NCBI GenBank assembly: GCA_947498625.1
Contig: CANMKR010000001.1
Location: 364,090 to 428,089, forward strand
Source of the DNA: an uncultured Kangiella sp.
Lineage (GTDB): Bacteria > Pseudomonadota > Gammaproteobacteria > Enterobacterales > Kangiellaceae
Length of the DNA stretch: 64,000 bases
Reading direction: 5' to 3'
The translations under genes and the position numbers were made by a program. Of this stretch, positions 1-64,000 are shown piece after piece. The stretch's first letter is position 1, and each line of letters opens with the position of its first letter. The notes beneath the pieces were generated by a model. The model searched no databases, had not been told where the DNA came from, and worked only from the letters and a program-made list of their open reading frames with translations.

Positions 1-1
1 C

Positions 2-1039
2 CCTGATCGTAATCCTGATGACAAAGAGGCGGAGGCGCGTTTTAAAGAAGCGAAAGAAGCCTACGAAGTATTAAATGATCCGCAAAAGCGTCAAGCTTAT
101 GATCAGTTTGGTCATGCCGGTGTTGACCAAAGTGCTGGTGGTCAAGGTGGTTTCCATGGCGCTGATATGGGTGACATTTTTGGCGATATGTTTGGCGATA
201 TCTTTGGTGGTGGCGGTCGTCGCGGCGGCGGTCGAGCAGGACCACAACGTGGTTCTGACTTGCAATACAATATGCAGGTGACACTAGAAGAAGCGGTTAA
301 CGGCGTGTCGAAAACCATTAAGGTTCCAACTTACGTTGATTGTGAGCCATGTGATGGTTCTGGTGCTAAGAAAGGTTCCGAGAAAGTCACTTGTGGAACT
401 TGTAATGGCCAAGGCCAAGTGCGTATGACCCAAGGTTTTTTCTCAGTTCAACAAACGTGTCCGGATTGTCAGGGACAGGGACAAACTATTAAAGATCCTT
501 GTAACTCTTGTTCTGGTCAAGGCCGTGTGCATAAAACCAAAACCTTGTCTGTAAAAATTCCTGCAGGTGTTGATACTGGCGATCGTATTCGCTTATCGGG
601 CGAAGGCGAAGCGGGTGGCCCCGGTGCTCCATCGGGCGATTTGTATGTTCAAATCAATGTTAAAGAGCATGAGATTTTTGTCCGAGATGGCGCCAACCTT
701 TACGCCGAAGTTCCTGTCAGTTTTGTCACTGCAGCATTAGGCGGAACCTTACAAGTGCCAACACTAGATGGCAAAGTAAGTTTGAAAATTCCTGCGGAAA
801 CGCAAACCGGTAAAATGTTCCGGTTAAAAGGCAAAGGCATAAAAGCCTTACGTCAAAATTATACTGGCGACCTGATGTGTCGTGTAATTTTGGAAACTCC
901 AGTTAAACTAAGCAAAGAGCAAAAAGAATTGCTAGAACAGTTCCAGCAGAGCGTTGCAGAGTCGGGCGGTAAGAATAGCCCCAAAGAAACCGGTTGGTTC
1001 GATGGTGTTAAAAAATTCTGGGATAATATGACCAGTTAA
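2..1039 (+). CDS. dnaJ: Chaperone protein DnaJ (5' truncated by window)
   Basis: DnaJ is the Hsp40 co-chaperone that delivers unfolded proteins to DnaK and stimulates its ATPase in the cytoplasm. The reading frame is open from base 2, so the first part of the J domain, including the HPD motif, lies outside the window and 345 residues are visible. The end of the J domain ([20 protein letters not shown]) is followed by a Gly/Phe-rich linker, then four CxxCxGxG zinc-binding repeats ([32 protein letters not shown]), then the C-terminal substrate-binding domain. A terminator follows directly. The gene probably belongs to a dnaK-dnaJ unit that starts upstream. The identity is secure. Confidence 0.98.
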
Positions 1040-1050
1040 TGATAGATTTA

Positions 1051-1075
1051 AAGCCCGCAAACAGCGGGCTTTTTT
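1051..1075 (+). terminator. Rho-independent terminator of dnaJ
   Basis: An 8-bp GC-rich stem (AAGCCCGC / GCGGGCTT) with a 5-base loop is followed by a run of T. It lies 11 bases after the dnaJ stop. Its T-run directly abuts the ribosome binding site of the next gene, so that gene has no room for its own promoter after the terminator. Confidence 0.9.
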
Positions 1076-1077
1076 AT

Positions 1078-1082
1078 GGAGG
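1078..1082 (+). promoter_or_regulatory. Ribosome binding site fixing the FRG gene start
   Basis: GGAGG lies 5 bases before the ATG at 1088. An upstream in-frame ATG at 1076 overlaps this site and has no Shine-Dalgarno of its own, so 1088 is the better start. Confidence 0.7.
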
Positions 1083-1087
1083 AAATA

Positions 1088-1912
1088 ATGCCTAATGAAA
1101 TTCAAAGCAGAGTTTTACGAAGGAGTTCGGACTTTTTAAGAAAGTTTGATTTTGATGATAACAAAGTATCATCTGTTTCAGAATATGCAAAAGTTATTCA
1201 AAGCTTCTGTTGTGGAGGTTCTTCTTTGTTTCGAGGAGAGCCACACCTTTATGATGTTCCTTTAATGCCATCAATTTTAAGGGATGATGCAAATCTAACA
1301 TATGAGAACGATAGGCATATTTCTGAGGAAGAGCTATTAGCCATTGAACAATGTAAGCAACAAGCTTTGCAAGGTAATATTAAGGATAAATATTTAAGAG
1401 CATTTATTCCAAATATGCATTTAGAAGATGTCAATTGGTTACCGTTGGCAAGGCATTTTGGATTCAATACTAGACTTTTAGATGTTACTTCTAACCCGTT
1501 AGTAGCCCTCTATTTTGCTGTATCTGAAGACTATAGAGGAGCTATACCTGAAGAGGACGATGCATTTGTATATATAATGAGAAAGAATAATTTCAGACCA
1601 GTAAACGATAGAAATATTATGCAAAATAGTAGTAATGATTATCCCCCAATTCCGATAAGCTATTTGGAATTATATGGTGTAGATACAGAGTTTGATGCAG
1701 ATTTAGATGAAATCCCCTATCTTTATGAGCCACATATTCCTCAGGAAAGATTAATAGCACAAGGTGGAAGTTTTGTATTTTGGAGAAGTCCAACTCCTGT
1801 ATTACATGCCGATTCGATGATTCCTATTAGGATTAATGCTGCGGAGACAATGCACATAAGAAATGAGCTTACAGCTTTTGGGATATGGGAAGAGCTTTTA
1901 TTTCCATGCTAG
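1088..1912 (+). CDS. FRG domain-containing protein
   Basis: This is a 274-residue soluble protein with the FRG domain, named for its N-terminal Phe-Arg-Gly motif. Here the motif is LFRGE near residue 48, and the second conserved block reads ARHFGFNTRLLDVTSNPL followed by ALYFAV. The biochemical role of FRG proteins is not established; in other bacteria they often sit in accessory or defence-type regions. There is no signal peptide or membrane segment. The gene is squeezed between the dnaJ terminator and the next gene, whose start overlaps its end, which suggests translational coupling. Its AT-rich codons (many AGA, ATA, TTA) differ from the flanking housekeeping genes and hint at acquisition. 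The family call is good and the function is unknown. Confidence 0.85.
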   Translation: MPNEIQSRVLRRSSDFLRKFDFDDNKVSSVSEYAKVIQSFCCGGSSLFRGEPHLYDVPLMPSILRDDANLTYENDRHISEEELLAIEQCKQQALQGNIKDKYLRAFIPNMHLEDVNWLPLARHFGFNTRLLDVTSNPLVALYFAVSEDYRGAIPEEDDAFVYIMRKNNFRPVNDRNIMQNSSNDYPPIPISYLELYGVDTEFDADLDEIPYLYEPHIPQERLIAQGGSFVFWRSPTPVLHADSMIPIRINAAETMHIRNELTAFGIWEELLFPC

Positions 1913-3669
1913 TTATGAAAAAGAACTCTGTTCAAACTCTATTACCAATAGTATTTTTTTTAAAGCCGTATAAAAAAATGGTGTTCTTTGCACTATTGGC
2001 TTTATTGCTTACAGCAGCGGTGAGTTTGTCTTTAGGGCATGGCTTAAAGTTAGTCATTGATAATGGTTTTGCTGCGGGTTCAGTTGAAAATCTTCGCTCG
2101 GCGATATTTGTGATGATTGCTTTGGTAAGCCTATTAGCCATTGGCACCTTTTGTCGTTTTTATTTAATGTCATGGCTTGGCGAGCGAGTCAGTGCTGATA
2201 TTCGCAAAGCGGTATTTGATCGTTTGGTGGTTTTACATCCCGCCTATTTTGAAGAAAATCGTAGTGGCGAAATCATGTCGCGTTTAACTACTGATACGAC
2301 TTTGTTGCAGTCAATAGTGGGCTCGTCTTTTTCCATGGCACTTCGCAGTAGCTTAACTTTTATAGGTGGCATTGCGATGTTGTTTTTTACCAATGTGCAA
2401 TTAACCCTTTATATACTGATTGGCGTGCCCATGGCGATTTTGCCGATGATTTTTTTTGGTAAAAAAGTCAGGAAGTTTTCTAAAGATAGCCAAGATACTA
2501 TTGCTGATGTTGGTACCTATGCGGGTGAAATAATCCAGAATATTAAGGTAGTGCAAAGTTACAGTCGTGAAGAGCAAGAAAAAGCAGCTTTTAGTGATGA
2601 AGTAGAAAAAGCTTTTGAGACTGCTAAGAAGCGAGTGCGCCAAAGATCAATTCTTATAGCTTCTGTGATCTTGATGGTGTTTGGTGGCTTAAGCGCGATG
2701 ATGTGGGTTGGCGGTAATGGGGTGATTTCGGGTGCTATCACCGGCGGTGAGTTAGCGGCCTTTGTGTTTTACGCCATGATGGTTGGAATGTCTGCTGCGA
2801 CTATTGCGGAAGTTTATGGCGAATTGCAAAGAGCTGCCGGTGCAGCCGAGCGAGTTGTGGATTTAATGGCGGTTCAAAGCAATATTTTACCGCCAGATAA
2901 TTTAGAGGCATTAAATGATAATGCTCTTAAGATGATAGCTTTTAATGACGTTAGTTTCAGTTACCCTTCGCGCCCTGATGAATTTGCGCTGAAGGATATT
3001 AATCTGACCATTAATAAAGGCGAAGTAGTGGCTTTAGTTGGGCCATCAGGAGCAGGTAAGACTACGCTATTCGAATTGCTTGAGCGTTTTTATGATCCAC
3101 AACAAGGCAATATTCTTTTTAAAGACGTAAACTTAAAACAGTTGGCGCCGAATAAACTGCGCGATGAGATGGCATTAGTGCCGCAGAACCCAATATTGTT
3201 TAGTAATGATGTTTGGTACAACATTCGCTATGGTAAATCTGACGCTATCGATGATGAAGTTATCGAAGCCGCCAAAAAGGCGCATGCTCATGATTTTGTG
3301 AAGACTTTGCCAAAGGGCTATGAAAGTTACTTAGGTGAGCAAGGTGTACGCTTATCGGGTGGACAAAAACAACGGGTGGCCTTAGCGAGAGCTATTTTAA
3401 AAGATCCAGAAGTTTTGCTGTTGGATGAAGCGACCAGTGCATTGGATGCCGAAAGTGAGCATCATGTACAAGCCGCTTTAGAAGAATTAATGAAAGATCG
3501 CACCACTTTGATCATAGCGCATAGACTTTCGACGGTGATCCATGCGGACAAAATTGTTTTGTTGGATAAAGGTGAAATAATCGCAATGGGTACTCATCAA
3601 GAATTATTGGCTTCTTCAAAACTCTATCAACGCTTGTGTGAGTTACAGTTTGATTTAACCGGGGATTAG
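1906..3669 (+). CDS. ABC exporter, fused membrane and ATPase domains (MsbA/BmrA-like)
   Basis: This is a half-transporter that works as a homodimer and exports lipids or hydrophobic drugs across the inner membrane. It has about six membrane segments in the first 310 residues, then an ATPase domain with Walker A GPSGAGKTT (about residues 379-387), signature LSGGQ and Walker B VLLLDEATSALD. In-frame starts exist at 1885, 1906 and 1915. I chose 1906, which overlaps the end of the FRG gene; 1915 is equally possible. The length of about 587 residues is normal for the family. The substrate cannot be read from the sequence. It could be a second MsbA-type lipid flippase, but no lpxK neighbour supports that. 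Confidence 0.88.
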   Translation: MLVMKKNSVQTLLPIVFFLKPYKKMVFFALLALLLTAAVSLSLGHGLKLVIDNGFAAGSVENLRSAIFVMIALVSLLAIGTFCRFYLMSWLGERVSADIRKAVFDRLVVLHPAYFEENRSGEIMSRLTTDTTLLQSIVGSSFSMALRSSLTFIGGIAMLFFTNVQLTLYILIGVPMAILPMIFFGKKVRKFSKDSQDTIADVGTYAGEIIQNIKVVQSYSREEQEKAAFSDEVEKAFETAKKRVRQRSILIASVILMVFGGLSAMMWVGGNGVISGAITGGELAAFVFYAMMVGMSAATIAEVYGELQRAAGAAERVVDLMAVQSNILPPDNLEALNDNALKMIAFNDVSFSYPSRPDEFALKDINLTINKGEVVALVGPSGAGKTTLFELLERFYDPQQGNILFKDVNLKQLAPNKLRDEMALVPQNPILFSNDVWYNIRYGKSDAIDDEVIEAAKKAHAHDFVKTLPKGYESYLGEQGVRLSGGQKQRVALARAILKDPEVLLLDEATSALDAESEHHVQAALEELMKDRTTLIIAHRLSTVIHADKIVLLDKGEIIAMGTHQELLASSKLYQRLCELQFDLTGD

Positions 3670-3670
3670 T

Positions 3671-4270
3671 TTGAGATTATTAAGTAGTATTTTTATCAGC
3701 CTGTTCTTGATGGCCTGTAGTGGAGAGGGTGATCTAAAAAAGTTAAATGCAGATGCCACTATCTTAGCTTTTGGCGATAGCCTAACACTAGGCGTTGGCG
3801 CGAATGATGAAGACGCATATCCTCAGAAGTTAGAAAAATTAATAAACTTGAAAGTGGTAAACGCTGGTGTGTCAGGCGAGGCCACAGCAGAAGGTTTACA
3901 AAGACTCGGTGCTGAGCTAGATAGATATTCACCTCAATTGGTCATTTTGCTAGAAGGTGGCAATGATATTTTGAGAAATTATAACTTAGCGCAAACGAAA
4001 CAAAATTTGGCAAAAATGATTGAGGAAATTCAATCGCGCAATATGCAATTGATACTAGTTGGTGTTCCTGAAAAAAATATCTTTTCAGATTCTGCTGATT
4101 TATATCAAGAATTATCTGAGCAATATAATCTGGTTTTTGACGAAAAAATCATTGCTAGTTTGTTAAAAAAGCAAAGATATAAATCAGATCCTATACATTT
4201 CAATGCCTTAGGCTATGAAAAGTTAGCAGAACGCTTAAGAGAGATACTCGATGAAAATGGAGCCCTTTAA
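3671..4270 (+). CDS. GDSL-family lipoprotein esterase (TesA/arylesterase-like)
   Basis: This is a probable esterase, lysophospholipase or thioesterase of the SGNH/GDSL hydrolase family. All catalytic blocks are present: GDSL with Ser37, Gly69 (NAGVSGE), Asn98 (EGGND) and Asp173/His176 (SDPIHF). The N-terminus has a short hydrophobic segment ending in the lipobox LMAC with Cys16, so the protein is likely a lipoprotein rather than the soluble periplasmic TesA of E. coli. Translation starts at TTG one base after the exporter stop, so the two genes form an operon. It could trim lipids handled by the adjacent exporter, but that is inference. Confidence 0.85.
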   Translation: MRLLSSIFISLFLMACSGEGDLKKLNADATILAFGDSLTLGVGANDEDAYPQKLEKLINLKVVNAGVSGEATAEGLQRLGAELDRYSPQLVILLEGGNDILRNYNLAQTKQNLAKMIEEIQSRNMQLILVGVPEKNIFSDSADLYQELSEQYNLVFDEKIIASLLKKQRYKSDPIHFNALGYEKLAERLREILDENGAL

Positions 4271-4757
4271 ATTAATGGTTAAAGCTAGAGCTTATACAGT
4301 TCATGATCGCGCTGATGTCTTGGAAGTGTTTTCTTCAAATATTGGCCTTTACTTTGCCGAAGAAGAAACCGAAGATTTCATCGAGTTTTTAGATGCGCAG
4401 GCTTTGGATAATCGTTATCTAGTATTCTATTCTGAAGATAAACCCGAGCAAATAATAGCTTGTGGAGGCCATGGCTTCATCGAAGATAAAATGTTTTTGC
4501 GCTGGGGTATGGTGGCACAAGATGCGCACAATCAAGGCACTGGAACTCAGTTATTAATCCAGCGTTTGAAGGCTGTCTATCAACATCATGGGGCTGCAGA
4601 TGTTTATATCGATACGTCGCAGCATGTTCAGGGCTTCTATGAAAAATTTGATTTTAGTGTGGTTTCGTCAATCAAAGATGGCTTCGCTCCCAATATCGAT
4701 CGAGTAAGAATGATTTTCAACAATTGGGCCGCTAACTTTGTAAAACCTATCGCATAG
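4251..4757 (+). CDS. GNAT family N-acetyltransferase
   Basis: This 168-residue protein has the GNAT fold, which transfers an acetyl group from acetyl-CoA to an amine. The acetyl-CoA loop reads AHNQGTGTQLL, preceded by the strand RWGMVA, and the C-terminal part has the usual VQGFYEKFDF segment. The start at 4251 overlaps the end of the esterase gene by 20 bases; ATG 4257 or 4275 could be used instead. It appears to be the last gene of the block that begins with the FRG gene. The substrate is unknown. Confidence 0.8.
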   Translation: MKMEPFKLMVKARAYTVHDRADVLEVFSSNIGLYFAEEETEDFIEFLDAQALDNRYLVFYSEDKPEQIIACGGHGFIEDKMFLRWGMVAQDAHNQGTGTQLLIQRLKAVYQHHGAADVYIDTSQHVQGFYEKFDFSVVSSIKDGFAPNIDRVRMIFNNWAANFVKPIA

Positions 4758-4803
4758 TCTCTTAAAATATTTGCAATGGATAGCTTTAGTTGGGTATCTT
4801 GTC

Positions 4804-4834
4804 AGCTGTTCTAGGCAGCCTTATGAGCTGTTCT
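4804..4834. repeat. Pair of direct repeats AGCTGTTCT, 22 bp apart
   Basis: AGCTGTTCT occurs at 4804-4812 and again at 4826-4834. The 22-bp spacing is close to two helical turns. Both copies lie in the 134-base gap upstream of the small secreted protein gene, where a regulator could bind. No known box is recognised. Confidence 0.3.
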
Positions 4835-4891
4835 GTTGTAATTGAGTTGTTAAAAGAAAAATAGGTTTTAAAGAAAGTAGGTTTAAAAAGT

Positions 4892-5320
4892 ATGAAAAAT
4901 ATTTTACTGGTGATTTCACTATCCTTAGTTATCGCAATTAGCTATTCAGCAAAAGCTTCTGTGGTTATTTACCCAAACTTCCAAATACCACCAGAGTTTA
5001 AAAGTAAACCTGACTTTAATCCTTCTAGTTACTTAGCAAAGTATCCAGTGGCCAATACCTATAAAAAACTAAGCGACGACAAGAAAGAACGCTTGGCTTG
5101 TTTAATTGTGGCTTCAGAGAAATACACTCAAGAAAAATTTAAGCATTCTTTTATGGTTGATTTAAAGCAACCTTTGATTGCTTTGACCATGACAAATTTT
5201 CCTGAGATAAGGCAAATGGAATGGGGTGGTCGTAAAGACGCCGATGTGAAATATATGAGCCTAAGCCAAATCGCTAAAGGTGTTGAAAGTGCCGTTAACC
5301 CATCCAATTGTAAGGTGTAA
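4892..5320 (+). CDS. Hypothetical secreted protein
   Basis: This 142-residue protein is not recognised. It has a clear signal peptide (Lys at position 2, hydrophobic core ILLVISLSLVIAI, probable cleavage after AKA near residue 22). The mature part contains two cysteines (CLIV and the C-terminal NCKV), which may form a disulfide in the periplasm, and the segment MEWGGRKDADVKYMSLSQIA. An imperfect tandem repeat of about 16 bases (TAGGTTTTAAAG, GTAGGTTTAAAAAG) lies just before the start and includes the weak ribosome binding site. It is probably transcribed from its own promoter, with dapB following after 5 bases. Confidence 0.6.
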   Translation: MKNILLVISLSLVIAISYSAKASVVIYPNFQIPPEFKSKPDFNPSSYLAKYPVANTYKKLSDDKKERLACLIVASEKYTQEKFKHSFMVDLKQPLIALTMTNFPEIRQMEWGGRKDADVKYMSLSQIAKGVESAVNPSNCKV

Positions 5321-5325
5321 CTAGC

Positions 5326-6129
5326 TTGATTCATTCTATTATCATTAATGCAGCCACTGGTCGTATGGGCAAAGAGCTGATTCAAGCCGTGGTATCTGAT
5401 ACCGATTCGGTTGTCGCCGCAGCGCTTGCAAGAGAAGGTCATCCTTTGATTGGCAGCGATATCGGTTATATGGTTGGCGCTAATCCGCAAAATAAATTGT
5501 TATCGTCGGATTTAGAGTCGGCCCTTTTATCGGCCAATGTGTTAATTGATTTTAGTTTGCCAGATCATTCGATCAGTACACTATTGCAAGCGGAAAAAAA
5601 CAATACTCCAGTATTGATTGGAACAACCGGCTTTGATGCGGAGCAATTAGCAATAATCGAGAAAACGGCAACTTCTATTCCTGTTATGCTGGCTTCTAAT
5701 TATAGTCTGGGCGTTAACAGTCTGATTCATTTAGTCACGCAAGCGACAAAGTTGTTATCGGATAAAGCTGATATAGAGATTTTTGAAGCTCACCACAAAC
5801 ATAAGATTGATTCGCCGTCAGGCACTGCGATCTCCATTGGCCAAGCGATTGCCGAAACCCAAGGGAAAAACTTGGATGAGATTGCTGCTTATGAGCGTTC
5901 TGGCGAGCGTAAAACTGGTGATATTGGCTTTGCAGTGATGCGTGGCGGAGAGATTATCGGGACGCATGAAGTGACTTTTGCCCTTAATGGTGAGCTAGTG
6001 AGTTTGAGGCATGAAGCCCAAACTAGACAGTGCTTTGCGCAAGGTGCTTTGACCGCTGCTAAATGGTTAGTGCAGCAGCCAGCGGGGTTATATAACATGC
6101 AAAATATGTTAAGTGGCTCACGTTTTTAG
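5326..6129 (+). CDS. dapB: 4-hydroxy-tetrahydrodipicolinate reductase
   Basis: DapB reduces 4-hydroxy-tetrahydrodipicolinate with NAD(P)H in the diaminopimelate/lysine pathway, which feeds peptidoglycan synthesis. The 267-residue product has the nucleotide-binding motif NAATGRMGKEL at residues 8-18, the conserved TTGF segment, and the signature EAHHKHKIDSPSGTA with the catalytic His/Lys region. Translation starts at TTG with AAGGTG about 8 bases upstream. A dnaJ-dapB-carAB order is also familiar from Pseudomonas-type genomes, although here an accessory block separates dnaJ from dapB. Confidence 0.97.
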   Translation: MIHSIIINAATGRMGKELIQAVVSDTDSVVAAALAREGHPLIGSDIGYMVGANPQNKLLSSDLESALLSANVLIDFSLPDHSISTLLQAEKNNTPVLIGTTGFDAEQLAIIEKTATSIPVMLASNYSLGVNSLIHLVTQATKLLSDKADIEIFEAHHKHKIDSPSGTAISIGQAIAETQGKNLDEIAAYERSGERKTGDIGFAVMRGGEIIGTHEVTFALNGELVSLRHEAQTRQCFAQGALTAAKWLVQQPAGLYNMQNMLSGSRF

Positions 6130-6323
6130 CGGTACTGGTTCAATTTTTAGCCGAAATTTGTGAGACATTGACCATTGTGCTTGTGCGATAAAGACTAAAT
6201 TTAGCTAAGAAATAGTAATTATTTTATAGGGATTTTGTTTGAATTTACTCATTTCGGAATCTAACCTATTGATTTATATTGGATATGCTTAATTTGAGTA
6301 AAATAAAGCGTTTGAAAGTGGTA
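6130..6323. other. Intergenic stretch before the candidate regulatory RNA
   Basis: About 190 AT-rich bases with no open frame that I can support and no terminator for dapB. The half-site TGTGAG at 6159 lies about 200 bases upstream of the RNA start and resembles half of a GacA box, but the second half is not conserved. Confidence 0.4.
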
Positions 6324-6351
6324 TTGCAAAGCAAAAAAAAAGGCGTAGATT
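6324..6351 (+). promoter_or_regulatory. Sigma-70-type promoter for the candidate CsrB/RsmZ-like RNA
   Basis: TTGCAA (6324-6329) and TAGATT (6346-6351) are separated by 16 bases, and an A-rich run lies in the spacer. Transcription would start near 6358, directly before the first GGA hairpin. This is an inference from sequence alone. Confidence 0.55.
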
Positions 6352-6357
6352 AGCAGT

Positions 6358-6484
6358 TGTGCAAAGGATGCGCGATTAAGGAAAGATTGAAGCCTAAGGA
6401 TAAGGTGATACACGGAAGTCGCAAGGAGCAACAAATTGGCAAGAGGCCGAATGAAAACGGGCGCGAATCAGCGCCCTTTTTCTT
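6358..6484 (+). ncRNA. Candidate CsrB/RsmZ-family sRNA that sequesters CsrA/RsmA
   Basis: A transcript of about 125 bases would start after a good promoter and end at a strong terminator (GGGCGC 6459-6464, GCGCCC 6471-6476, then T-rich). It carries five GGA motifs at 6366, 6380, 6398, 6414 and 6425. Several sit in hairpin loops: GTGC/GCGC around AAAGGAT, GCCT/AGGT around AAGGATA, and GAT/GTC around ACACGGAA. ATACACGGAAGT closely fits the CsrA consensus RUACARGGAUGU. The 3' part (AAGGAGCAACAAA, then GAAAACGGGC before the terminator) resembles the end of E. coli CsrB as I remember it. RNAs of this family titrate CsrA/RsmA and are usually controlled by GacA/UvrY. There is no open frame on this stretch. 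Confidence 0.72.
6459..6484 (+). terminator. Rho-independent terminator of the candidate sRNA
   Basis: A perfect 6-bp stem GGGCGC/GCGCCC with loop GAATCA is followed by TTTTTCTT. It lies about 230 bases upstream of carA, which makes simple carAB attenuation a less natural reading, though not an excluded one. Confidence 0.88.
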
Positions 6485-6567
6485 GCTTGAGTATTTAGAT
6501 AGCATCATCCAAAGTTTTATTTTTCGAATCCGATAGACTTAGAATCTTTGATCCCTTAAAATATGTC

Positions 6568-6594
6568 GGATCTAGCATGATTCTATGCAGATCC
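6568..6594. promoter_or_regulatory. Inverted repeat upstream of carA
   Basis: GGATCT-A-GCAT, loop GATTCT, ATGC-AGATCC forms a 10-bp stem with a single bulged A. A second small palindrome, AATCCGGATT, lies at 6643-6652. Both are in the otherwise empty 230-base region between the sRNA terminator and carA. carAB is normally controlled by arginine and pyrimidines, so these are plausible operator or leader elements, but neither matches an ArgR box convincingly. Confidence 0.4.
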
Positions 6595-6704
6595 ATAATT
6601 TACAATTGTTCAGAAGTAGGTAATAACGGGCTCATTTTAATGAATCCGGATTTTTTGCACCTTTTATTTAGGCCTATTTCTGAAGTAGCTTAAGCATTTT
6701 TTAT

Positions 6705-6710
6705 GGAGGT
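6705..6710 (+). promoter_or_regulatory. Ribosome binding site favouring a TTG start for carA
   Basis: GGAGGT lies 4 bases before the TTG at 6715. The in-frame ATG at 6703 overlaps this site and has only a T-run before it. A UUG start is also known for E. coli carA, which supports 6715. Confidence 0.65.
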
Positions 6711-6714
6711 TTCC

Positions 6715-7878
6715 TTGTCAGCACCGCAGCCTTTTCAAGAGCTTCAGCCTGCCATTTTGGTTCTAGCCGATGGTAGCGTTTTCCGTGGTACTTCTATTGG
6801 TTGTGATGGCCATGCCGTAGGTGAAGTCGTTTTTAATACCGCAATGACCGGTTATCAAGAAATTCTTACCGACCCTTCGTATGCTAAGCAAATGGTCACA
6901 TTGACCTATCCGCATATTGGTAACGTTGGTACTAACTCTGAAGATGAAGAATCTAGCGAAGTATGGGCAGAAGCTTTAATCATTCGCGACCTACCTTTGC
7001 TGCAAAGCAATTTCCGTTCTGAAGAAACCTTAACAGAGTATTTAAAGCGCCATAACAAAGTTGCGATTGCAGATATTGATACTCGTCGCTTAACTCGAAT
7101 TTTGCGGGATAAAGGTGCGCAAAACGGCTGCTTAATAGCGGGTGATAAGTTAACTAAAGCAGATGAAGAAAAGGCGTTAGAGTTGGCTCAGTCATTCCCC
7201 GGCCTAAAAGGCATGGATTTGGCGAAAGAAGTTTGCACCAAAGATGCTTATCAGTGGGATGCCACTTCTTGGCAGCTTGGTAAAGGTCATGGCAAGCTGG
7301 CAGAAAAGAAATTCAAAGTTGTTGCTTATGATTATGGTGTTAAGCGCAATATCTTAAGAATGTTGGTTGACCGCGGTTGCGACTTGACAGTGGTTCCAGC
7401 ACAAACTCCTGCCAAGGATGTTTTGGCCATGAATCCGGATGGCGTTTTCTTATCAAATGGTCCGGGCGATCCTGAGCCTTGTGATTATGCGATTGCAGCG
7501 ATTAAAGACATTGTAGCTACCGGCACTCCAACCTTTGGTATTTGCTTAGGCCATCAGTTGTTAGCTCTTGCCAGTGGTGCAAAAACCGTGAAAATGAAGT
7601 TTGGTCATCATGGCGCAAATCATCCAGTACAAAACTTGGATGACAAAACGGTTTTAATCACCAGTCAAAACCATGGCTTTGCTGCCGATGAAGAGACCTT
7701 GCCAGATAATTTGCGCGCAACTCATCGTTCATTGTTTGACGGTTCTCTGCAAGGAATTCATCGCACAGATAAACCTGCATTTAGTTTCCAAGGCCATCCT
7801 GAAGCGAGTCCAGGGCCGCACGATGCAGCGCCGCTATTTGATCACTTTATTGAACTAATGACTCAACATAAAGCATAG
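6715..7878 (+). CDS. carA: Carbamoyl-phosphate synthase small (glutaminase) subunit
   Basis: CarA hydrolyses glutamine and channels ammonia to CarB for carbamoyl phosphate, the precursor of pyrimidines and arginine. From the TTG start it has 387 residues. The N-terminal domain begins at [13 protein letters not shown]. The C-terminal class I glutaminase domain has the nucleophile elbow [16 protein letters not shown] (Cys near residue 277) and the [13 protein letters not shown] segment with catalytic His and Glu. The neighbour 11 bases downstream is carB. About ten residues before the conserved start form a short extension. Identity is secure; only the start is open. Confidence 0.97.
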
Positions 7879-7889
7879 GTAAAATTAAG

Positions 7890-10800
7890 ATGCCAAAACG
7901 TACTGACATAAAAAGTATTTTGATTTTAGGTGCTGGCCCAATCATTATTGGCCAAGCCTGTGAGTTCGACTATTCAGGCGCACAAGCTTGTAAAGCGCTT
8001 CGGGAAGAAGGTTATCGAGTTATTTTAGTTAACTCAAATCCGGCAACCATTATGACTGATCCTAACATGGCCGATGCGACTTATATCGAGCCAATTCATT
8101 GGGAAGTCGTTGCTAAAATTATCGAGAAAGAAAAACCGGATGCAATCTTGCCAACTATGGGTGGTCAGACGGCATTAAACTGTGCTTTAGATTTAGCATC
8201 GCGTGGCGTGCTAGAAATTTACGGCGTAGAAATGATTGGTGCAACCCGCGAAGCAATTGATAAAGCTGAAGACCGCGAGTTGTTCGCTAAAGCCATGTCT
8301 AAAATTGGTTTAGACCAACCAAAGCAAGATGTTGCTCATAGTTTAGAAGAAGCATGGAAAGTGCAAAAAGAAGTCGGCTTCCCTTGTATTATTCGCCCAT
8401 CCTTTACCATGGGTGGTACTGGCGGTGGTATTGCATATAACAAAGAAGAGTTTGAAGAAATTTGTGCACGTGGTTTAGATTTGTCACCAACTAACGAATT
8501 ATTGATTGATGAATCTTTAATTGGTTGGAAAGAGTATGAGATGGAAGTGGTTCGTGATAAGAACGACAACTGCATTATCATCTGTTCGATTGAAAATTTT
8601 GACCCTATGGGTGTGCATACTGGCGACTCAATTACCGTTGCGCCAGCTCAGACGTTAACTGACAAAGAATATCAAATCATGCGTGACGCCTCTTTGGCCG
8701 TCTTGCGTGAAATCGGCGTTGAAACTGGTGGTTCAAACGTGCAGTTTGCGGTTAATCCGGCCAATGGCCGTATGACCATCATTGAAATGAACCCTCGTGT
8801 TTCTCGTTCATCTGCCTTAGCATCAAAGGCGACTGGTTTCCCAATTGCCAAAGTAGCGGCGAAGTTAGCTGTTGGTTATACCTTGGATGAATTGCAAAAT
8901 GACATCACTGGTGGCGCAACACCAGCATCATTTGAGCCAACTATTGATTATGTGGTTACAAAAATCCCTCGCTTTAACTTCGAAAAATTCCCAAATTCAG
9001 ATGCAACCTTAACAACCCAGATGAAATCTGTTGGTGAGGTAATGGCCATTGGACGTAACTTCCAAGAGTCTTTGCAAAAAGCACTGCGCGGTTTAGAAGT
9101 TGGCTCTGCGGGTTTCGAGCCGAAGTTAGAAGCTGATGATGAACATTTAACAGATACCTTGCGTCAACGTTTAAGAATTCCTGGAGCAGACAGAATTTGG
9201 TACGTAGCGGATGCGTTCCGTAATGGCTGGACTTTAGAAGAAGTTTTTGAATATACCAATATCGATCGTTGGTTCTTGGTGCAAATTGAAGAATTGATTA
9301 GTATTGAAAAGGCATTAACTGAAATGTCTTTATCTGAACTTAATGAAAAAATTCTTCGTACACTAAAGCGCAAAGGATTCTCAGATAAGCGCATAGCCGA
9401 TATTTTCGCCGCCAGCGAAAAAGAAATACGCAACCTGCGTAAAAAACTAAGTGTTGTACCTGTTTATAAGCGAGTGGATACTTGCGCAGCAGAATTTTCT
9501 ACTTCTACAGCTTATATGTATTCAAGCTATGACGAAGAGTGTGAAGCGCAACCATCGGATAAAGACAAAATTATGATCTTAGGTGGTGGGCCGAACCGAA
9601 TCGGCCAAGGCATCGAGTTTGATTATTGTTGTGTGCATGCAGCGTTTGCTATGCGTGAAGATGGTTATGAAACCATTATGGTTAACTGTAATCCTGAAAC
9701 CGTTTCTACAGATTATGACACTTCTGATCGTCTATACTTTGAGCCTGTCACTTTAGAAGACGTTTTGGCGATTGTCGATGTTGAAAAACCAAAAGGTGTG
9801 ATTGTTCATTATGGTGGGCAAACGCCATTAAAATTGGCGCGCGATCTAGAAGCGGCAGGTGTTCCAATTATCGGAACTTCGCCTGATGCAATTGACCGTG
9901 CAGAAGATCGTGAAAGATTCCAACGCGCTATTGAGCGTTTGAACTTGTTGCAACCGCCGAATAGAACCGCGCGTAATATTGAAGAAGGCGTTCGCCTTGC
10001 TGAAGAAATCGGTTATCCGTTAGTGGTTCGTCCTTCTTATGTATTGGGTGGTCGAGCGATGGAAATCGTTTATAACGAAGATGAGCTACGTCGTTATATG
10101 AATGAAGCGGTTAGCGTATCTAATGAATCGCCCGTATTATTAGATCGTTTCTTAGATGATGCGATTGAAGTTGATGTTGACGCAATTTTTGATGGTGAAG
10201 AAATCTTAATTGGCGGCATCATGGAGCATATCGAACAAGCAGGTGTTCACTCTGGTGATTCGGCATGTTCAATTCCGCCATTTAGCCTTGGTAAAGAAGT
10301 GCAAGATGAAATGCGCCGCCAGATGTTAGTGATGGCAAAAGAATTGCAAGTACGTGGTTTAATGAATGCTCAGTTTGCTATTAAAGGCGATAAGATTTAT
10401 ATCTTAGAAGTTAACCCTCGTGCCTCAAGAACAGTGCCATTTGTATCAAAAGCCACTAGCACGCCTTTAGCCAAAGTAGCGGCAAGCGTTATGGCGGGCA
10501 AGAGCTTAGCAGAAACTGGTTTTACTAAAGAAATTATTCCAAATTATTATTCAGTAAAAGAGCCAGTCTTCCCGTTCAATAAATTCCCAGGCTCTGATCC
10601 AATATTGACTCCAGAAATGAAGTCAACGGGTGAAGCGATGGGCGTTGGTACAACTTTTGGAGAAGCATTCCATAAAGCTAAATTAGGCGGCGGAGAAGCT
10701 GTGCCTATGTCTGGCCGTGTTGTGATTTCAGTTCGAGAAGCTGATCGTCCAAATTTGCCAGCAGTCGCTAAAGCATTAGTCGAGCAAGGCTTTGAATTAT

Positions 10801-11114
10801 TGGCTACTGGCGGAACTGCTCGTACTATTCGCGAAGCAGGAGTTCCTTGTCAGCGCGTTAACAAAATGTTTGAAGGGCGTCCTCATATCGTCGATACCAT
10901 CAAAAATGGCGAGGTCGATTACATTATTAATACTACAGAAGGTAAGCAAGCTATTGCAGATTCTTACTTAATTCGTCGAAGTGCTCTACAGCATAAAGTA
11001 CCTTATACAACAACACTTGCTGGCGCTGTTGCTTCATGTGCGGCGATGAAGGATCATTCTCGTAGTGACATTAATTCAGTGCAAGAATTGCATGCTCGAG
11101 TAGAAAAAGTATGA
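7890..11114 (+). CDS. carB: Carbamoyl-phosphate synthase large subunit
   Basis: CarB makes carbamoyl phosphate from bicarbonate, ammonia and two ATP. The 1074-residue length is normal. Two homologous ATP-grasp halves are seen: the first starts at [20 protein letters not shown] and has [11 protein letters not shown] and the glycine loop [11 protein letters not shown]; the second starts at [19 protein letters not shown] with [11 protein letters not shown] and [12 protein letters not shown]. The C-terminal MGS-like allosteric domain ([18 protein letters not shown]) binds effectors such as UMP. The gene overlaps greA by 4 bases (ATGA), so carA, carB and greA form one operon. Confidence 0.98.
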
Positions 11115-11593
11115 ACAGAGTACCCATGACGGCAAAAGGCGCTGAAGCGCTGCAAGCCGAATTAGAAGAATTGAAAAAAGTGGTTCGCCCAAGAATTGTT
11201 GCTGCAATAGCAGAAGCTAGAGAACATGGTGATTTAAAAGAAAATGCCGAGTATCACGCTGCGCGCGAACAGCAGGGTTTTGCTGAAGGACGAATTCAAG
11301 ATATTGAAGGAAAACTTGGCAATGCTCAAATAATTGATATCAGTAAAATCACCAATAATGGGAAAGTTATTTTTGGTGCAACAGTGGTTTTGATTAATAT
11401 GGACGACAGTAATGCCGATGAAATTCAGTATCAAATCGTAGGTGATGATGAGGCAGATTTAAAAGCAGGAAAAATTTCTGTTAATTCACCTATTGCCCGT
11501 GGTTTGATTGGCAAAGAAGAAGGCGATATTGCTAACATTCAAACCCCAGGCGGTGCGGTTGAGTACGAAATTGCAGAAGTGCTTTATATATAA
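11111..11593 (+). CDS. greA: Transcription elongation factor GreA
   Basis: GreA rescues backtracked RNA polymerase by stimulating transcript cleavage through the secondary channel. The 160-residue product has the N-terminal coiled coil with the acidic tip region ([17 protein letters not shown]) and the C-terminal FKBP-like domain ending in [14 protein letters not shown]. The start ATG overlaps the carB stop, which implies translational coupling, and a terminator follows. In a Pseudomonas-like order yhbY would come next; here a block of about 14 kb intervenes. Confidence 0.97.
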
Positions 11594-11603
11594 ATTGGAA
11601 AAT

Positions 11604-11631
11604 AAAAAAGGCCTCATTTGAGGCCTTTTTT
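11604..11631 (+). terminator. Bidirectional-looking terminator after greA
   Basis: GGCCTC/GAGGCC with an ATTT loop, flanked by A6 on the left and a T-run on the right. It ends the carAB-greA operon and, by symmetry, can also serve the convergent lipoprotein gene that ends at 11643. Confidence 0.92.
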
Positions 11632-11642
11632 GTGGCTAGGTT

Positions 11643-12986
11643 TTATTGAGTAACAAAGTCGTCGGCTAATACAACATTCAATGGTGCGCCGCCGCCAGCA
11701 TTATCTCTGGCAATGATGGTGTAAACACCGCCTGCATTGAGAGTAATCGCTGCGGGACCGATTGCTGGTGTTTTACTGCCTGCTGGAGTAACAATGACAT
11801 CGTAGTCACCAGCAGCAAGCGATAAAATTCCTGTGTCTTGCTTGAAGTCGACACCTCTGAAATTCGCTTCAAGCGATGTAATATCAGTGGCTGGTGCTAC
11901 TAAATATAAGTCAACCAAACCCGCAGCTGGAGAAGCGTGAACAATTCTAAGTTGTGCTTCTGTGGCAATAGGTCTAACTTGATCAGAAATGACTAATGGT
12001 TCTATGTTGGCTAAATTATTGACTGCCAGTACCGAATAATTAGTTGCTGCTTCTAAGGTTAAGTCTGCATCAATAACTATAGGAGTTGTAGTACCGGTAG
12101 GAACTACTTTAACATTATAAGAATCAGCAGGAACTGTTAAAAAACCTGAGAAGTTAGGGAAAGCGACATTAGCTAATAACGGAGTGGCGAAACCATCGTT
12201 AACAACAATGTCTACTGCAGGAGCATCAGGCGATAAATGAAATACACGAAGATCAGTTGAATTCAATGCATCTAATAAACTGAGATTACCATCTGGTGTT
12301 GTGGCAATTAAATTGACTGGATTATCGCCAGGACCGGTATTGGTAACGGCAAGTACGTTTAATAAAAATCCATCTGGCAAGGTGACAGTTCCACTATCAT
12401 AAACCACTGTTTTACTTCCTGTAGGGGTAATACGGATTTGATAATCGCCAGCATCAATATCTGTTGGAGAGAGGCTATCTTTGAAGGCGAGCGTGGTAGT
12501 TGGAGATGCAGCATTAATATCTGCTCCGGGTGCAGTTAAATAAACGTCTACAGTTGGCGCATTTGATGCTGCGTGTAATACTTGTAGTGTTAATTGACCA
12601 GCTGGGGGAGCAGCGTTGGCTTGAGACAAAATGAGTGGTTCGATCGATGCTGTTTCGTTCAATGCAACGACAGTGTATAGCTGATCTTGAGCCAAATCTA
12701 AATCTACAGGTCCAATGACTGTAACATCGCCACTAGGGGTAATGCCATCTACTTGAACGGAATATGTTGCTACATCAAGTTCGATTCGGGATGAAGCGCT
12801 GGCGAAATCTAAATCGGCTATGGCATTTGCGCCATCAACTAAAATATTGACTACTGGAGCATCTTGCGAAGCATGAACTACTTGGATGTTCGTTTTGGGG
12901 ACTGGAAGAACTAAATCGTTATCATCACTACAAGCAGTGACAAGCGCTAAACTTGAAAAGGCTAGCAGAAGTTTTGTGAAAGACAT
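11643..12986 (-). CDS. DUF4397 repeat lipoprotein
   Basis: This 447-residue predicted lipoprotein has the N-terminus MSFTKLLLAFSSLALVTAC, with the lipobox cysteine at residue 19, and the acidic DDND after it. The rest consists of about four DUF4397 repeats, each beginning with a VHAS-type motif (VVHASQDAPVVNILVDG, VLHAASNAPTVDVYL, VFHLSPDAPAVDIVVNDG, IVHASPAAGLVDLYL). These predicted beta-rich domains have no assigned function. I chose the ATG at 12986 because AGGAGGT lies 5 bases upstream; an earlier TTG in frame overlaps that site. The gene is divergent from the DUF523 gene. It is probably a surface or periplasmic protein. Confidence 0.85.
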   Translation of the reverse strand: MSFTKLLLAFSSLALVTACSDDNDLVLPVPKTNIQVVHASQDAPVVNILVDGANAIADLDFASASSRIELDVATYSVQVDGITPSGDVTVIGPVDLDLAQDQLYTVVALNETASIEPLILSQANAAPPAGQLTLQVLHAASNAPTVDVYLTAPGADINAASPTTTLAFKDSLSPTDIDAGDYQIRITPTGSKTVVYDSGTVTLPDGFLLNVLAVTNTGPGDNPVNLIATTPDGNLSLLDALNSTDLRVFHLSPDAPAVDIVVNDGFATPLLANVAFPNFSGFLTVPADSYNVKVVPTGTTTPIVIDADLTLEAATNYSVLAVNNLANIEPLVISDQVRPIATEAQLRIVHASPAAGLVDLYLVAPATDITSLEANFRGVDFKQDTGILSLAAGDYDVIVTPAGSKTPAIGPAAITLNAGGVYTIIARDNAGGGAPLNVVLADDFVTQ

Positions 12987-13092
12987 AAATGACCTCCTTA
13001 TTAATTTGAGCAATCAATTTCTCAGCTAGTGCGTGAAGAGTGAGTTGAAAGAATGTGAATTTTTCACGAAAGCTTCACAAGAAAGTCTCAGA

Positions 13093-14049
13093 ATGAACAA
13101 TATGAAAAAAATTAAAATTGGAATAAGTTCTTGCCTTGTAGGTAACAAGGTTAGATACGATGGCGGCCATAAACGCTCAAAATATTGCCTAGATGTGATG
13201 AATGATTGGTTTGAATATCAGCCCATCTGTCCGGAAATGGGAATTGGTATGCCAACACCCAGACCTCCAATCCATTTAGTAGAAGCAACTAATGAAATTA
13301 GAGTTAAGCAAATTGATGACCATAGTATTGATTACACCGATGATTTAAAAAGCTTTGCGAAAAAAACATTGTCCAACATAAGACATATTGGTGGTTATAT
13401 TGTGATAAGAAATTCACCTAGCTGCGGTATGGAGCGAGTCAAGGTTTATCATGAGAATGGCAATCCTTCTAATATCAAAGGAAAGGGGATCTTTATTGCG
13501 GAGTTAATGAGACTAAGACCAGAATTACCCGTTGAGGAAGAGGGTAGGTTGCAAGATCCAAGGTTAAGAGAGAACTTCATTACTAGAGTGTTTGCTTATC
13601 AAGAATGGCAAGAGATGGTCTTAAAGGAAATGGATATTAACACGTTGATTAAATTCCATAGCCGTTATAAATATTTAATTATGGCCCATAGCTATAAGGC
13701 TTATCGTGAATTAGGACGGCTTGTAGCGAATGATGGCTCTAAAAGTTTTGCCAAGATAGTTAGTGAGTATGAGACTTTATTTATGCGAGCCTTAAAAAAG
13801 ATAGCCCCTATGAAGTCGCATGTGAATACCCTTTATCATATTTTTGGTTATTTGAAGAGAGACTTAACTTCAATGGCGAAAAAAGAAGTGATTGAAGTTA
13901 TTGAACAATATCGAAAAGGGATTGTTACTTTAATTGTTCCTATTACCCTTTTAAATCATTACATTAAGCAATTTGGTAATGAATATATTAACAATCAAGC
14001 TTATTTAAATCCTCATCCCATAGAGTTGGGCCTAAGAAATTACATATGA
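13093..14049 (+). CDS. DUF523 and DUF1722 (YbgA-like) protein
   Basis: The N-terminal DUF523 domain (IGISSCLVGNKVRYDGGHK, ICPEMGIGMPTPRPPI, NSPSCGMERVKVY) contains conserved cysteines. The C-terminal DUF1722/YbgA domain includes HSRYKYLIMAHS and ends near LRNYI. The biochemical function is unknown. The stop overlaps the photolyase start by 4 bases, and ybgA also lies directly upstream of phr in E. coli, so a role in light or UV response is a fair inference. I place the start at ATG 13093, though ATG 13102 is also possible; a GTG at 13033 would add a poorly conserved leader. Confidence 0.88.
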   Translation: MNNMKKIKIGISSCLVGNKVRYDGGHKRSKYCLDVMNDWFEYQPICPEMGIGMPTPRPPIHLVEATNEIRVKQIDDHSIDYTDDLKSFAKKTLSNIRHIGGYIVIRNSPSCGMERVKVYHENGNPSNIKGKGIFIAELMRLRPELPVEEEGRLQDPRLRENFITRVFAYQEWQEMVLKEMDINTLIKFHSRYKYLIMAHSYKAYRELGRLVANDGSKSFAKIVSEYETLFMRALKKIAPMKSHVNTLYHIFGYLKRDLTSMAKKEVIEVIEQYRKGIVTLIVPITLLNHYIKQFGNEYINNQAYLNPHPIELGLRNYI

Positions 14050-15446
14050 CCAAAGCTAACTTACAACTCGTTTGGTTTAGACAAGACTTACGAGTTGCTG
14101 ATAATCATGCGCTACATTTTGCTTCACAACAAGGACCTGTGGTCGGGGTTTATCTAGAGGCTAAGGAGCAGCATAGAAAACATAATGAATCACCTGCAAA
14201 AGTTGGATTGAGAAAAGCAATATTAAAAGAACTTAGAATAGAACTCAACAAACTATCGATTCCCCTTTTGTATAGAGAAATAGAGAATTTTCCCGACTCG
14301 TTAGAAGCTATTCAAACAGTCATGGAACAATATCAAAGTAACGACTTATGGTTTAACTATGAGTATTTGTTGAATGAAATAAACCGGGATAAGACTCTAG
14401 TCGCAGAATTGAAGAAATCTGGCAAGCGTGTTCATCAATATCACTCAGATCTAATCTTAGAGCCAAACCAATTGGCGAGTTTAAAAGGTGAACCTTATAA
14501 AGTTTTCACACCTTATAAGAAGGCTTGGTTAAAGCAGTTCCAAGATTTCCCACCAGGAAAATTACCAAAGCTCAAAAAACAAACGTTGAATCTCAATAAG
14601 TATCCACAGGGAAATATTGAGATTAAGGAAAAGTACCGCCAGGATTTATGGCCTTGCGATTATTTATCACAAAATAAAAGAGTAAAAAGATTCTTAAAGA
14701 AACAGGCGCAATATCCAGAAGCGAGAGACATTCCCTCAATTAACGGTACCAGTGGTTTATCACCTTACTTATCGCTTGGAAGCTTGTCAGCGCAAGGATT
14801 AGTCAATGCGTTACTTGAGCATATGGACAGAGAAGGATTAAGAGATTGGCAATCCAATGTATGGTTGTCCGAATTGATTTGGCGTGATTTCTATCGTCAA
14901 ATTATGATTGATAATGTAGAGAGGCTTTGCAAGCATGGAGCATTTAAAAAACGCTCTGAACCTTGGCTAGAAAATGAAGAAGGGATCAAGCGCTTTCAAG
15001 CTTGGCAACAGGCTAAAACAGGCTTCCCAATCGTAGACGCTGCAATGAGGCAGCTCATGCAAACTGGCTGGATGCACAATCGGTTAAGAATGATTACTTC
15101 GATGTTTCTTACAAAATTATGCTTAGTGGATTGGCGCTGGGGTGAAAAGCATTTTATGCAGCATTTAGTTGACGGAGATTTTGCTTCCAATAATGGGGGT
15201 TGGCAATGGTGCGCTTCAACGGGCTCGGATGCTGTTCCGTACTTTCGTATTATGAATCCAGTCACGCAATCAAAAAAATTTGATGAAGAAGGCCTTTTTA
15301 TTAAAAAATTTATGCCTGAATTGGCTCAGCTTGATAATAAAGATATTCATTTTCCTACATCGAAACAAAGACAAAACTGCGGCTATCCCGAACCCATTAT
15401 AGATTACAAAGTAGCTAGAAAGATTGCACTGGAACTTTTAGCTTAG
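14046..15446 (+). CDS. phrB: Deoxyribodipyrimidine photolyase
   Basis: The enzyme uses blue light and FADH- to split cyclobutane pyrimidine dimers in DNA. The 466-residue protein has the N-terminal antenna-cofactor domain (LVWFRQDLRVADNHAL) and the C-terminal FAD-binding domain with WLSELIWRDFYRQIM, FPIVDAAMRQLMQTGWMHNR, DGDFASNNGGWQWCASTGSD and YFRIMNPVTQ. The Trp-rich GGWQW segment and the Asn after it fit a class I CPD photolyase. It is translationally coupled to the DUF523/DUF1722 gene. A cryptochrome-like role is possible but the context favours repair. Confidence 0.96.
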   Translation: MTKANLQLVWFRQDLRVADNHALHFASQQGPVVGVYLEAKEQHRKHNESPAKVGLRKAILKELRIELNKLSIPLLYREIENFPDSLEAIQTVMEQYQSNDLWFNYEYLLNEINRDKTLVAELKKSGKRVHQYHSDLILEPNQLASLKGEPYKVFTPYKKAWLKQFQDFPPGKLPKLKKQTLNLNKYPQGNIEIKEKYRQDLWPCDYLSQNKRVKRFLKKQAQYPEARDIPSINGTSGLSPYLSLGSLSAQGLVNALLEHMDREGLRDWQSNVWLSELIWRDFYRQIMIDNVERLCKHGAFKKRSEPWLENEEGIKRFQAWQQAKTGFPIVDAAMRQLMQTGWMHNRLRMITSMFLTKLCLVDWRWGEKHFMQHLVDGDFASNNGGWQWCASTGSDAVPYFRIMNPVTQSKKFDEEGLFIKKFMPELAQLDNKDIHFPTSKQRQNCGYPEPIIDYKVARKIALELLA

Positions 15447-15482
15447 CAGGATATGTGGATTGGCGATTAAAGACTAGCGAAT

Positions 15483-16043
15483 TTAAGATGCGCTCTGATT
15501 TTTCATGGCTTTTTTGATGAGTTTTTGGAATCCAGAATCCATGGACTCTTTGCCAAACCACATCTGATAGTAATCTATAGCGCAGTCAGGATTTTCTATA
15601 GTGCCAATTAATTGGTTGTTGAGAGTTATGCTGATAGCATTATCTTTACTTTGTATGAGCTGATAGAAATCACCATCGCTAACATCTTTATATAGTTGGT
15701 TAAGTGTATTAAAAGGCTGTTGGCATTGCTCTAATTTTTGCTTGGGTAAATTTTTGCCTAGGTATTCTTCAGCTCCTTCTTTGAATTCTTGTCCAGTAAC
15801 AGTTCGCAAATATTTGAAGCGGATTAGTTTTTCAGATCTAGAAAAAACACTTGAGAAAGTTTGGCAGTTAGGGGTATATAAACCTAAATCCAAAATGTTA
15901 AAAAAAAGAGCCTTAGTAATCCGAACCTCTGAACACTTATTAAAATTCGTATCGTTGACAACAATCGAACTAGGCAGTCGGTCTTTACTGAAAGCTATTG
16001 GAGTGATGAATAACAATATAAATATAAGAAAGATGTATTTCAT
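15483..16043 (-). CDS. Chalcone isomerase-like periplasmic protein
   Basis: This 186-residue protein has a signal peptide (YIFLIFILLFITPIAFS) and the chalcone isomerase-like fold: ALFFNILDLGLYTP near the N-terminus and FYQLIQ, ITLNNQLIGTIENPD, DYYQMWFGKE near the C-terminus. Bacterial members are not thought to make flavonoids; some relatives bind fatty acids. The start overlaps the stop of the SnoaL-like gene by 4 bases, so both belong to one operon, divergent from the lipid-modification genes. A fatty-acid carrier role is inferred from the context only. Confidence 0.75.
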   Translation of the reverse strand: MKYIFLIFILLFITPIAFSKDRLPSSIVVNDTNFNKCSEVRITKALFFNILDLGLYTPNCQTFSSVFSRSEKLIRFKYLRTVTGQEFKEGAEEYLGKNLPKQKLEQCQQPFNTLNQLYKDVSDGDFYQLIQSKDNAISITLNNQLIGTIENPDCAIDYYQMWFGKESMDSGFQKLIKKAMKNQSAS

Positions 16044-16597
16044 AGAGAGTCTCGAACCTTTCTAACCATAAATCCTATAAAAGGTAGGTGTTGATAAAAA
16101 CCTTCTGCGCCATCCCAATAATCTTGATGAAGAATAACTTTGCCTTCGGCATTGAATCTCAACTGAGTCATGCCAATGGAAACAGAGTCTACTTTAGTTC
16201 CTTTTGCTGAAAATTTCATGGTCATAGACCAGCGTAAATAATAATCTTTTTCACCTTTAACAACATCCAAAATTTCGACTTCGGTCGATTCGACGTTATT
16301 TGCAGCTTCTTGCATATAATGTATCAAGGTATCAATATCGTTAATGGTTTTGAAAGTATCATTGAAATAAAACTCTTCGGCATACAAATTTTTGATGTTC
16401 TCAGCCGTTGTACCGGTTTTAAAGTCTTTGAAAACAAGTTCAAATTTTTGCTGAATGTTTTCAGTCAAATGGGTTCCAGGCATTTGCTGAGAAGCGGATA
16501 AGTAATTATTAACTCTATTATTATATTTCATACGACTTCCTGGGCTTGAACAGCCAATGAGAAAAGTGATTAGGGCGATAGCTATTATTATTTTCAC
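16040..16597 (-). CDS. SnoaL/NTF2-like lipoprotein
   Basis: This 185-residue protein has a lipoprotein signal (IIIAIALITFLIGC, Cys at 16) and an NTF2-like domain (FELVFKDFKTGTTAENIKNL, YLRWSMTMKFSAKG, QDYWDGAEGFYQHLPFIG). The pattern DxWDxxEGFYxxLPxxG recurs in the SnoaL-like proteins that sit in photo-oxidative stress and cfa clusters of other proteobacteria. The pocket could bind a modified lipid, but no activity is known. It is the first gene of the minus-strand pair and shares a roughly 70-base divergent promoter region with the desaturase. Confidence 0.78.
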   Translation of the reverse strand: MKIIIAIALITFLIGCSSPGSRMKYNNRVNNYLSASQQMPGTHLTENIQQKFELVFKDFKTGTTAENIKNLYAEEFYFNDTFKTINDIDTLIHYMQEAANNVESTEVEILDVVKGEKDYYLRWSMTMKFSAKGTKVDSVSIGMTQLRFNAEGKVILHQDYWDGAEGFYQHLPFIGFMVRKVRDSL

Positions 16598-16605
16598 GGT
16601 TTACC

Positions 16606-16619
16606 TGTATTAATCTACA
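16606..16619. promoter_or_regulatory. TGTA-N6-TACA dyad in the divergent promoter region
   Basis: TGTA TTAATC TACA is a symmetric motif between the SnoaL-like gene and the desaturase, about 20 bases upstream of a CATAAT element at 16638-16643 that has no good -35. Dyads of this sort are bound by many regulators, MerR-type light regulators (LitR/CarH) included, but the identity cannot be decided from one copy. Confidence 0.3.
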
Positions 16620-16661
16620 TAAGTAGAAACTGTTATTCATAATAGGTCTGAGGTCGTAAAT

Positions 16662-16687
16662 AAGCTGTGAATAGAGTTTCACAGCTT
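16662..16687. repeat. Perfect 10-bp inverted repeat over the desaturase start
   Basis: AAGCTGTGAA (16662-16671) and TTCACAGCTT (16678-16687) are exact reverse complements with the loop TAGAGT. A further half copy (ATTCACAG) follows at 16688-16695. The GTG start candidate at 16667 is inside the left arm and the ATG candidate at 16697 is 9 bases after the right arm. It can be a protein operator or, in the mRNA, a hairpin controlling translation. Confidence 0.6.
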
Positions 16688-17638
16688 ATTCACAGAATGC
16701 TGGTTAGTCTAGGCAAAAATTTAGCGTTAATTCCTATGAAAAGCTGGTTCGATAACAAGCTTACAACCCTTGATAAAAAAAACAATAATTTAGACCAAGT
16801 GGACTGGGCTAGAGTTATTCCTTACATACTGCTGCATTTAAGTTGTCTTTTTGTCATATCCGTCGGTTTTAGCTGGACAGCTTTGATCGTTTGTATTGCC
16901 AGTTATCTAATTAGAATGTTTGCTATAACCGCATTCTATCATCGCTATTTTTCCCATAAGAGCTTTAAGACCAATCGATTTGTGCAGTTCCTATTTGGCT
17001 TTATAGGTACCGCTGCCACCCAAAGAGGGCCTCTTTGGTGGGCCGCTCACCATAGGCACCACCACAAACATTCGGATCAAGACGATGATCGCCATTCTCC
17101 CAATAAAGGTTTCTGGAAAAGCCATATGCTGTGGTTTTTGAATAAGAAAAATTTCCCTACTAATTATGAGCGTGTTAAAGACCTCACCAAGTTTAAAGAG
17201 TTACTATGGCTTGATCGTTTTGATATTTTGCCGCCAATTATTTATGCGTTCCTAATGTTGATGCTCGGTTATCTACTTCAAGCATACTCGCCAGAAGAAG
17301 GTGTAACAGCTTGGCAAATACTGATCTGGGGTTATTTTATTTCCACTGTATTACTAGGACATGTTACTTACAGTATCAACTCTGTTGCCCATTGTTGGGG
17401 AACCAAGCGCTTTAATACCGGCGATGACAGCCGTAATAATTTTTTACTTGCCTTACTGACCTTAGGCGAAGGTTGGCATAATAATCACCATAAATTTCCT
17501 GCTTCAGCAAAACAAGGGATTTATTGGTGGGAGCTAGACTTTAGTTATTATGCGCTATGGAGTATGAAACAGCTAGGCTTGGTTTGGGATATCAAAAAAC
17601 ATGACCCGGCATTGGTAAAAAAAGAGTTATCATCATGA
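16667..17638 (+). CDS. Fatty acid (acyl-CoA/acyl-lipid) desaturase
   Basis: This is a membrane di-iron desaturase that introduces a double bond in fatty acyl chains. All three histidine boxes are present: YHRYFSH, HHRHHH and GEGWHNNHHKFP, with hydrophobic segments on both sides (VIPYILLHLSCLFVISVGF, IIYAFLMLMLGYLL, ILIWGYFISTVLL). The layout matches delta-9-type desaturases. I list the GTG at 16667 because GAGGT lies 12 bases upstream; ATG 16697 is a serious alternative without a ribosome binding site. It starts a tightly packed operon of lipid genes and overlaps the next gene by 4 bases. Confidence 0.9.
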   Translation: MNRVSQLIHRMLVSLGKNLALIPMKSWFDNKLTTLDKKNNNLDQVDWARVIPYILLHLSCLFVISVGFSWTALIVCIASYLIRMFAITAFYHRYFSHKSFKTNRFVQFLFGFIGTAATQRGPLWWAAHHRHHHKHSDQDDDRHSPNKGFWKSHMLWFLNKKNFPTNYERVKDLTKFKELLWLDRFDILPPIIYAFLMLMLGYLLQAYSPEEGVTAWQILIWGYFISTVLLGHVTYSINSVAHCWGTKRFNTGDDSRNNFLLALLTLGEGWHNNHHKFPASAKQGIYWWELDFSYYALWSMKQLGLVWDIKKHDPALVKKELSS

Positions 17639-18882
17639 AAGTCGCTATTATAGGTAGCGGCATATCCGGCTTATCTGCTGCTTGTCATTTACAAGATCAC
17701 GTGGATGTGACTGTCTTTGAAAAAGATAGTCGTATAGGCGGTCATGCAGATACACAAACCATTGAAGTGGACGGAAAGTTAATAGATGTTGATACGGGAT
17801 TTATTGTGTTCAACCCTGATAATTACCCCACATTTATGGAATTGATAGAAAAGTATCAAGTGGACTACCAAGATAGTGACATGAGCTTTGCAGTGTCAAA
17901 TCGTATTAATGGCCTTGAATATAACGCTTCTTCTTTAAACCAATTGTTTTGTCAAAGAAGTAATCTGGTTAAACCCAGCTTTTATAAAATGATTGGTGAG
18001 ATATTTCGCTTTTATAAAGAAATGAAAACTCTGGTGGCAACGGACAACAATATAGGTCTTGGCGACTATCTAAAGCAAAATCGTTATTCAGAAAACTTCA
18101 TCCAAAATCATATTATTCCTATGACCTGCGCACTTTGGTCAGGCGATGTGACCAAAATTATGGATTTTCCTGCAAGGTTTTTAGCAGCTTTCATGAACAA
18201 TCATAAGATGCTGCAAGCTTTTGATCGCCCTGTATGGAAAACGATTGCTGGCGGCTCTAAAAATTATTTAGCCAAGATCAGTGCAAAGGCTCAATTTCGG
18301 ATCAGAGCTGGAGTGCAGATCAAGAGTGTTATTAGGGATTCAGAAGGTGTTTCGATCCAATTGCAAGATAGCGTGGAGCGTTTTGATAAAGTGATATTTG
18401 CTACGCATTCTGACCAAGCGTTAGCATTGATGGAATCACCCACTAAAGATGAGAATTCGGTTTTAGGTGATATAGATTATCAAGATAACACTATATTACT
18501 TCATCGTGATCCCAAAGTACTGCCTTATAAAAAGAGTGCCTGGGCAAGTTGGAGTGTCTTAGTTGACGAGAAATCTACCGAGCTTTGCCGCGTCAGTTAC
18601 TATATGAACTTGTTACAATCGCTTGATACCGAAGTTCCAGTCATTGTTAGTCTGAATATGGAAGAGTTGATAGATAGTGATAAAGTCTGGAAAAAAATCA
18701 ATTATTCTCATCCAATATACAATCAAAAAACCATAGACGCTCAGAAGCGAAGACACTTAATTCAAGGTAAAAGCCATAGTTATTTTTGCGGAGCCTATTG
18801 GGGTTGGGGTTTCCATGAGGATGGCGCTCGAAGTGGCAAAGAAGCGGCTTTGCAGTTGCTGGCAGAGAAGGCTAATGCTTAA
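17635..18882 (+). CDS. FAD-dependent amine-oxidase-like oxidoreductase
   Basis: This 415-residue protein has an N-terminal dinucleotide-binding fold (IIGSGISGLSAACHL, then VFEKDSRIGGHADT) and the family segment DVDTGFIVFNPDNYPTF. The C-terminus SYFCGAYWGWGFHEDGARSG fits the FAD-contacting end of this family. Members occur next to DUF1365 and CFA-synthase genes in many proteobacteria and are suspected to act on unsaturated or methylated fatty acyl chains; the reaction is not established to my knowledge. It overlaps the desaturase gene by 4 bases and the DUF1365 gene by 8. Confidence 0.85.
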   Translation: MKVAIIGSGISGLSAACHLQDHVDVTVFEKDSRIGGHADTQTIEVDGKLIDVDTGFIVFNPDNYPTFMELIEKYQVDYQDSDMSFAVSNRINGLEYNASSLNQLFCQRSNLVKPSFYKMIGEIFRFYKEMKTLVATDNNIGLGDYLKQNRYSENFIQNHIIPMTCALWSGDVTKIMDFPARFLAAFMNNHKMLQAFDRPVWKTIAGGSKNYLAKISAKAQFRIRAGVQIKSVIRDSEGVSIQLQDSVERFDKVIFATHSDQALALMESPTKDENSVLGDIDYQDNTILLHRDPKVLPYKKSAWASWSVLVDEKSTELCRVSYYMNLLQSLDTEVPVIVSLNMEELIDSDKVWKKINYSHPIYNQKTIDAQKRRHLIQGKSHSYFCGAYWGWGFHEDGARSGKEAALQLLAEKANA

Positions 18883-19672
18883 TTCAGGTTTTTATGAGGG
18901 AACGATTCGGCATCATCGATACGTTCCTAGACCACATCAGTTTGACTATTCTATGTATTGGACGCTGCTGGATCTCGATAGATTAGAAGAAACATTCGCA
19001 AAAAATCGATTCTGGTCTATCAATCAGTGGAACCTTATCAGTTTTAGAGAAAAGGATTTTCTCAAAACGGGGCAATACAATAACAAAATATCCGTTATTG
19101 AAACCATCAAAGAAAAATATGACGAAGATTTCTCAGGCAAAGTTTATTTGATGTCGCACCTTAGATATCTTGGATTTAATTTTAATTCAGTAAGCTTTTA
19201 TTTCTGTATAGAAAATGATGAGCTGAAATACATTGTTTCTGAGATCACCAATACTCCTTGGGGAGAAAGGCATCCTTATGTCTTAAAATGTAAGCCAGAA
19301 GATACTAACAATCATCTTTTTGAATTTAAAAAAGCTTTCCACATATCACCTTTTATAGAAATGCAGATGGATTACAGATGGAACTTTATTTTTTCTGATG
19401 ATTCGCTACGAATACATATGGTGGTTTTGAAAGAAAATTCTAACCAAAAAATATTTGACGCAACCTTCACAGCTGACTTTATACCATTTACTCAGTCAAA
19501 CATGACAAGCAAGGTTTTTAGAAGACCTTTCCAGCCACTCAAAATGGTCGCCGGAATTTATTGGCAAGCTTTGAAACTCTGGCTTAAAAAAGTTCCATTT
19601 ATTGAACATCCAAAATTCAAGATAGAACCTAAAACAAAGCCAAAAAAAACATTTACTAATAAGGAGTCCTAA
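18875..19672 (+). CDS. DUF1365 domain-containing protein
   Basis: This 265-residue protein belongs to DUF1365: it starts with SGFYEGTIRHHRYVPRPHQF and contains MYWTLLDLDRLE, YLGFNFNSVSFYFC and VSEITNTPWGERHPYVL. The function is unknown, but the family is almost always found between an FAD oxidoreductase and a CFA synthase, as here, so a role in fatty acid modification is inferred. I start at ATG 18875 because the conserved part begins there; an upstream in-frame ATG at 18815 would encode a leader lying entirely within the previous gene. Confidence 0.87.
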   Translation: MLNSGFYEGTIRHHRYVPRPHQFDYSMYWTLLDLDRLEETFAKNRFWSINQWNLISFREKDFLKTGQYNNKISVIETIKEKYDEDFSGKVYLMSHLRYLGFNFNSVSFYFCIENDELKYIVSEITNTPWGERHPYVLKCKPEDTNNHLFEFKKAFHISPFIEMQMDYRWNFIFSDDSLRIHMVVLKENSNQKIFDATFTADFIPFTQSNMTSKVFRRPFQPLKMVAGIYWQALKLWLKKVPFIEHPKFKIEPKTKPKKTFTNKES

Positions 19673-19674
19673 CA

Positions 19675-20943
19675 GTGGATGAAGTGCAAGTTACTAACCA
19701 AATAGATAAGGCCGCAACGATTAGTTGGTCGCAAAGCTGGTTACGCAAGAAAGTTATTCAGCAACTTGATCTTTTAAAAGGCGGACAAATTACCTTGCAA
19801 GATCAGGTTGGCTTGGTCACATTGGGTGAAGAGAGTTCAGAGTTAAATGTAAAACTTGATATTAAGGATATCGGCTTCTATCAACAAGTTGCAATGCATG
19901 GAAGTATTGGTGCTGCTGAGTCATATATGCAAGCAGAGTGGGAAGTAGATGATCTAACGAAACTGATTCGACTTTTTGTTCTCAATCGGGATTTGCTAGA
20001 TGATATGGAGTCTGGCACAGCGATAATAAAAAATTCAATTCTTAAAATATGGCATCTATTTAATAAGAATAATCATACCGGTAGTCGTAAGAATATTGCG
20101 GCTCATTATGATCTGGGTAATAAGTTCTTCGAATTGTTTCTTGATAAACACTTAATGTATTCTTCGGCAATATATACCCCTGAGGCTAATGACCTAGAGT
20201 CTGCGTCTGATCTTAAGTTGAAAACAATTTGTGAAAAATTAGATTTGTCGACGGATGATAATTTAATTGAAATTGGTACAGGTTGGGGCGGCTTAGCGAT
20301 TTATGCGGCCAAAAACTATGGCTGTAAAGTCACCACAACCACAATCTCAGAGCAGCAATATCAGTACGCTAAACAAAGAATTGAGCAAGAAGAGCTACAA
20401 GATCAAATAACCTTATTGAAAGAAGATTACAGAGACTTGCAAGGTAAGTTCGATAAATTAGTATCGATAGAAATGATAGAGGCGGTTGGACATCATTACT
20501 TGGATACCTATTTGAAGCAGTGTAGTCATTTATTAAAGCCTAATGGCCTAGCGTTAATCCAAGCAATCACTATTGAAGATAGTCGGTACAAACAAGCCCT
20601 TAAGTCGGTTGATTTCATTAAGCGCTATATTTTTCCTGGCAGTTTCATTCCATGCATCTCCGCTATTGTTGGCTCTGCCGGTAACAACACAGATATGCGT
20701 TTAGTTAATTTAGAAGATTTTGGTGAAAGTTATGCTTATACCTTAAGAGATTGGCGACTTAAGTTTATGGACAATTTAGAAGAAGTTCGCACACAGGGTT
20801 TTAACGAAGCATTTATAAAAATGTGGGAATTTTACTTGTGCTATTGCGAAGGTGGCTTCTTAGAAAAGGCGATTAGTGATGTGCATTTATTATTCGCTAA
20901 ACCAGTTAATGGTCGAGAGCAATGGCTAAATCTGAAAAGCTAA
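19675..20943 (+). CDS. cfa: Cyclopropane-fatty-acyl-phospholipid synthase
   Basis: The enzyme transfers a methylene group from S-adenosylmethionine to cis double bonds of membrane phospholipids. The 422-residue protein has the N-terminal lipid-binding domain (HGSIGAAESYMQAEWEVDDL), the motif AHYDLGNKFFELFLDKHLMY, the SAM loop LIEIGTGWGGLAIYAAKNYG, the EMIEAVGHHYLD segment and the conserved CYCEGGF near the end. GTG start with AAGGAG 8 bases upstream. In this gene neighbourhood the enzyme might instead make a methyl-branched or furan-precursor lipid, as shown for related methyltransferases in alphaproteobacteria; sequence alone does not decide this. Confidence 0.9.
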   Translation: MDEVQVTNQIDKAATISWSQSWLRKKVIQQLDLLKGGQITLQDQVGLVTLGEESSELNVKLDIKDIGFYQQVAMHGSIGAAESYMQAEWEVDDLTKLIRLFVLNRDLLDDMESGTAIIKNSILKIWHLFNKNNHTGSRKNIAAHYDLGNKFFELFLDKHLMYSSAIYTPEANDLESASDLKLKTICEKLDLSTDDNLIEIGTGWGGLAIYAAKNYGCKVTTTTISEQQYQYAKQRIEQEELQDQITLLKEDYRDLQGKFDKLVSIEMIEAVGHHYLDTYLKQCSHLLKPNGLALIQAITIEDSRYKQALKSVDFIKRYIFPGSFIPCISAIVGSAGNNTDMRLVNLEDFGESYAYTLRDWRLKFMDNLEEVRTQGFNEAFIKMWEFYLCYCEGGFLEKAISDVHLLFAKPVNGREQWLNLKS

Positions 20944-21485
20944 ACTTCATTGTTAATCTAGTATTGTTTCAAGCCATCTGGTTTGCAGCGATACTAGGAG
21001 CTGCAAATGCTAATTTATTTTGGTGCTATGGCTTATTTGCGTCCTTGGTTGTTTGGCAATTCCTGCCACAGAATCGTAAGGCCGGAGACTGTTTAAATGT
21101 CTTAAATTTTTTAGTGATAGGCTTTATTTTAGATTCGGCTTGGTATTACCTAGGGCTGATAGAATATAAGCAGCATATTAGCTGGTTTAATACCGCTCCA
21201 ATTTGGATACTAATGCTTTGGATTGCGTTTGCTCTGAGCCTTAATCATTCCATGTCATGGGTGCACTCGAAACCTAAGCTTGCCTATTTAATGGGTTTTG
21301 TTGGAGGCCCCTTGTCGTATTTTGGTGGCGAGCGATTAGGAGCGATAACGATTAACTCTCCTTGGGTAACAGCTGCCTGTTTGAGCTTGGCCTGGGGCAG
21401 TGTTATTTGGTTGGCTTTAAATATTAAAAAGCAAAATTTCACTAATATATTCCAATTAATATCAGGCAATAAAACTCATGCCTGA
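20922..21485 (+). CDS. DUF2878 integral membrane protein
   Basis: This 187-residue, strongly hydrophobic protein has about five membrane segments (for example FIVNLVLFQAIWFAAILGAA, LNFLVIGFILDSAWYYLGL, APIWILMLWIAFALSLNHS) and the conserved GGPLSYFGGERLGAI motif typical of DUF2878. No function is known. It overlaps cfa by 22 bases and the next gene by 8, which places it firmly in the lipid operon. Confidence 0.82.
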   Translation: MAKSEKLNFIVNLVLFQAIWFAAILGAANANLFWCYGLFASLVVWQFLPQNRKAGDCLNVLNFLVIGFILDSAWYYLGLIEYKQHISWFNTAPIWILMLWIAFALSLNHSMSWVHSKPKLAYLMGFVGGPLSYFGGERLGAITINSPWVTAACLSLAWGSVIWLALNIKKQNFTNIFQLISGNKTHA

Positions 21486-22308
21486 AGCGTATCAAAATTT
21501 TTTACAAACATTCAGCACTCCTGTTGTTGCTTTGATTATTGCCTTGTTTATTCAGGCTGGCGCTTGGGTGCTGCAAGCAAAAAACAATAATGCCGATTAT
21601 GTAGATATTGCCTGGTCACTTTGTGTTGCAATTATTGCAGCTTTATATCTAGTCGATGCAGGTCATATTAATTTGACCTCCATAGTTTTATTGGTAGCCC
21701 CTTTATTGTGGTATTTAAGATTATCTTGGCATTTGATTGCTAGATTTAATGTTAAACATGAAGATGGTCGTTATCAGTATTTAAGAAAGCATTGGCAATT
21801 ATCGGGTTCTAATGCTTCTGTGCAGTTTAAATTTTTCTTATTCTTTATTTTCCAAGCTTTCCTCGCTTGGTTTTTTAGTTTCCAAGTTTATTTAATCCTT
21901 GAGCAAGCGCAAACGGTGCTTTGGTTAGATGGACTGGCCCTTCTACTAATTGTGATCAGTTTTGTGGGAGTAACCTTATCAGATGCACAGCTTTTGAAAT
22001 TCAAAAAAGCAGGTAAAGGTGGCGTCTGTGATCAGGGCTTTTGGAGATACAGTCGCCATCCTAACTATTTCTTCGAATGGTTACATTGGTGTGCTTATCC
22101 GTTATTAGGGTTTTATCTAGGTGCATTGTCAGATCCTTATTGGTGGTTATTGCTAAGTTATCCTCTATGGATGTTCCTATTTTTATGGAAAATTACTGGC
22201 ATACCATTTAACGAAGAACAAAATATCCGCAGCAAAGGCGATGCTTACAGACGCTATCAAAAAACAACGAATGCATTTTTCCCGGGTAAACCCAAGGGAA
22301 GTAAATAG
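21478..22308 (+). CDS. DUF1295 membrane protein (steroid 5-alpha-reductase/ICMT-like)
   Basis: This 276-residue membrane protein has the C-terminal signature of the reductase/methyltransferase superfamily: FWRYSRHPNYFFEWLHW, then GIPFNEEQNIRSKGDAYRRY. These residues bind NADPH in reductases or SAM in isoprenylcysteine methyltransferases. Six or seven membrane helices are visible. It is often encoded next to DUF2878 and CFA-type genes. A reductase acting on lipids in the membrane is a reasonable inference, not shown. Confidence 0.83.
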   Translation: MPEAYQNFLQTFSTPVVALIIALFIQAGAWVLQAKNNNADYVDIAWSLCVAIIAALYLVDAGHINLTSIVLLVAPLLWYLRLSWHLIARFNVKHEDGRYQYLRKHWQLSGSNASVQFKFFLFFIFQAFLAWFFSFQVYLILEQAQTVLWLDGLALLLIVISFVGVTLSDAQLLKFKKAGKGGVCDQGFWRYSRHPNYFFEWLHWCAYPLLGFYLGALSDPYWWLLLSYPLWMFLFLWKITGIPFNEEQNIRSKGDAYRRYQKTTNAFFPGKPKGSK

Positions 22309-22325
22309 TTAATTTAGGAGTCATT

Positions 22326-23360
22326 ATGATTGGTCAAGCAATAAAATTAATCGAGAAAGGGTTAGTCCCAGATAATTTAGTAAGAGCTGGTATTAGAAAA
22401 TTATGCCAGCAGCGATTAGAAGAAGAATATGCATACGATTGCGAAAAGCAGTCACTGCAGTTTCACGATTTCTGGCAAGAGTTGAAGCAAAGTCACATTG
22501 CAATTAAAACCAAAGAGGCGAATGAGCAGCATTATGAGCTGCCTACTCATTTTTTTTACTATGCGTTAGGTAAAAGATTTAAATATAGTAGCGCCTATTT
22601 TGATGAAACAACTAAAAGTCTTGATGAGGCTGAAGAACTCATGCTGGAAACCTATTGTCAGCGTGGTCAGTTTAGCGATGGCCAATCGATACTTGAGCTA
22701 GGTTGTGGTTGGGGTTCATTAACGCTTTATTTAGCGGAAAAGTATCCTAACAGTAACATTACCGCTATCTCCAATTCTAACTCCCAGCGTGAGCACATTA
22801 CGGCTATGGCAAAAGAGCGAGGCTTGCATAACCTTGAGATCATTACCAAGGATATTAATGAATTTGAGCCAGGTAAGACTTTTGATCGAATCGTATCGAT
22901 TGAAATGTTTGAGCATATTCGTAATTATCAGCAATTGTTCGATAAAATTAGCAGCTGGTTAAATGATGAAGGAAAATTGTTTGTTCATATTTTCTGTCAT
23001 CGTTATTTAATGTATCCCTACACAGAAGATGGTGATGATAACTGGATGGGGCGTTTTTTCTTTAGCGGCGGTCAAATGCCAGCAGCGGATACCTTCTTAT
23101 TATTTCAGCAGAACTTATCTCTGGAGCAGCGATGGTTAGTCAATGGCCAGCATTATGAAAAAACATCCAATGCTTGGCTCGAAAATATGGATAAAAATAA
23201 GAAACATATAATGCCGATTTTTGAAAAAACCTATGGTAAAGATTTTGCCAGTGTTTGGTTCCAGCGCTGGCGTATATTCTTTATGGCTTGTGCTGAATTA
23301 TTTGGGTATGCTAAAGGTAATGAGTGGATGGTATCTCACTACCTATTTTCAAAAAAATAA
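22326..23360 (+). CDS. Second CFA-family SAM-dependent methyltransferase
   Basis: This is a 344-residue class I methyltransferase related to CFA synthase but diverged from the first copy. The SAM motif is ILELGCGWGSLTLYLAEKYP, followed by SIEMFEHIRNYQ and the long insertion with HIFCHRYLMYPYTEDG and FFSGGQMPAADTF. It resembles the branch that includes plant coclaurine N-methyltransferase-like proteins. The family-wide lipid-binding N-terminal domain seems shorter here. The gene lies 17 bases after DUF1295 with TAGGAG upstream and 3 bases before a histidine kinase. The substrate is unknown; a lipid is likely by context. Confidence 0.83.
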   Translation: MIGQAIKLIEKGLVPDNLVRAGIRKLCQQRLEEEYAYDCEKQSLQFHDFWQELKQSHIAIKTKEANEQHYELPTHFFYYALGKRFKYSSAYFDETTKSLDEAEELMLETYCQRGQFSDGQSILELGCGWGSLTLYLAEKYPNSNITAISNSNSQREHITAMAKERGLHNLEIITKDINEFEPGKTFDRIVSIEMFEHIRNYQQLFDKISSWLNDEGKLFVHIFCHRYLMYPYTEDGDDNWMGRFFFSGGQMPAADTFLLFQQNLSLEQRWLVNGQHYEKTSNAWLENMDKNKKHIMPIFEKTYGKDFASVWFQRWRIFFMACAELFGYAKGNEWMVSHYLFSKK

Positions 23361-23363
23361 TAA

Positions 23364-24644
23364 ATGCGTAATAAACCAAAAGGAATAAATCATAAGCTCT
23401 TTAAAGTCATGGGGATTCAGTTAGCGCTGATAAGCCTGGTGACTTTATTGAGTGTTTATGGTGCAGCAAAAGTTGTCGAAGATGTATTAATTAAAGAGGC
23501 TTTAGACGGTGAGGCTGATTTTTTTTGGCAACATTATGAAAAGGATAAAACCAAAGCGCTACCTAAAACTCTAAATCTTACGGGTTACTTTGCAGATTCC
23601 AAAAATTTACCGGAAGCCTTAAAAGGCGTTAAAGAAGGCTATCATTCAGTGGCGCTTGATGATGATAAGCCATTAGTTCACGTTTCAAATCGTTTCGGTA
23701 AGACTCTTATTCTGGTGTTTAAAGAAGGGCAAGTTGCAAGGCTGGCTTTTTATTTTGGTGTGGCGCCTTTGGCATTTGTCTTATTGATCATTTATCTGCC
23801 TGCTTGGATTAGTTTTATGATGTCGCGCAGGGCAATTTCGCCAGTCGTTAAACTGGCTAAGTTAGTTGATAATATTGAGATTTCTGAAACCGCGGATATC
23901 AGTGCTGATTTTAGTGAGATTGAGGGAAAAGCGGATGCCGAGGTATTAACCTTGATCAAAGCTTTTGAGCATTACTCTAAAGAGGTAACTCATTATGTCA
24001 GGAGAGAGAAAAACTTTACTCGTTATGCAAGCCATGAACTGAGAACGCCCTTAGCGGTGATGAAAGGCTCAATTGCGCTTTTGACTAAACAAGATTTGAG
24101 TGAGAACAGTCAAAAAATCGTCTCGAGAATGTCAAAAGTAGTGAATGATATGGAGCGATTAATTGATGCATTACTGTTGCTATCAAGAAATGAAAAAGGA
24201 CCTGCTCAAGATGAAGCGATTGATTTAGTAGAAGTCGTGAATGCAGAGATAGAAAAAATCAGATTGAATTATCCATCGCGTGATTTAGCAATAACCCTAA
24301 ATTCAGAAGCGATAGTGCACTCGAAAGTCCCACAATATTTGTTTTCTATTTGTGTGACTAATATTCTCAATAACGCGGTGAATTATGATGAAACTGGCCA
24401 TATTAATGTCACTATTACTGAAAATAAAGTGGTAATAAAAGATTCAGGACAAGGAATGAGTGAAAACGAACTTGAACGTATTTATAATCCATTTTATCGA
24501 GGCGAGCAGTTTAGGGATACCACCAAAGGTTTTGGTCTTGGAATGGCAATTGTAAAAACTATCTGTGAGCGTATGAGTTGGGAAATAAAAGTAGAAAGTC
24601 AACTTAGCAAAGGTACCAAGGTGACTTTAAAGTTCAATGAATAG
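23364..24644 (+). CDS. Sensor histidine kinase
   Basis: This 426-residue inner-membrane kinase has one membrane segment at about residues 14-34, a periplasmic sensor loop of about 95 residues (with FFWQHYEK and LPKTLNLTGYF) and a second membrane segment at about 129-151. The HisKA helix YASHELRTPLAVMKGS carries the phosphoacceptor His224, and the ATPase domain has NILNNAVNYD, DSGQGMSENEL and GFGLGMAIV. It starts 3 bases after the methyltransferase gene, so it is expressed with the lipid operon. Its likely partner is the response regulator encoded convergently 27 bases downstream. Confidence 0.93.
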   Translation: MRNKPKGINHKLFKVMGIQLALISLVTLLSVYGAAKVVEDVLIKEALDGEADFFWQHYEKDKTKALPKTLNLTGYFADSKNLPEALKGVKEGYHSVALDDDKPLVHVSNRFGKTLILVFKEGQVARLAFYFGVAPLAFVLLIIYLPAWISFMMSRRAISPVVKLAKLVDNIEISETADISADFSEIEGKADAEVLTLIKAFEHYSKEVTHYVRREKNFTRYASHELRTPLAVMKGSIALLTKQDLSENSQKIVSRMSKVVNDMERLIDALLLLSRNEKGPAQDEAIDLVEVVNAEIEKIRLNYPSRDLAITLNSEAIVHSKVPQYLFSICVTNILNNAVNYDETGHINVTITENKVVIKDSGQGMSENELERIYNPFYRGEQFRDTTKGFGLGMAIVKTICERMSWEIKVESQLSKGTKVTLKFNE

Positions 24645-24671
24645 CTATTTAATCAATAGGTAATGTATTAC

Positions 24672-25355
24672 TCACTCTGGAGCAACAATTTTTAAGCCTA
24701 AGCTCGGAAGTGTTTGTAGTAATTTTTCTTCGAACGGCTTGTCGATAACTTTACGTAAGTTATAAAGGTGGCTTCTCAAAACATCACTATTAGGAACCAT
24801 ATCTCCCCACAGTTCTTTTTCTAGCTCTTGTTTTGTGACGACTTCAGGAGAGCGGCGCATTAAAACTTTAAGAATATGTAAACCTGTTGGTGACAGCTTG
24901 AGTTTTTGATCTTGTCGCGTCACCTGCAAGGTTTTAAGATCAAATTTTAAGTCATGTAGAGTCAGAGTATTGGACTCAAGTTCGCCCTTAAAGCGCCTGA
25001 TAATGGCATTCAATCTAGCATCCAACTCGGAAAAGTCGAATGGCTTTAATAAATAGTCGTCCGCACCAGAATCAAATCCCTCGAGCTTATCTTCTATTTG
25101 ATCTCTAGCCGTTAGCATTAAGATAGGAATATCTGATTGGGATTTTTTTCTGACTTCAGAGCAGATCTGAAAGCCATTCATTCCAGGCAACATCACATCT
25201 AATACCAAGCCATCATATTGATTGGTCAGGGCCAGTTGTAATCCTGTTTTTCCATCCATAGCATAGTCAACAATATAGCCACAGGCCTCTAAATATTCGC
25301 CCGTAGTTGCAGCTAACTCTGCATGATCTTCTACTAATAAAACGCTGTACGCCAT
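24672..25355 (-). CDS. OmpR/PhoB-family response regulator
   Basis: This 227-residue DNA-binding regulator has a receiver domain with the acidic pocket (LVEDHAEL), phosphoacceptor Asp53 in VLDVMLPGMNG and the conserved Lys in LLKPFDFSEL. The C-terminal winged helix includes SPTGLHILKVLMRRSPEVVT and DVLRSHLYNLRKVID. It begins 5 bases after the yhbY stop, so it is expressed from the yhbY side, while its presumed kinase comes from the opposite strand. Targets are unknown; the lipid cluster is the obvious candidate. Confidence 0.93.
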   Translation of the reverse strand: MAYSVLLVEDHAELAATTGEYLEACGYIVDYAMDGKTGLQLALTNQYDGLVLDVMLPGMNGFQICSEVRKKSQSDIPILMLTARDQIEDKLEGFDSGADDYLLKPFDFSELDARLNAIIRRFKGELESNTLTLHDLKFDLKTLQVTRQDQKLKLSPTGLHILKVLMRRSPEVVTKQELEKELWGDMVPNSDVLRSHLYNLRKVIDKPFEEKLLQTLPSLGLKIVAPE

Positions 25356-25360
25356 AATAA

Positions 25361-25660
25361 TTATCTTTTTGGCAAAAGGATTTTTTGCTCTTTTGATGCT
25401 CTATAGAGTACAAGGTTATGGCCAATTACGTGAATTTTGTGTGCACTGGCTTTGCTACAAAGATAATCGATGATTTCGATTTTCTCTTCGCGATCTTCGG
25501 CTCTTACTTTGACTTTGATCAATTCATGGTGCTCAAGGGCCTTGTTAAGCTCTTCTAATACGGATTCAGTAACACCGTTGGCACCAATCATAACGACAGG
25601 TTTCAGGCTGTGAGCCTCTCCTCGCAAAAATTTGATTTGTGATTTGGATAGTGCAGTCAT
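25361..25660 (-). CDS. yhbY: Ribosome assembly RNA-binding protein YhbY (CRM domain)
   Basis: YhbY is a 99-residue CRM-domain protein that binds pre-50S particles. The hallmarks are LSKSQIKFLRGEAHSLKPVV, MIGANGVTESVLEELNKAL, the basic HELIKVKV segment and GHNLVLYR. It is divergent from rlmE with about 97 bases between, the usual neighbourhood for this gene. The response regulator gene follows closely on the same strand. Confidence 0.95.
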   Translation of the reverse strand: MTALSKSQIKFLRGEAHSLKPVVMIGANGVTESVLEELNKALEHHELIKVKVRAEDREEKIEIIDYLCSKASAHKIHVIGHNLVLYRASKEQKILLPKR

Positions 25661-25757
25661 CGGCTAAACTCTTTGCAGTAAATTAGGCGCTATTTTAACC
25701 CAAAATAGGTACAATAGAGAGACTTATTAGAAATTACTGTGATGAATTTTAGACGCT

Positions 25758-26378
25758 ATGAGTAAAAGCAAAAGTAGCCATCGCTGGATGAAAGAGCATT
25801 TTGACGATCATTACGTTAAGCGCTCGCAAAAAGATGGCTATCGTTCGCGAGCTGTGTATAAGCTTGAAGAGCTGGATAAGAAGTATAACCTGGTAAAGCA
25901 AGGGCATACTATTGTTGATCTTGGCGCGGCTCCTGGTGGTTGGTCGCAATATTGTGGTCTTAAAATTGGCTCTAGTGGCAATATTTTTGCGCTAGATATT
26001 TTGCCAATGGATACTTTGGCGGATGTAAATTTTATTCAAGGGGATTTTCGCGAAGAATTAGTGCTTAAACAGTTGCTAGATAATATTGGCGAGCGAAAAG
26101 CTAACCTTGTATTATCGGATATGGCACCCAATATGAGTGGTGTGGATGCCGTCGATATTCCAAGAGCTATGTATTTAACAGAACTAGCCTTGGAATTAGC
26201 GCAAACTGTGCTTGCTAAGGGTGGCTCATTCTTGGTGAAGGTTTTTCAGGGTGAAGGTTTTGATGATTATGTCAGACAGTGTCGTCAAATGTTTAGTAAA
26301 GTTATGATCCGCAAGCCAGATGCTTCAAGAGATCGCTCTCGTGAAGTCTATGTTTTAGCACAAGGCTTTAAGGGGTAA
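25758..26378 (+). CDS. rlmE: 23S rRNA (uridine-2552 2'-O) methyltransferase
   Basis: RlmE (FtsJ/RrmJ) methylates U2552 of 23S rRNA late in 50S assembly. The 206-residue protein has the start [16 protein letters not shown], the Lys-containing [12 protein letters not shown], the SAM motif [25 protein letters not shown] and [15 protein letters not shown], which supply the Lys-Asp-Lys-Glu catalytic residues. It is followed by ftsH, the standard arrangement. Confidence 0.97.
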
Positions 26379-26453
26379 ACTTAAACTCACTCTTTGCGAG
26401 TGAGCTAGATAGTCGCTAGCCAAAAGAAACTTGTTAGCTTTTGTAAATGGGGC

Positions 26454-26481
26454 TTCAGTTCTTATTAAGGCATGGCATAAT
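26454..26481 (+). promoter_or_regulatory. Candidate promoter for ftsH
   Basis: TTCAGT (26454-26459) and CATAAT (26476-26481) are 16 bases apart, upstream of a short GGCG/CGCC hairpin at 26498-26509 and the ftsH start. E. coli ftsH is heat-inducible; I see no convincing sigma-32 site here. Confidence 0.4.
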
Positions 26482-26527
26482 AGTACATATTTTTAATGGC
26501 GGTAGCGCCGCATATTGAGGTTCAAGT

Positions 26528-28477
26528 TTGAACGACTTAGTTAAAAACATTCTTTTTTGGGCGGTTACCGCAATCATTCTATTCTTTGTTATCGAGCAAG
26601 TGAATCAGCGAGCTATGGATAACAGCAAAATCCCGTTCAGTGAGTTTGTTCAAAAAATCGAAAGTAAAGAGTTTGCCAAAGTAAAAATTGATCCGAATAA
26701 CGGCGGATTAGTAGTTGGTTTAACCGATGAAAATAATCCTGAAGATCAAACAGTTTCTCAGATCCCTTATGGCAGTGTTGAAAAATTAAACGAATTATTG
26801 CTTGAGAATAAGGTCGACTATGAAGCTGTGAAGCCAGAAGGCAATGGTGTTATTAGTACTATCTTGTTTACTTTTGGCCCAATTCTTTTATTGATAGCCG
26901 TTTGGATTTATTTCATGCGCCAAATGCAAGGCGGTGGTAAAGGCGGTGGTGCTTTATCATTTGGTAAATCAAAAGCTCGCATGCTGTCAGAAGACCAAGT
27001 TAAAACTACCTTTGCTGATGTAGCAGGAGTAGAGGAAGCGAAAGAAGAAGTAGGTGAGTTAGTTGATTTTCTAAGAGACCCTCGCAAATATCAAAAATTA
27101 GGTGGAACTATTCCTCGTGGTGTTTTGATGGTGGGTCCTCCTGGTACCGGTAAAACTTTGTTGGCGCGAGCCATTGCCGGTGAAGCGAAAGTTCCATTCT
27201 TTACTATTTCAGGCTCAGATTTCGTGGAAATGTTTGTGGGTGTTGGTGCTTCGCGGGTTCGCGATATGTTTGAACAAGCTAAGAAGCATGCGCCTTGTAT
27301 TATTTTTATTGATGAAATTGATGCGGTAGGCCGTCATCGTGGAGCTGGCATGGGCGGTGGTCACGATGAGCGTGAGCAAACCTTGAACCAATTGTTGGTT
27401 GAAATGGATGGTTTTGAAGGTGGCGAAGGCGTGATTGTGATTGCCGCAACGAACCGCCCTGATGTATTAGATCCTGCTTTATTGCGTCCGGGTCGTTTTG
27501 ACCGCCAAGTGGTGGTTGGTTTACCCGATATAAAGGGTCGCGAAAAGATTTTACAAGTTCACATGCGTAAAGTTCCAGCAGCAGATGACGTGGTTGCGGG
27601 TGTTATTGCTCGTGGTACTCCTGGTTTTTCAGGTGCGGATTTAGCGAATCTTGTGAATGAAGCCGCCTTATTTGCTGCGCGTGAAAATCAACGCACAGTT
27701 AATATGGAGCATTTCGAGAAAGCGAAAGACAAAATCATGATGGGTGCAGAACGCCGCTCTATGGTGATGACTGAAGAAGAGAAACGCAATACCGCTTATC
27801 ATGAAGCAGGTCACGCGATTGTTGGTTTGAAAGTGCCAAGCCATGATCCAGTTTATAAGGTGAGCATTATTCCTAGAGGACGTGCTTTAGGTGTGACTAT
27901 GTATTTACCTGAGCAAGATCGTTATTCAATGTCCAAAGAGCAATTAGAGTCGCAATTGTCTTCATTATTTGGCGGTCGTATTGCAGAAGAAATTTTAAAT
28001 GGGCCTGAACAAGTCACTACGGGTGCTTCTAATGATATCGAACGCGCTACTGAAATAGCTCGTAATATGGTTACTAAATGGGGCCTTTCTGAAAAATTAG
28101 GACCGCTGTCTTATGCCCAAGATGAAGGTGAAGTTTTCTTAGGCCGCTCGGTAACCCAGCACAAAAATATAGCTGACGATACTGCTCGTTGTATTGATCA
28201 GGAAATTCGTAATTTTATTGATCGAAATTATCAACGTGCAGAAAAAATCTTGAATGAGAACCTAGATAAATTGCACGCAATGGCTGGCGCATTAATGAAG
28301 TATGAGACTATTGATGCTAAGCAAATTGCTCAAATTATGGATGGCAATGATCCTGAGCCACCTCAAAACTGGGAACAAAAACCTGAAGGCCCGAATAATC
28401 CTCCAAAAGACCCAAAAGCTTCAGATGAGGATAAGCAAGAAGGCTCACCAGTGGTTGTTAAGCTCAGAGAAGATTAA
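26528..28477 (+). CDS. ftsH: ATP-dependent zinc metalloprotease FtsH
   Basis: FtsH is the membrane-anchored hexameric AAA+ protease that removes misfolded membrane proteins and regulators such as LpxC. The 649-residue protein has a membrane segment at about residues 5-21, a periplasmic domain, a second membrane segment at about 108-128, Walker A GPPGTGKT, Walker [12 protein letters not shown], the second region of homology ([20 protein letters not shown]) and the zinc motif HEAGH. The C-terminal tail is rich in Pro, Lys and Asp. Translation starts at TTG. A terminator follows. Confidence 0.98.
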
Positions 28478-28483
28478 AAGATG

Positions 28484-28507
28484 AAAAGGTCCGTAAGGGC
28501 CTTTTTT
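28484..28507 (+). terminator. Terminator after ftsH
   Basis: AAAAGGTCC and GGGCCTTTT pair around a GTAA loop with one G-T pair, followed by T6. It separates ftsH from folP and suggests partial read-through or a weak promoter for folP in the roughly 50 bases after it. Confidence 0.85.
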
Positions 28508-28560
28508 GATGGTTCCTAAATTAAGAAAGAATTAAGACAGAAATTAAAAGAATACTAGTA

Positions 28561-29373
28561 ATGCAATCTATTTTAAAAAAGCCAGGCCCTTTAGTAATGG
28601 GTATTTTAAATGTTACTCCAGACTCATTTTCGGATGGCGGCTTATTTTTAGATAAAGACTTAGCAGTTCAGCGAGCTGAAAAAATGATCGCTGAGGGTGC
28701 TGATGTGATTGATATCGGTGGTGAATCTACACGCCCTGGTGCGGCACCTGTAACTGAAGCAGAAGAACTTGATCGCGTTATCCCTTTAATTGAAGCATTA
28801 AACGCTTTAGATATAGCCATATCGGTAGATACTTCCAAGGCGGCGGTTATGCAGGAAGCTATAAGTGCTGGCGCTTCAATGATCAATGATGTGCGAGCTT
28901 TGCAAGAAGAAGGCGCTTTGGACCTAGTGGCTAGTTCAAAGGTTGAAGTATGTTTAATGCATATGCAAGGTCAGCCCAGAACGATGCAAGATGCTCCTCA
29001 ATATAATGATGTTGTCTCCGATGTTGTCGACTTCTTTAAAGAGCGCTTAGTTGCTTGTGTCAATAAAGGGATAAATAAGAGTAGGATTTGTTTTGATCCC
29101 GGTATTGGCTTTGGCAAGAATCTTGCGCATAATTGTCGATTGCTACAAGAGTTACCTAAATTGTTGATTGATGAAGTGCCTTTATTGGTCGGTGTTTCAA
29201 GAAAGCGAATGTTCGGTGAAATCTTGAATTTACCGCTAGAGGAAAGAATGCTAGCTAGCGTTTCTGCAGGTTTATTAGCAGTCTCGAAAGGTGCTAAAAT
29301 CTTGCGAGTACATGATGTGAAAGAAACTAAGCAAGCAATAGAAGTATATAAAGCGATTGAACAGAACCACTAA
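28561..29373 (+). CDS. folP: Dihydropteroate synthase
   Basis: FolP condenses p-aminobenzoate with hydroxymethyl-dihydropterin pyrophosphate in folate synthesis and is the sulfonamide target. The 270-residue TIM barrel shows MGILNVTPDSFSDGG, DIGGESTRPGA, ISVDTSK, CFDPGIGFGKN and VGVSRKRMFGE. The order ftsH-folP-glmM is the familiar gammaproteobacterial one. Confidence 0.97.
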   Translation: MQSILKKPGPLVMGILNVTPDSFSDGGLFLDKDLAVQRAEKMIAEGADVIDIGGESTRPGAAPVTEAEELDRVIPLIEALNALDIAISVDTSKAAVMQEAISAGASMINDVRALQEEGALDLVASSKVEVCLMHMQGQPRTMQDAPQYNDVVSDVVDFFKERLVACVNKGINKSRICFDPGIGFGKNLAHNCRLLQELPKLLIDEVPLLVGVSRKRMFGEILNLPLEERMLASVSAGLLAVSKGAKILRVHDVKETKQAIEVYKAIEQNH

Positions 29374-29427
29374 AAAGAACCACTAAACAAAACGATAGAA
29401 TAATGATAACAAAGAGTAGGATGAGTA

Positions 29428-30753
29428 ATGCGTAAATATTTTGGTACAGATGGGATCCGAGGAACCGTAGGTCAGTTTCCTATCACCCCTGAGTTTGTCT
29501 TAAAATTAGGCTGGGCCGCAGGTAAAGTATTAGTTAAAAATAGCCAAGGCGGTAAAGTGGTCATTGGTAAAGATACTAGGATTTCTGGCTATATGTTTGA
29601 ATCTGTATTAGAAGCGGGTTTGACCGCAGCTGGTGTTGATAGTTTGTTAGTTGGACCGATGCCGACCCCTGCAGTAGCTTATTTAACACGGACATTTAGA
29701 GCTGATGCCGGGATGGTCATTAGTGCTTCGCATAATCCATTCCATGATAATGGTATTAAGTTCTTCTCTAAAGATGGAACTAAGTTGAATGATGAGATAG
29801 AGCTGGAAATTGAAAAATATTTAGATCAAGACATGGATTCACTTCCTTCAGAATTGTTAGGAAAGGCTTATAGGATTGAAGATGCAGCAGCGCGTTACAT
29901 CGAATTTTGTAAGGCGAGTGTTCCCCATGATTTTAGCTTGAAAGGCATGAAAATCGTTTTAGATTGCGCGCATGGAGCTGCTTACCATATAGCGCCTTAC
30001 GTCTTTAAAGAGCTTGGCGCGGAAGTGATTTCCATAGGTATCAGCCCTGACGGTTTAAATATCAATAAGGATGTTGGTGCGACTCATACCGATCCCCTTG
30101 CTAAGAAAGTTTTGCAAGAGAGAGCTGACCTAGGTATTGCATTTGATGGGGATGCGGATCGGGTAATGATGATTGATTCGCAAGGAAATCTAGTTAATGG
30201 TGATCAGCTTGTTCAATTAATTGCCGAATCTATGCATGCTGATGGTCAGTTGGATGGAGGTGTTGTTGGTACCTTAATGACTAATGTAGCTGTAGAGCAA
30301 AAGTTAAAAGACAAAGGCATTTCTTTTGTTCGAGCCAATGTTGGTGATCGTTATGTAATGGAAGCGCTTAAAAAGAATAATTGGTCTATAGGTGGCGAGT
30401 CATCAGGTCATGTTATTAGTTTAGAGCATAATACAACCGGTGATGGTATTGTTGCTGCTTTGCGATCTCTGTATGCACTGAAAGTATTAAATTGTAAATT
30501 AAATCAATGGGCTAGTGAGAATCCTTTGGCTCCCCAATGTTTGATTAATGTCAGAGTTACGGATGCGAAGAAAGCTTTAGAGTCAGAAAAACTGCAGGAT
30601 GAAATCGTTAAAGTAGAAAAAGAATTAAACGACTCTGGCAGGGTGTTAATTCGGGCATCTGGCACCGAGCCCTTAATTAGAGTAATGGTTGAGGCTGCAG
30701 AAGAAATAGTAGCGAAATCAAAAGCGGAGCAAATAGCGGGTTGTATCAGTTAA
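29428..30753 (+). CDS. glmM: Phosphoglucosamine mutase
   Basis: GlmM interconverts glucosamine-6-phosphate and glucosamine-1-phosphate on the way to UDP-GlcNAc for peptidoglycan and LPS. The 441-residue protein begins [13 protein letters not shown], has the active-site serine loop [15 protein letters not shown] (Ser near 101), the metal site [11 protein letters not shown], the sugar loop GGESSGHVI and the C-terminal phosphate site [14 protein letters not shown]. It is the end of the rlmE-ftsH-folP-glmM stretch. Confidence 0.98.
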
Positions 30754-30799
30754 AATCAATGACTTAATATCCAAAAAATACAAAAAATAGGCTGAAATT

Positions 30800-30829
30800 T
30801 TGTATATAAGTTATTGTTTCGTGTATACT
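30800..30829 (+). promoter_or_regulatory. Promoter of the OmpA-family gene
   Basis: TTGTAT (30800-30805) and TATACT (30824-30829) are 18 bases apart. This is a good housekeeping promoter about 55 bases upstream of an abundant-type outer membrane protein gene. Confidence 0.6.
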
Positions 30830-30883
30830 GCGGGAATATTTTGAGCAAATTGGAATACTTCTATATAAGAGAGGGCAAATCAA

Positions 30884-32038
30884 ATGAAGAAGTTATTAGT
30901 AAGTGCTTGCTTATTATCTGCTAGTGTAGCGGGTTTTGCAGGCGAAGGTGAAGTAAAAGAAAGAGATGGTTTATACCTTTTTGGAAGCTTCAATGATACA
31001 CATTTTGACAAAGCTACTGGAATTAATAGTAGTGGTGATACAGGTAATTTGGGTCTAGGTTTAGGTTGGTACTTAAACAAAACTTGGGGGGTCGAATTTA
31101 ATTATATAGAAGACGACATCCGTTATGATGGCTCGAATAATGGTTCCGATATCCAAACATATTCATTAGATGCTGTTTACAACTGGACGGGTTTGAATGG
31201 CGCAACTACTTTCCCTTATGCAAAAATTGGTGCTGGAAAAATGAATGTGCAAGTAGGCGCTGACATGGTTACACCTGCTCAATTAGATGCTGCTGAAGGT
31301 GATGTTTATTATAAAGGCGGACTTGGTTTGCAGCACTTCTTTACCGATAGTTTCTTTGGACGTATTGGCGTTGATTGGACTGGTGGTGAAGAGCAGCAAA
31401 ACCACAAAAACTACTATGTGAACCTTGGTTTCTTCTTTGGCAATACAGATCGTGGCGCTGTAGCGGCTCCTGTTAAAGCTCCTGCAACTGCTCCTAAAGA
31501 TTCTGATGGTGATGGTGTAATTGATGCGAACGATCGTTGTCCTGGTACTCCAGCTGGCGCGCGCGTTGACGCTAATGGTTGTCCAGTAGATTCTGATGGC
31601 GACGGCGTATATGACTATCAAGATGCTTGTCCAAACACTGCTGCTGGCGTGAAAGTTGATGCTAAAGGTTGTGAAGTAGTTGAAGCAGCTGAGAAAGTAG
31701 TTATCGATATGCGTTTAAACTTCGATACTAACGCTTATGCTATCAAGCCAGAGATGGTTTCAGAAATCGCTAAAGTAGCTGAGTTCTTAGGTCAGTTCTC
31801 TAACGTAGATGCTGAAATCCAAGGTCACACTGACAGCGTAGGTTCTGCAAGCTACAACCAAGGCTTATCAGAGCGTCGTGCTAAATCTGTTGTTGATTAC
31901 TTAGTAAGCAACTTTGGCATTGCGGCTTCTCGCTTATCAGCTGTAGGTTATGGTGAAGCTCGTCCAATCGCAGACAATGGTACTGCTGAAGGTCGTGCAC
32001 TTAACCGTCGCGCAGAAGCGAACTTAGAATCTAAGTAA
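30884..32038 (+). CDS. OmpA-family outer membrane protein with TSP3 repeats
   Basis: This 384-residue protein links the outer membrane to peptidoglycan. A signal peptide (KKLLVSACLLSASVAGFAG) precedes an OmpA-like 8-stranded barrel of about 150 residues rich in aromatic strands, then a Pro/Ala linker, two calcium-binding thrombospondin-type-3 segments (DSDGDGVIDANDRCPGTP, DSDGDGVYDYQDACPNT) with paired cysteines, and the OmpA C-terminal domain (IQGHTDSVGSASYNQGLSER, GYGEARPIADNGT). The C-terminal half uses fewer synonymous codons, as expected for a highly expressed gene. It has its own promoter and terminator. Confidence 0.95.
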   Translation: MKKLLVSACLLSASVAGFAGEGEVKERDGLYLFGSFNDTHFDKATGINSSGDTGNLGLGLGWYLNKTWGVEFNYIEDDIRYDGSNNGSDIQTYSLDAVYNWTGLNGATTFPYAKIGAGKMNVQVGADMVTPAQLDAAEGDVYYKGGLGLQHFFTDSFFGRIGVDWTGGEEQQNHKNYYVNLGFFFGNTDRGAVAAPVKAPATAPKDSDGDGVIDANDRCPGTPAGARVDANGCPVDSDGDGVYDYQDACPNTAAGVKVDAKGCEVVEAAEKVVIDMRLNFDTNAYAIKPEMVSEIAKVAEFLGQFSNVDAEIQGHTDSVGSASYNQGLSERRAKSVVDYLVSNFGIAASRLSAVGYGEARPIADNGTAEGRALNRRAEANLESK

Positions 32039-32059
32039 TTTAGATTTTAGAGCGTTATT

Positions 32060-32083
32060 AAAACCCAGCCTCGGCTGGGTTTT
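32060..32083 (+). terminator. Terminator of the OmpA-family gene
   Basis: AAAACCCAGCC and GGCTGGGTTTT pair perfectly around a TC loop. The stem is long and GC-rich, ending in T-rich sequence. Confidence 0.92.
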
Positions 32084-32183
32084 ATTTTGCCTGAAATAAA
32101 TAATTGAGCTATTATCTAAGAACACAACAAGAAAATTCTTTAAGATCAAACGGTTGTCAAAGAATCTATAACAGGAGTTACCC

Positions 32184-32591
32184 ATGCTTAAGTCCGTTGC
32201 AGTAAGAGATTATATGACCTCAGCCATGATTACATTAGCACCTGAAACTGATGTTGTTGAGGCTGCTCAAACAATGCTTGAGTATAGGCTTACCGGAGCT
32301 CCAGTGCTTGATGATCATAATCGATTAATCGGCTTTCTATCAGAAAAAGACTGTTTACATACGGTTCTGAGTGCGATTTACCATGGTGACTTAGGTGACA
32401 GGGTTATGGATCGGATGACTAAAGAAGTTCGTAGCTGCCATCCCGATGATAGTATTGCGGATATTGCAGAACGTTTCTTACAAGACAATTGCCGCATGTA
32501 TCCCGTGGTCGAGAAAAGCCAATTAGTAGGAATGATTTCAAGGCAATCGATTTTGAAAGCTTTGCAATTTATTGGTGTTAACTGGGAATAG
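32184..32591 (+). CDS. CBS-domain protein (two CBS motifs)
   Basis: This 135-residue cytoplasmic protein consists of a CBS pair: SVAVRDYMTSAMITLAPETD with GAPVLDDHNRLIGFLSEKD, then VMDRMTKEVRSCHPDDSI with YPVVEKSQLVGMISRQS. CBS pairs bind adenosine nucleotides or SAM and act as energy sensors. CAGGAGT precedes the start. It converges with the nqrM gene with a 22-base gap. The partner protein is unknown. Confidence 0.9.
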   Translation: MLKSVAVRDYMTSAMITLAPETDVVEAAQTMLEYRLTGAPVLDDHNRLIGFLSEKDCLHTVLSAIYHGDLGDRVMDRMTKEVRSCHPDDSIADIAERFLQDNCRMYPVVEKSQLVGMISRQSILKALQFIGVNWE

Positions 32592-32613
32592 GCTGTCAGT
32601 AAAGATTAAGAAG

Positions 32614-32829
32614 TTAATCTTCAAGAATTTGAATATTCAAGCGGCGCTCATTTCTTAAACGGGCGCGCTTTTTCGCGCAAGGTTTTTCGCAGTCGCAAGC
32701 TTTTTCAATACCTAAAGCATCCAACCCACCACAGCTGCCGCTGATGCGTTTCTTTTGAATAATATAGCCAACGGCCATAATAAGAATGACAAAGGCAAAT
32801 AATATAAAAGCTAGTAGGAAAGTATCCAC
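32614..32829 (-). CDS. nqrM: Na+-NQR maturation protein NqrM
   Basis: NqrM (DUF539 family) is needed to insert the iron centre between NqrD and NqrE of Na+-NQR. The 71-residue product has one N-terminal membrane helix (FLLAFILFAFVILIMAVGYI) and the conserved cysteine set GSCGGLDALG, CDCEKPC. I start at the GTG at 32829 because family members begin right before the helix; the open frame extends further upstream into apbE. It is the last gene of the nqr cluster. Confidence 0.9.
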   Translation of the reverse strand: MDTFLLAFILFAFVILIMAVGYIIQKKRISGSCGGLDALGIEKACDCEKPCAKKRARLRNERRLNIQILED

Positions 32830-32872
32830 GAAAAACTCTGCTGTAGAAATTGTAGTTATTTTAACATACTCA

Positions 32873-33892
32873 TTATCGACTGATATAGGCTTTGAAGCGT
32901 TTATTTGAATCAGTCTTTGGTGCACCTTCCTGTTGGCTAATGGTATAGATAGCCAAATTGTGTTGATCGCCGAAGGCGTAGGCTTTTTCTTCGCCTAAAA
33001 CATTCAGCGCAGTGGCATAAGCGTCCGCATACATATTGCTGGGATGTAACACTGAAATAGAGGTGAGATTATGCTTTACCGGAAACCCATTTGTAGGGTC
33101 TATGGTATGGGAAAAGCGCTTACCATCAACTTCATAATAGTTTCTATAATCGCCCGAAGTAGCGATAGAAGTATTAAATAGGTTCACTGCCACCGATTGA
33201 GTTCGATTGACATTGTTAGAAGGTTGTTCAACAGCTATTTTCCAATTGAGGCGGTTCTGCTTTAATCCTTTTGCTTTAACTTCACCACCAATTTCAACAA
33301 GATAATCCTGTATATTATTCTGCTCTAAAATAGCGGCTAATTGATCTACTGCATAGCCTTTGGCAATGGCGGAAAGGTTTATGCTCATGCTGGGAATTGA
33401 TTTAGTAATGCATTTCGCTTCGCTATTGAAGTCGAGTTTATCAGTACCGATGACGGCTAATAACTCTTGAATTTCAGCTTCGTTAGGTACTTTTTCCTGA
33501 TACTCTTCTGAGCTAAAGCCCCAGCGTGAAATCAGCGGGCCAAGTGTAATATCAAATGCGCCTTGAGTTTCTTCAAAGATTTGCTTTGAAACTAAAAGCA
33601 CTTGCCATGTTTTATCTGAAAACTTAAAGCAAGAGGCTTCCTTTAGGTTATTAAATTGGTTGATTTCAGAGTTAGGAACATAGGTAGACATTAGTTGGTT
33701 AATATCTTCTAATTCGGCTTCAATGGCCTGATGAATTAGCTGTATGTCTTGGCTAGTGACTTTTGCGATAACGCTATAACTAGTGCCCATGGTAGAACCA
33801 ATGATTTTTTTATAATCAGCCTGATTAGAACAGCTACTAAAAGCAATAATAACAAAGAGTGAAAAAAAAGATTTGCGAATTGTCATAATCAT
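32873..33892 (-). CDS. apbE: FAD:protein FMN transferase ApbE
   Basis: ApbE attaches FMN covalently to threonines of NqrB and NqrC, using FAD as donor, in the periplasm. The 339-residue lipoprotein has the lipobox AFSSC near residue 20, then IGSTMGTSYSVIAK, AKGYAVDQLA, TSGDYRNYYEVDG, HTIDPTNGFP and MYADAYATALNVLG with the metal-binding Asp and Ala/Thr. It sits between nqrF and nqrM, its classic place. A terminator-like hairpin lies between nqrF and apbE. Confidence 0.96.
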   Translation of the reverse strand: MIMTIRKSFFSLFVIIAFSSCSNQADYKKIIGSTMGTSYSVIAKVTSQDIQLIHQAIEAELEDINQLMSTYVPNSEINQFNNLKEASCFKFSDKTWQVLLVSKQIFEETQGAFDITLGPLISRWGFSSEEYQEKVPNEAEIQELLAVIGTDKLDFNSEAKCITKSIPSMSINLSAIAKGYAVDQLAAILEQNNIQDYLVEIGGEVKAKGLKQNRLNWKIAVEQPSNNVNRTQSVAVNLFNTSIATSGDYRNYYEVDGKRFSHTIDPTNGFPVKHNLTSISVLHPSNMYADAYATALNVLGEEKAYAFGDQHNLAIYTISQQEGAPKTDSNKRFKAYISR

Positions 33893-33897
33893 CAGGC

Positions 33898-33930
33898 AAA
33901 AAAATAGGCAGCTATAAGCCGCCTATTTTA
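33898..33930 (-). terminator. Terminator-like hairpin between nqrF and apbE
   Basis: Read on the minus strand, AAATAGGCGGC and GCTGCCTATTT pair with one G-U around TTATA, followed by a T-run. It lies just before the apbE start and could reduce transcription of apbE-nqrM relative to the structural nqr genes. Coordinates are good to about one base. Confidence 0.75.
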
Positions 33931-33972
33931 ACTGAACTTTGAATATTTTGTTAGCTAGTGTTTTAGTGAAAT

Positions 33973-35199
33973 CTAGCCACCAAAATCATCCAATAAGATA
34001 TTCTCACGCTCAACACCTAAGTCTTCCAACATCTGAATAACAGCAGCATTCATCATTGGCGGACCACACATATAAAACTCACAATCTTCTGGAGCTGGGT
34101 GGTCTTTTAGATAATTTTCTAATAAGACATTATGGATAAAGCCAGTGTAACCTTCCCAATTATCTTCTGGTTGTGGGTCCGATAAAGCCACATGCCAGTC
34201 AAAATTTTCATTTTCGTTAGCTAGCATATCGAAATCTTCTACATAGAACATTTCACGAACCGAACGAGCACCGTACCAAAAGCTGACTTTACGGTTAGTT
34301 TTGATGCGGCGAAGTTGATCGAAAATATGCGAACGCATTGGAGCCATACCAGCACCACCACCCACGAATACCATTTCAGCTTCAGTCTCTTTAGCAAAGA
34401 ATTCGCCATAAGGACCAGAAATAGTAACTTTATCTCCTGGTTTTAGGTTGAAGATATAAGAAGACATTTTACCGGCAGGCAATGACATGTCGCGTGGAGG
34501 CGGAGTCGCAATACGTACGTTTAACATGATGATGCCTTCTTCTAAAGGATAGTTCGCCATAGAATAAGCACGAATAGTTTCTTCTTTAGTTTCAGCTTCA
34601 ATATCAAACAACTTAAAGCGATTCCAGTCTTCTTGGTATTCTTCTTCAACATCGAACTCAGAATACTTTAGCTTATAAGCAGGAGCTTCGATCTGAATAT
34701 AGCCACCAGCACGGAAAGGTACGCTTTCGCCATTAGGAATTTTAAGCTTTAACTCTTTAATGAAAGTTGCTTTGTTTTCATTAGAAATAACTTCACATTC
34801 CCATTTCTTAGTGCCAAAGACTTCTTCAGGCACTTCGATTTTCATGTCTTGCTTAACGGCAACCTGACAGGATAAACGATAACCTTCAGCAGCTTCGCGC
34901 TTATTAATATGGCTTTCTTCGGTAGGTAAAATAGAACCACCGCCATCGGTTACTTTACAGATACATTGACCGCAAGTGCCACCACCGCCGCAAGCAGATG
35001 ATACAAAAATACCAGAGTCGGCCAAAGCGCCAAGTAGCTTGCCACCCGCCTGTACAGTGATAGCTTTGTCAGCATCGCCATTGATATCGATTACCACATC
35101 ACCAGTACTAACTAGTTGCTTACGAGCAACCAATATGATTAATACCAAAGCGAAAATTACGGCTGTAAATAAAGCAACGCCTAAAATAATTTCATTCAT
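33973..35199 (-). CDS. nqrF: Na+-translocating NADH:quinone reductase subunit F
   Basis: NqrF is the NADH-oxidising subunit of Na+-NQR, anchored by one N-terminal helix ([20 protein letters not shown]). The 408-residue protein has a plant-type 2Fe-2S domain ([16 protein letters not shown]), an FAD-binding domain with [13 protein letters not shown] and an NADH-binding domain with [14 protein letters not shown] and [11 protein letters not shown]. It is the last gene of the tight nqrABCDEF set. Confidence 0.98.
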
Positions 35200-35210
35200 T
35201 AGAGTTCCCC

Positions 35211-35819
35211 TTACAGCTTAATGCCGGTAAACGACATGAATCCTAACGCCATCAAGCCAACCACGATAAAGGTAATACCTAAACCGCGCAAACCGTCTGG
35301 AACGTCAGAGTATTTCATTTTTTCGCGAATACCAGCTAAAGCCGCAATCGCTAATGCCCAACCAAAACCCGAACCTAAGCCAAAGACTACAGATTCAGAT
35401 AAGTTGTAATCACGCTCAACCATAAATAATGAGCCACCCATGATGGCGCAGTTCACGGTAATCAATGGTAGGAAGATACCTAGTGATTGATAAAGCGCTG
35501 GGAAGAACTTATCCAAAGTCATCTCGAGGATTTGCACAACTGCCGCGATAACCCCAATGTAGACAATTAAGCCTAGGAAGCTTAAGTCAGCTTCTGGGAA
35601 ACCTGCCCAAGTTAATGCGCCTTCAGCCAATAAGTTATTCAATAATAAATTGTTGACTGGAACGGTAATGGTTTGCACCACGATCACTGCAATACCTAAG
35701 CCAATCGAGGTTTGTACTTTCTTAGATACTGCCAGGAAAGTACACATCCCAAGTAGGAATGATAAGGCTAAGTTTTCAACGAAAACCGCACGTACAAATA
35801 AAGAAATATAATGTTCCAT
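35211..35819 (-). CDS. nqrE: Na+-NQR subunit E
   Basis: NqrE is a 202-residue membrane subunit with six helices. With NqrD it holds the intramembrane iron centre, whose cysteines are visible here in [10 protein letters not shown] and TVNCAIMGG. It overlaps the nqrD stop by 1 base. Confidence 0.97.
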
Positions 35820-36454
35820 TATTCTTTCTCCTCGACTTGATCAGTTTTCCAAGTTCTCAGCGCCCAGATCAGTAAACCAATAATAAAGAATGAACTCGCC
35901 GGTAATAGCAGTAAGCCATTAGTTTGATACCAGCCACCATCAGAGACGGTTTGGAAGATGGTTTGTCCCCATAACTTGCCTGAACCAAATAGTTCGCGGA
36001 AGAAAGCAACAACGATTAACAAAATCGAATAGCCTAAACCATTACCGATACCATCAAGGAAACTCATAACAGGGCCATTTTTCATGGCATAAGCTTCGGC
36101 ACGCCCCATAACGATACAGTTGGTAATAATCAAACCAACAAATACCGCTAACTGTTTTGAGACTTCATAGGCGTAAGCTTTTAAAATTTGGTCAACCATA
36201 ATTACCAAGGAAGCAATAATAGTCATCTGTACGATGATACGAATGCTTGAAGGAATGTGGTGACGGATCAAACTGATCAATAAGTTTGAAAAAGCTACCA
36301 CCGCAGTTAGCGCTAAACTCATCACGAAAGCCGTTTCTAACTTAACGGTTACCGCTAAAGCTGAACAAATACCTAAAACCTGTAAGGCGATAGGGTTGTT
36401 ATTAAAGATCGGTCCTAGTAAAACCGATTTAGCTTCTTGTTTATCAAAAGCCAT
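35819..36454 (-). CDS. nqrD: Na+-NQR subunit D
   Basis: NqrD is a 211-residue membrane subunit, homologous to NqrE in inverted topology. The iron-ligand cysteines are in [13 protein letters not shown] and [15 protein letters not shown]. It is 1 base from nqrC, consistent with a single transcript. Confidence 0.97.
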
Positions 36455-36455
36455 T

Positions 36456-37214
36456 TTAAATTTCCCCCGCTCTTACTTTATCTAAGAATGGACCAAAGCC
36501 ATCGTCGCCTAACCAAAAACGAATCATGCCTTCAACACCATTGGTCGTCCAAGTTGCACCAGATAGTGCATCCACTTCGTTATTATCGTCAGCGACGTTT
36601 TTAACGAGTGTAATCACAGGTACACCTTTCGGGTCTAACACTTTCTTACCAGGCCACTTAGCTAACCAATTTGCATTTTCGATTTCGCCACCTAAACCTG
36701 GAGTTTCACCGTGCTCATAGTACTTAAGGCCTTTTACCGTTTGTAAGTCTTTATCCAAAGCGATAAAACCGTACAAAGTCGAGAATAAACCTTTACCGTG
36801 GATTGGCAAAATGATGCTATCGAGCTGACCATCTTTCTTTACCATATAAACGTGAGCAACTTGCGAGCGAGTACCGATACCGCCTAAGTCTTGGTTAGCA
36901 GTTAACTTTAAATTAGTTGCTGAGTTTTTAGCGAAAGCACGTTGGTCGAAACCTGCTGGCTCTTCTACAAAAGAGCCGGTCGCTAAATCAACGTACTTTG
37001 ATTCAACTTGGCTGAATAACTCTTCAACACTTGCTGAAGAACCTGCTTCAATCATTCCAGCAGCGACTAAAATATTTCGCTTTTTATCTAAGGCTTTGTT
37101 TTTTTCCTGCATTGGTTTAAGTTTGATCGCAGCAGTTGAAACTACCACCGAACACACCAAGCTTAAAAGCAAAGCAACAACAATAGTTTTTGTAGGACTT
37201 TCTTTACTAGACAT
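36456..37214 (-). CDS. nqrC: Na+-NQR subunit C
   Basis: NqrC carries a covalent FMN on the periplasmic side. The 252-residue protein has one N-terminal helix ([20 protein letters not shown]) and the flavinylation motif [13 protein letters not shown], with Thr as FMN acceptor. I start at ATG 37214, with GGAGGG upstream, overlapping nqrB by 8 bases; an earlier in-frame start lies inside nqrB and is less likely. Confidence 0.97.
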
Positions 37215-38412
37215 GACGACGAGCCCTCCGCTTGATATTTGATTGCACCACAAAGTGATCAATTAATGGCGCAAACAAGTTTGCAAATAAAATAGCTAAC
37301 ATGATGCCTTCTGGGAATGCGGGGTTAACCACACGGATCAGAACGACCATCACACCAATTAAGGCACCAAAGTACCATTTACCTTTATTGGTTAAGGAAG
37401 CTGAAACAGGATCTGTAGCCATAAAGAACATACCAAAGGCAAAACCACCCACCACTAGATGCCAATACCAAGGCATAGCAAACATTGGATTAGTATCACT
37501 GCCAATGAAATTAAGCAGTAGTGACGAAGCCACCATCCCTAACATCACACCTAACACGATGCGCCACGAAGCGATGCGCGCGGCAATAATAAATAAACCG
37601 CCAAGCATAACCATTAAGGTAGAGGTTTCACCCATAGAGCCAGGAATAAATCCGAAGAAAGCATCCCACCAGTTTTGGTTAATGCTGTAATCGGTAATGG
37701 ATCCTGCGGCTGCAGCGGCCAATGGAGTAGCGCTTGAGAAACCGTCGACTGCGGCCCAAACTTCTGTACCAGAAATATCCGTCGGGTAAGCGAAGAATAA
37801 GAAAGCACGTCCTGCTAATGCCGGGTTCATGAAGTTTTTACCAGTGCCACCAAAGATTTCTTTAGCAACCACCACACCAAAGGTAATACCTAATGCAACC
37901 TGCCATAATGGAATGGTTGCCGGTAAAATTAATGCAAATAAAATCGAGGTAACAAAGAAGCCTTCGTTGATCTCATGACCACGGACGCTGGCGAATAACA
38001 CTTCCCAGAAACCACCGACAATAAAGGTTGTGGCGTAAACTGGTAAGAAGAAACAAGAGCCGTAGAACATTAGGCCGAAGATTCCGGTATCTGCCGTAAT
38101 AGCGCCGCCGAAGAATTCGAAGAAGCCAACTTGCCACATATCCGGCAAACTTAAGCCGTTAATAACCCCTAATTGTGCTTGGTAACCGATATTCCACATA
38201 CCAAAGAACATGGCTGGGAAAGTAGCGAGCCAAACCATGATCATGATGCGTTTCAAATCGATGTTATCGCGCACGTGTGAGCCATTGGTCGTTACATGAC
38301 CTGGCGTATAGAAGATAGTCGCTGCTGCTTCGTAAAGCGCGTACCATTTCTCCCACTTGCCGCCTTTCTCAAAATGCGGCTCAATTTTTTCAATAAAAGT
38401 CTTTAATCCCAT
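37207..38412 (-). CDS. nqrB: Na+-NQR subunit B
   Basis: NqrB is the main membrane subunit, with covalent FMN, riboflavin, and the quinone and Na+ sites. The 401-residue protein has about ten helices. The FMN-acceptor region reads [10 protein letters not shown]; the usual motif has Gly where the second Ser stands here, a mild departure. The glycine-rich [11 protein letters not shown] and [14 protein letters not shown] are typical of the family. Confidence 0.97.
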
Positions 38413-38426
38413 ACTGAACCTTCCCC

Positions 38427-39773
38427 TTATCCTTCTTTTTCAATCTTAGTCAGATTTTCACGAAGAATTGGGCCGAACTCATATTTGCCTGGGCAAACAA
38501 AAGTACATAAAGCTAAATCTTCTTCATCAAGTTCTAGTGCGCCTAACTGCTGAGCAGTATCGGTATCGCCAGTGACTAATGCGCGAATCAATTGAGTCGG
38601 CAAAATATCTAAAGGCATAACACGCTCGTACAAGCCGATTGGCATAATGGCACGCTCAGAACCACCAGTAGTAGTGGTCATTTCATAGCTTTTCTTAGGG
38701 AAGAAAGCAGAAATAAAGGCACGAGTAACAGAGAACTTATTAGCACCAGGCATGGCCCAGCCAAAGAACTCTTTTTCACGACCTTCACGGATCACCGTGA
38801 TTTGATTATGGAAACGACCTAAGAAAGCGCGTGAATCTATAGCGTGGAAACCATTTAACACAGAACCAGATAAATGACGATTATCAGCATCAGTCTCTTC
38901 GCCGACTAACAGCTCGTCAATATTGGCGCCAACGCGTGCTCTAATAAGGTGAGGCTTCTTAATCATAGTGCCGCCTAAAGCGACTACACGATCAGCGTAT
39001 AACTCACCACTAGTAAACAATTTAGCCAGCGCAATTACATCTTGATAACCAATATGCCAGACCGTGTTATCGGCTGCAGCAGGGTACAAGAAGTGAATGT
39101 GGGTTCCTACGTTGCCCGCTGGATGCGGCCCTGAAAAAGATTCGTACTGAACTTTAGGGTGTTCAAATTGATCTAGACCTGAGTTTACTCTAGTTCCAAC
39201 GAAAACTTTGCCCGCTGACAAGCTGGTTAAGATAGATAGACCTTGATTGAAAGCTGCTGCGTTTTGAGCGATGACAACTTCTGGGTCTGCAGCTAGTGGA
39301 TTGGTATCCATGGCAGAAACAAAAATGGCTTTGGTTTCACTATCAATCGCAGGAACTTTTGAATAAGGACGGGTGCGCAGTGCAGTCCACATCCCTGAAT
39401 CAACCATTTGGTCGACAATTGCTTGGCGTTCTAAGTTGACTAATTGCTCAGAAGAATACTTGCTGAAAGTAACCGCTTCTTCTTGCTGGGCAATTTCAAT
39501 AACTACTGATAATAGTTTACGTTTTGCACCACGGTTGATTGCCGACACAACGCCTCCAGCTGGGGCAGTAAACTTCACCCCTGGAGTTTTCTTGTCTTCA
39601 AAGATAAGTTGGCCTTTTTTTACCGTATCACCCACTTGAATGTGCATGGTCGGTTTCATACCTACATAATCTTCGCCAAGAATAGCGACGGTTTTAACCG
39701 TAGCACCGTCTGAGATCGTTTGCTCAGGACTGCCTTCGATGGGCAAATCTAAGCCTTTTTTAATCTTAATCAT
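38427..39773 (-). CDS. nqrA: Na+-NQR subunit A
   Basis: NqrA is the 448-residue peripheral cytoplasmic subunit involved in ubiquinone binding. It begins [17 protein letters not shown] and has the biotinyl-like [32 protein letters not shown] and the Cys-containing C-terminus [21 protein letters not shown]. It is the first gene of the operon, with an upstream leader of more than 200 bases. Confidence 0.98.
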
Positions 39774-39819
39774 AGGTCGCTACTTTACTTTGGTTAAATT
39801 AAATTCGATGACTCTGCGT

Positions 39820-39833
39820 GAGGCATATGCCTC
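39820..39833. promoter_or_regulatory. Perfect palindrome GAGGCATATGCCTC upstream of nqrA
   Basis: This 14-bp exact palindrome lies 47 bases upstream of the nqrA start, between the TATAAT element and the gene, so it would be in the 5' leader. It may be an operator for a dimeric regulator. I do not recognise the regulator. Confidence 0.4.
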
Positions 39834-39996
39834 TAACTATTTGAAATATAACACAAACACGTCAAAATGCCGGTATGCGGAATTCCACAACCAGCGATTT
39901 TATTTTGTTTTATTTCGCTATACCCAAATTTGCTTAAAACTAAAGCCAGATAGAGTACCAAATAGTAAGATACCGCTAAGGCTTTAAACGGCGCAC

Positions 39997-40002
39997 ATTA
40001 TA
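39997..40002 (-). promoter_or_regulatory. Candidate -10 element of the nqr operon
   Basis: On the minus strand this reads TATAAT, followed by a G/C-rich discriminator (GTGCGCC). The -35 region is weak. If used, the nqr mRNA has a leader of about 215 bases before nqrA. Confidence 0.45.
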
Positions 40003-40088
40003 CGTGGATCAGGGGTTTAAGATCCATGGTTTTTATAGTAAAACTCTTTAAAATTATGCTTTTAGTTGACAGCAATCGCCTTTAATCC

Positions 40089-40117
40089 TTGTGCTTGCTT
40101 AGGCTTTCATATATCAT
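40089..40117 (+). promoter_or_regulatory. Candidate tpiA promoter
   Basis: TTGTGC (40089-40094) and TATCAT (40112-40117) are 17 bases apart, about 115 bases upstream of the tpiA start chosen here. Confidence 0.45.
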
Positions 40118-40236
40118 TTGCGCCCTTTTGTAAAAAGCCCCAATTCGACCTGATTTCTCGGATCTTTATAGAATCTAAGAAGTCTCGATATGAGGTGAGT
40201 TACAACATAAGCAGTAAAGATAAGTTAATCGAAATC

Positions 40237-40992
40237 ATGACTAGACAAACTTTGATTGCAGGTAATTGGAAAATGAATGGCGATAGCCAATTCATTGGCG
40301 AGCTTATGTCAGATATAAAAGGGCAGCTAGATAGCGATTGGCAGCACCAAATTTTGGTATGCGCTCCTTCTTTATACCTTACAAAAGTTAAAGAGTTAGC
40401 AGCAAATACCAATATTGCGGTCGGTGCTCAAAATCTATCGCAGCAATCTAACGGTGCTTTCACTGGTGAAATCAGTGGCTCAATGCTGGCCGACGTTAAT
40501 TGCCAGTACGTATTAGTTGGCCATTCTGAAAGACGCAGCCTATACGGCGAGTCTTCGCAAATCGTGGCTGAAAAATACCAAGCAGCACTAGAAAATGGCG
40601 TGGTACCAGTATTATGTATTGGCGAAACCCTTGAAGAACGCGAAGCTGGCACCACTATGACTATAGTCAAAGGGCAGATCGACGCAGTGATTGAAAAATC
40701 AGGTATCGAATCGCTTGCTCAAGGCGTGATTGCCTACGAACCGGTTTGGGCAATTGGTACCGGCAAAACCGCTACTCCAGAGCAAGCGCAAGAAGTACAC
40801 GCAGAAATTCGTGCACATTTAGCTCTGTTCGATCTAGATGTAGCAGAAAAAACACAAATTTTATATGGCGGTAGTATGAATCCTACTAACGCTGAACAAC
40901 TTTTAGCGCAAGCCGATATTGATGGTGGTTTGATTGGTGGTGCTTCGCTAAAAGCCGAACAATTTATTGCAATATGTAAAGCAGCAGGTTAA
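40237..40992 (+). CDS. tpiA: Triosephosphate isomerase
   Basis: TpiA interconverts glyceraldehyde-3-phosphate and dihydroxyacetone phosphate. From ATG 40237 the protein has 251 residues, the normal length, starting TRQTLIAGNWKMNGD with the catalytic Asn/Lys. Catalytic His is in VLVGHSERR and the catalytic Glu in AYEPVWAIGTGKTA; the phosphate loop is YGGSMNPTNA. The frame is open upstream but that part is not conserved. secG follows after 4 bases. Confidence 0.97.
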   Translation: MTRQTLIAGNWKMNGDSQFIGELMSDIKGQLDSDWQHQILVCAPSLYLTKVKELAANTNIAVGAQNLSQQSNGAFTGEISGSMLADVNCQYVLVGHSERRSLYGESSQIVAEKYQAALENGVVPVLCIGETLEEREAGTTMTIVKGQIDAVIEKSGIESLAQGVIAYEPVWAIGTGKTATPEQAQEVHAEIRAHLALFDLDVAEKTQILYGGSMNPTNAEQLLAQADIDGGLIGGASLKAEQFIAICKAAG

Positions 40993-40996
40993 GACG

Positions 40997-41578
40997 ATGG
41001 AATTATTTTTGTTAATCAGTTTATTGGTAGTAGCCCTTTTATTAATCGGCATTATCTTAATTCAACAAGGTAAAGGCGCTGAGATGGGTGCTTCATTCGG
41101 CTCTGGTGGTTCTAACACCATGTTTGGTGCGCCGGGTGCTGGTAACTTTCTCACCAAAAGCACTACTATTTTAGCGATTCTTTTCTTCGTAATTGCTTTA
41201 TCTATTACTTGGGTAAAGAAAAATACAGCTGCTGAAGCAGGTATTGCTGATGAAGCCGCTAAGCTTAATCAAACGACTAGCGATGCGCCAGTTGAACCAA
41301 GCTTAAACGCTATTCCAACTGAAGCAATGGGTACTGAAATCCCAACTGAAAAAGTTGATGCTATTAGTACCGAAATTCCTACGGGGGATGACGTAAAAAA
41401 TGCTATTCAAGCTGAAGCGGATAAAGCTGCTGAATCGGTGGATCAAAAGGTTGAAGCGATAAAGAAAGATGCAGAAGCTAAATCGGATGAATTAAAAACG
41501 GACGCTCAGAAAAAATTAGAAGAAGCTAAGAAAAAAGCAGAAGAAAAAGTTAAAGAAGAAACAGACGGCGATAAATAA
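40997..41578 (+). CDS. secG: Preprotein translocase subunit SecG with long charged tail
   Basis: SecG is the small accessory subunit of the SecYEG channel. The first 75 residues are standard: helix LFLLISLLVVALLLIGIILI, the loop QQGKGAEMGASFGSGGSNTM with FGAPGAGNF, and the second helix ILAILFFVIALSITWV. After that comes a tail of about 115 residues, mostly Ala, Glu, Lys and Asp, with IPTE repeats and a terminal Lys/Glu helix likely to form a coiled coil. E. coli SecG is about 110 residues in total. I start at ATG 40997. Confidence 0.95.
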   Translation: MELFLLISLLVVALLLIGIILIQQGKGAEMGASFGSGGSNTMFGAPGAGNFLTKSTTILAILFFVIALSITWVKKNTAAEAGIADEAAKLNQTTSDAPVEPSLNAIPTEAMGTEIPTEKVDAISTEIPTGDDVKNAIQAEADKAAESVDQKVEAIKKDAEAKSDELKTDAQKKLEEAKKKAEEKVKEETDGDK

Positions 41579-41590
41579 GCCGATCAATCT

Positions 41591-41677
41591 GCTCGGGTGG
41601 TGGAATTGGTAGACACGCCATCTTGAGGGGGTGGTGGCCGTATGGCCGTGTGGGTTCAAGTCCCACTCCGAGCACCA
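41591..41677 (+). tRNA. tRNA-Leu (anticodon GAG)
   Basis: This 87-base tRNA has acceptor strands GCTCGGG and CCGAGC with a G-U pair at position 7, the D arm TGGTGGAATTGGTAGACAC, the anticodon loop CTTGAGG (GAG), a long class II variable arm (GGTGGCCGTATGGCCGT) and the T arm GGGTTCAAGTCCC. The 3' CCA is encoded. It lies 12 bases after secG, as in Pseudomonas-like genomes, and is probably co-transcribed. Confidence 0.96.
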
Positions 41678-41682
41678 AATTA

Positions 41683-41713
41683 AAAACCGCTAGATTAAAG
41701 TAGCGGTTTTTTT
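41683..41713. terminator. Bidirectional terminator after tRNA-Leu
   Basis: AAAACCGCTA and TAGCGGTTTT form a perfect stem, flanked by A and T runs, so it can end both the tpiA-secG-tRNA transcript and the convergent hydrolase gene, whose stop codon overlaps it. Confidence 0.88.
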
Positions 41714-42713
41714 ATGGCTGCTTTAATTGCGCTAAGATAAATTCATCAGCCCAACTTTGTAATTTTGAATTTTTGATGAAACCGCAGTGGCCTCCATACT
41801 CGCTGACATGAATTTCTAAATTATTATTTTGGTGCAGGGTAAAAGTATCTTGAAAATTAATGACGGGATCGTCTTTGCTAATCAGCATAATCACCGAGCT
41901 ATCTAGATCTTTTAAACGTTCGCCGCTTAAAGCATAACCATTAAAGTAATGATCTGAATTTTCAAAATCACCAAATAAATCCAACAAACGATTGGTCATT
42001 TCTCGCATAGATTTAATTTGATGTACTTCTTCAAAGTCGTATTCTTCAGGGAAGTGACTTTGTTTTATTTTTAATGAACGTTTCCACTTTTTAACAAAAT
42101 AATCGTGATAAAAGCTTAAACCATTTTCGAGCTGCACCAAGATATCTTTCGGCTCTATTGCAGGACAGATGGCTATAGTTTTCTCTAAGGCAATTTGATT
42201 TCTACTGGCTTTGGCAGCTATCCGGGTTGCAAAGTTTCCACCAAGGGAAAATCCTATTAGAGAAGTGGTATCAGGCTGGAATTTTTCTTGGGCGCTTTTA
42301 ACGGCATCGACCATCTCTTGTAATCGGTTTGAATGAAATAACTCTTTGTTAAGATGATGGCTGCTACCATGATCGCGTAAATTAAGACGTAAAACATCGT
42401 AACCTGCTTGATACAAACTGTTCGCTGCTGATAACAAATACAAAGACTCATGACTGCCTTCCCAACCATGCAGCAACACTACTAGCTTTTTTGAAGCGGG
42501 CTGCTGCGGAGAATAAAAGCTCTGAAGACGAATCCCGTCATGAGCATCTAATAAAAATTCCTGACTATGAGCTAACAGTTGCTGAGATTTCTTTATTAAT
42601 GCAGGTCTTCTAAACTTTAAAGTTCCTAATAAGGATTGCAGATGGCAATTTCTTGCCCAAAAAGGGGGAGTGAAACTTGCTTTTATAAAAGTTAAAGATG
42701 GTACGTTATTCAA
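41712..42713 (-). CDS. YheT-family alpha/beta hydrolase
   Basis: This 333-residue serine hydrolase of the YheT/UPF0017 group begins with the family motif FTPPFWARNCHLQSLLG. It has the oxyanion region VVLLHGWEGSHESLYLL, the nucleophile elbow IGFSLGGNFATR (Ser), an acidic residue in LISKDDPVINF and the catalytic His in EYGGHCGFI. The physiological substrate is unknown; esterase activity on lipids is plausible. It runs against the tRNA and nuo genes. Confidence 0.9.
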   Translation of the reverse strand: MNNVPSLTFIKASFTPPFWARNCHLQSLLGTLKFRRPALIKKSQQLLAHSQEFLLDAHDGIRLQSFYSPQQPASKKLVVLLHGWEGSHESLYLLSAANSLYQAGYDVLRLNLRDHGSSHHLNKELFHSNRLQEMVDAVKSAQEKFQPDTTSLIGFSLGGNFATRIAAKASRNQIALEKTIAICPAIEPKDILVQLENGLSFYHDYFVKKWKRSLKIKQSHFPEEYDFEEVHQIKSMREMTNRLLDLFGDFENSDHYFNGYALSGERLKDLDSSVIMLISKDDPVINFQDTFTLHQNNNLEIHVSEYGGHCGFIKNSKLQSWADEFILAQLKQP

Positions 42714-42773
42714 AGAGATACAATATCATTAAGCCATGCTTTGATGATAAGAAAGAGCGTATAAGATTACAAC

Positions 42774-44084
42774 TTAATTTGTAAGCTTATCCTCGAGGAA
42801 TGCTCTGATATCAATATTTACTTGATCATCATAAACGCTTTTAGAGATTTTCAACTCGACACCCTTATGTGTCTTTCCCTTTGATAAATCAACCGCTACT
42901 TTGTGCTTAAGAGGCACCTGCCTTTCATCAGCAATAATTTCTACTATCGGGCTTAGTTTTGCATCTGGGTTCGAAGAGAGGACTATTGCGTAAAAGCCAT
43001 TGTTTAGCTGAACAAAAGTGCCCACTGGGTAAACACCAACCATTTTTATAAATTCTTTGACTAGATATTCGTCGTAACGGCTACTAATTTCCTTATACAA
43101 AATTGCAGTGGCTTTATCAGCGGATATTCCTTTGCTGTAACAGCGATCGCTGGTTATGGCGTCATAGCTATCGACAATAGCAATTATCCGATCGTATAGA
43201 CTTAGGTAAGCACTATCTATTTGTCGAGGGTAGCCATCGCCCACTAAACTTTCATGATGATTGTAAGCTGCTGTACAAACTTGCTCATCAATCCCGCCGT
43301 GCTCCTTTAAAAAAACGTATCCTAAAACAGTATGCTCTCTGATTATTTCATATTCATCTTCAGTTAAAGGTTCTTTTTTATTTAAAATTGAAGCTGGAAC
43401 TTTCATTTTGCCTACATCGTGTAACATCCCGCAAAGCCCGATCATTTCAAGTTCATCTGGCGGCAATTGTAGGTGGCGACCGAAGGCAATTGCCAGTATT
43501 GCAACGCGTAAACAATGCTCAGCGGTATATTCATCTTTAGATTTGATTTTGCTCATCCAAAACATAGCACTGGGTTCGTTTAAAATACTTTTCACACAAT
43601 CAGCAACCAGTTCTTTGGATTTTGATATATCTATCTGCCCGTCATTTTGGACTTCTTGCATAACTTTATGGATATGCGCATTAGAGTTATCAAATGCTTT
43701 TTTAGCTTTAGGAAGCTCTTGCTTTAAGCTTCTTTTAACTTCTGAGGCTTTTCGAGCTTGGTTTTTATAGCGGATTTTATTTCTTAAGGTACTAATCTGT
43801 TGCTGACGATAGAATTTAAAGGATTCATAATCAATAAATACGAATTGACAATACTTTTGGAGCAGCTTTATATCAGATTCTGTAGAGATGCTTAACTCTT
43901 GAAACATCACAGGTAGATCGGTCCATGGGCGATCTAATTCAATGACAGTCATACCGACTTGAATTTCTTGGCTAGAAATTTTTTTCTTGATGACTTCCTG
44001 TCTAGATTGAGAAATCGGTTCTGCAGGAAGGCTATTTTTTGGTTTCTTCTTGTTTGAAGAAAATAAGTTTTTAAGAAAACCCAT
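42774..44084 (-). CDS. HD-GYP domain cyclic-di-GMP phosphodiesterase
   Basis: HD-GYP proteins hydrolyse cyclic-di-GMP and favour motility over biofilm. The 436-residue protein has a basic, coiled N-terminus, a DUF3391-like domain (IQVGMTVIELDRPWTDLPV) and the HD-GYP domain with AEHCLRVAILAIAFGRHL, MLHDVGKMKVP, REHTVLGYVFL and HHESLVGDGYPRQID. The metal ligands and the GYP signature are intact, so it is probably active. There is no membrane segment. AAGGAG precedes the start and TATAAT lies about 25 bases upstream. Confidence 0.93.
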   Translation of the reverse strand: MGFLKNLFSSNKKKPKNSLPAEPISQSRQEVIKKKISSQEIQVGMTVIELDRPWTDLPVMFQELSISTESDIKLLQKYCQFVFIDYESFKFYRQQQISTLRNKIRYKNQARKASEVKRSLKQELPKAKKAFDNSNAHIHKVMQEVQNDGQIDISKSKELVADCVKSILNEPSAMFWMSKIKSKDEYTAEHCLRVAILAIAFGRHLQLPPDELEMIGLCGMLHDVGKMKVPASILNKKEPLTEDEYEIIREHTVLGYVFLKEHGGIDEQVCTAAYNHHESLVGDGYPRQIDSAYLSLYDRIIAIVDSYDAITSDRCYSKGISADKATAILYKEISSRYDEYLVKEFIKMVGVYPVGTFVQLNNGFYAIVLSSNPDAKLSPIVEIIADERQVPLKHKVAVDLSKGKTHKGVELKISKSVYDDQVNIDIRAFLEDKLTN

Positions 44085-44110
44085 TGGTGTAACTCCTTTA
44101 CAGTAAAATC

Positions 44111-44116
44111 ATTATA
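44111..44116 (-). promoter_or_regulatory. Candidate -10 of the HD-GYP gene
   Basis: TATAAT on the minus strand, about 27 bases before the start. The -35 is poor, so activation may be needed. Confidence 0.4.
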
Positions 44117-44282
44117 CATGAAAAAATAGAACTAGTTAGTGGAAAAAGGGTTTCATTAACTACAAAGCATAACTACTTAAAAAGGCTAGCAAAATTCTAA
44201 AGCTACTGGTAAGGTGAGTAGCAATAAAAGATAGAAAATAGTTAAGGAATCGGTCTCGCGCAGCTACTTTGACCATTGATAT

Positions 44283-44639
44283 ATGATTGCAGAATATGCA
44301 CCTATACTGGTATTCGTATTAATTGGCCTTTTGTTTGGCGGCGGACTCCTATTAGTTGGCTATTTTGCTGGCCCTTCCAATCCTTCTGAAGATAAAGAAA
44401 AACCATTCGAATGCGGCTTTGATGCCTTTGAAGATTCACGCATGAAATTTGACGTGCGTTTTTATCTTGTAGCCATCTTATTTATCATTTTTGATTTAGA
44501 AATTACCTTTCTATTCCCTTGGGCTGTGGTATTTGACGAAATCGGTTGGTTTGGTATTGGTGCCATGGGTGTCTTTATCCTCCTTTTGCTGGTGGGGTTT
44601 GCTTACGAATGGCGCAAAGGCGCGCTTGAGTGGGAGTAA
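44283..44639 (+). CDS. nuoA: NADH-quinone oxidoreductase subunit A
   Basis: NuoA is a small membrane subunit of complex I (NDH-1) next to the quinone channel. The 118-residue protein has three helices and the conserved loop [20 protein letters not shown] followed by [20 protein letters not shown]. No Shine-Dalgarno is visible before the ATG. It is the first of 14 nuo genes in the standard order. Confidence 0.97.
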
Positions 44640-44645
44640 GGCTGT

Positions 44646-45176
44646 ATGGGCATTGAAGAAAAATTAACTAAAGATGGTTTCTTTACCACCAGCGTTCAAG
44701 ATTTATTTGATTGGGCGCGTACGGGCTCCATGTGGCCCATGACTTTTGGCCTTGCCTGTTGTGCTGTGGAAATGATGCACGCGGGGGCTGCTCGTTATGA
44801 TTTAGACCGTTTTGGAATAGTTTTTAGACCATCACCGCGCCAATCGGATGTGATGATTGTCGCCGGAACCCTCACCAATAAGATGGCACCGGCTTTAAGG
44901 CGAGTGTACGATCAAATGCCTGATCCTAAGTGGGTTATATCTATGGGTTCTTGTGCTAACGGTGGCGGTTATTATCATTATTCTTATTCCGTGGTTCGTG
45001 GTTGCGATCGAATTGTGCCTGTTGATATCTATGTGCCAGGTTGTCCGCCTACGGCAGAAGCCTTGCTCTATGGCATTATCCAACTGCAAAATAAAATAAA
45101 GCGCAGTAAAGTCATATCCCGCAAGTCGCAAATAGATTCTACAAATCCGAAAGAAGATGAGGTTGCGCTTGGTTAA
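44646..45176 (+). CDS. nuoB: NADH-quinone oxidoreductase subunit B
   Basis: NuoB holds the terminal 4Fe-4S cluster N2 that reduces quinone. The 176-residue protein shows the ligands in [35 protein letters not shown] and [15 protein letters not shown]. Its end overlaps nuoC by 20 bases. Confidence 0.98.
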
Positions 45177-45900
45177 TGCTTTGGTTGAACAGCTGGGGAA
45201 TCTGTTAGGCGATCAAATGATTGCCTGTGAGCAGGCTTTTGATGAAGTCACCATTGAAGTTGCCAAAGATGATTTAGTAGAAGTGGCTATGCAACTGCGC
45301 GATCAAGATGGTTTGCAGTTTGAGCAGTTGGTTGATTTAACAGTCGTTGACTATTTGCAATATGGTTTAGATGAATGGGCTACCGATGAGGCAACTGGAT
45401 CTGGTTTTAGCCGCGGCAGAAAAGATATCTCTGAATCTAAACCTAAGTGGAGTCGAGAGCGCTTTGCGGTGGTTTATCACTTGCTTTCTATCAGTTTAAA
45501 TCAGCGCTTGCGAGTTAAAGTCTTTATTGGCGAAAACCGTCCAACGATTCCTACAGTGATCTCTGTATGGAATGGAGTTGATTGGTTTGAGCGTGAAGCC
45601 TTTGATTTGTTTGGTATTTTGTTTGAAGGTCATCCTGATCTACGTCGTTTATTAACCGACTATGGATTTGTTGGCCATCCTTTTAGAAAAGATTTCCCTT
45701 TGATTGGCAATGTTGAAATGCGTTTTGATGCTAAGCAAAACCGCTGTGTTTACGAGCCCGTATCGATTCAACCAAGAGTATTAGTGCCTAAAGTGATTCG
45801 TGAGAATGAGGATACGATTTATGTGTCCGACCCACAATCATTGAAAGAGTCTTTAAAGCAAGCGCAAAAAGGCGAAAATAAGGACCCGGTGAATGGCTGA
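45157..45900 (+). CDS. nuoC: NADH-quinone oxidoreductase subunit C (separate from D)
   Basis: NuoC is a peripheral arm subunit, here a separate 247-residue protein and not fused to NuoD as in E. coli. The family signature [20 protein letters not shown] and [11 protein letters not shown] is present. It overlaps nuoB by 20 bases, with TTG 45169 as a possible alternative start, and overlaps nuoD by 8 bases. Confidence 0.96.
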
Positions 45901-47146
45901 AATTCGTAATTATACCGTTAACTTTGGCCCACAGCATCCTGCTGCGCATGGCGTATTGCGTTTGATCTTAGAAATGGACGGCGAAACCGTGGTGCGTGCC
46001 GATCCGCATATCGGGTTATTACACCGCGCCACTGAAAAACTCGCTGAATCAAAACCTTTTAATCAATCGATTGGTTATATGGATCGGCTTGATTATGTAT
46101 CCATGATGTGTAATGAGCACGCCTATGTTATGGCGATTGAAAAGCTTATGGGCATAAAGCCGCCTAAACGCGCGCAATACATTCGGGTTATGTTTGCAGA
46201 AATCACTCGAATTCTAAATCATTTGATGTGGCTTGGTGCGCACGGATTAGACATAGGTGCTATGACGGTATTTTTGTATGCTTTCCGTGAGCGTGAAAGT
46301 TTGATGGATGCGTATGAGGCTGTCTCAGGTGCCCGTATGCACGCAACCTATTTTAGACCTGGCGGTGTTTATCGCGATTTGCCTGAGAAAATGCCGCAAT
46401 ACAAGGTATCAAAATTTTCTAATCAGAAGAAAGTCGATGAATTAAATCAAAACCGTCAAGGTTCTTTGTTAGATTATTTGTGGGACTTTACAGAAACATT
46501 TCCCGACAGAGTTGATGAGTACGAAACTTTATTAACTGATAATCGTATCTGGAAGCAAAGAACTGTGGGGGTAGGTGTGGTTTCCCCAGAAAGGGCTTTG
46601 CAATTAGGTTTTTCAGGACCAATGTTGCGTGGTTCGGGGATTGAGTGGGATTTACGTAGGAAGCAACCTTATGAAGTTTATCCTGAGTTAGAGTTTGATA
46701 TTCCAGTGGGTTCTAAAGGTGATTGTTATGATCGCTATTTAGTAAGAATGGAAGAGATGCGTCAATCGAATAAGATTATTCGACAATGTATTGAGTGGCT
46801 AAAAGAAAACCCCGGCCCAGTAATGTTGGATAACCATAAAGTGACCCCACCCAGTCGCGAGGCCATGAAAAATGATATGGAAGCGTTAATCCATCATTTT
46901 AAACTCTTTACTGAAGGCTATTGTGTTCCCGAAGGTGAGGTGTATCAAGCGATAGAACACCCTAAAGGTGAGTTTGGAATTTACTTAACATCCGACGGAG
47001 CTAACAAACCTTATCGGTTGAAAATTCGCGCGCCAGGTTTTGCCCATTTGTCAGCGATGAATGAAATGGTTAAGGGGCATATGTTGGCAGATGTGGTGGC
47101 CGTTATTGGCACCCAAGACATTGTATTTGGCGAGATAGATAGGTAA
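45893..47146 (+). CDS. nuoD: NADH-quinone oxidoreductase subunit D
   Basis: NuoD forms the quinone pocket with NuoB and is related to hydrogenase large subunits. The 417-residue protein has [19 protein letters not shown] near the start, with the quinone-site His, the [11 protein letters not shown] segment, [19 protein letters not shown] and the C-terminal [14 protein letters not shown]. Confidence 0.98.
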
Positions 47147-47157
47147 CTGTTGAGTAT

Positions 47158-47652
47158 ATGAGTAAAGCAGACTTAGCTAATATTTTATCGGCAGATGCAG
47201 TTGAACAAATTAATGTCTGGATAAAAAAATATCCCAGCAACCGTAAGCGCTCGGCGATTATTCCAGCCTTAACGATTGCGCAAGAAGAATTAGGTTATCT
47301 AGCAACAAAAACGATGGATGCGGTTGCTGATTATTTAGAAATTCCGCACATAGCAGCTTATGAAGTCGCAACTTTTTATTCTATGTTTGCGCTTGAGCCG
47401 CAAGGTAAACATGTGGTTTCACTTTGTACCAATGTCTCTTGCATGTTGGCTGGTAGCGAAGAATTAAAGCAGTGGTTCCACGATGAACTGGGCATTGCGC
47501 CAGGTGAAACTAGTAGCGACGGCCGTATCACTTTAAAAGAAGTTGAATGTTTAGCGGCTTGTGGTGGAGCGCCAATGCTAGAAGTAGATAAGCAATATCA
47601 TGAAAATTTGGATGTGACTAAATTGGCGCATTTGATTAAAGAATTACCTTAG
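47158..47652 (+). CDS. nuoE: NADH-quinone oxidoreductase subunit E
   Basis: NuoE is a 164-residue peripheral subunit with a thioredoxin-like fold holding 2Fe-2S cluster N1a. Ligands are visible in [16 protein letters not shown] and [13 protein letters not shown]. Confidence 0.97.
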
Positions 47653-47680
47653 AGTTATAGAAGGGTTAACGGTTACTGTT

Positions 47681-48961
47681 ATGGCTAATGAAGTTTGTTT
47701 TAGAACATTGCACCTAGATAAGCCTTGGACCTTGGAGACCTACCAGTCTGCGGGCGGCTATCAGATGTGGCGCAAAATTCTAAAAGAAAAAATTACGCCG
47801 GAGCAGATAATTGATGAATTGAAACTTTCGAGTTTACGTGGTCGCGGTGGAGCTGGTTTCCCAACAGGCCTAAAATGGAGCTTTATGCCTCGTCATTTAG
47901 AGGGGCAAAAGTATGTGGTTTGTAACTCGGATGAGGGAGAACCCGGTACATTTAAAGATCGAGATATTTTGCGTTATAACCCGCATCAACTGATTGAAGG
48001 TATGGCTATTGGTGGTTATGTCATGGGAGCTACTGTTGGCTATAACTATATGCGCGGCGAGTTTTACGAACCGATAGAGCGTTTTGAATCGGCTCTTCAA
48101 GAAGCTTATGCCGCAGGATTGCTAGGTAATAACATTTTAGATTCGGGTGTGGATTTTGATTTGCACAGCCACATAGGCGCCGGAGCTTATATTTGCGGTG
48201 AAGAAACGGCCTTAATCGAATCGTTAGAAGGCAAAAAAGGACAGCCACGATTTAAGCCACCTTTCCCAGCTAATTATGGTGTTTTCGGCAAGCCAAGCAA
48301 TGTGAACAACACCGAGACCTTTGCATCTGTACCAGTTATTTTAGACAAAGGTGGGCAGTGGTTTTTAGATTTGGGTATTCCGAACAACGGTGGTACCAAA
48401 TTATTTTCTGTTTCAGGACATGTGGGTAAGCCGGGTAATTATGAAATTGGTTTAGGTACTTCTTTTTCTGATCTGCTAGCAATGGCTGGCGGCGTTAAAG
48501 GAGGTAAAAAACTTAAAGCGGTGATCCCTGGTGGCTCAAGTGCTCCTATTTTACCTGCAGAGACTATGATGAACTTGACCATGGATTATGACTCAATCGG
48601 CAAAGCTGGTTCGATGTTGGGTTCTGGTGCTGTGATGGTATTTGATGAAGATACTGACATGGTAAAAGTTTTAGCGCGGATAGCGCATTTCTATTATGAA
48701 GAATCTTGTGGCCAATGTACTCCTTGCCGTGAAGGCACTGGCTGGATGTCACGAGTGATCCACCGTATTGCCGAAGGGAAAGGTCGAGCGGACGATTTAG
48801 ATAAACTGGATGAGATCGCAGGTAATATTATGGGGCGAACCATTTGTGCTTTAGGCGACGCGGCGGCCATGCCAGTGCAAAGTTTTTTAAAACACTTTAG
48901 GCACGAGTTTGAAGCGAAAATTCCTGAGTTAGCGGCAAAAAATGTTAAGCAAGCAAGTTAA
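47681..48961 (+). CDS. nuoF: NADH-quinone oxidoreductase subunit F
   Basis: NuoF binds NADH and FMN and cluster N3. The 426-residue protein has the NADH/FMN loops [18 protein letters not shown] and [15 protein letters not shown], the [20 protein letters not shown] segment and the 4Fe-4S ligands in [15 protein letters not shown] with a fourth Cys in [13 protein letters not shown]. Confidence 0.98.
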
Positions 48962-48995
48962 TTTAAATAGAGTTAATTAAAAGAGTTAATTGAAT

Positions 48996-51215
48996 ATGGT
49001 AACAATTGAAATCAATGGTCAAAAAGTAGAAGCCGAGCAAGGATCTATGATTATTGAAGTGGCGGATTCCATGGGTGTGGAAATCCCTCGTTTTTGTTAT
49101 CACAAAAAATTATCCGTCGCGGCTAATTGTCGTATGTGTCTGGTGGAAGTCGAAGGTCAGCGTAAACCACTACCTGCCTGCGCAACGCCTATTGCTGACG
49201 GCATGGTAATTAAAACTGAATCTGATTATGCAAAAGATGCGCAAAAATCTGTGATGGAATTTTTGTTGATTAATCACCCACTAGATTGCCCAATTTGCGA
49301 TCAAGGTGGCGAGTGCGAATTACAAGATGTGGCACTGGAATGTGGCAAAGACGTTTCTCGATTTACTGAGCGTAAAAGGGCAGTTGAAGATAAGGATATA
49401 GGCCCTCTAATCGAAACCGAAATGACCCGCTGTATCCATTGTACTCGTTGTGTGCGTTTTGGGCGAGAAGTAGCAGGTATTCGTGAAATGGGGGCTGTTG
49501 GTCGTGGCGAACATACTGAGATCAGTACTTTTATTGAAAAGTCTGTGGAGTCTGAAGTTTCAGGTAATATTATTGATTTATGTCCAGTTGGTGCTTTGAC
49601 AGCAAAACCGTCACGCTATCAAGCACGTGCTTGGGAAATGATTCAGTATGACTCGATCGCACCGCATGATTGTATTGGTACCAACTTACATGTGCACACT
49701 CGCCGTAATGAAATTATTCGACTGGCGCCAAAAGAAAATGAAATGACCAATGAGGTTTGGTTGTCTGATCGCGATCGATATAGCTACGAGTCGCTAACAA
49801 AAGCCAAACGTTTGTTGCAACCCATGTTTAGGCAAGGCAGCGAATGGCAAGTAATCGATTGGGAAGCAGCGTTAGAAAAAACTGCTAGCAAATTAAACAT
49901 GATTAAAGAGGCGCATGGCCCTGAACAAATTGCAGGGATTGGTAATCCGATAGCGACTACCGAAGAGCTTTATTTGTTGCAAAAAATTGTGCGAGGTCTT
50001 GGTTCTGACAATGTTGATCATCGTTTACGTATTTCAGATTTTTCTGGGCAAGATCATGAATCGTTATACCCGCAATTGGGTATTGAAATTTCGGATTTAG
50101 AGTCGCTTGATAGTTGTTTTTTAATTGGTTCCAACATGCGTAAAGAACAGCCATTAGCAGCACTAAGAATTCGTAAAGCAACAAGGCATGGCCTAGTAGC
50201 AAGTTTATCTGCACATAAAAACTTTAATAATTTCAAATTAAAACATGAGTTGGTGAAGAGTGGCCAAGATTGGTGCCTGCAATTAGCAGCGATTACCAAG
50301 TATTTAAGTCAAGAACCGCAGAATGAAGAGGCCTTAGTAAAATTTGATGGGCTGCAAGATTTGTTATTGGATGTGACAGTTGAACAAGAGCATATTGATA
50401 TAGCGCAAATGTTAGTAGATGGCGCAAACTCAAGCGTTATTTTGGGCTTGGAAGCGGTTGAACATAGTCAGGCTTCTAAACTTAGACAGCTTGCAAAAGC
50501 GGTTGCTAAACTTTCAGATTCTAGCTATGGCTTCTTATCTCATGGAGCTAATAGTGCCGGCGCATACTTAGCCGGGGCAATCCCTCATAGAGGACCAGCA
50601 GGTGCGAGCGTTTCAGATCAGGGTCATACTATGGAGCAAATTGTTTCGAACGGTAAAAAAGCATTGATACTATTAAAAACCGAATTGGGCAAAGATTCGA
50701 TTTGGTCTGAAAAAGCTGTAGCCATGGCCAACCAGGCAGATTTTGTGGTGGCCTTAACTTGCTTTGCCGATGATGAAGCCTTTGAGTATGCCGATATAGT
50801 ATTACCTATCGCTGGGTATTTAGAATCAGCAGGCTCATATGTAAATGTTAATGGTGTTTGGCAAGATTTTAATGCCTCGGTTACCGCTCCAGGGCAAGCA
50901 AAGCCTGCGTGGAAAGTATTAAGAGTCTTAGGAAACTTATTAAAACTAAAGAACTTTGATTATGTTTCTTCACAAGATGTGATGCAAGAAGTCAAAGGGC
51001 GTATGGGCGCGGTCGGTGATAAAGTAAAATCAAAGTGGCATTGTCCAGATAGTCTGATGGATGCAGCAACTTGTCCAGAGGCTGTTAATATTTACCAATC
51101 GGATTGTTATGTTCGTAGAGCGCCAGCATTACAAAAAACAACTATGGCGCAAGGCCAAGAAGATCTCAAGAGACCGCAACTAAGTCCATTCCATAACATT
51201 ATGGGGGGCGTTTAG
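48996..51215 (+). CDS. nuoG: NADH-quinone oxidoreductase subunit G
   Basis: NuoG is the large iron-sulfur subunit. The 739-residue protein has a 2Fe-2S domain ([19 protein letters not shown]), the His/Cys site [20 protein letters not shown] and a 4Fe-4S site ([29 protein letters not shown]). The extra N7 cluster of E. coli needs a CxxCxxxC motif after this; only one Cys (PHDCIGTN) is there, so N7 is absent. The molybdopterin-type domain is shorter than in E. coli (about 908 residues). I prefer ATG 48996 over TTG 48990. Confidence 0.97.
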
Positions 51216-52279
51216 TGGATTTAATGCAACTAATCACTGAAGGTTTATGGATTGTTGCAAAAATAGCAATGATTTTACTGCCGTTGGTGCTGGCTGTTGC
51301 TTATACCACTTATGCTGAACGAAAATTAATTGGCTACATGCAAATGCGAATTGGCCCCAATCGAGTTGGGCCTAAAGGTTGGTTACAACCTATAGCTGAC
51401 GTGGTGAAATTATTGATGAAGGAAGTGATAGTTCCTTCTGGTGCGAACAAAACACTTTTTCTATTGGCGCCAATTTTATTTATAGCGCCTTCTTTTGCCG
51501 CTTGGGCAGTCGTTCCCTTTGATGCTGAATTAGTATTGGCGGATACCAATGCTGGTTTGTTGTATTTATTGGCAATGACTTCAATTGCGGTTTACGGGGT
51601 TATCATTGCGGGTTGGGCTTCAAATTCTCGTTATGCTTTGATTGGTTCATTACGTTCTGCTTCGCAAATAGTGTCTTATGAAATTGCTATGGGTTTTGCT
51701 TTAGTCGGCGTTTTAATGGCTGGCGGTAGCATGAATTTAGGCGATATTGTAGCAGCACAAAATGGTAGTGCTTTGCATTGGTTTTGGATCCCACTATTTC
51801 CTATTTTAGTGATTTACTGGATATCAGGTGTAGCGGAAACAAATCGAGCTCCATTTGATTTGCCCGAAGGTGAGTCAGAAATCGTTGCTGGTTTCCATGT
51901 GGAATATGCCGGCATGGCATTTGCTTTGTTTTTCTTGGCGGAATACGCCAACATGATCTTGATTTCAATTTTAACTGCGCTATTTTTCTTTGGTGGTTGG
52001 CTTAATCCTTTTCAAGGGATCCCCTATTTAGAAGCTGCTACTGATTGGGTGCCAGGTACTATCTGGTTACTACTCAAAGCTGCATGGTTTTTATTCATGA
52101 TGATATGGCTAAGAGCGACTTTCCCAAGATATCGATACGATCAAATTATGCGCCTTGGCTGGAAGGTATTTATCCCAGTGACGGTTGTTTGGTTAATCGT
52201 CTTAACCTTCTGGATCAAGCTTGAATGGGGTTGGTGGTTTGATGGTCGTGGAATAGCTGCTTTAGGAGGTGCTTCTTAA
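51215..52279 (+). CDS. nuoH: NADH-quinone oxidoreductase subunit H
   Basis: NuoH links the peripheral and membrane arms and forms much of the quinone chamber. The 354-residue protein has [20 protein letters not shown] with [35 protein letters not shown] and about eight helices. The start is GTG, sharing one base with the nuoG stop. Confidence 0.98.
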
Positions 52280-52770
52280 TGAGTAAGTGGAAGCATTATT
52301 TTAAGAGTTATTTTTTAACTGAACTGCGTGCAGGCTTGTGGTTAACTTGGAAGCATTTGTTTAAGCGTAAAGTTACCGTTCAATACCCAGAAGAAAACAC
52401 GCCTCAGTCGCCGCGCTTTAGAGGAATACATGCCCTGCGCCGCTATCCTAATGGTGAAGAGCGCTGTATCGCTTGTAAATTATGTGAGGCAGTGTGTCCT
52501 GCGGCCGCTATTACCATTGAGGCTGGACCAAGAGAGTCTGATGGTACCCGTCGAACCACTAAATATGAAATCGATATGTTCAAATGTATTTACTGTGGTT
52601 TTTGTGAAGAATCGTGTCCAGTGGACTCGATTGTTGAAACGCGTATTTTTGATTATCACTTCGAAAAAAGAGGCGACAATATTTTAACTAAAGAACAACT
52701 ATTGGCGATAGGTGATCGATACGAAGTGATGATCGCACAAGACAAAGCTGAAGACGCACCTTACCGTTAA
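52279..52770 (+). CDS. nuoI: NADH-quinone oxidoreductase subunit I
   Basis: NuoI is a ferredoxin-like subunit with clusters N6a and N6b. The 163-residue protein has two 4Fe-4S motifs, [16 protein letters not shown] and [16 protein letters not shown], and an amphipathic N-terminus. It overlaps the nuoH stop by 1 base. Confidence 0.98.
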
Positions 52771-52789
52771 TAGAGAGGATTGATTCGAC

Positions 52790-53434
52790 TTGAATATAGA
52801 GACACTAGTATTTTACTTCTTTTCTGCAATAACTATTGTTGCAGCCATTGGTGTTATCTCTGTTAAAAACTCTGTGCAAGCGGTTTTGTGTTTGGTGCTG
52901 GCTTTTTTTTCGGCGGCGGCTTTGTGGTTATTATTAGAAGCCGAATTCTTAGCGATTACTTTAGTCTTAGTTTATGTGGGTGCTGTGATGGTACTATTCT
53001 TGTTTGTGGTGATGATGTTAGATGTCGATTTTGCCGCAATGAAACAAGGATTTACTAAGCAGTTACCGTTGGGTTTATTAGTGGGAGCAGGTTTGTTTGG
53101 AGCCATCTACTGGGTCATTCGATTTGAAGTTTTTGGCAATGATAAAGTGCCAGAGCCTGCTAAAAGCGAGCAAGGCTACTCAAATGTAGAAGAGTTGGGG
53201 CGCTTATTATATAGCGAGTATTTTTATCCGTTTGAAATTGCGGGCGTTATTTTACTGGTCGCTATTATTGCGGCAATTAGTTTAACTTTCCGTGGCAGAC
53301 GCGATCGTAAAGGGCAATCGGTAAGAGAGCAGCATCAAGTGTTAAAAGAAGAGCGCTTAAAGATTATTTCAATGGAGTCGGAAAGGCCAGTGTCGAGTTC
53401 TGATGTGAATAGCGAATCAGGAGGAGCTTCATGA
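52790..53434 (+). CDS. nuoJ: NADH-quinone oxidoreductase subunit J
   Basis: NuoJ is a 214-residue membrane subunit with five helices ([40 protein letters not shown]). The conserved [16 protein letters not shown] helix has the pi-bulge region. The start is TTG with GAGAGGA upstream. The C-terminal tail after the last helix is charged and longer than the family core. Confidence 0.95.
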
Positions 53435-53733
53435 GTTTAACTCATTACCTTGTAGTCAGTGCGATTTTATTTGCGATTAGCATTGTCGGAATTGTGGTTA
53501 ACCGAAAAAATGTTATCACTTTGTTGATGTGTATCGAGCTAATGTTGCTAGCCGTAAACACAAACTTTATTGCCTTTTCTCGTTATCTTGATGATGCCAC
53601 TGGACAAATATTTGTATTTTTCATTTTGACGGTGGCAGCTGCGGAGGCGGCCATTGGTTTAGCGATTCTAGTGGTTTTATTTAGAACTCATAGAAATATT
53701 GAAATTGATAATCTTGAGGAATTGAAAGGCTAA
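53431..53733 (+). CDS. nuoK: NADH-quinone oxidoreductase subunit K
   Basis: NuoK is a 100-residue proton-pathway subunit with three helices. The conserved glutamates lie in [13 protein letters not shown] and [13 protein letters not shown]. It overlaps nuoJ by 4 bases and nuoL by 1. Confidence 0.97.
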
Positions 53734-55778
53734 TGAGTATTTTTAGTCAGCTATTAATTATTGCTTTTGCGCCTTTATTGGGTGCAATTATAGCTGGCTT
53801 TTTCGGCAGGAGAATAGGGAAGAAGCTTACTCATAGGCTAACCATTGGTTTGGTTGCCATTTCGTTTATTTTATCTTTGAAAATATTTTTAAGCCATTTT
53901 TATGGTGACGCTGAACCGTTTAATCAGACCCTTTATCACTGGGCATCATTCGCCAATATTAATATCCAAATTGGTTTTCTGATGGATAGCCTAGCTGCCA
54001 TGATGATAGTGGTGGTGACTTTTGTCAGCTTGATGGTGCATATCTATTCTATTGGTTACATGCACGATGACAATGGTTATCAGCGGTTCTTTAGTTACAT
54101 TTCACTATTCACTTTTTCGATGTTGATGTTGGTGATGTCGAATAACTTCCTGCAACTGTTTTTTGGTTGGGAGGCAGTGGGCGTTGTTTCTTATTTATTG
54201 ATTGGATTTTGGTTTAAAAAAGAAACAGCAATTTTTGCGAATATGAAGGCATTCTTAGTGAATCGGGTAGGTGACTTTGGTTTCTTGTTAGGTATTGGCG
54301 GTATTTTATATTTATTCGGTACTTTAGATTACGCACCTGTATTTGAAAAAATGCAACAAGCCAAAGTGTTGCAGGAGTCAGCTCAAGGCGCGCTGACAAA
54401 TGGTGAAATTTTTAAAGGAGAAGTTTCAGCATTAGCTGCTGTTGGTTTGGAGAAGAGCTTTTCTCCTTGGGACGGTATTGAATGGTCCGCTATTACCTTT
54501 ATTTGTATTTGTTTATTTATCGGCGCTATGGGTAAGTCAGCGCAAGTTCCGCTGCATGTATGGCTGCCGGATTCGATGGAAGGTCCGACACCAATTTCTG
54601 CATTAATTCATGCGGCCACCATGGTGACCGCTGGTGTTTTTATGGTGGCTAGAATGTCGCCCTTATTTGAGTTCTCAGAAACGGCTTTGGCTATGGTTAC
54701 AGTGATTGGGGCAACCACGGCCTTGTTTATGGGGCTGGTGGGTATTGTGCAAAATGATATAAAGCGCATCGTGGCTTACTCTACTTTGTCCCAGCTTGGC
54801 TATATGGTCGTAGCTTTAGGTGTCTCTGCTTATTCTGCGGCGGTATTCCACTTGTTTACTCATGCTTTCTTTAAAGCCTTATTATTCTTGGCGGCAGGCT
54901 CAGTAATTGTTGCCATGCACCATGAGCAAGATTTACGAAAAATGGGCGGTTTGAGAAAACAAATGCCTATTACTTATTGGACTTCGGTAATCGGAACTTT
55001 AGCCTTGATCGGCACGCCATTCTTCGCCGGTTTCTATTCTAAAGATGCGATTATTAGTGCTGTCTCACAGGCTGATGGTTGGGGCTCTAATTATGCCTAC
55101 TTTGCTGTTATGGCGGGAGTTGTTGTGACTGCTATGTACAGCATCAGAATGCTGCTGTTAGTTTTTCATGGTAAGCCACGAATGGATGAGCATACCGCAA
55201 GTCATTTGCAGGAGTCGCCAAAGGTGATTACCTATCCATTGTTACTGCTAGCGGTTCCGTCACTGGCAATTGGCTGGATCACCGCCGAGCCCATGTTGAT
55301 TGGCGATTACTTTAGCGATGCAATTTTCGTGTTAAAAGAGCATGACACTATGCAGCATTTAAGTGAGATCTTCGGCAATGCTTGGGCTTTTGCTTTGCAT
55401 GGTTTTGTAACCCCAGTATTTTGGTTGTTGCTGATTGGCGCGTTAACAGCTTGGTTTGTTTTTGCCTACAAGCCACAAATTGCGGCATTGTCAGCGAAAA
55501 TTTTAATGCCGATTAGGAAAATACTGCAAAATAAATATTACTTTGATGAATTTAATCAAAAGGTGTTCGCAAAGGGTTCAGTTGGACTTGGCAAATTTTT
55601 CTGGCGCTATGGTGATAAAGCCATTATTGATGATGGCATTGTTAACGGCAGTGCAAGCGTGGTTAAACGAATTGCAAACAAGGCAAGAAAATTACAAACA
55701 GGTTACTTGTATCACTATGCATTAGTGATGCTGATTGGGGTGGTGGCATTAGTCGCTTATTTATTTATAAGAAGTTAA
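53733..55778 (+). CDS. nuoL: NADH-quinone oxidoreductase subunit L
   Basis: NuoL is the distal antiporter-like proton pump with the long lateral helix. The 681-residue protein has the Glu in LFFGWEAVGVVSYLL, the Lys/His region GKSAQVPLHVWLPDSMEGPT and ALIHAATMVTAGVFMVAR, and a C-terminal helix after residue 560 that runs along the membrane arm. Confidence 0.98.
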   Translation: MSIFSQLLIIAFAPLLGAIIAGFFGRRIGKKLTHRLTIGLVAISFILSLKIFLSHFYGDAEPFNQTLYHWASFANINIQIGFLMDSLAAMMIVVVTFVSLMVHIYSIGYMHDDNGYQRFFSYISLFTFSMLMLVMSNNFLQLFFGWEAVGVVSYLLIGFWFKKETAIFANMKAFLVNRVGDFGFLLGIGGILYLFGTLDYAPVFEKMQQAKVLQESAQGALTNGEIFKGEVSALAAVGLEKSFSPWDGIEWSAITFICICLFIGAMGKSAQVPLHVWLPDSMEGPTPISALIHAATMVTAGVFMVARMSPLFEFSETALAMVTVIGATTALFMGLVGIVQNDIKRIVAYSTLSQLGYMVVALGVSAYSAAVFHLFTHAFFKALLFLAAGSVIVAMHHEQDLRKMGGLRKQMPITYWTSVIGTLALIGTPFFAGFYSKDAIISAVSQADGWGSNYAYFAVMAGVVVTAMYSIRMLLLVFHGKPRMDEHTASHLQESPKVITYPLLLLAVPSLAIGWITAEPMLIGDYFSDAIFVLKEHDTMQHLSEIFGNAWAFALHGFVTPVFWLLLIGALTAWFVFAYKPQIAALSAKILMPIRKILQNKYYFDEFNQKVFAKGSVGLGKFFWRYGDKAIIDDGIVNGSASVVKRIANKARKLQTGYLYHYALVMLIGVVALVAYLFIRS

Positions 55779-55808
55779 AGCTCGACAGTTAATAGAGAAT
55801 AAAACTAA

Positions 55809-57338
55809 ATGTTAACGGAAATACCAATATTAAGTTTATTAATTTGGGTGCCATTAATTGGCGGCTTCTTAGTGCTATTTGGCCCAGGCGACAAACAGCT
55901 TGTCTGGAGTCAAAGGATCAGCTTTGTCATTTCTATTCTTATCATTTTCTTAAGTGGTTGGTTGCTATTTCTATTCGATGGTTCTTCGGGACAAATGGAG
56001 TTAGTTGAATTTGCCCGCTGGATCCCATCGCTTAATATTAATTATTCGCTTGGAGTTGATGGAATTGCAGTACCATTGATTGTGCTTACCTGCTTTATCA
56101 ATTTATTGGTGGTGATTGCTGCGATTGGAAGTATTAAATTTCGACGTGCACAATACTTTTCTGCAACTTTAGTTTTAACAGGTTTAATGAATGGTGTTTT
56201 CGTTGCCCAAGATGCCATTTTATTTTATGTGTTTTGGGAAGCGATTTTGATACCGATGTTTTTAATGATCGGTGTTTGGGGTGGCGCCAATAGAATCTAC
56301 GCCACTATCAAATTCTTTTTGTTCACCTTCTTTGGCTCAATTTTTATGTTGGTGGCATTAATCTATATGGGCTCTGTTATTGGCTCATTTAATATTGCAG
56401 ACATGCAACAAATGCCTTTGAGCATGTTGGAGCAAACCTTAATCTTTACTGCTTTTGTCGCAGCCTTTGCGGTTAAGATCCCAATGGTGCCAGTACATAC
56501 TTGGTTACCCGATGCTCACGTTGAAGCACCAACCGGTGGTTCGGTTATTTTAGCTGCCATTATGTTAAAAATGGGTGGCTATGGTTTCTTACGTTTTGCC
56601 TTACCAGTGACTCCTGATGCAGCTAGCGAATATGCTTGGTTATTAATACTCTTTTCGTTAATTGCGATTGCCTACATTGGCTTTGTGGCTTTAGCTCAAG
56701 AAGATATGAAAAAGCTGATTGCCTATTCTTCAATTGCGCATATGGGCTTTGTGACTTTAGGCACCTTTATTATCTTTAATTTATCGAGTCTTGATGCTAG
56801 TTCTATGGCATTGCAAGGGGCTATGATTCAAATGATTTCCCATGGCTTAATATCGGGAGCTATGTTTTTCTCAATAGGCGTTTTATACGATAGGGTGCAC
56901 AGCCGAAATATTTCTGATTATGGTGGTGTAATTAACAGCATGCCAATTTTTGGTGCTCTAATGATGCTGTTTGTCTTGGCCAATGCGGGCTTACCTGGCA
57001 CTTCAGGGTTTATTGGCGAATTTTTTGTGATTCTTTCTTCGTTCCAAGCAGATTGGCGTATTGCGCTGATTGCGGGTACTACGCTGGTTCTTGGTGCTGC
57101 TTATTCATTGTGGTTATATAAGCGAGTAATTTTTGGCAAGCCTTTAAATGACTCTATTGAAAGGCTGGAAGATATTAACATTCGTGAAAAGTTTATTTTA
57201 TTTAGTCTTGCCGCTTTGATTATAGCTTTGGGTATCTATCCGCAACCTTTAATAGAGATTATGCAACCATCGTTAGAAGCGCTGTTACAACTGACAGACA
57301 CAAAAATTGCTGAATTAAATATAGAGGTAGCTCGCTAA
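55809..57338 (+). CDS. nuoM: NADH-quinone oxidoreductase subunit M
   Basis: NuoM is the second antiporter-like proton-pumping subunit, here 509 residues. The conserved Glu is in LFYVFWEAILIPMFLMIG and the Lys/His channel in VKIPMVPVHTWLPDAHVEAP. Fourteen helices are expected. It overlaps nuoN by 1 base. Confidence 0.98.
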   Translation: MLTEIPILSLLIWVPLIGGFLVLFGPGDKQLVWSQRISFVISILIIFLSGWLLFLFDGSSGQMELVEFARWIPSLNINYSLGVDGIAVPLIVLTCFINLLVVIAAIGSIKFRRAQYFSATLVLTGLMNGVFVAQDAILFYVFWEAILIPMFLMIGVWGGANRIYATIKFFLFTFFGSIFMLVALIYMGSVIGSFNIADMQQMPLSMLEQTLIFTAFVAAFAVKIPMVPVHTWLPDAHVEAPTGGSVILAAIMLKMGGYGFLRFALPVTPDAASEYAWLLILFSLIAIAYIGFVALAQEDMKKLIAYSSIAHMGFVTLGTFIIFNLSSLDASSMALQGAMIQMISHGLISGAMFFSIGVLYDRVHSRNISDYGGVINSMPIFGALMMLFVLANAGLPGTSGFIGEFFVILSSFQADWRIALIAGTTLVLGAAYSLWLYKRVIFGKPLNDSIERLEDINIREKFILFSLAALIIALGIYPQPLIEIMQPSLEALLQLTDTKIAELNIEVAR

Positions 57339-58816
57339 TGGTTATGCAAATTTTCGCGACAAGCCCGAAAATATTAAATTCTGTCAGCCATGATTTCTGG
57401 CCTTTATTACCGGAAATATTTTTATTAACCGCCGCTTCAGTGTTATTACTCATTGATGCGTTTTCTACCGACATGGATAGAAAGTTAAGCTACAAACTAG
57501 CTCAATTTATTCTATTGGTGACTGGCGTTATATTATTATTCCAATTCCCAACTAGCCAAGATTTTCTATATCATCGCCACTTTATTCACGATCCTTTATC
57601 GGCAACCTTAAAAATTTCGATGTTAGTTTTAACTTCGTTATCTTTGATGTTTGCTAGACCCTATATTTTACAGCGTCGAATTTTAAGGGGCGAGTATTAT
57701 TTGCTGCATTTGTTTGCCTTGCTGGGAATGATGGTACTCGTCAGCGGCTCGAGCCTTTTGAGTTTGTACTTAGGTCTTGAATTAATGTCACTGTGTTTAT
57801 ATGCGCTGGTAGCGATGAATCGTCGTGAAAAATTAAGCTCCGAGGCGGCAGTAAAATACTTTGTGATGGGAGCTATTGCTAGTGGTTTTATCCTTTACGG
57901 TATTTCATTTGTGTACGGCGTTACGGGTCAAATCCATGTGGCTGATATTGCAGCCTACTTATCTGATAATGAGGCTAATTTAACTCTGCGTTTTGCACTG
58001 GTCTTTATTGTCACTGGCTTAGCCTTTAAATTCGGTGCCGTCCCTTTTCAAATGTGGGTACCGGATGTTTACCAAGGCGCACCAACTTCGACAACCGTGT
58101 TTTTAGCCTCTGCACCAAAGGTTGCAGCTTTTGGTTTAGCGATTAGGGTTTTGGTCTTCGCTTTTGCCGGGGCTATCGCCGATTGGCAAAACTTGCTTAT
58201 TATTTTATCGGTACTATCGATGGTGGTCGGCAATCTCGTGGCGCTTGCGCAAACCAATATAAAGCGTTTATTGGCTTATTCTGCCATTGCCCATATTGGT
58301 TACTTCTTACTGGGATTAATCGCAGGTAATACTCAAGGATATAGTGCCTCGCTGTTTTATATTTTAACCTATGCCATTACAACCGTCGGTGCTTTTGGAT
58401 GTTTAATTTATATGGCCAAAGGGCAGCAAGAAATAAGTCAAATAGATGATCTCAAAGGATTGGGCCAGAGAAACCCTTGGGCTGGTTTATTAGTCAGTTT
58501 CTTATTTTTATCCATGGCAGGTTTGCCACCATTTGTCGGCTTCTGGGCAAAGCTGGAAGTGATTAAAGCGGTTCTTAATGTCGACGGCCTAATATGGTTA
58601 GCGCTAGTAGCTGCCTTTATGTCGATTATCGGATTATTCTATTATCTACGAGTGGTTAAAGTTATCTTCTTTGATAAAGCTAAGAATGAAGCCCGTATCC
58701 GCGCAGAAAGAAGCCTGCGCTTAGGACTTGGCATTACCAGCATTGCCGTTATAGCACTGGGCTTATTCCCCACTCAATTACTCGACTTCTGCCAAAAAGC
58801 ATTCCAGTATATTTAG
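57338..58816 (+). CDS. nuoN: NADH-quinone oxidoreductase subunit N
   Basis: NuoN is the third antiporter-like subunit, 492 residues. The Glu helix is LSLYLGLELMSLCLYALVAM, and the Lys region is FKFGAVPFQMWVPDVYQGAP. It is the last nuo gene; only a weak hairpin follows. Confidence 0.97.
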   Translation: MVMQIFATSPKILNSVSHDFWPLLPEIFLLTAASVLLLIDAFSTDMDRKLSYKLAQFILLVTGVILLFQFPTSQDFLYHRHFIHDPLSATLKISMLVLTSLSLMFARPYILQRRILRGEYYLLHLFALLGMMVLVSGSSLLSLYLGLELMSLCLYALVAMNRREKLSSEAAVKYFVMGAIASGFILYGISFVYGVTGQIHVADIAAYLSDNEANLTLRFALVFIVTGLAFKFGAVPFQMWVPDVYQGAPTSTTVFLASAPKVAAFGLAIRVLVFAFAGAIADWQNLLIILSVLSMVVGNLVALAQTNIKRLLAYSAIAHIGYFLLGLIAGNTQGYSASLFYILTYAITTVGAFGCLIYMAKGQQEISQIDDLKGLGQRNPWAGLLVSFLFLSMAGLPPFVGFWAKLEVIKAVLNVDGLIWLALVAAFMSIIGLFYYLRVVKVIFFDKAKNEARIRAERSLRLGLGITSIAVIALGLFPTQLLDFCQKAFQYI

Positions 58817-58846
58817 CTGTAGGCCTTAATTAAACTAAGTTTGGCT

Positions 58847-58869
58847 GGGTAATTTTATTTTTACCCTTT
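58847..58869 (+). terminator. Weak terminator-like hairpin after nuoN
   Basis: GGGTAA and TTACCC pair around an 8-base T-rich loop, followed by TTT only. It may end the nuo transcript, but the stem is short and AT-containing. Confidence 0.45.
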
Positions 58870-58938
58870 AAAATCAGATAATTAGTTGATAATTACAAAA
58901 TATCCTGTCAGTCTTTCAAAAAATATCCTTTAGTGAGA

Positions 58939-59550
58939 ATGAAAATGTCAAAAAAATTAATTTTCTTAGCAAGTATCTTTTTATTGGTGAACAAACCGGT
59001 TTACGCGCACAAACTACCTCAAGAATTGAATTCCCAGCTAGTTAATCACCATATTTTGAGCGATCAGATGCAATTTTCAGAATATGAGATTAACCAGTGG
59101 AGTAACTACGCAAAAACCATAGACATCGAAGCAATATCAGAACAGGTGAAGGTACCTGGTTTGATTTCATATGTAGCTGCGACTTCTAATAAATCCAATG
59201 CCGAAGTGGAGTGTAGTATTTATGCAGATGTTGAATCTGACAAAATATCGTCACTTTGTGGAGATCTTGACGATCACAGTCGTTTATTTATGACAGCGGG
59301 TTTAGCGGCGATTGGTTATTGCCACTTTAAACAAACAGAACTCTGGTCTTCATCTGGGGCGCAAAGCGAACCGGTGATATTAGTTCCTTACTTTAAAGGC
59401 CCTAATTCATTTGTGTCTAGTATTGGAGAGGCGACGAATGGCAACCATCATGCTGAATACCAAACTAGTCACGGATTACAATTTCATTGTGTAGATGCTA
59501 GTAGCCTATCTGACACAGCTCAAGAAATTACAGAAGAAGAAAACTCTTAG
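58939..59550 (+). CDS. Hypothetical secreted protein
   Basis: I do not recognise this 203-residue protein. It has a signal peptide (KKLIFLASIFLLVNKPVYA, cleavage probably after VYA) and a mature part with four cysteines (ECSIYA, SLCGD, GYCHFK, FHCVD), suggesting two disulfides and a periplasmic or secreted location. The C-terminus is acidic (EITEEENS). Starts at 58933 (GTG), 58939 and 58945 are close together. The stop lies 1 base from the stop of the convergent TPR gene. Confidence 0.6.
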   Translation: MKMSKKLIFLASIFLLVNKPVYAHKLPQELNSQLVNHHILSDQMQFSEYEINQWSNYAKTIDIEAISEQVKVPGLISYVAATSNKSNAEVECSIYADVESDKISSLCGDLDDHSRLFMTAGLAAIGYCHFKQTELWSSSGAQSEPVILVPYFKGPNSFVSSIGEATNGNHHAEYQTSHGLQFHCVDASSLSDTAQEITEEENS

Positions 59551-59551
59551 T

Positions 59552-61684
59552 TTAACTTTTATCAAAAGCTAGGATTTTATTGAGATAGAGTTCGATTGAC
59601 TCTCTTTCAAAGCTGGTTAATTCCTTATTTGATAATAAGAAGTAGCAAGTTTTAATCACATTCTTTAATCTTGGTTGCTTAGGTAATGCTTTCATTGATA
59701 AGTATTTGTCCAATGAACGTGTTCTTAAGCGACCTTCATCGATGTTAACTTTCCATATTTTACTTTTCTCTGCGAACTCCACTTTATTGGTATTGGTAGC
59801 TCTTATCCATGAATCTACACATAGCTTCATAGCATCAACAATTAATGGCCGAAGTAAGCCGATATCGTTGATATCAATACTTAGAGAATTAATAGATTGT
59901 GCAAAACGATTAGCATTTGCAATTTTCCTGGAAGAATCAAATGGTCTTGTGTCGTCTGAAAGAAACTCGAAGGCATAATACTCAGAGTTAATTAGTGGAG
60001 TTATTTTAATAAACTCAAGAGAGTCGATATTAGTATCTTGAGCTACCTTCGAGGTTAGGCTTTCTCCGGATTCAATACACTTTTCAAATTGATTATTTAG
60101 ATCATTGGAAAATTGACTTAAATTAAGATCAATTATTGAATCTGGCTTGGAAAAATAAGGCAAATTACTATAAACAATAAAGCCGGCTTCATTACAAATG
60201 AGTATCTTTTCATCGCTATCTTTAAATAAATGTTTGAAATTTAAAAGAGGCTTCTCTAACTCGATTAACTTTGCTTTGTGAGATTGAAGTTCAGCTTTTA
60301 ACTGTAACCTTTTTTGCCGATTCAGTTTAAATCGATGATAAAAAAGTAGTAATGAAAATAGAAAAATACCTAAAATGGAATATAAGGTTAAAGTAAGTCT
60401 TTGGTTATTCGTAGTGCTTAGCAACAATGCATTATCGCGTTCTAAAATTCGTTTTTCATTGAGCTGAGTTTCTAGTTTAAACTTTATTTGCCTGAGATCA
60501 TTATTATATTTCTCTTCATTACTGGCTTGCTGAATATGAAAGTGTTTCTTAAAATTTATTAATGCTTTGTTACTGTCCCCAATTTTTTCTTCGATATCAG
60601 AGTAGAGTTTATATACTTTCAAAAGGATTAAGTTGTCAGTATATTCCTCGGCCATTTGGGCAGAAAGGTTTGTGAAATTTAGAGCGGCTTCTAAGTTATC
60701 CAATTCGAATTCAGCTTTTCCTAATAGATAGTAAAGACGGCTATGATTATTATCATCATCACTGTTACCTAATAACTCTGTGGCTTTATCAAGGAATTGT
60801 TTAGCAAGGGAGTAGTCAGCGGCCTCAATTAGACCTTCAGCCAAATCAATGTACCTAGATCGTTTTGTATTATCATCATCAAGTGCTTGTATAGAGGAAT
60901 AGACTCGATTTAATGTTATTCGACTATTTGTGGTATCACCCAAACGAGCATACAGTGCTGCCAAATCAGTATTAATATGGATAATGCGTTCAGGCAAGGC
61001 TTTGTTTGATGGGTCTTCAGCTAAAGCCTTTTGGTACCTTTGTAGTGCGTCCAAATAAAATTTGAGCGCAGCTTCGTTATCTTTTAATCGATAATAGACT
61101 AAAGCTATATTTCGAACAGTTACAGCTGATGAATGCTCCAATTGTAAAGACTCTTTTATGTCTAAGCTTTGCTTCAAGTAAGTGAGGGCTTCTTTATACT
61201 CTAACTTCCTTAGTCTGATTAAACCTAAATCATTAAGTGATTTAGCAATGCGTTTGAGGTCATTTAATTCTTGAGCTTTTTCAAGGCCTAGCTGGAAGTG
61301 GGGTTCCGCTTGATTGTAATCGCCTTGATGATAGTAATATGCACCGTGATCTCTTAGTATTTCATGATGTTCAATTCCTGAAGTGACCAAAGATTTTGCA
61401 TCACTAAATAGTGTTTCTATTGGATCATCATTGCCTAGTTTTGTATTTATTTTAATTAAAAGCCTGGTTATCGCTAAATTTTGCTCTAATTCATTTGATG
61501 CAATAGCTTTTTGTTTCGCATTTTGGCAAGCTTCTTGAGCTGCTTGGATAGACTGTTGATCATATATCAACTTACAGTGTGCAAAAAAAGCCCCATCTGT
61601 TTGATTCTGCGCATTTACCTGCATAGCTAGTGCTGAAAGTATTAAAAGTATCACTAGAGAATTTAAATTTTTATTTTCGTACAT
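59552..61684 (-). CDS. TPR-repeat membrane protein with PAS-like and C-terminal regulatory domain
   Basis: This 710-residue protein has a signal peptide (SLVILLILSALAMQVNA), a long TPR region outside the cytoplasm (for example RIAKSLNDLGLIRLRKLEYK and EAALKFYLDALQRYQKAL), a membrane segment at about 430-450 (LTLYSILGIFLFSLLLFY), a coiled coil and a PAS-like cytoplasmic segment near 485-575 (ILICNEAGFIVYSNLPYF). The last 120 residues contain KIWKVNIDEGRLRTRSLDKY and LPKQPRLKNVIKT, a block I have seen, as far as I recall, in other uncharacterised marine gammaproteobacterial regulators. No histidine-kinase or GGDEF motif is seen. It looks like a sensor of unknown output. Confidence 0.7.
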   Translation of the reverse strand: MYENKNLNSLVILLILSALAMQVNAQNQTDGAFFAHCKLIYDQQSIQAAQEACQNAKQKAIASNELEQNLAITRLLIKINTKLGNDDPIETLFSDAKSLVTSGIEHHEILRDHGAYYYHQGDYNQAEPHFQLGLEKAQELNDLKRIAKSLNDLGLIRLRKLEYKEALTYLKQSLDIKESLQLEHSSAVTVRNIALVYYRLKDNEAALKFYLDALQRYQKALAEDPSNKALPERIIHINTDLAALYARLGDTTNSRITLNRVYSSIQALDDDNTKRSRYIDLAEGLIEAADYSLAKQFLDKATELLGNSDDDNNHSRLYYLLGKAEFELDNLEAALNFTNLSAQMAEEYTDNLILLKVYKLYSDIEEKIGDSNKALINFKKHFHIQQASNEEKYNNDLRQIKFKLETQLNEKRILERDNALLLSTTNNQRLTLTLYSILGIFLFSLLLFYHRFKLNRQKRLQLKAELQSHKAKLIELEKPLLNFKHLFKDSDEKILICNEAGFIVYSNLPYFSKPDSIIDLNLSQFSNDLNNQFEKCIESGESLTSKVAQDTNIDSLEFIKITPLINSEYYAFEFLSDDTRPFDSSRKIANANRFAQSINSLSIDINDIGLLRPLIVDAMKLCVDSWIRATNTNKVEFAEKSKIWKVNIDEGRLRTRSLDKYLSMKALPKQPRLKNVIKTCYFLLSNKELTSFERESIELYLNKILAFDKS

Positions 61685-61815
61685 ATATTGTCATTATAAG
61701 AATCATAGATTTGAAGATAATTATGCGTTAAGAAAGAAGCCTTGCAAGAGCTAAGGCTTCTTAATGTAAACAGTTGAGAATAGATATTCAAGAAATTGAT
61801 TTTGTTATTTTTAAA

Positions 61816-62286
61816 TCAATCATCCATTTCAGGATCAGTAATCATAGCTTCCAGTTTGTGGTTATAGGACCTGATACTATAATCTTGGCGAAGAATTTTA
61901 ATTTTCTTAATTAACTCTTCATTATTCATAGAGCCAGCGCCCGAACCTGAGGGTGGTGCTGTAGTATTCCAAAAGTCTAATATTTCTTCATAGGCTTCAT
62001 AATCAGTTTCAAAGCGGTAAACACATTTTGGACTGCCTTCGAATGGTAGCCAAGAGTCATTGTTTGCATAATCTTCATATGTCGCCTGTAGACACTCCTC
62101 CTCAGTAGTATAAGGTCCGCGACTAGCGTACTGATAACTGATGATTCCGTTATTATTCATTTGTGCTACTGCAGTATAAAAATATCCGCCACAGGTTGGA
62201 CAGTTTTGTGCAGCCTTTGATATTGCGGGTAATGTTATGGATATTCCCACTACTAGTGTTAATAGACTTTTTTTAATTAATTTCAT
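61816..62286 (-). CDS. Hypothetical secreted protein with N-terminal CPTC motif
   Basis: This 156-residue protein is not recognised. It has a signal peptide (KSLLTLVVGISITLPAISKA) and begins its mature part with QNCPTCGGYFYTAVA, a CxxC that could bind metal or act in redox. Further features are two cysteines (EECLQA, KCVYRF), a Pro/Gly/Ser linker (TAPPSGSGAGS) and an acidic C-terminus. AAGGAAA precedes the start. It is divergent from the Pmp-repeat gene and shares its promoter region. Confidence 0.6.
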   Translation of the reverse strand: MKLIKKSLLTLVVGISITLPAISKAAQNCPTCGGYFYTAVAQMNNNGIISYQYASRGPYTTEEECLQATYEDYANNDSWLPFEGSPKCVYRFETDYEAYEEILDFWNTTAPPSGSGAGSMNNEELIKKIKILRQDYSIRSYNHKLEAMITDPEMDD

Positions 62287-62391
62287 CTCGTTTTCCTTAA
62301 GTTAAAAATTGATGGTTTGTTCTTTGTTAAGAACTAAAAAAAGCCTAGCCCTAATAATTATAAGTAACAATTAAATAGCAGGGTAGAAATA

Positions 62392-62451
62392 GGGTAAAAC
62401 CGGACTTAGTAGTTTTCTTCTATATTTTACCCGGGTTTTACCCGGTAAAAT
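62392..62451. repeat. Iterated TTTTACCC motif with dyad symmetry
   Basis: TTTTACCCGGG (62425-62435) and TTTTACCCGGT (62436-62446) are tandem 11-bp repeats. An inverted copy, GGGTAAAACCGG, lies at 62392-62403. ATTTTACC (62424-62431) and GGTAAAAT (62444-62451) form an exact dyad. The set lies in the 228-base divergent region and is about one helical turn in period, as for cooperative regulator binding. Confidence 0.6.
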
Positions 62452-62514
62452 TCTATACAGAGTTAATCGCAATAACTACTGTTAGCTTTTTTAAGTAATA
62501 AGAGAGTTTACGAT

Positions 62515-64000
62515 ATGAGTCTATTTAAGAAAGTTGCTTTATGGTTTGTTTTAACGTTTTCAATAAGTACTCAGGCTGCCACCATTGTTGTCAATAGTAC
62601 CAATGGAGGTACTGGCGGCCCGGATTGCAGTTTAGCGGATGCGATTATAGCGGCGAATACAGGGACTACTTCTGCGGGTTGTACCGCAGGAAGTAACGGT
62701 GGCGATGAAATTATTTTTGATAATAACCTAATTAATAGCGCAATTGTTTTGACAGCGGATTTGCCAGCGGTAACAGATGACCTTGATATTATAGGAACAG
62801 CGGGTCAGATAAGCATAAGTGGTGATAATTTATATTCAATATTTATTGCAGAAGGAATAAGACTTAATTTATTTAACCTTAGATTGTTAGGCGGTAGTGG
62901 TAAGACGGATTCAATCTTTATTGGAGGTTTTGTTAATAATGGCGGGGCTTTAGCTGCAATATCCGGAGCACTGGTCACGATTAACGAATCTACATTATCA
63001 AACAATACAGCATTTTGGGGAGGCGGTGCAATTTTTGCAGAAGATGATTCGTTTGTGGAGTTGAATAATAGCACTTTAGCAAATAATACTACTAGCCAAC
63101 GTGGAGGAGCACTGGCAGCGATTAATGCTCAGATAAGCGTCCAAAACAGTGTGTTGTTAAACAATACTGCTTCTCGGGGAGGAGCTGTATGGTTAACGAT
63201 GAACTCTACTGCCAACATAAATAATAGTCAAATCTCTAATAACGTAGGAACTTTAAAGGCTGGAGCAATCTTTAGTGAGGCAGGAGGTACTGTAGAAATC
63301 ATAGAAAGTGAACTATTAAACAATAGTTCGGGCTCACCTTATATACCTTATCAGAGCTTTCTTGGCGGAGGTGCTATTGCCGTTAGTGGTGCTGAATTGA
63401 ATGTCATAAATAGTACGATCGCTGGTAATAATAGCTTCCATTCTGGGGGAGCTATTCATGCTCATTCAGGAGCTCAGATTGATTTAAACAGTGTATTTCT
63501 TTTAGATAATAACTCAACATATGCGGGTGGAGCTATATATACTGAGTCTAACGTAGAGACGAATATCACTAGAAGTTTTGTCGCAAACAATGCTACCAAT
63601 AACAGTGGTGGAGCTATTCATGCTGTTAATAATGCCGTTGTTAGCCTTAATAGTAGTACATTATCTAATAATATCGCGGATATTAAAGGTGGGGCTATTT
63701 TTGCTGATGATAGTAATGTTGAGCTTATTAATAGCACTGTATCTGGTAACAACTCTGGCGACGGAGGTGGTGCTGCTTTTATGAATAATGGGACTTCTTT
63801 AAATTTACAGAGTAGTACTTTTGCTGAGAATATCGGTGGTTCGGTCTTTGCATTTAACTCTTCCAATGCAACATTAAGAAATACAGTATTAGCCGATGGA
63901 CATTGTGATTTAGATTCAAGTAGTACTGTTACTTTAAATGGAGGTGTGCATATTGATGACGGTACCTGTGGCGCTACTTCATTCGGCCCATCGCAGTTAG
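62515..64000 (+). CDS. Pmp-repeat surface protein with CSLREA-like N-terminus (3' truncated)
   Basis: The frame is open from ATG 62515 to the end of the window (495 codons). A signal peptide (KKVALWFVLTFSISTQAA) is followed by DCSLADAIIAANTG, the CSLREA-type motif of large surface proteins. Then come about eleven polymorphic-outer-membrane-protein repeats built around GGA-I/L/V (GGALAAIS, GGAIFAEDD, GGALAAINA, GGAVWLTMN, GGAIAVSG, GGAIHAHSG, GGAIYTESN, GGAIHAVNN, GGAIFADDS) with NNT/NN turns, predicting a right-handed beta-helix. Such proteins are secreted or surface-attached adhesins. The C-terminal anchor is beyond the window. Confidence 0.88.
   Translation, partial: MSLFKKVALWFVLTFSISTQAATIVVNSTNGGTGGPDCSLADAIIAANTGTTSAGCTAGSNGGDEIIFDNNLINSAIVLTADLPAVTDDLDIIGTAGQISISGDNLYSIFIAEGIRLNLFNLRLLGGSGKTDSIFIGGFVNNGGALAAISGALVTINESTLSNNTAFWGGGAIFAEDDSFVELNNSTLANNTTSQRGGALAAINAQISVQNSVLLNNTASRGGAVWLTMNSTANINNSQISNNVGTLKAGAIFSEAGGTVEIIESELLNNSSGSPYIPYQSFLGGGAIAVSGAELNVINSTIAGNNSFHSGGAIHAHSGAQIDLNSVFLLDNNSTYAGGAIYTESNVETNITRSFVANNATNNSGGAIHAVNNAVVSLNSSTLSNNIADIKGGAIFADDSNVELINSTVSGNNSGDGGGAAFMNNGTSLNLQSSTFAENIGGSVFAFNSSNATLRNTVLADGHCDLDSSSTVTLNGGVHIDDGTCGATSFGPSQL

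Follow-up and report, generated by a model that had tools for sequence, protein, structure and literature searches.

The window, meaning the whole 64,000-nt stretch of DNA analysed here, holds a repeat array at positions 62381-62443, in a divergent intergenic region. To the right of the array lies a Pmp-repeat/beta-helix gene (62515-63999, plus strand) that extends beyond the window end. Its full product, of 645 aa, contains a He_PIG domain as well as repeats of the Pmp/beta-helix type; the adhesin-like character given to it in the original prediction is putative. To its left lies CPTC (61816-62286, minus strand), a gene for a small secreted-type protein positioned upstream of REG and on the same strand. 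REG (59552-61684, minus strand) encodes a 710-aa TPR-transmembrane protein with a C-terminal ChiS-family DNA-binding domain, and is the candidate reader of the array. The convergent gene HELP (58933-59550, plus strand) encodes a small secreted Cys-containing protein.

The array consists of two 19-bp boxes, each a pair of TTTTACCC-like units with an 11-bp period, which point outward and are separated by 25 nt. Box A (62381-62399, minus strand) has the form TTTTACCC-TAT-TTCTACCC, reads GGGTAGAAATAGGGTAAAA on the plus strand, and faces the CPTC and REG genes. Box B (62425-62443, plus strand) has the form TTTTACCC-GGG-TTTTACCC and faces the Pmp-repeat gene. The original prediction described this region, as 62392-62451, in terms of two tandem copies, one inverted copy and an exact 8-bp dyad. 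The three TTTTACCC copies (62425-62432 and 62436-62443 on the plus strand with an 11-bp period, and 62392-62399 on the minus strand) and the dyad ACCCGGGT (62429-62436) are present as described. The copies fall inside that range, but its left element is clipped, since box A starts at 62381. Moreover, the inverted copy is itself one of a pair, and the picture of two copies plus one gives way to two outward-facing tandem-repeat boxes. A functional 8-bp dyad has to be abandoned: ACCCGGGT is a by-product of the repeat junction, and the relative G015 has ACCCAGGT in its place.

The second unit of box B, together with an inverted partial unit, forms another dyad, TTTTACC-C-GGTAAAA (62436-62450). Its core, TTTTAC-N3-GTAAAA, is retained in G012, G015 and the HELP promoter of G028 and is absent from most HELP promoters; it may represent a third, inverted half-site. 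At window positions 62436-62450 and near position 6043 of locus L160, the core coincides with the second box unit; it does so in G000, G012 and G015, and in G028 too. Ten nucleotides past the end of box B stands TATACA (62454-62459, plus strand), a candidate -10 element of the Pmp-repeat gene in which four of six positions are invariant across three species. If TATACA is the -10, as is plausible, box B would cover the -35 of the Pmp-repeat gene.

A search of 60 relatives with the array DNA found two, both congeners, that align over most or a large part of the region, G012 (E = 3.7e-51) and G015 (E = 6.3e-17), and the conservation figures compare these two species with the window. Sixteen of the 19 positions of box A are invariant in the three species, as are 23 of the 26 positions formed by box B and the next 7 nt (to 62450), while the spacer between the boxes retains 2 of 25. 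Overall, invariant positions make up 39/45 of the boxes vs 75/183 elsewhere (Fisher p = 2.9e-8). In G015, no ORF of at least 60 aa, hence no CPTC ORF, lies between box A and REG (L014 1660-2089 / L145). The conservation of box A despite the lost ORF suggests that box A serves REG.

Judged from the single sequence, the array is only moderately unusual. In dinucleotide shuffles of the 228-bp intergenic region, three copies of TTTTACCC on both strands never recur (0/5000, for a word chosen after looking), and the longest exact direct repeat at a spacing of 8-22, which is 10 nt, is attained in 28/2000. Two other features are not special: any non-palindromic 8-mer occurs at least three times in 749/5000 shuffles, and a perfect dyad with an arm of 7, the longest present, in 183/1000. 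In the window as a whole, TTTTACCC occurs 5 times against 2.95 expected, a count reached in 15/100 shuffles. The assertion that the array is beyond chance thus draws modest support from single-sequence shuffles; it is genome-wide uniqueness and conservation that settle the array as real. The pattern TTTACCC-N3-TTYTACCC has two perfect matches in the 2,320,288-bp genome, boxes A and B. The next-best sites comprise one with one mismatch and ten with two, and 9 of these 11 lie inside ORFs of at least 60 aa. Sites spaced by ten base pairs with one or two mismatches behave likewise, 13 of 16 being in ORFs, with box B among the three intergenic ones. Since imperfect sites lie mostly within ORFs, the regulon looks local, and a genome-wide regulon was rejected on these two counts. 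When up to three mismatches are allowed, the 11-bp pattern yields 62 and 54 sites by strand vs 62 and 50 for the reversed control, that is, no excess of weak 11-bp boxes in the genome.

The original prediction had also proposed scanning the genome for the decamer TTTTACCCGG. This word is found at nine sites vs two for its reversed control, making it a poor marker by itself; seven of the nine lie elsewhere, and the decamer was rejected as a regulon marker. The two-unit box, by comparison, is found nowhere else. The palindrome TTTTACCNGGTAAAA was likewise rejected as the unit, with 247 sites of up to three mismatches vs 219 for the control. Across 20 genomes of the genus, counts of the 11-bp pattern (up to two mismatches) did not separate REG-bearing from REG-less genomes. 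No DNA similar to the array region was found in plasmids.

The description of the region as a specific binding array in a divergent promoter is well supported by conservation, uniqueness and recurrence across genera; for the regulator, which had been left unnamed, the gene at 59552-61684 supplies a strong candidate. The ChiS-family domain of REG (59555-59854, minus strand; about residues 611-710) was delineated by phmmer and profile matches. The REG C-terminus matches PDB 7KPO (7kpo_A) with E = 1.7e-16 (phmmer), a profile of 23 REGs matches it with E = 1.6e-29, and within the 256-aa C-terminal portion of REG the match spans residues 156-250. 7KPO is the DNA-binding domain of ChiS; according to PMC8092284 this domain occurs only at C-termini, and TPR architectures are among those listed in the legend of its Fig. 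5A. Hand-mapping of the critical ChiS residues R1068, R1074, K1078, R1090 and R1092 gives E, R, K, R and K in REG; three of the five are identical, R1092 is replaced by K, and R1068, described as poorly conserved in the excerpted text of PMC8092284, by E. Within the last 120 residues of REG, no Pfam family passes the curated cut-off. A Pfam scan of REG at E up to 0.1 returned TPR-type and unrelated weak matches and no kinase, receiver, Response_reg or Trans_reg_C domain. In this, REG is unlike a ChiS orthologue, which would have histidine kinase and receiver domains, and unlike an OmpR/PhoB-family response regulator, which would combine a receiver with a Trans_reg_C winged helix. The AlphaFold model of REG (four sequences, mean pLDDT 69.9) shows a TPR superhelix, a long helix holding the membrane segment and a poorly modelled middle. 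Its C-terminus is of helix-strand-strand-helix layout at modest confidence, with helices at 612-630, 656-661 and 671-684 and strands at 634-639 and 642-647, and a pLDDT there of about 54-77.

Matches to the 121-aa REG C-terminus occur in 27 of 61 genomes, own genome included, and TPR-type REGs in 23. The four other matching genomes have ChiS-sized proteins of 1119-1163 aa (G045, G047, G056) or a 160-aa ORF only (G026). In all 23 TPR-type cases, HELP immediately follows REG in convergent orientation, at a distance of -3 to 181 nt; its start was shifted by hand to the signal-peptide region in L144, L147, L154 and L166. A profile from the 23 HELP proteins recovers the same 23/61 genomes and none besides, although it was built from those same 23 genes and unlike relatives could be missed. 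HELP is present in 25/394 genomes of the order and 2/369 of the class, own genome counted in both. The HELP protein has no PDB sequence match, its AlphaFold model (mean pLDDT 45) is unusable, and a Pfam scan gave one weak match, in one of the 23 members. That HELP acts as a partner of REG is a guess.

In genera g3 and g5, small secreted-type proteins encoded next to REG are homologues of CPTC, with 27-30% identity and, among the 14 proteins compared, E from 6e-20 to 8e-16. CPTC is accordingly a member of a small secreted-type family that accompanies REG in other genera too, secretion being read from the N-termini by eye. Other REG loci carry other small secreted-type genes. Two more such families beside REG, the VPWCH.G and PWKASAD types, were observed (L149 2179-2814, L152 7144-7734, L160 2180-2722; L161 5996-6415, L167 4017-4445), some with upstream boxes.

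The tandem repeat recurs upstream of HELP in other lineages. Upstream regions of 350 nt were scored out of 14 with the window-derived half-site TTTACCC at a spacing of 10 or 11 bp, for 20 HELP genes outside the window lineage; the three window-lineage promoters, which score 10-11 with the half-site TTTACCM, were omitted. A score of at least 12/14 is attained by 18/20 HELP regions vs 4/135 other genes and 1/2000 shuffled HELP regions. For HELP vs other genes in the same loci, this corresponds to a Fisher p of 8.8e-18, a value that overstates independence because the loci are related. At a score of at least 11/14, the counts are 19/20, 12/135 and 41/2000, and the two HELP promoters below 12/14 are those of G033 (10) and G024 (11). 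A scan of spacings from 7 to 23 finds the repeat in 17/20 regions at 10 bp, 5/20 at 11 bp and 0-4/20 at the rest; the 10-bp spacing, which most relatives use where the window uses 11, was admitted after inspection. Of the four non-HELP genes that have a box, two are REG itself, in G008 and G011. The third, also in G011, encodes a small secreted protein, and the fourth, in G030, has its upstream region in common with another gene for a small secreted protein.

In the window lineage itself (window, G012, G015), no direct repeat was found in the HELP promoters. The element GGGTAA...TTTTTACCC (58847-58866), one unit plus an inverted partial unit, replaces it upstream of HELP in the window; the same layout is present in G012 and G015 and scores 10-11/14 as a direct repeat. 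Five loci not used in deriving the motif, and those of G761, were scored with TTTACCM. Upstream of HELP, G331 scores 14/14 (75 nt away), G397-C25 13/14 and G085 12/14, the last being the sole such box in its 6.9 kb. In L143, a gammaproteobacterial MAG found through REG, a 13/14 box lies between HELP and the next gene, and the available 261 nt of sequence preceding HELP contain none. G397-C135 has no box of at least 12/14 near HELP, its two 12/14 sites being more than 1.8 kb off. In G761, which lies outside the order, the three HELP-like loci L201-L203 have no box of at least 12 in 3.2-3.5 kb each; a REG-type gene adjoins two of the three. Between HELP and REG, L143 carries a 712-aa ORF (1015-3153) with the 13/14 box upstream of it; besides the window lineage, this is a further case of a large gene with a box of this kind in front. 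In the REG tree, the window lineage stands apart from the other ten REGs of its genus and groups with L143 (100/100), a placement of L143 that is unsure because its branch is long.

Variation in the half-site runs parallel to variation in REG. Four REGs (L148, L154, L156, L166) carry G-S/T-LRTR and the other 19/23 GRLRTR. The four go with TTTACCAG-type (ACCA) boxes, the first unit in L156 being TTTACCG, and come from two genera, g3 and g5, in which ACCC-type loci occur as well. All four belong to one clade (100/100), so the link between S/T and ACCA amounts to one event and is only suggestive, co-inheritance being possible. A different word was noticed upstream of transporter genes adjoining ChiS-sized proteins (L164, L168, L169, L170), where TTWACG pairs with 9-12 nt spacing occur in three of four regions. 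Each is matched by 3-7/1000 shuffles, for a word picked after looking, and these four regions have no strong TTTACCM repeat. The TTWACG pairs are possible sites of ChiS-type proteins.

The motif looks like a docking site for REG because the same motif adjoins REG relatives in other genera, and we estimate at about 0.8 the probability, from sequence comparison, that REG and the boxes pair as regulator and operator. Points against the pairing are the half-site misses, the absence of a direct repeat from the window lineage's own HELP promoters, the late admission of the 10-bp spacing and the E that REG has where ChiS has R1068. If the pairing holds, REG would be a membrane-anchored one-component transcription regulator and the array its operator. 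Its N-terminal TPR sensor is predicted outside the cytoplasm and would be connected through one transmembrane helix to the cytoplasmic C-terminal DNA-binding domain. Two REG domains may occupy adjacent positions along the same face of the helix, on tandem TTTTACCC-type units one helical turn (10/11 bp) apart. The outward orientation of the boxes, and the position of box B over the predicted -35, make it most likely that REG activates the Pmp-repeat gene and, by way of box A, which faces CPTC and REG, its own operon, such autoregulation being putative. In relatives, the same kind of box lies upstream of convergent HELP. Among these, the ten other REG-bearing genomes of the genus place the HELP box some 60-160 nt ahead of the start codon, which fits activation. 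Provided that REG binds the boxes, activation is the somewhat better-favoured outcome.

Repression of the divergent promoters by bound REG would be a variant of this reading, and is unlikely though to be taken seriously. A protein on box B over the -35 could block polymerase, and sequence cannot discriminate between the two outcomes. The HELP boxes in the genus Kangiella, however, occupy the usual place of an activator, and ChiS, the characterised relative, is an activator of Pchb in the portions of PMC8092284 drawn on here. A further alternative has REG as a bystander and the boxes read by a cytoplasmic response regulator of the OmpR/PhoB family, CpxR- or PhoB-like. Members of this family typically bind direct repeats of about 11 bp that overlap the -35, and the minus strand of box B, GTAAA-N6-GTAAA, resembles a CpxR box. 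A general regulator would not predict that, in 61 genomes, boxed HELP genes occur only where there is a TPR-type REG, nor does it sit well with the missing genome excess of weaker 11-bp boxes (62, 54 vs 62, 50), and REG itself gives no Response_reg or Trans_reg_C match; this alternative is improbable.

Still less probable is a dimeric repressor that reads the palindrome TTTTACC-C-GGTAAAA, to which the direct repeats would be incidental. The dyad is perfect in the window and its core is kept in G012, G015 and the G028 HELP promoter, as noted above. Yet a perfect dyad with 7-nt arms arises in 183/1000 shuffles, and near-matches to the palindrome number 247 vs 219 for the control; no such dyad accompanies box A, and in most HELP promoters the direct repeat stands without it. 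That the repeats arose by chance in AT-rich intergenic DNA is hardly credible. The modest single-sequence tests (749/5000 and 28/2000 shuffles) would permit it, but it is already contradicted by the conservation of the boxes next to an unconserved spacer, by their recurrence in 18/20 REG-linked promoters and by the spacing preference.

The pairing of REG with its putative operator recalls several known systems. PhoB/OmpR-family regulators use tandem direct-repeat boxes about one helical turn apart that overlap the -35. Their DNA-binding fold is a different one, and REG, a predicted membrane protein, shows no match to a receiver. Membrane-bound one-component regulators of the ToxR/CadC type have the sensor outside, the DNA-binding domain inside and a local regulon; theirs is an N-terminal winged helix, in contrast to the C-terminal ChiS-type domain of REG. 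The likeness to ChiS of Vibrio cholerae is one of protein features, operator sequences aside. Both proteins are membrane-anchored (predicted for REG) with the same type of C-terminal domain, and ChiS, as presented in excerpts of PMC8092284 and PMC11856585, is an activator with two binding sites in its target promoter Pchb, comparable to the two boxes and proposed activation here. Unlike REG with its TPR sensor, ChiS responds to chitin and is built as a hybrid kinase, receiver and PAS domains included. Closest in design are the TPR-type ChiS-family proteins, which combine TPR and a C-terminal ChiS-family domain as REG does; the excerpted text of PMC8092284 gives their architectures only, and the operator, the HELP partner and the targets are proposed here. 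Earlier publications already cover the ChiS-type domain family, including its TPR architecture, and the binding of DNA from the membrane. Searches of open-access literature found no published operator for TPR-type ChiS-family proteins, nor the HELP partnership or the rewired divergent promoter.

These observations invite a tentative and rather speculative generalization. ChiS-family domains as a class may recognise T-tract-AC[C/G] half-sites spaced by roughly one helical turn, with one domain per half-site, and the residue at ChiS position 1070, in the sheet of the domain (R with ACCC, S/T with ACCA), might help to set the last base. The TPR branch could be a local switch that recurs between lineages, is tethered to the membrane and, through its sensor, may keep watch on the very Cys-containing secreted proteins under its control; here it would have been rewired onto a beta-helix surface-type protein. 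The locus offers a predicted operator for a TPR-type member of the ChiS family, a half-site with defined spacing whose natural ACCC and ACCA variants are tied to sister regulator clades. Its compact divergent promoter provides a testbed for DNA recognition and action from the membrane, and the locus illustrates how a surface-type protein can come under the control of a local switch tethered to the membrane.
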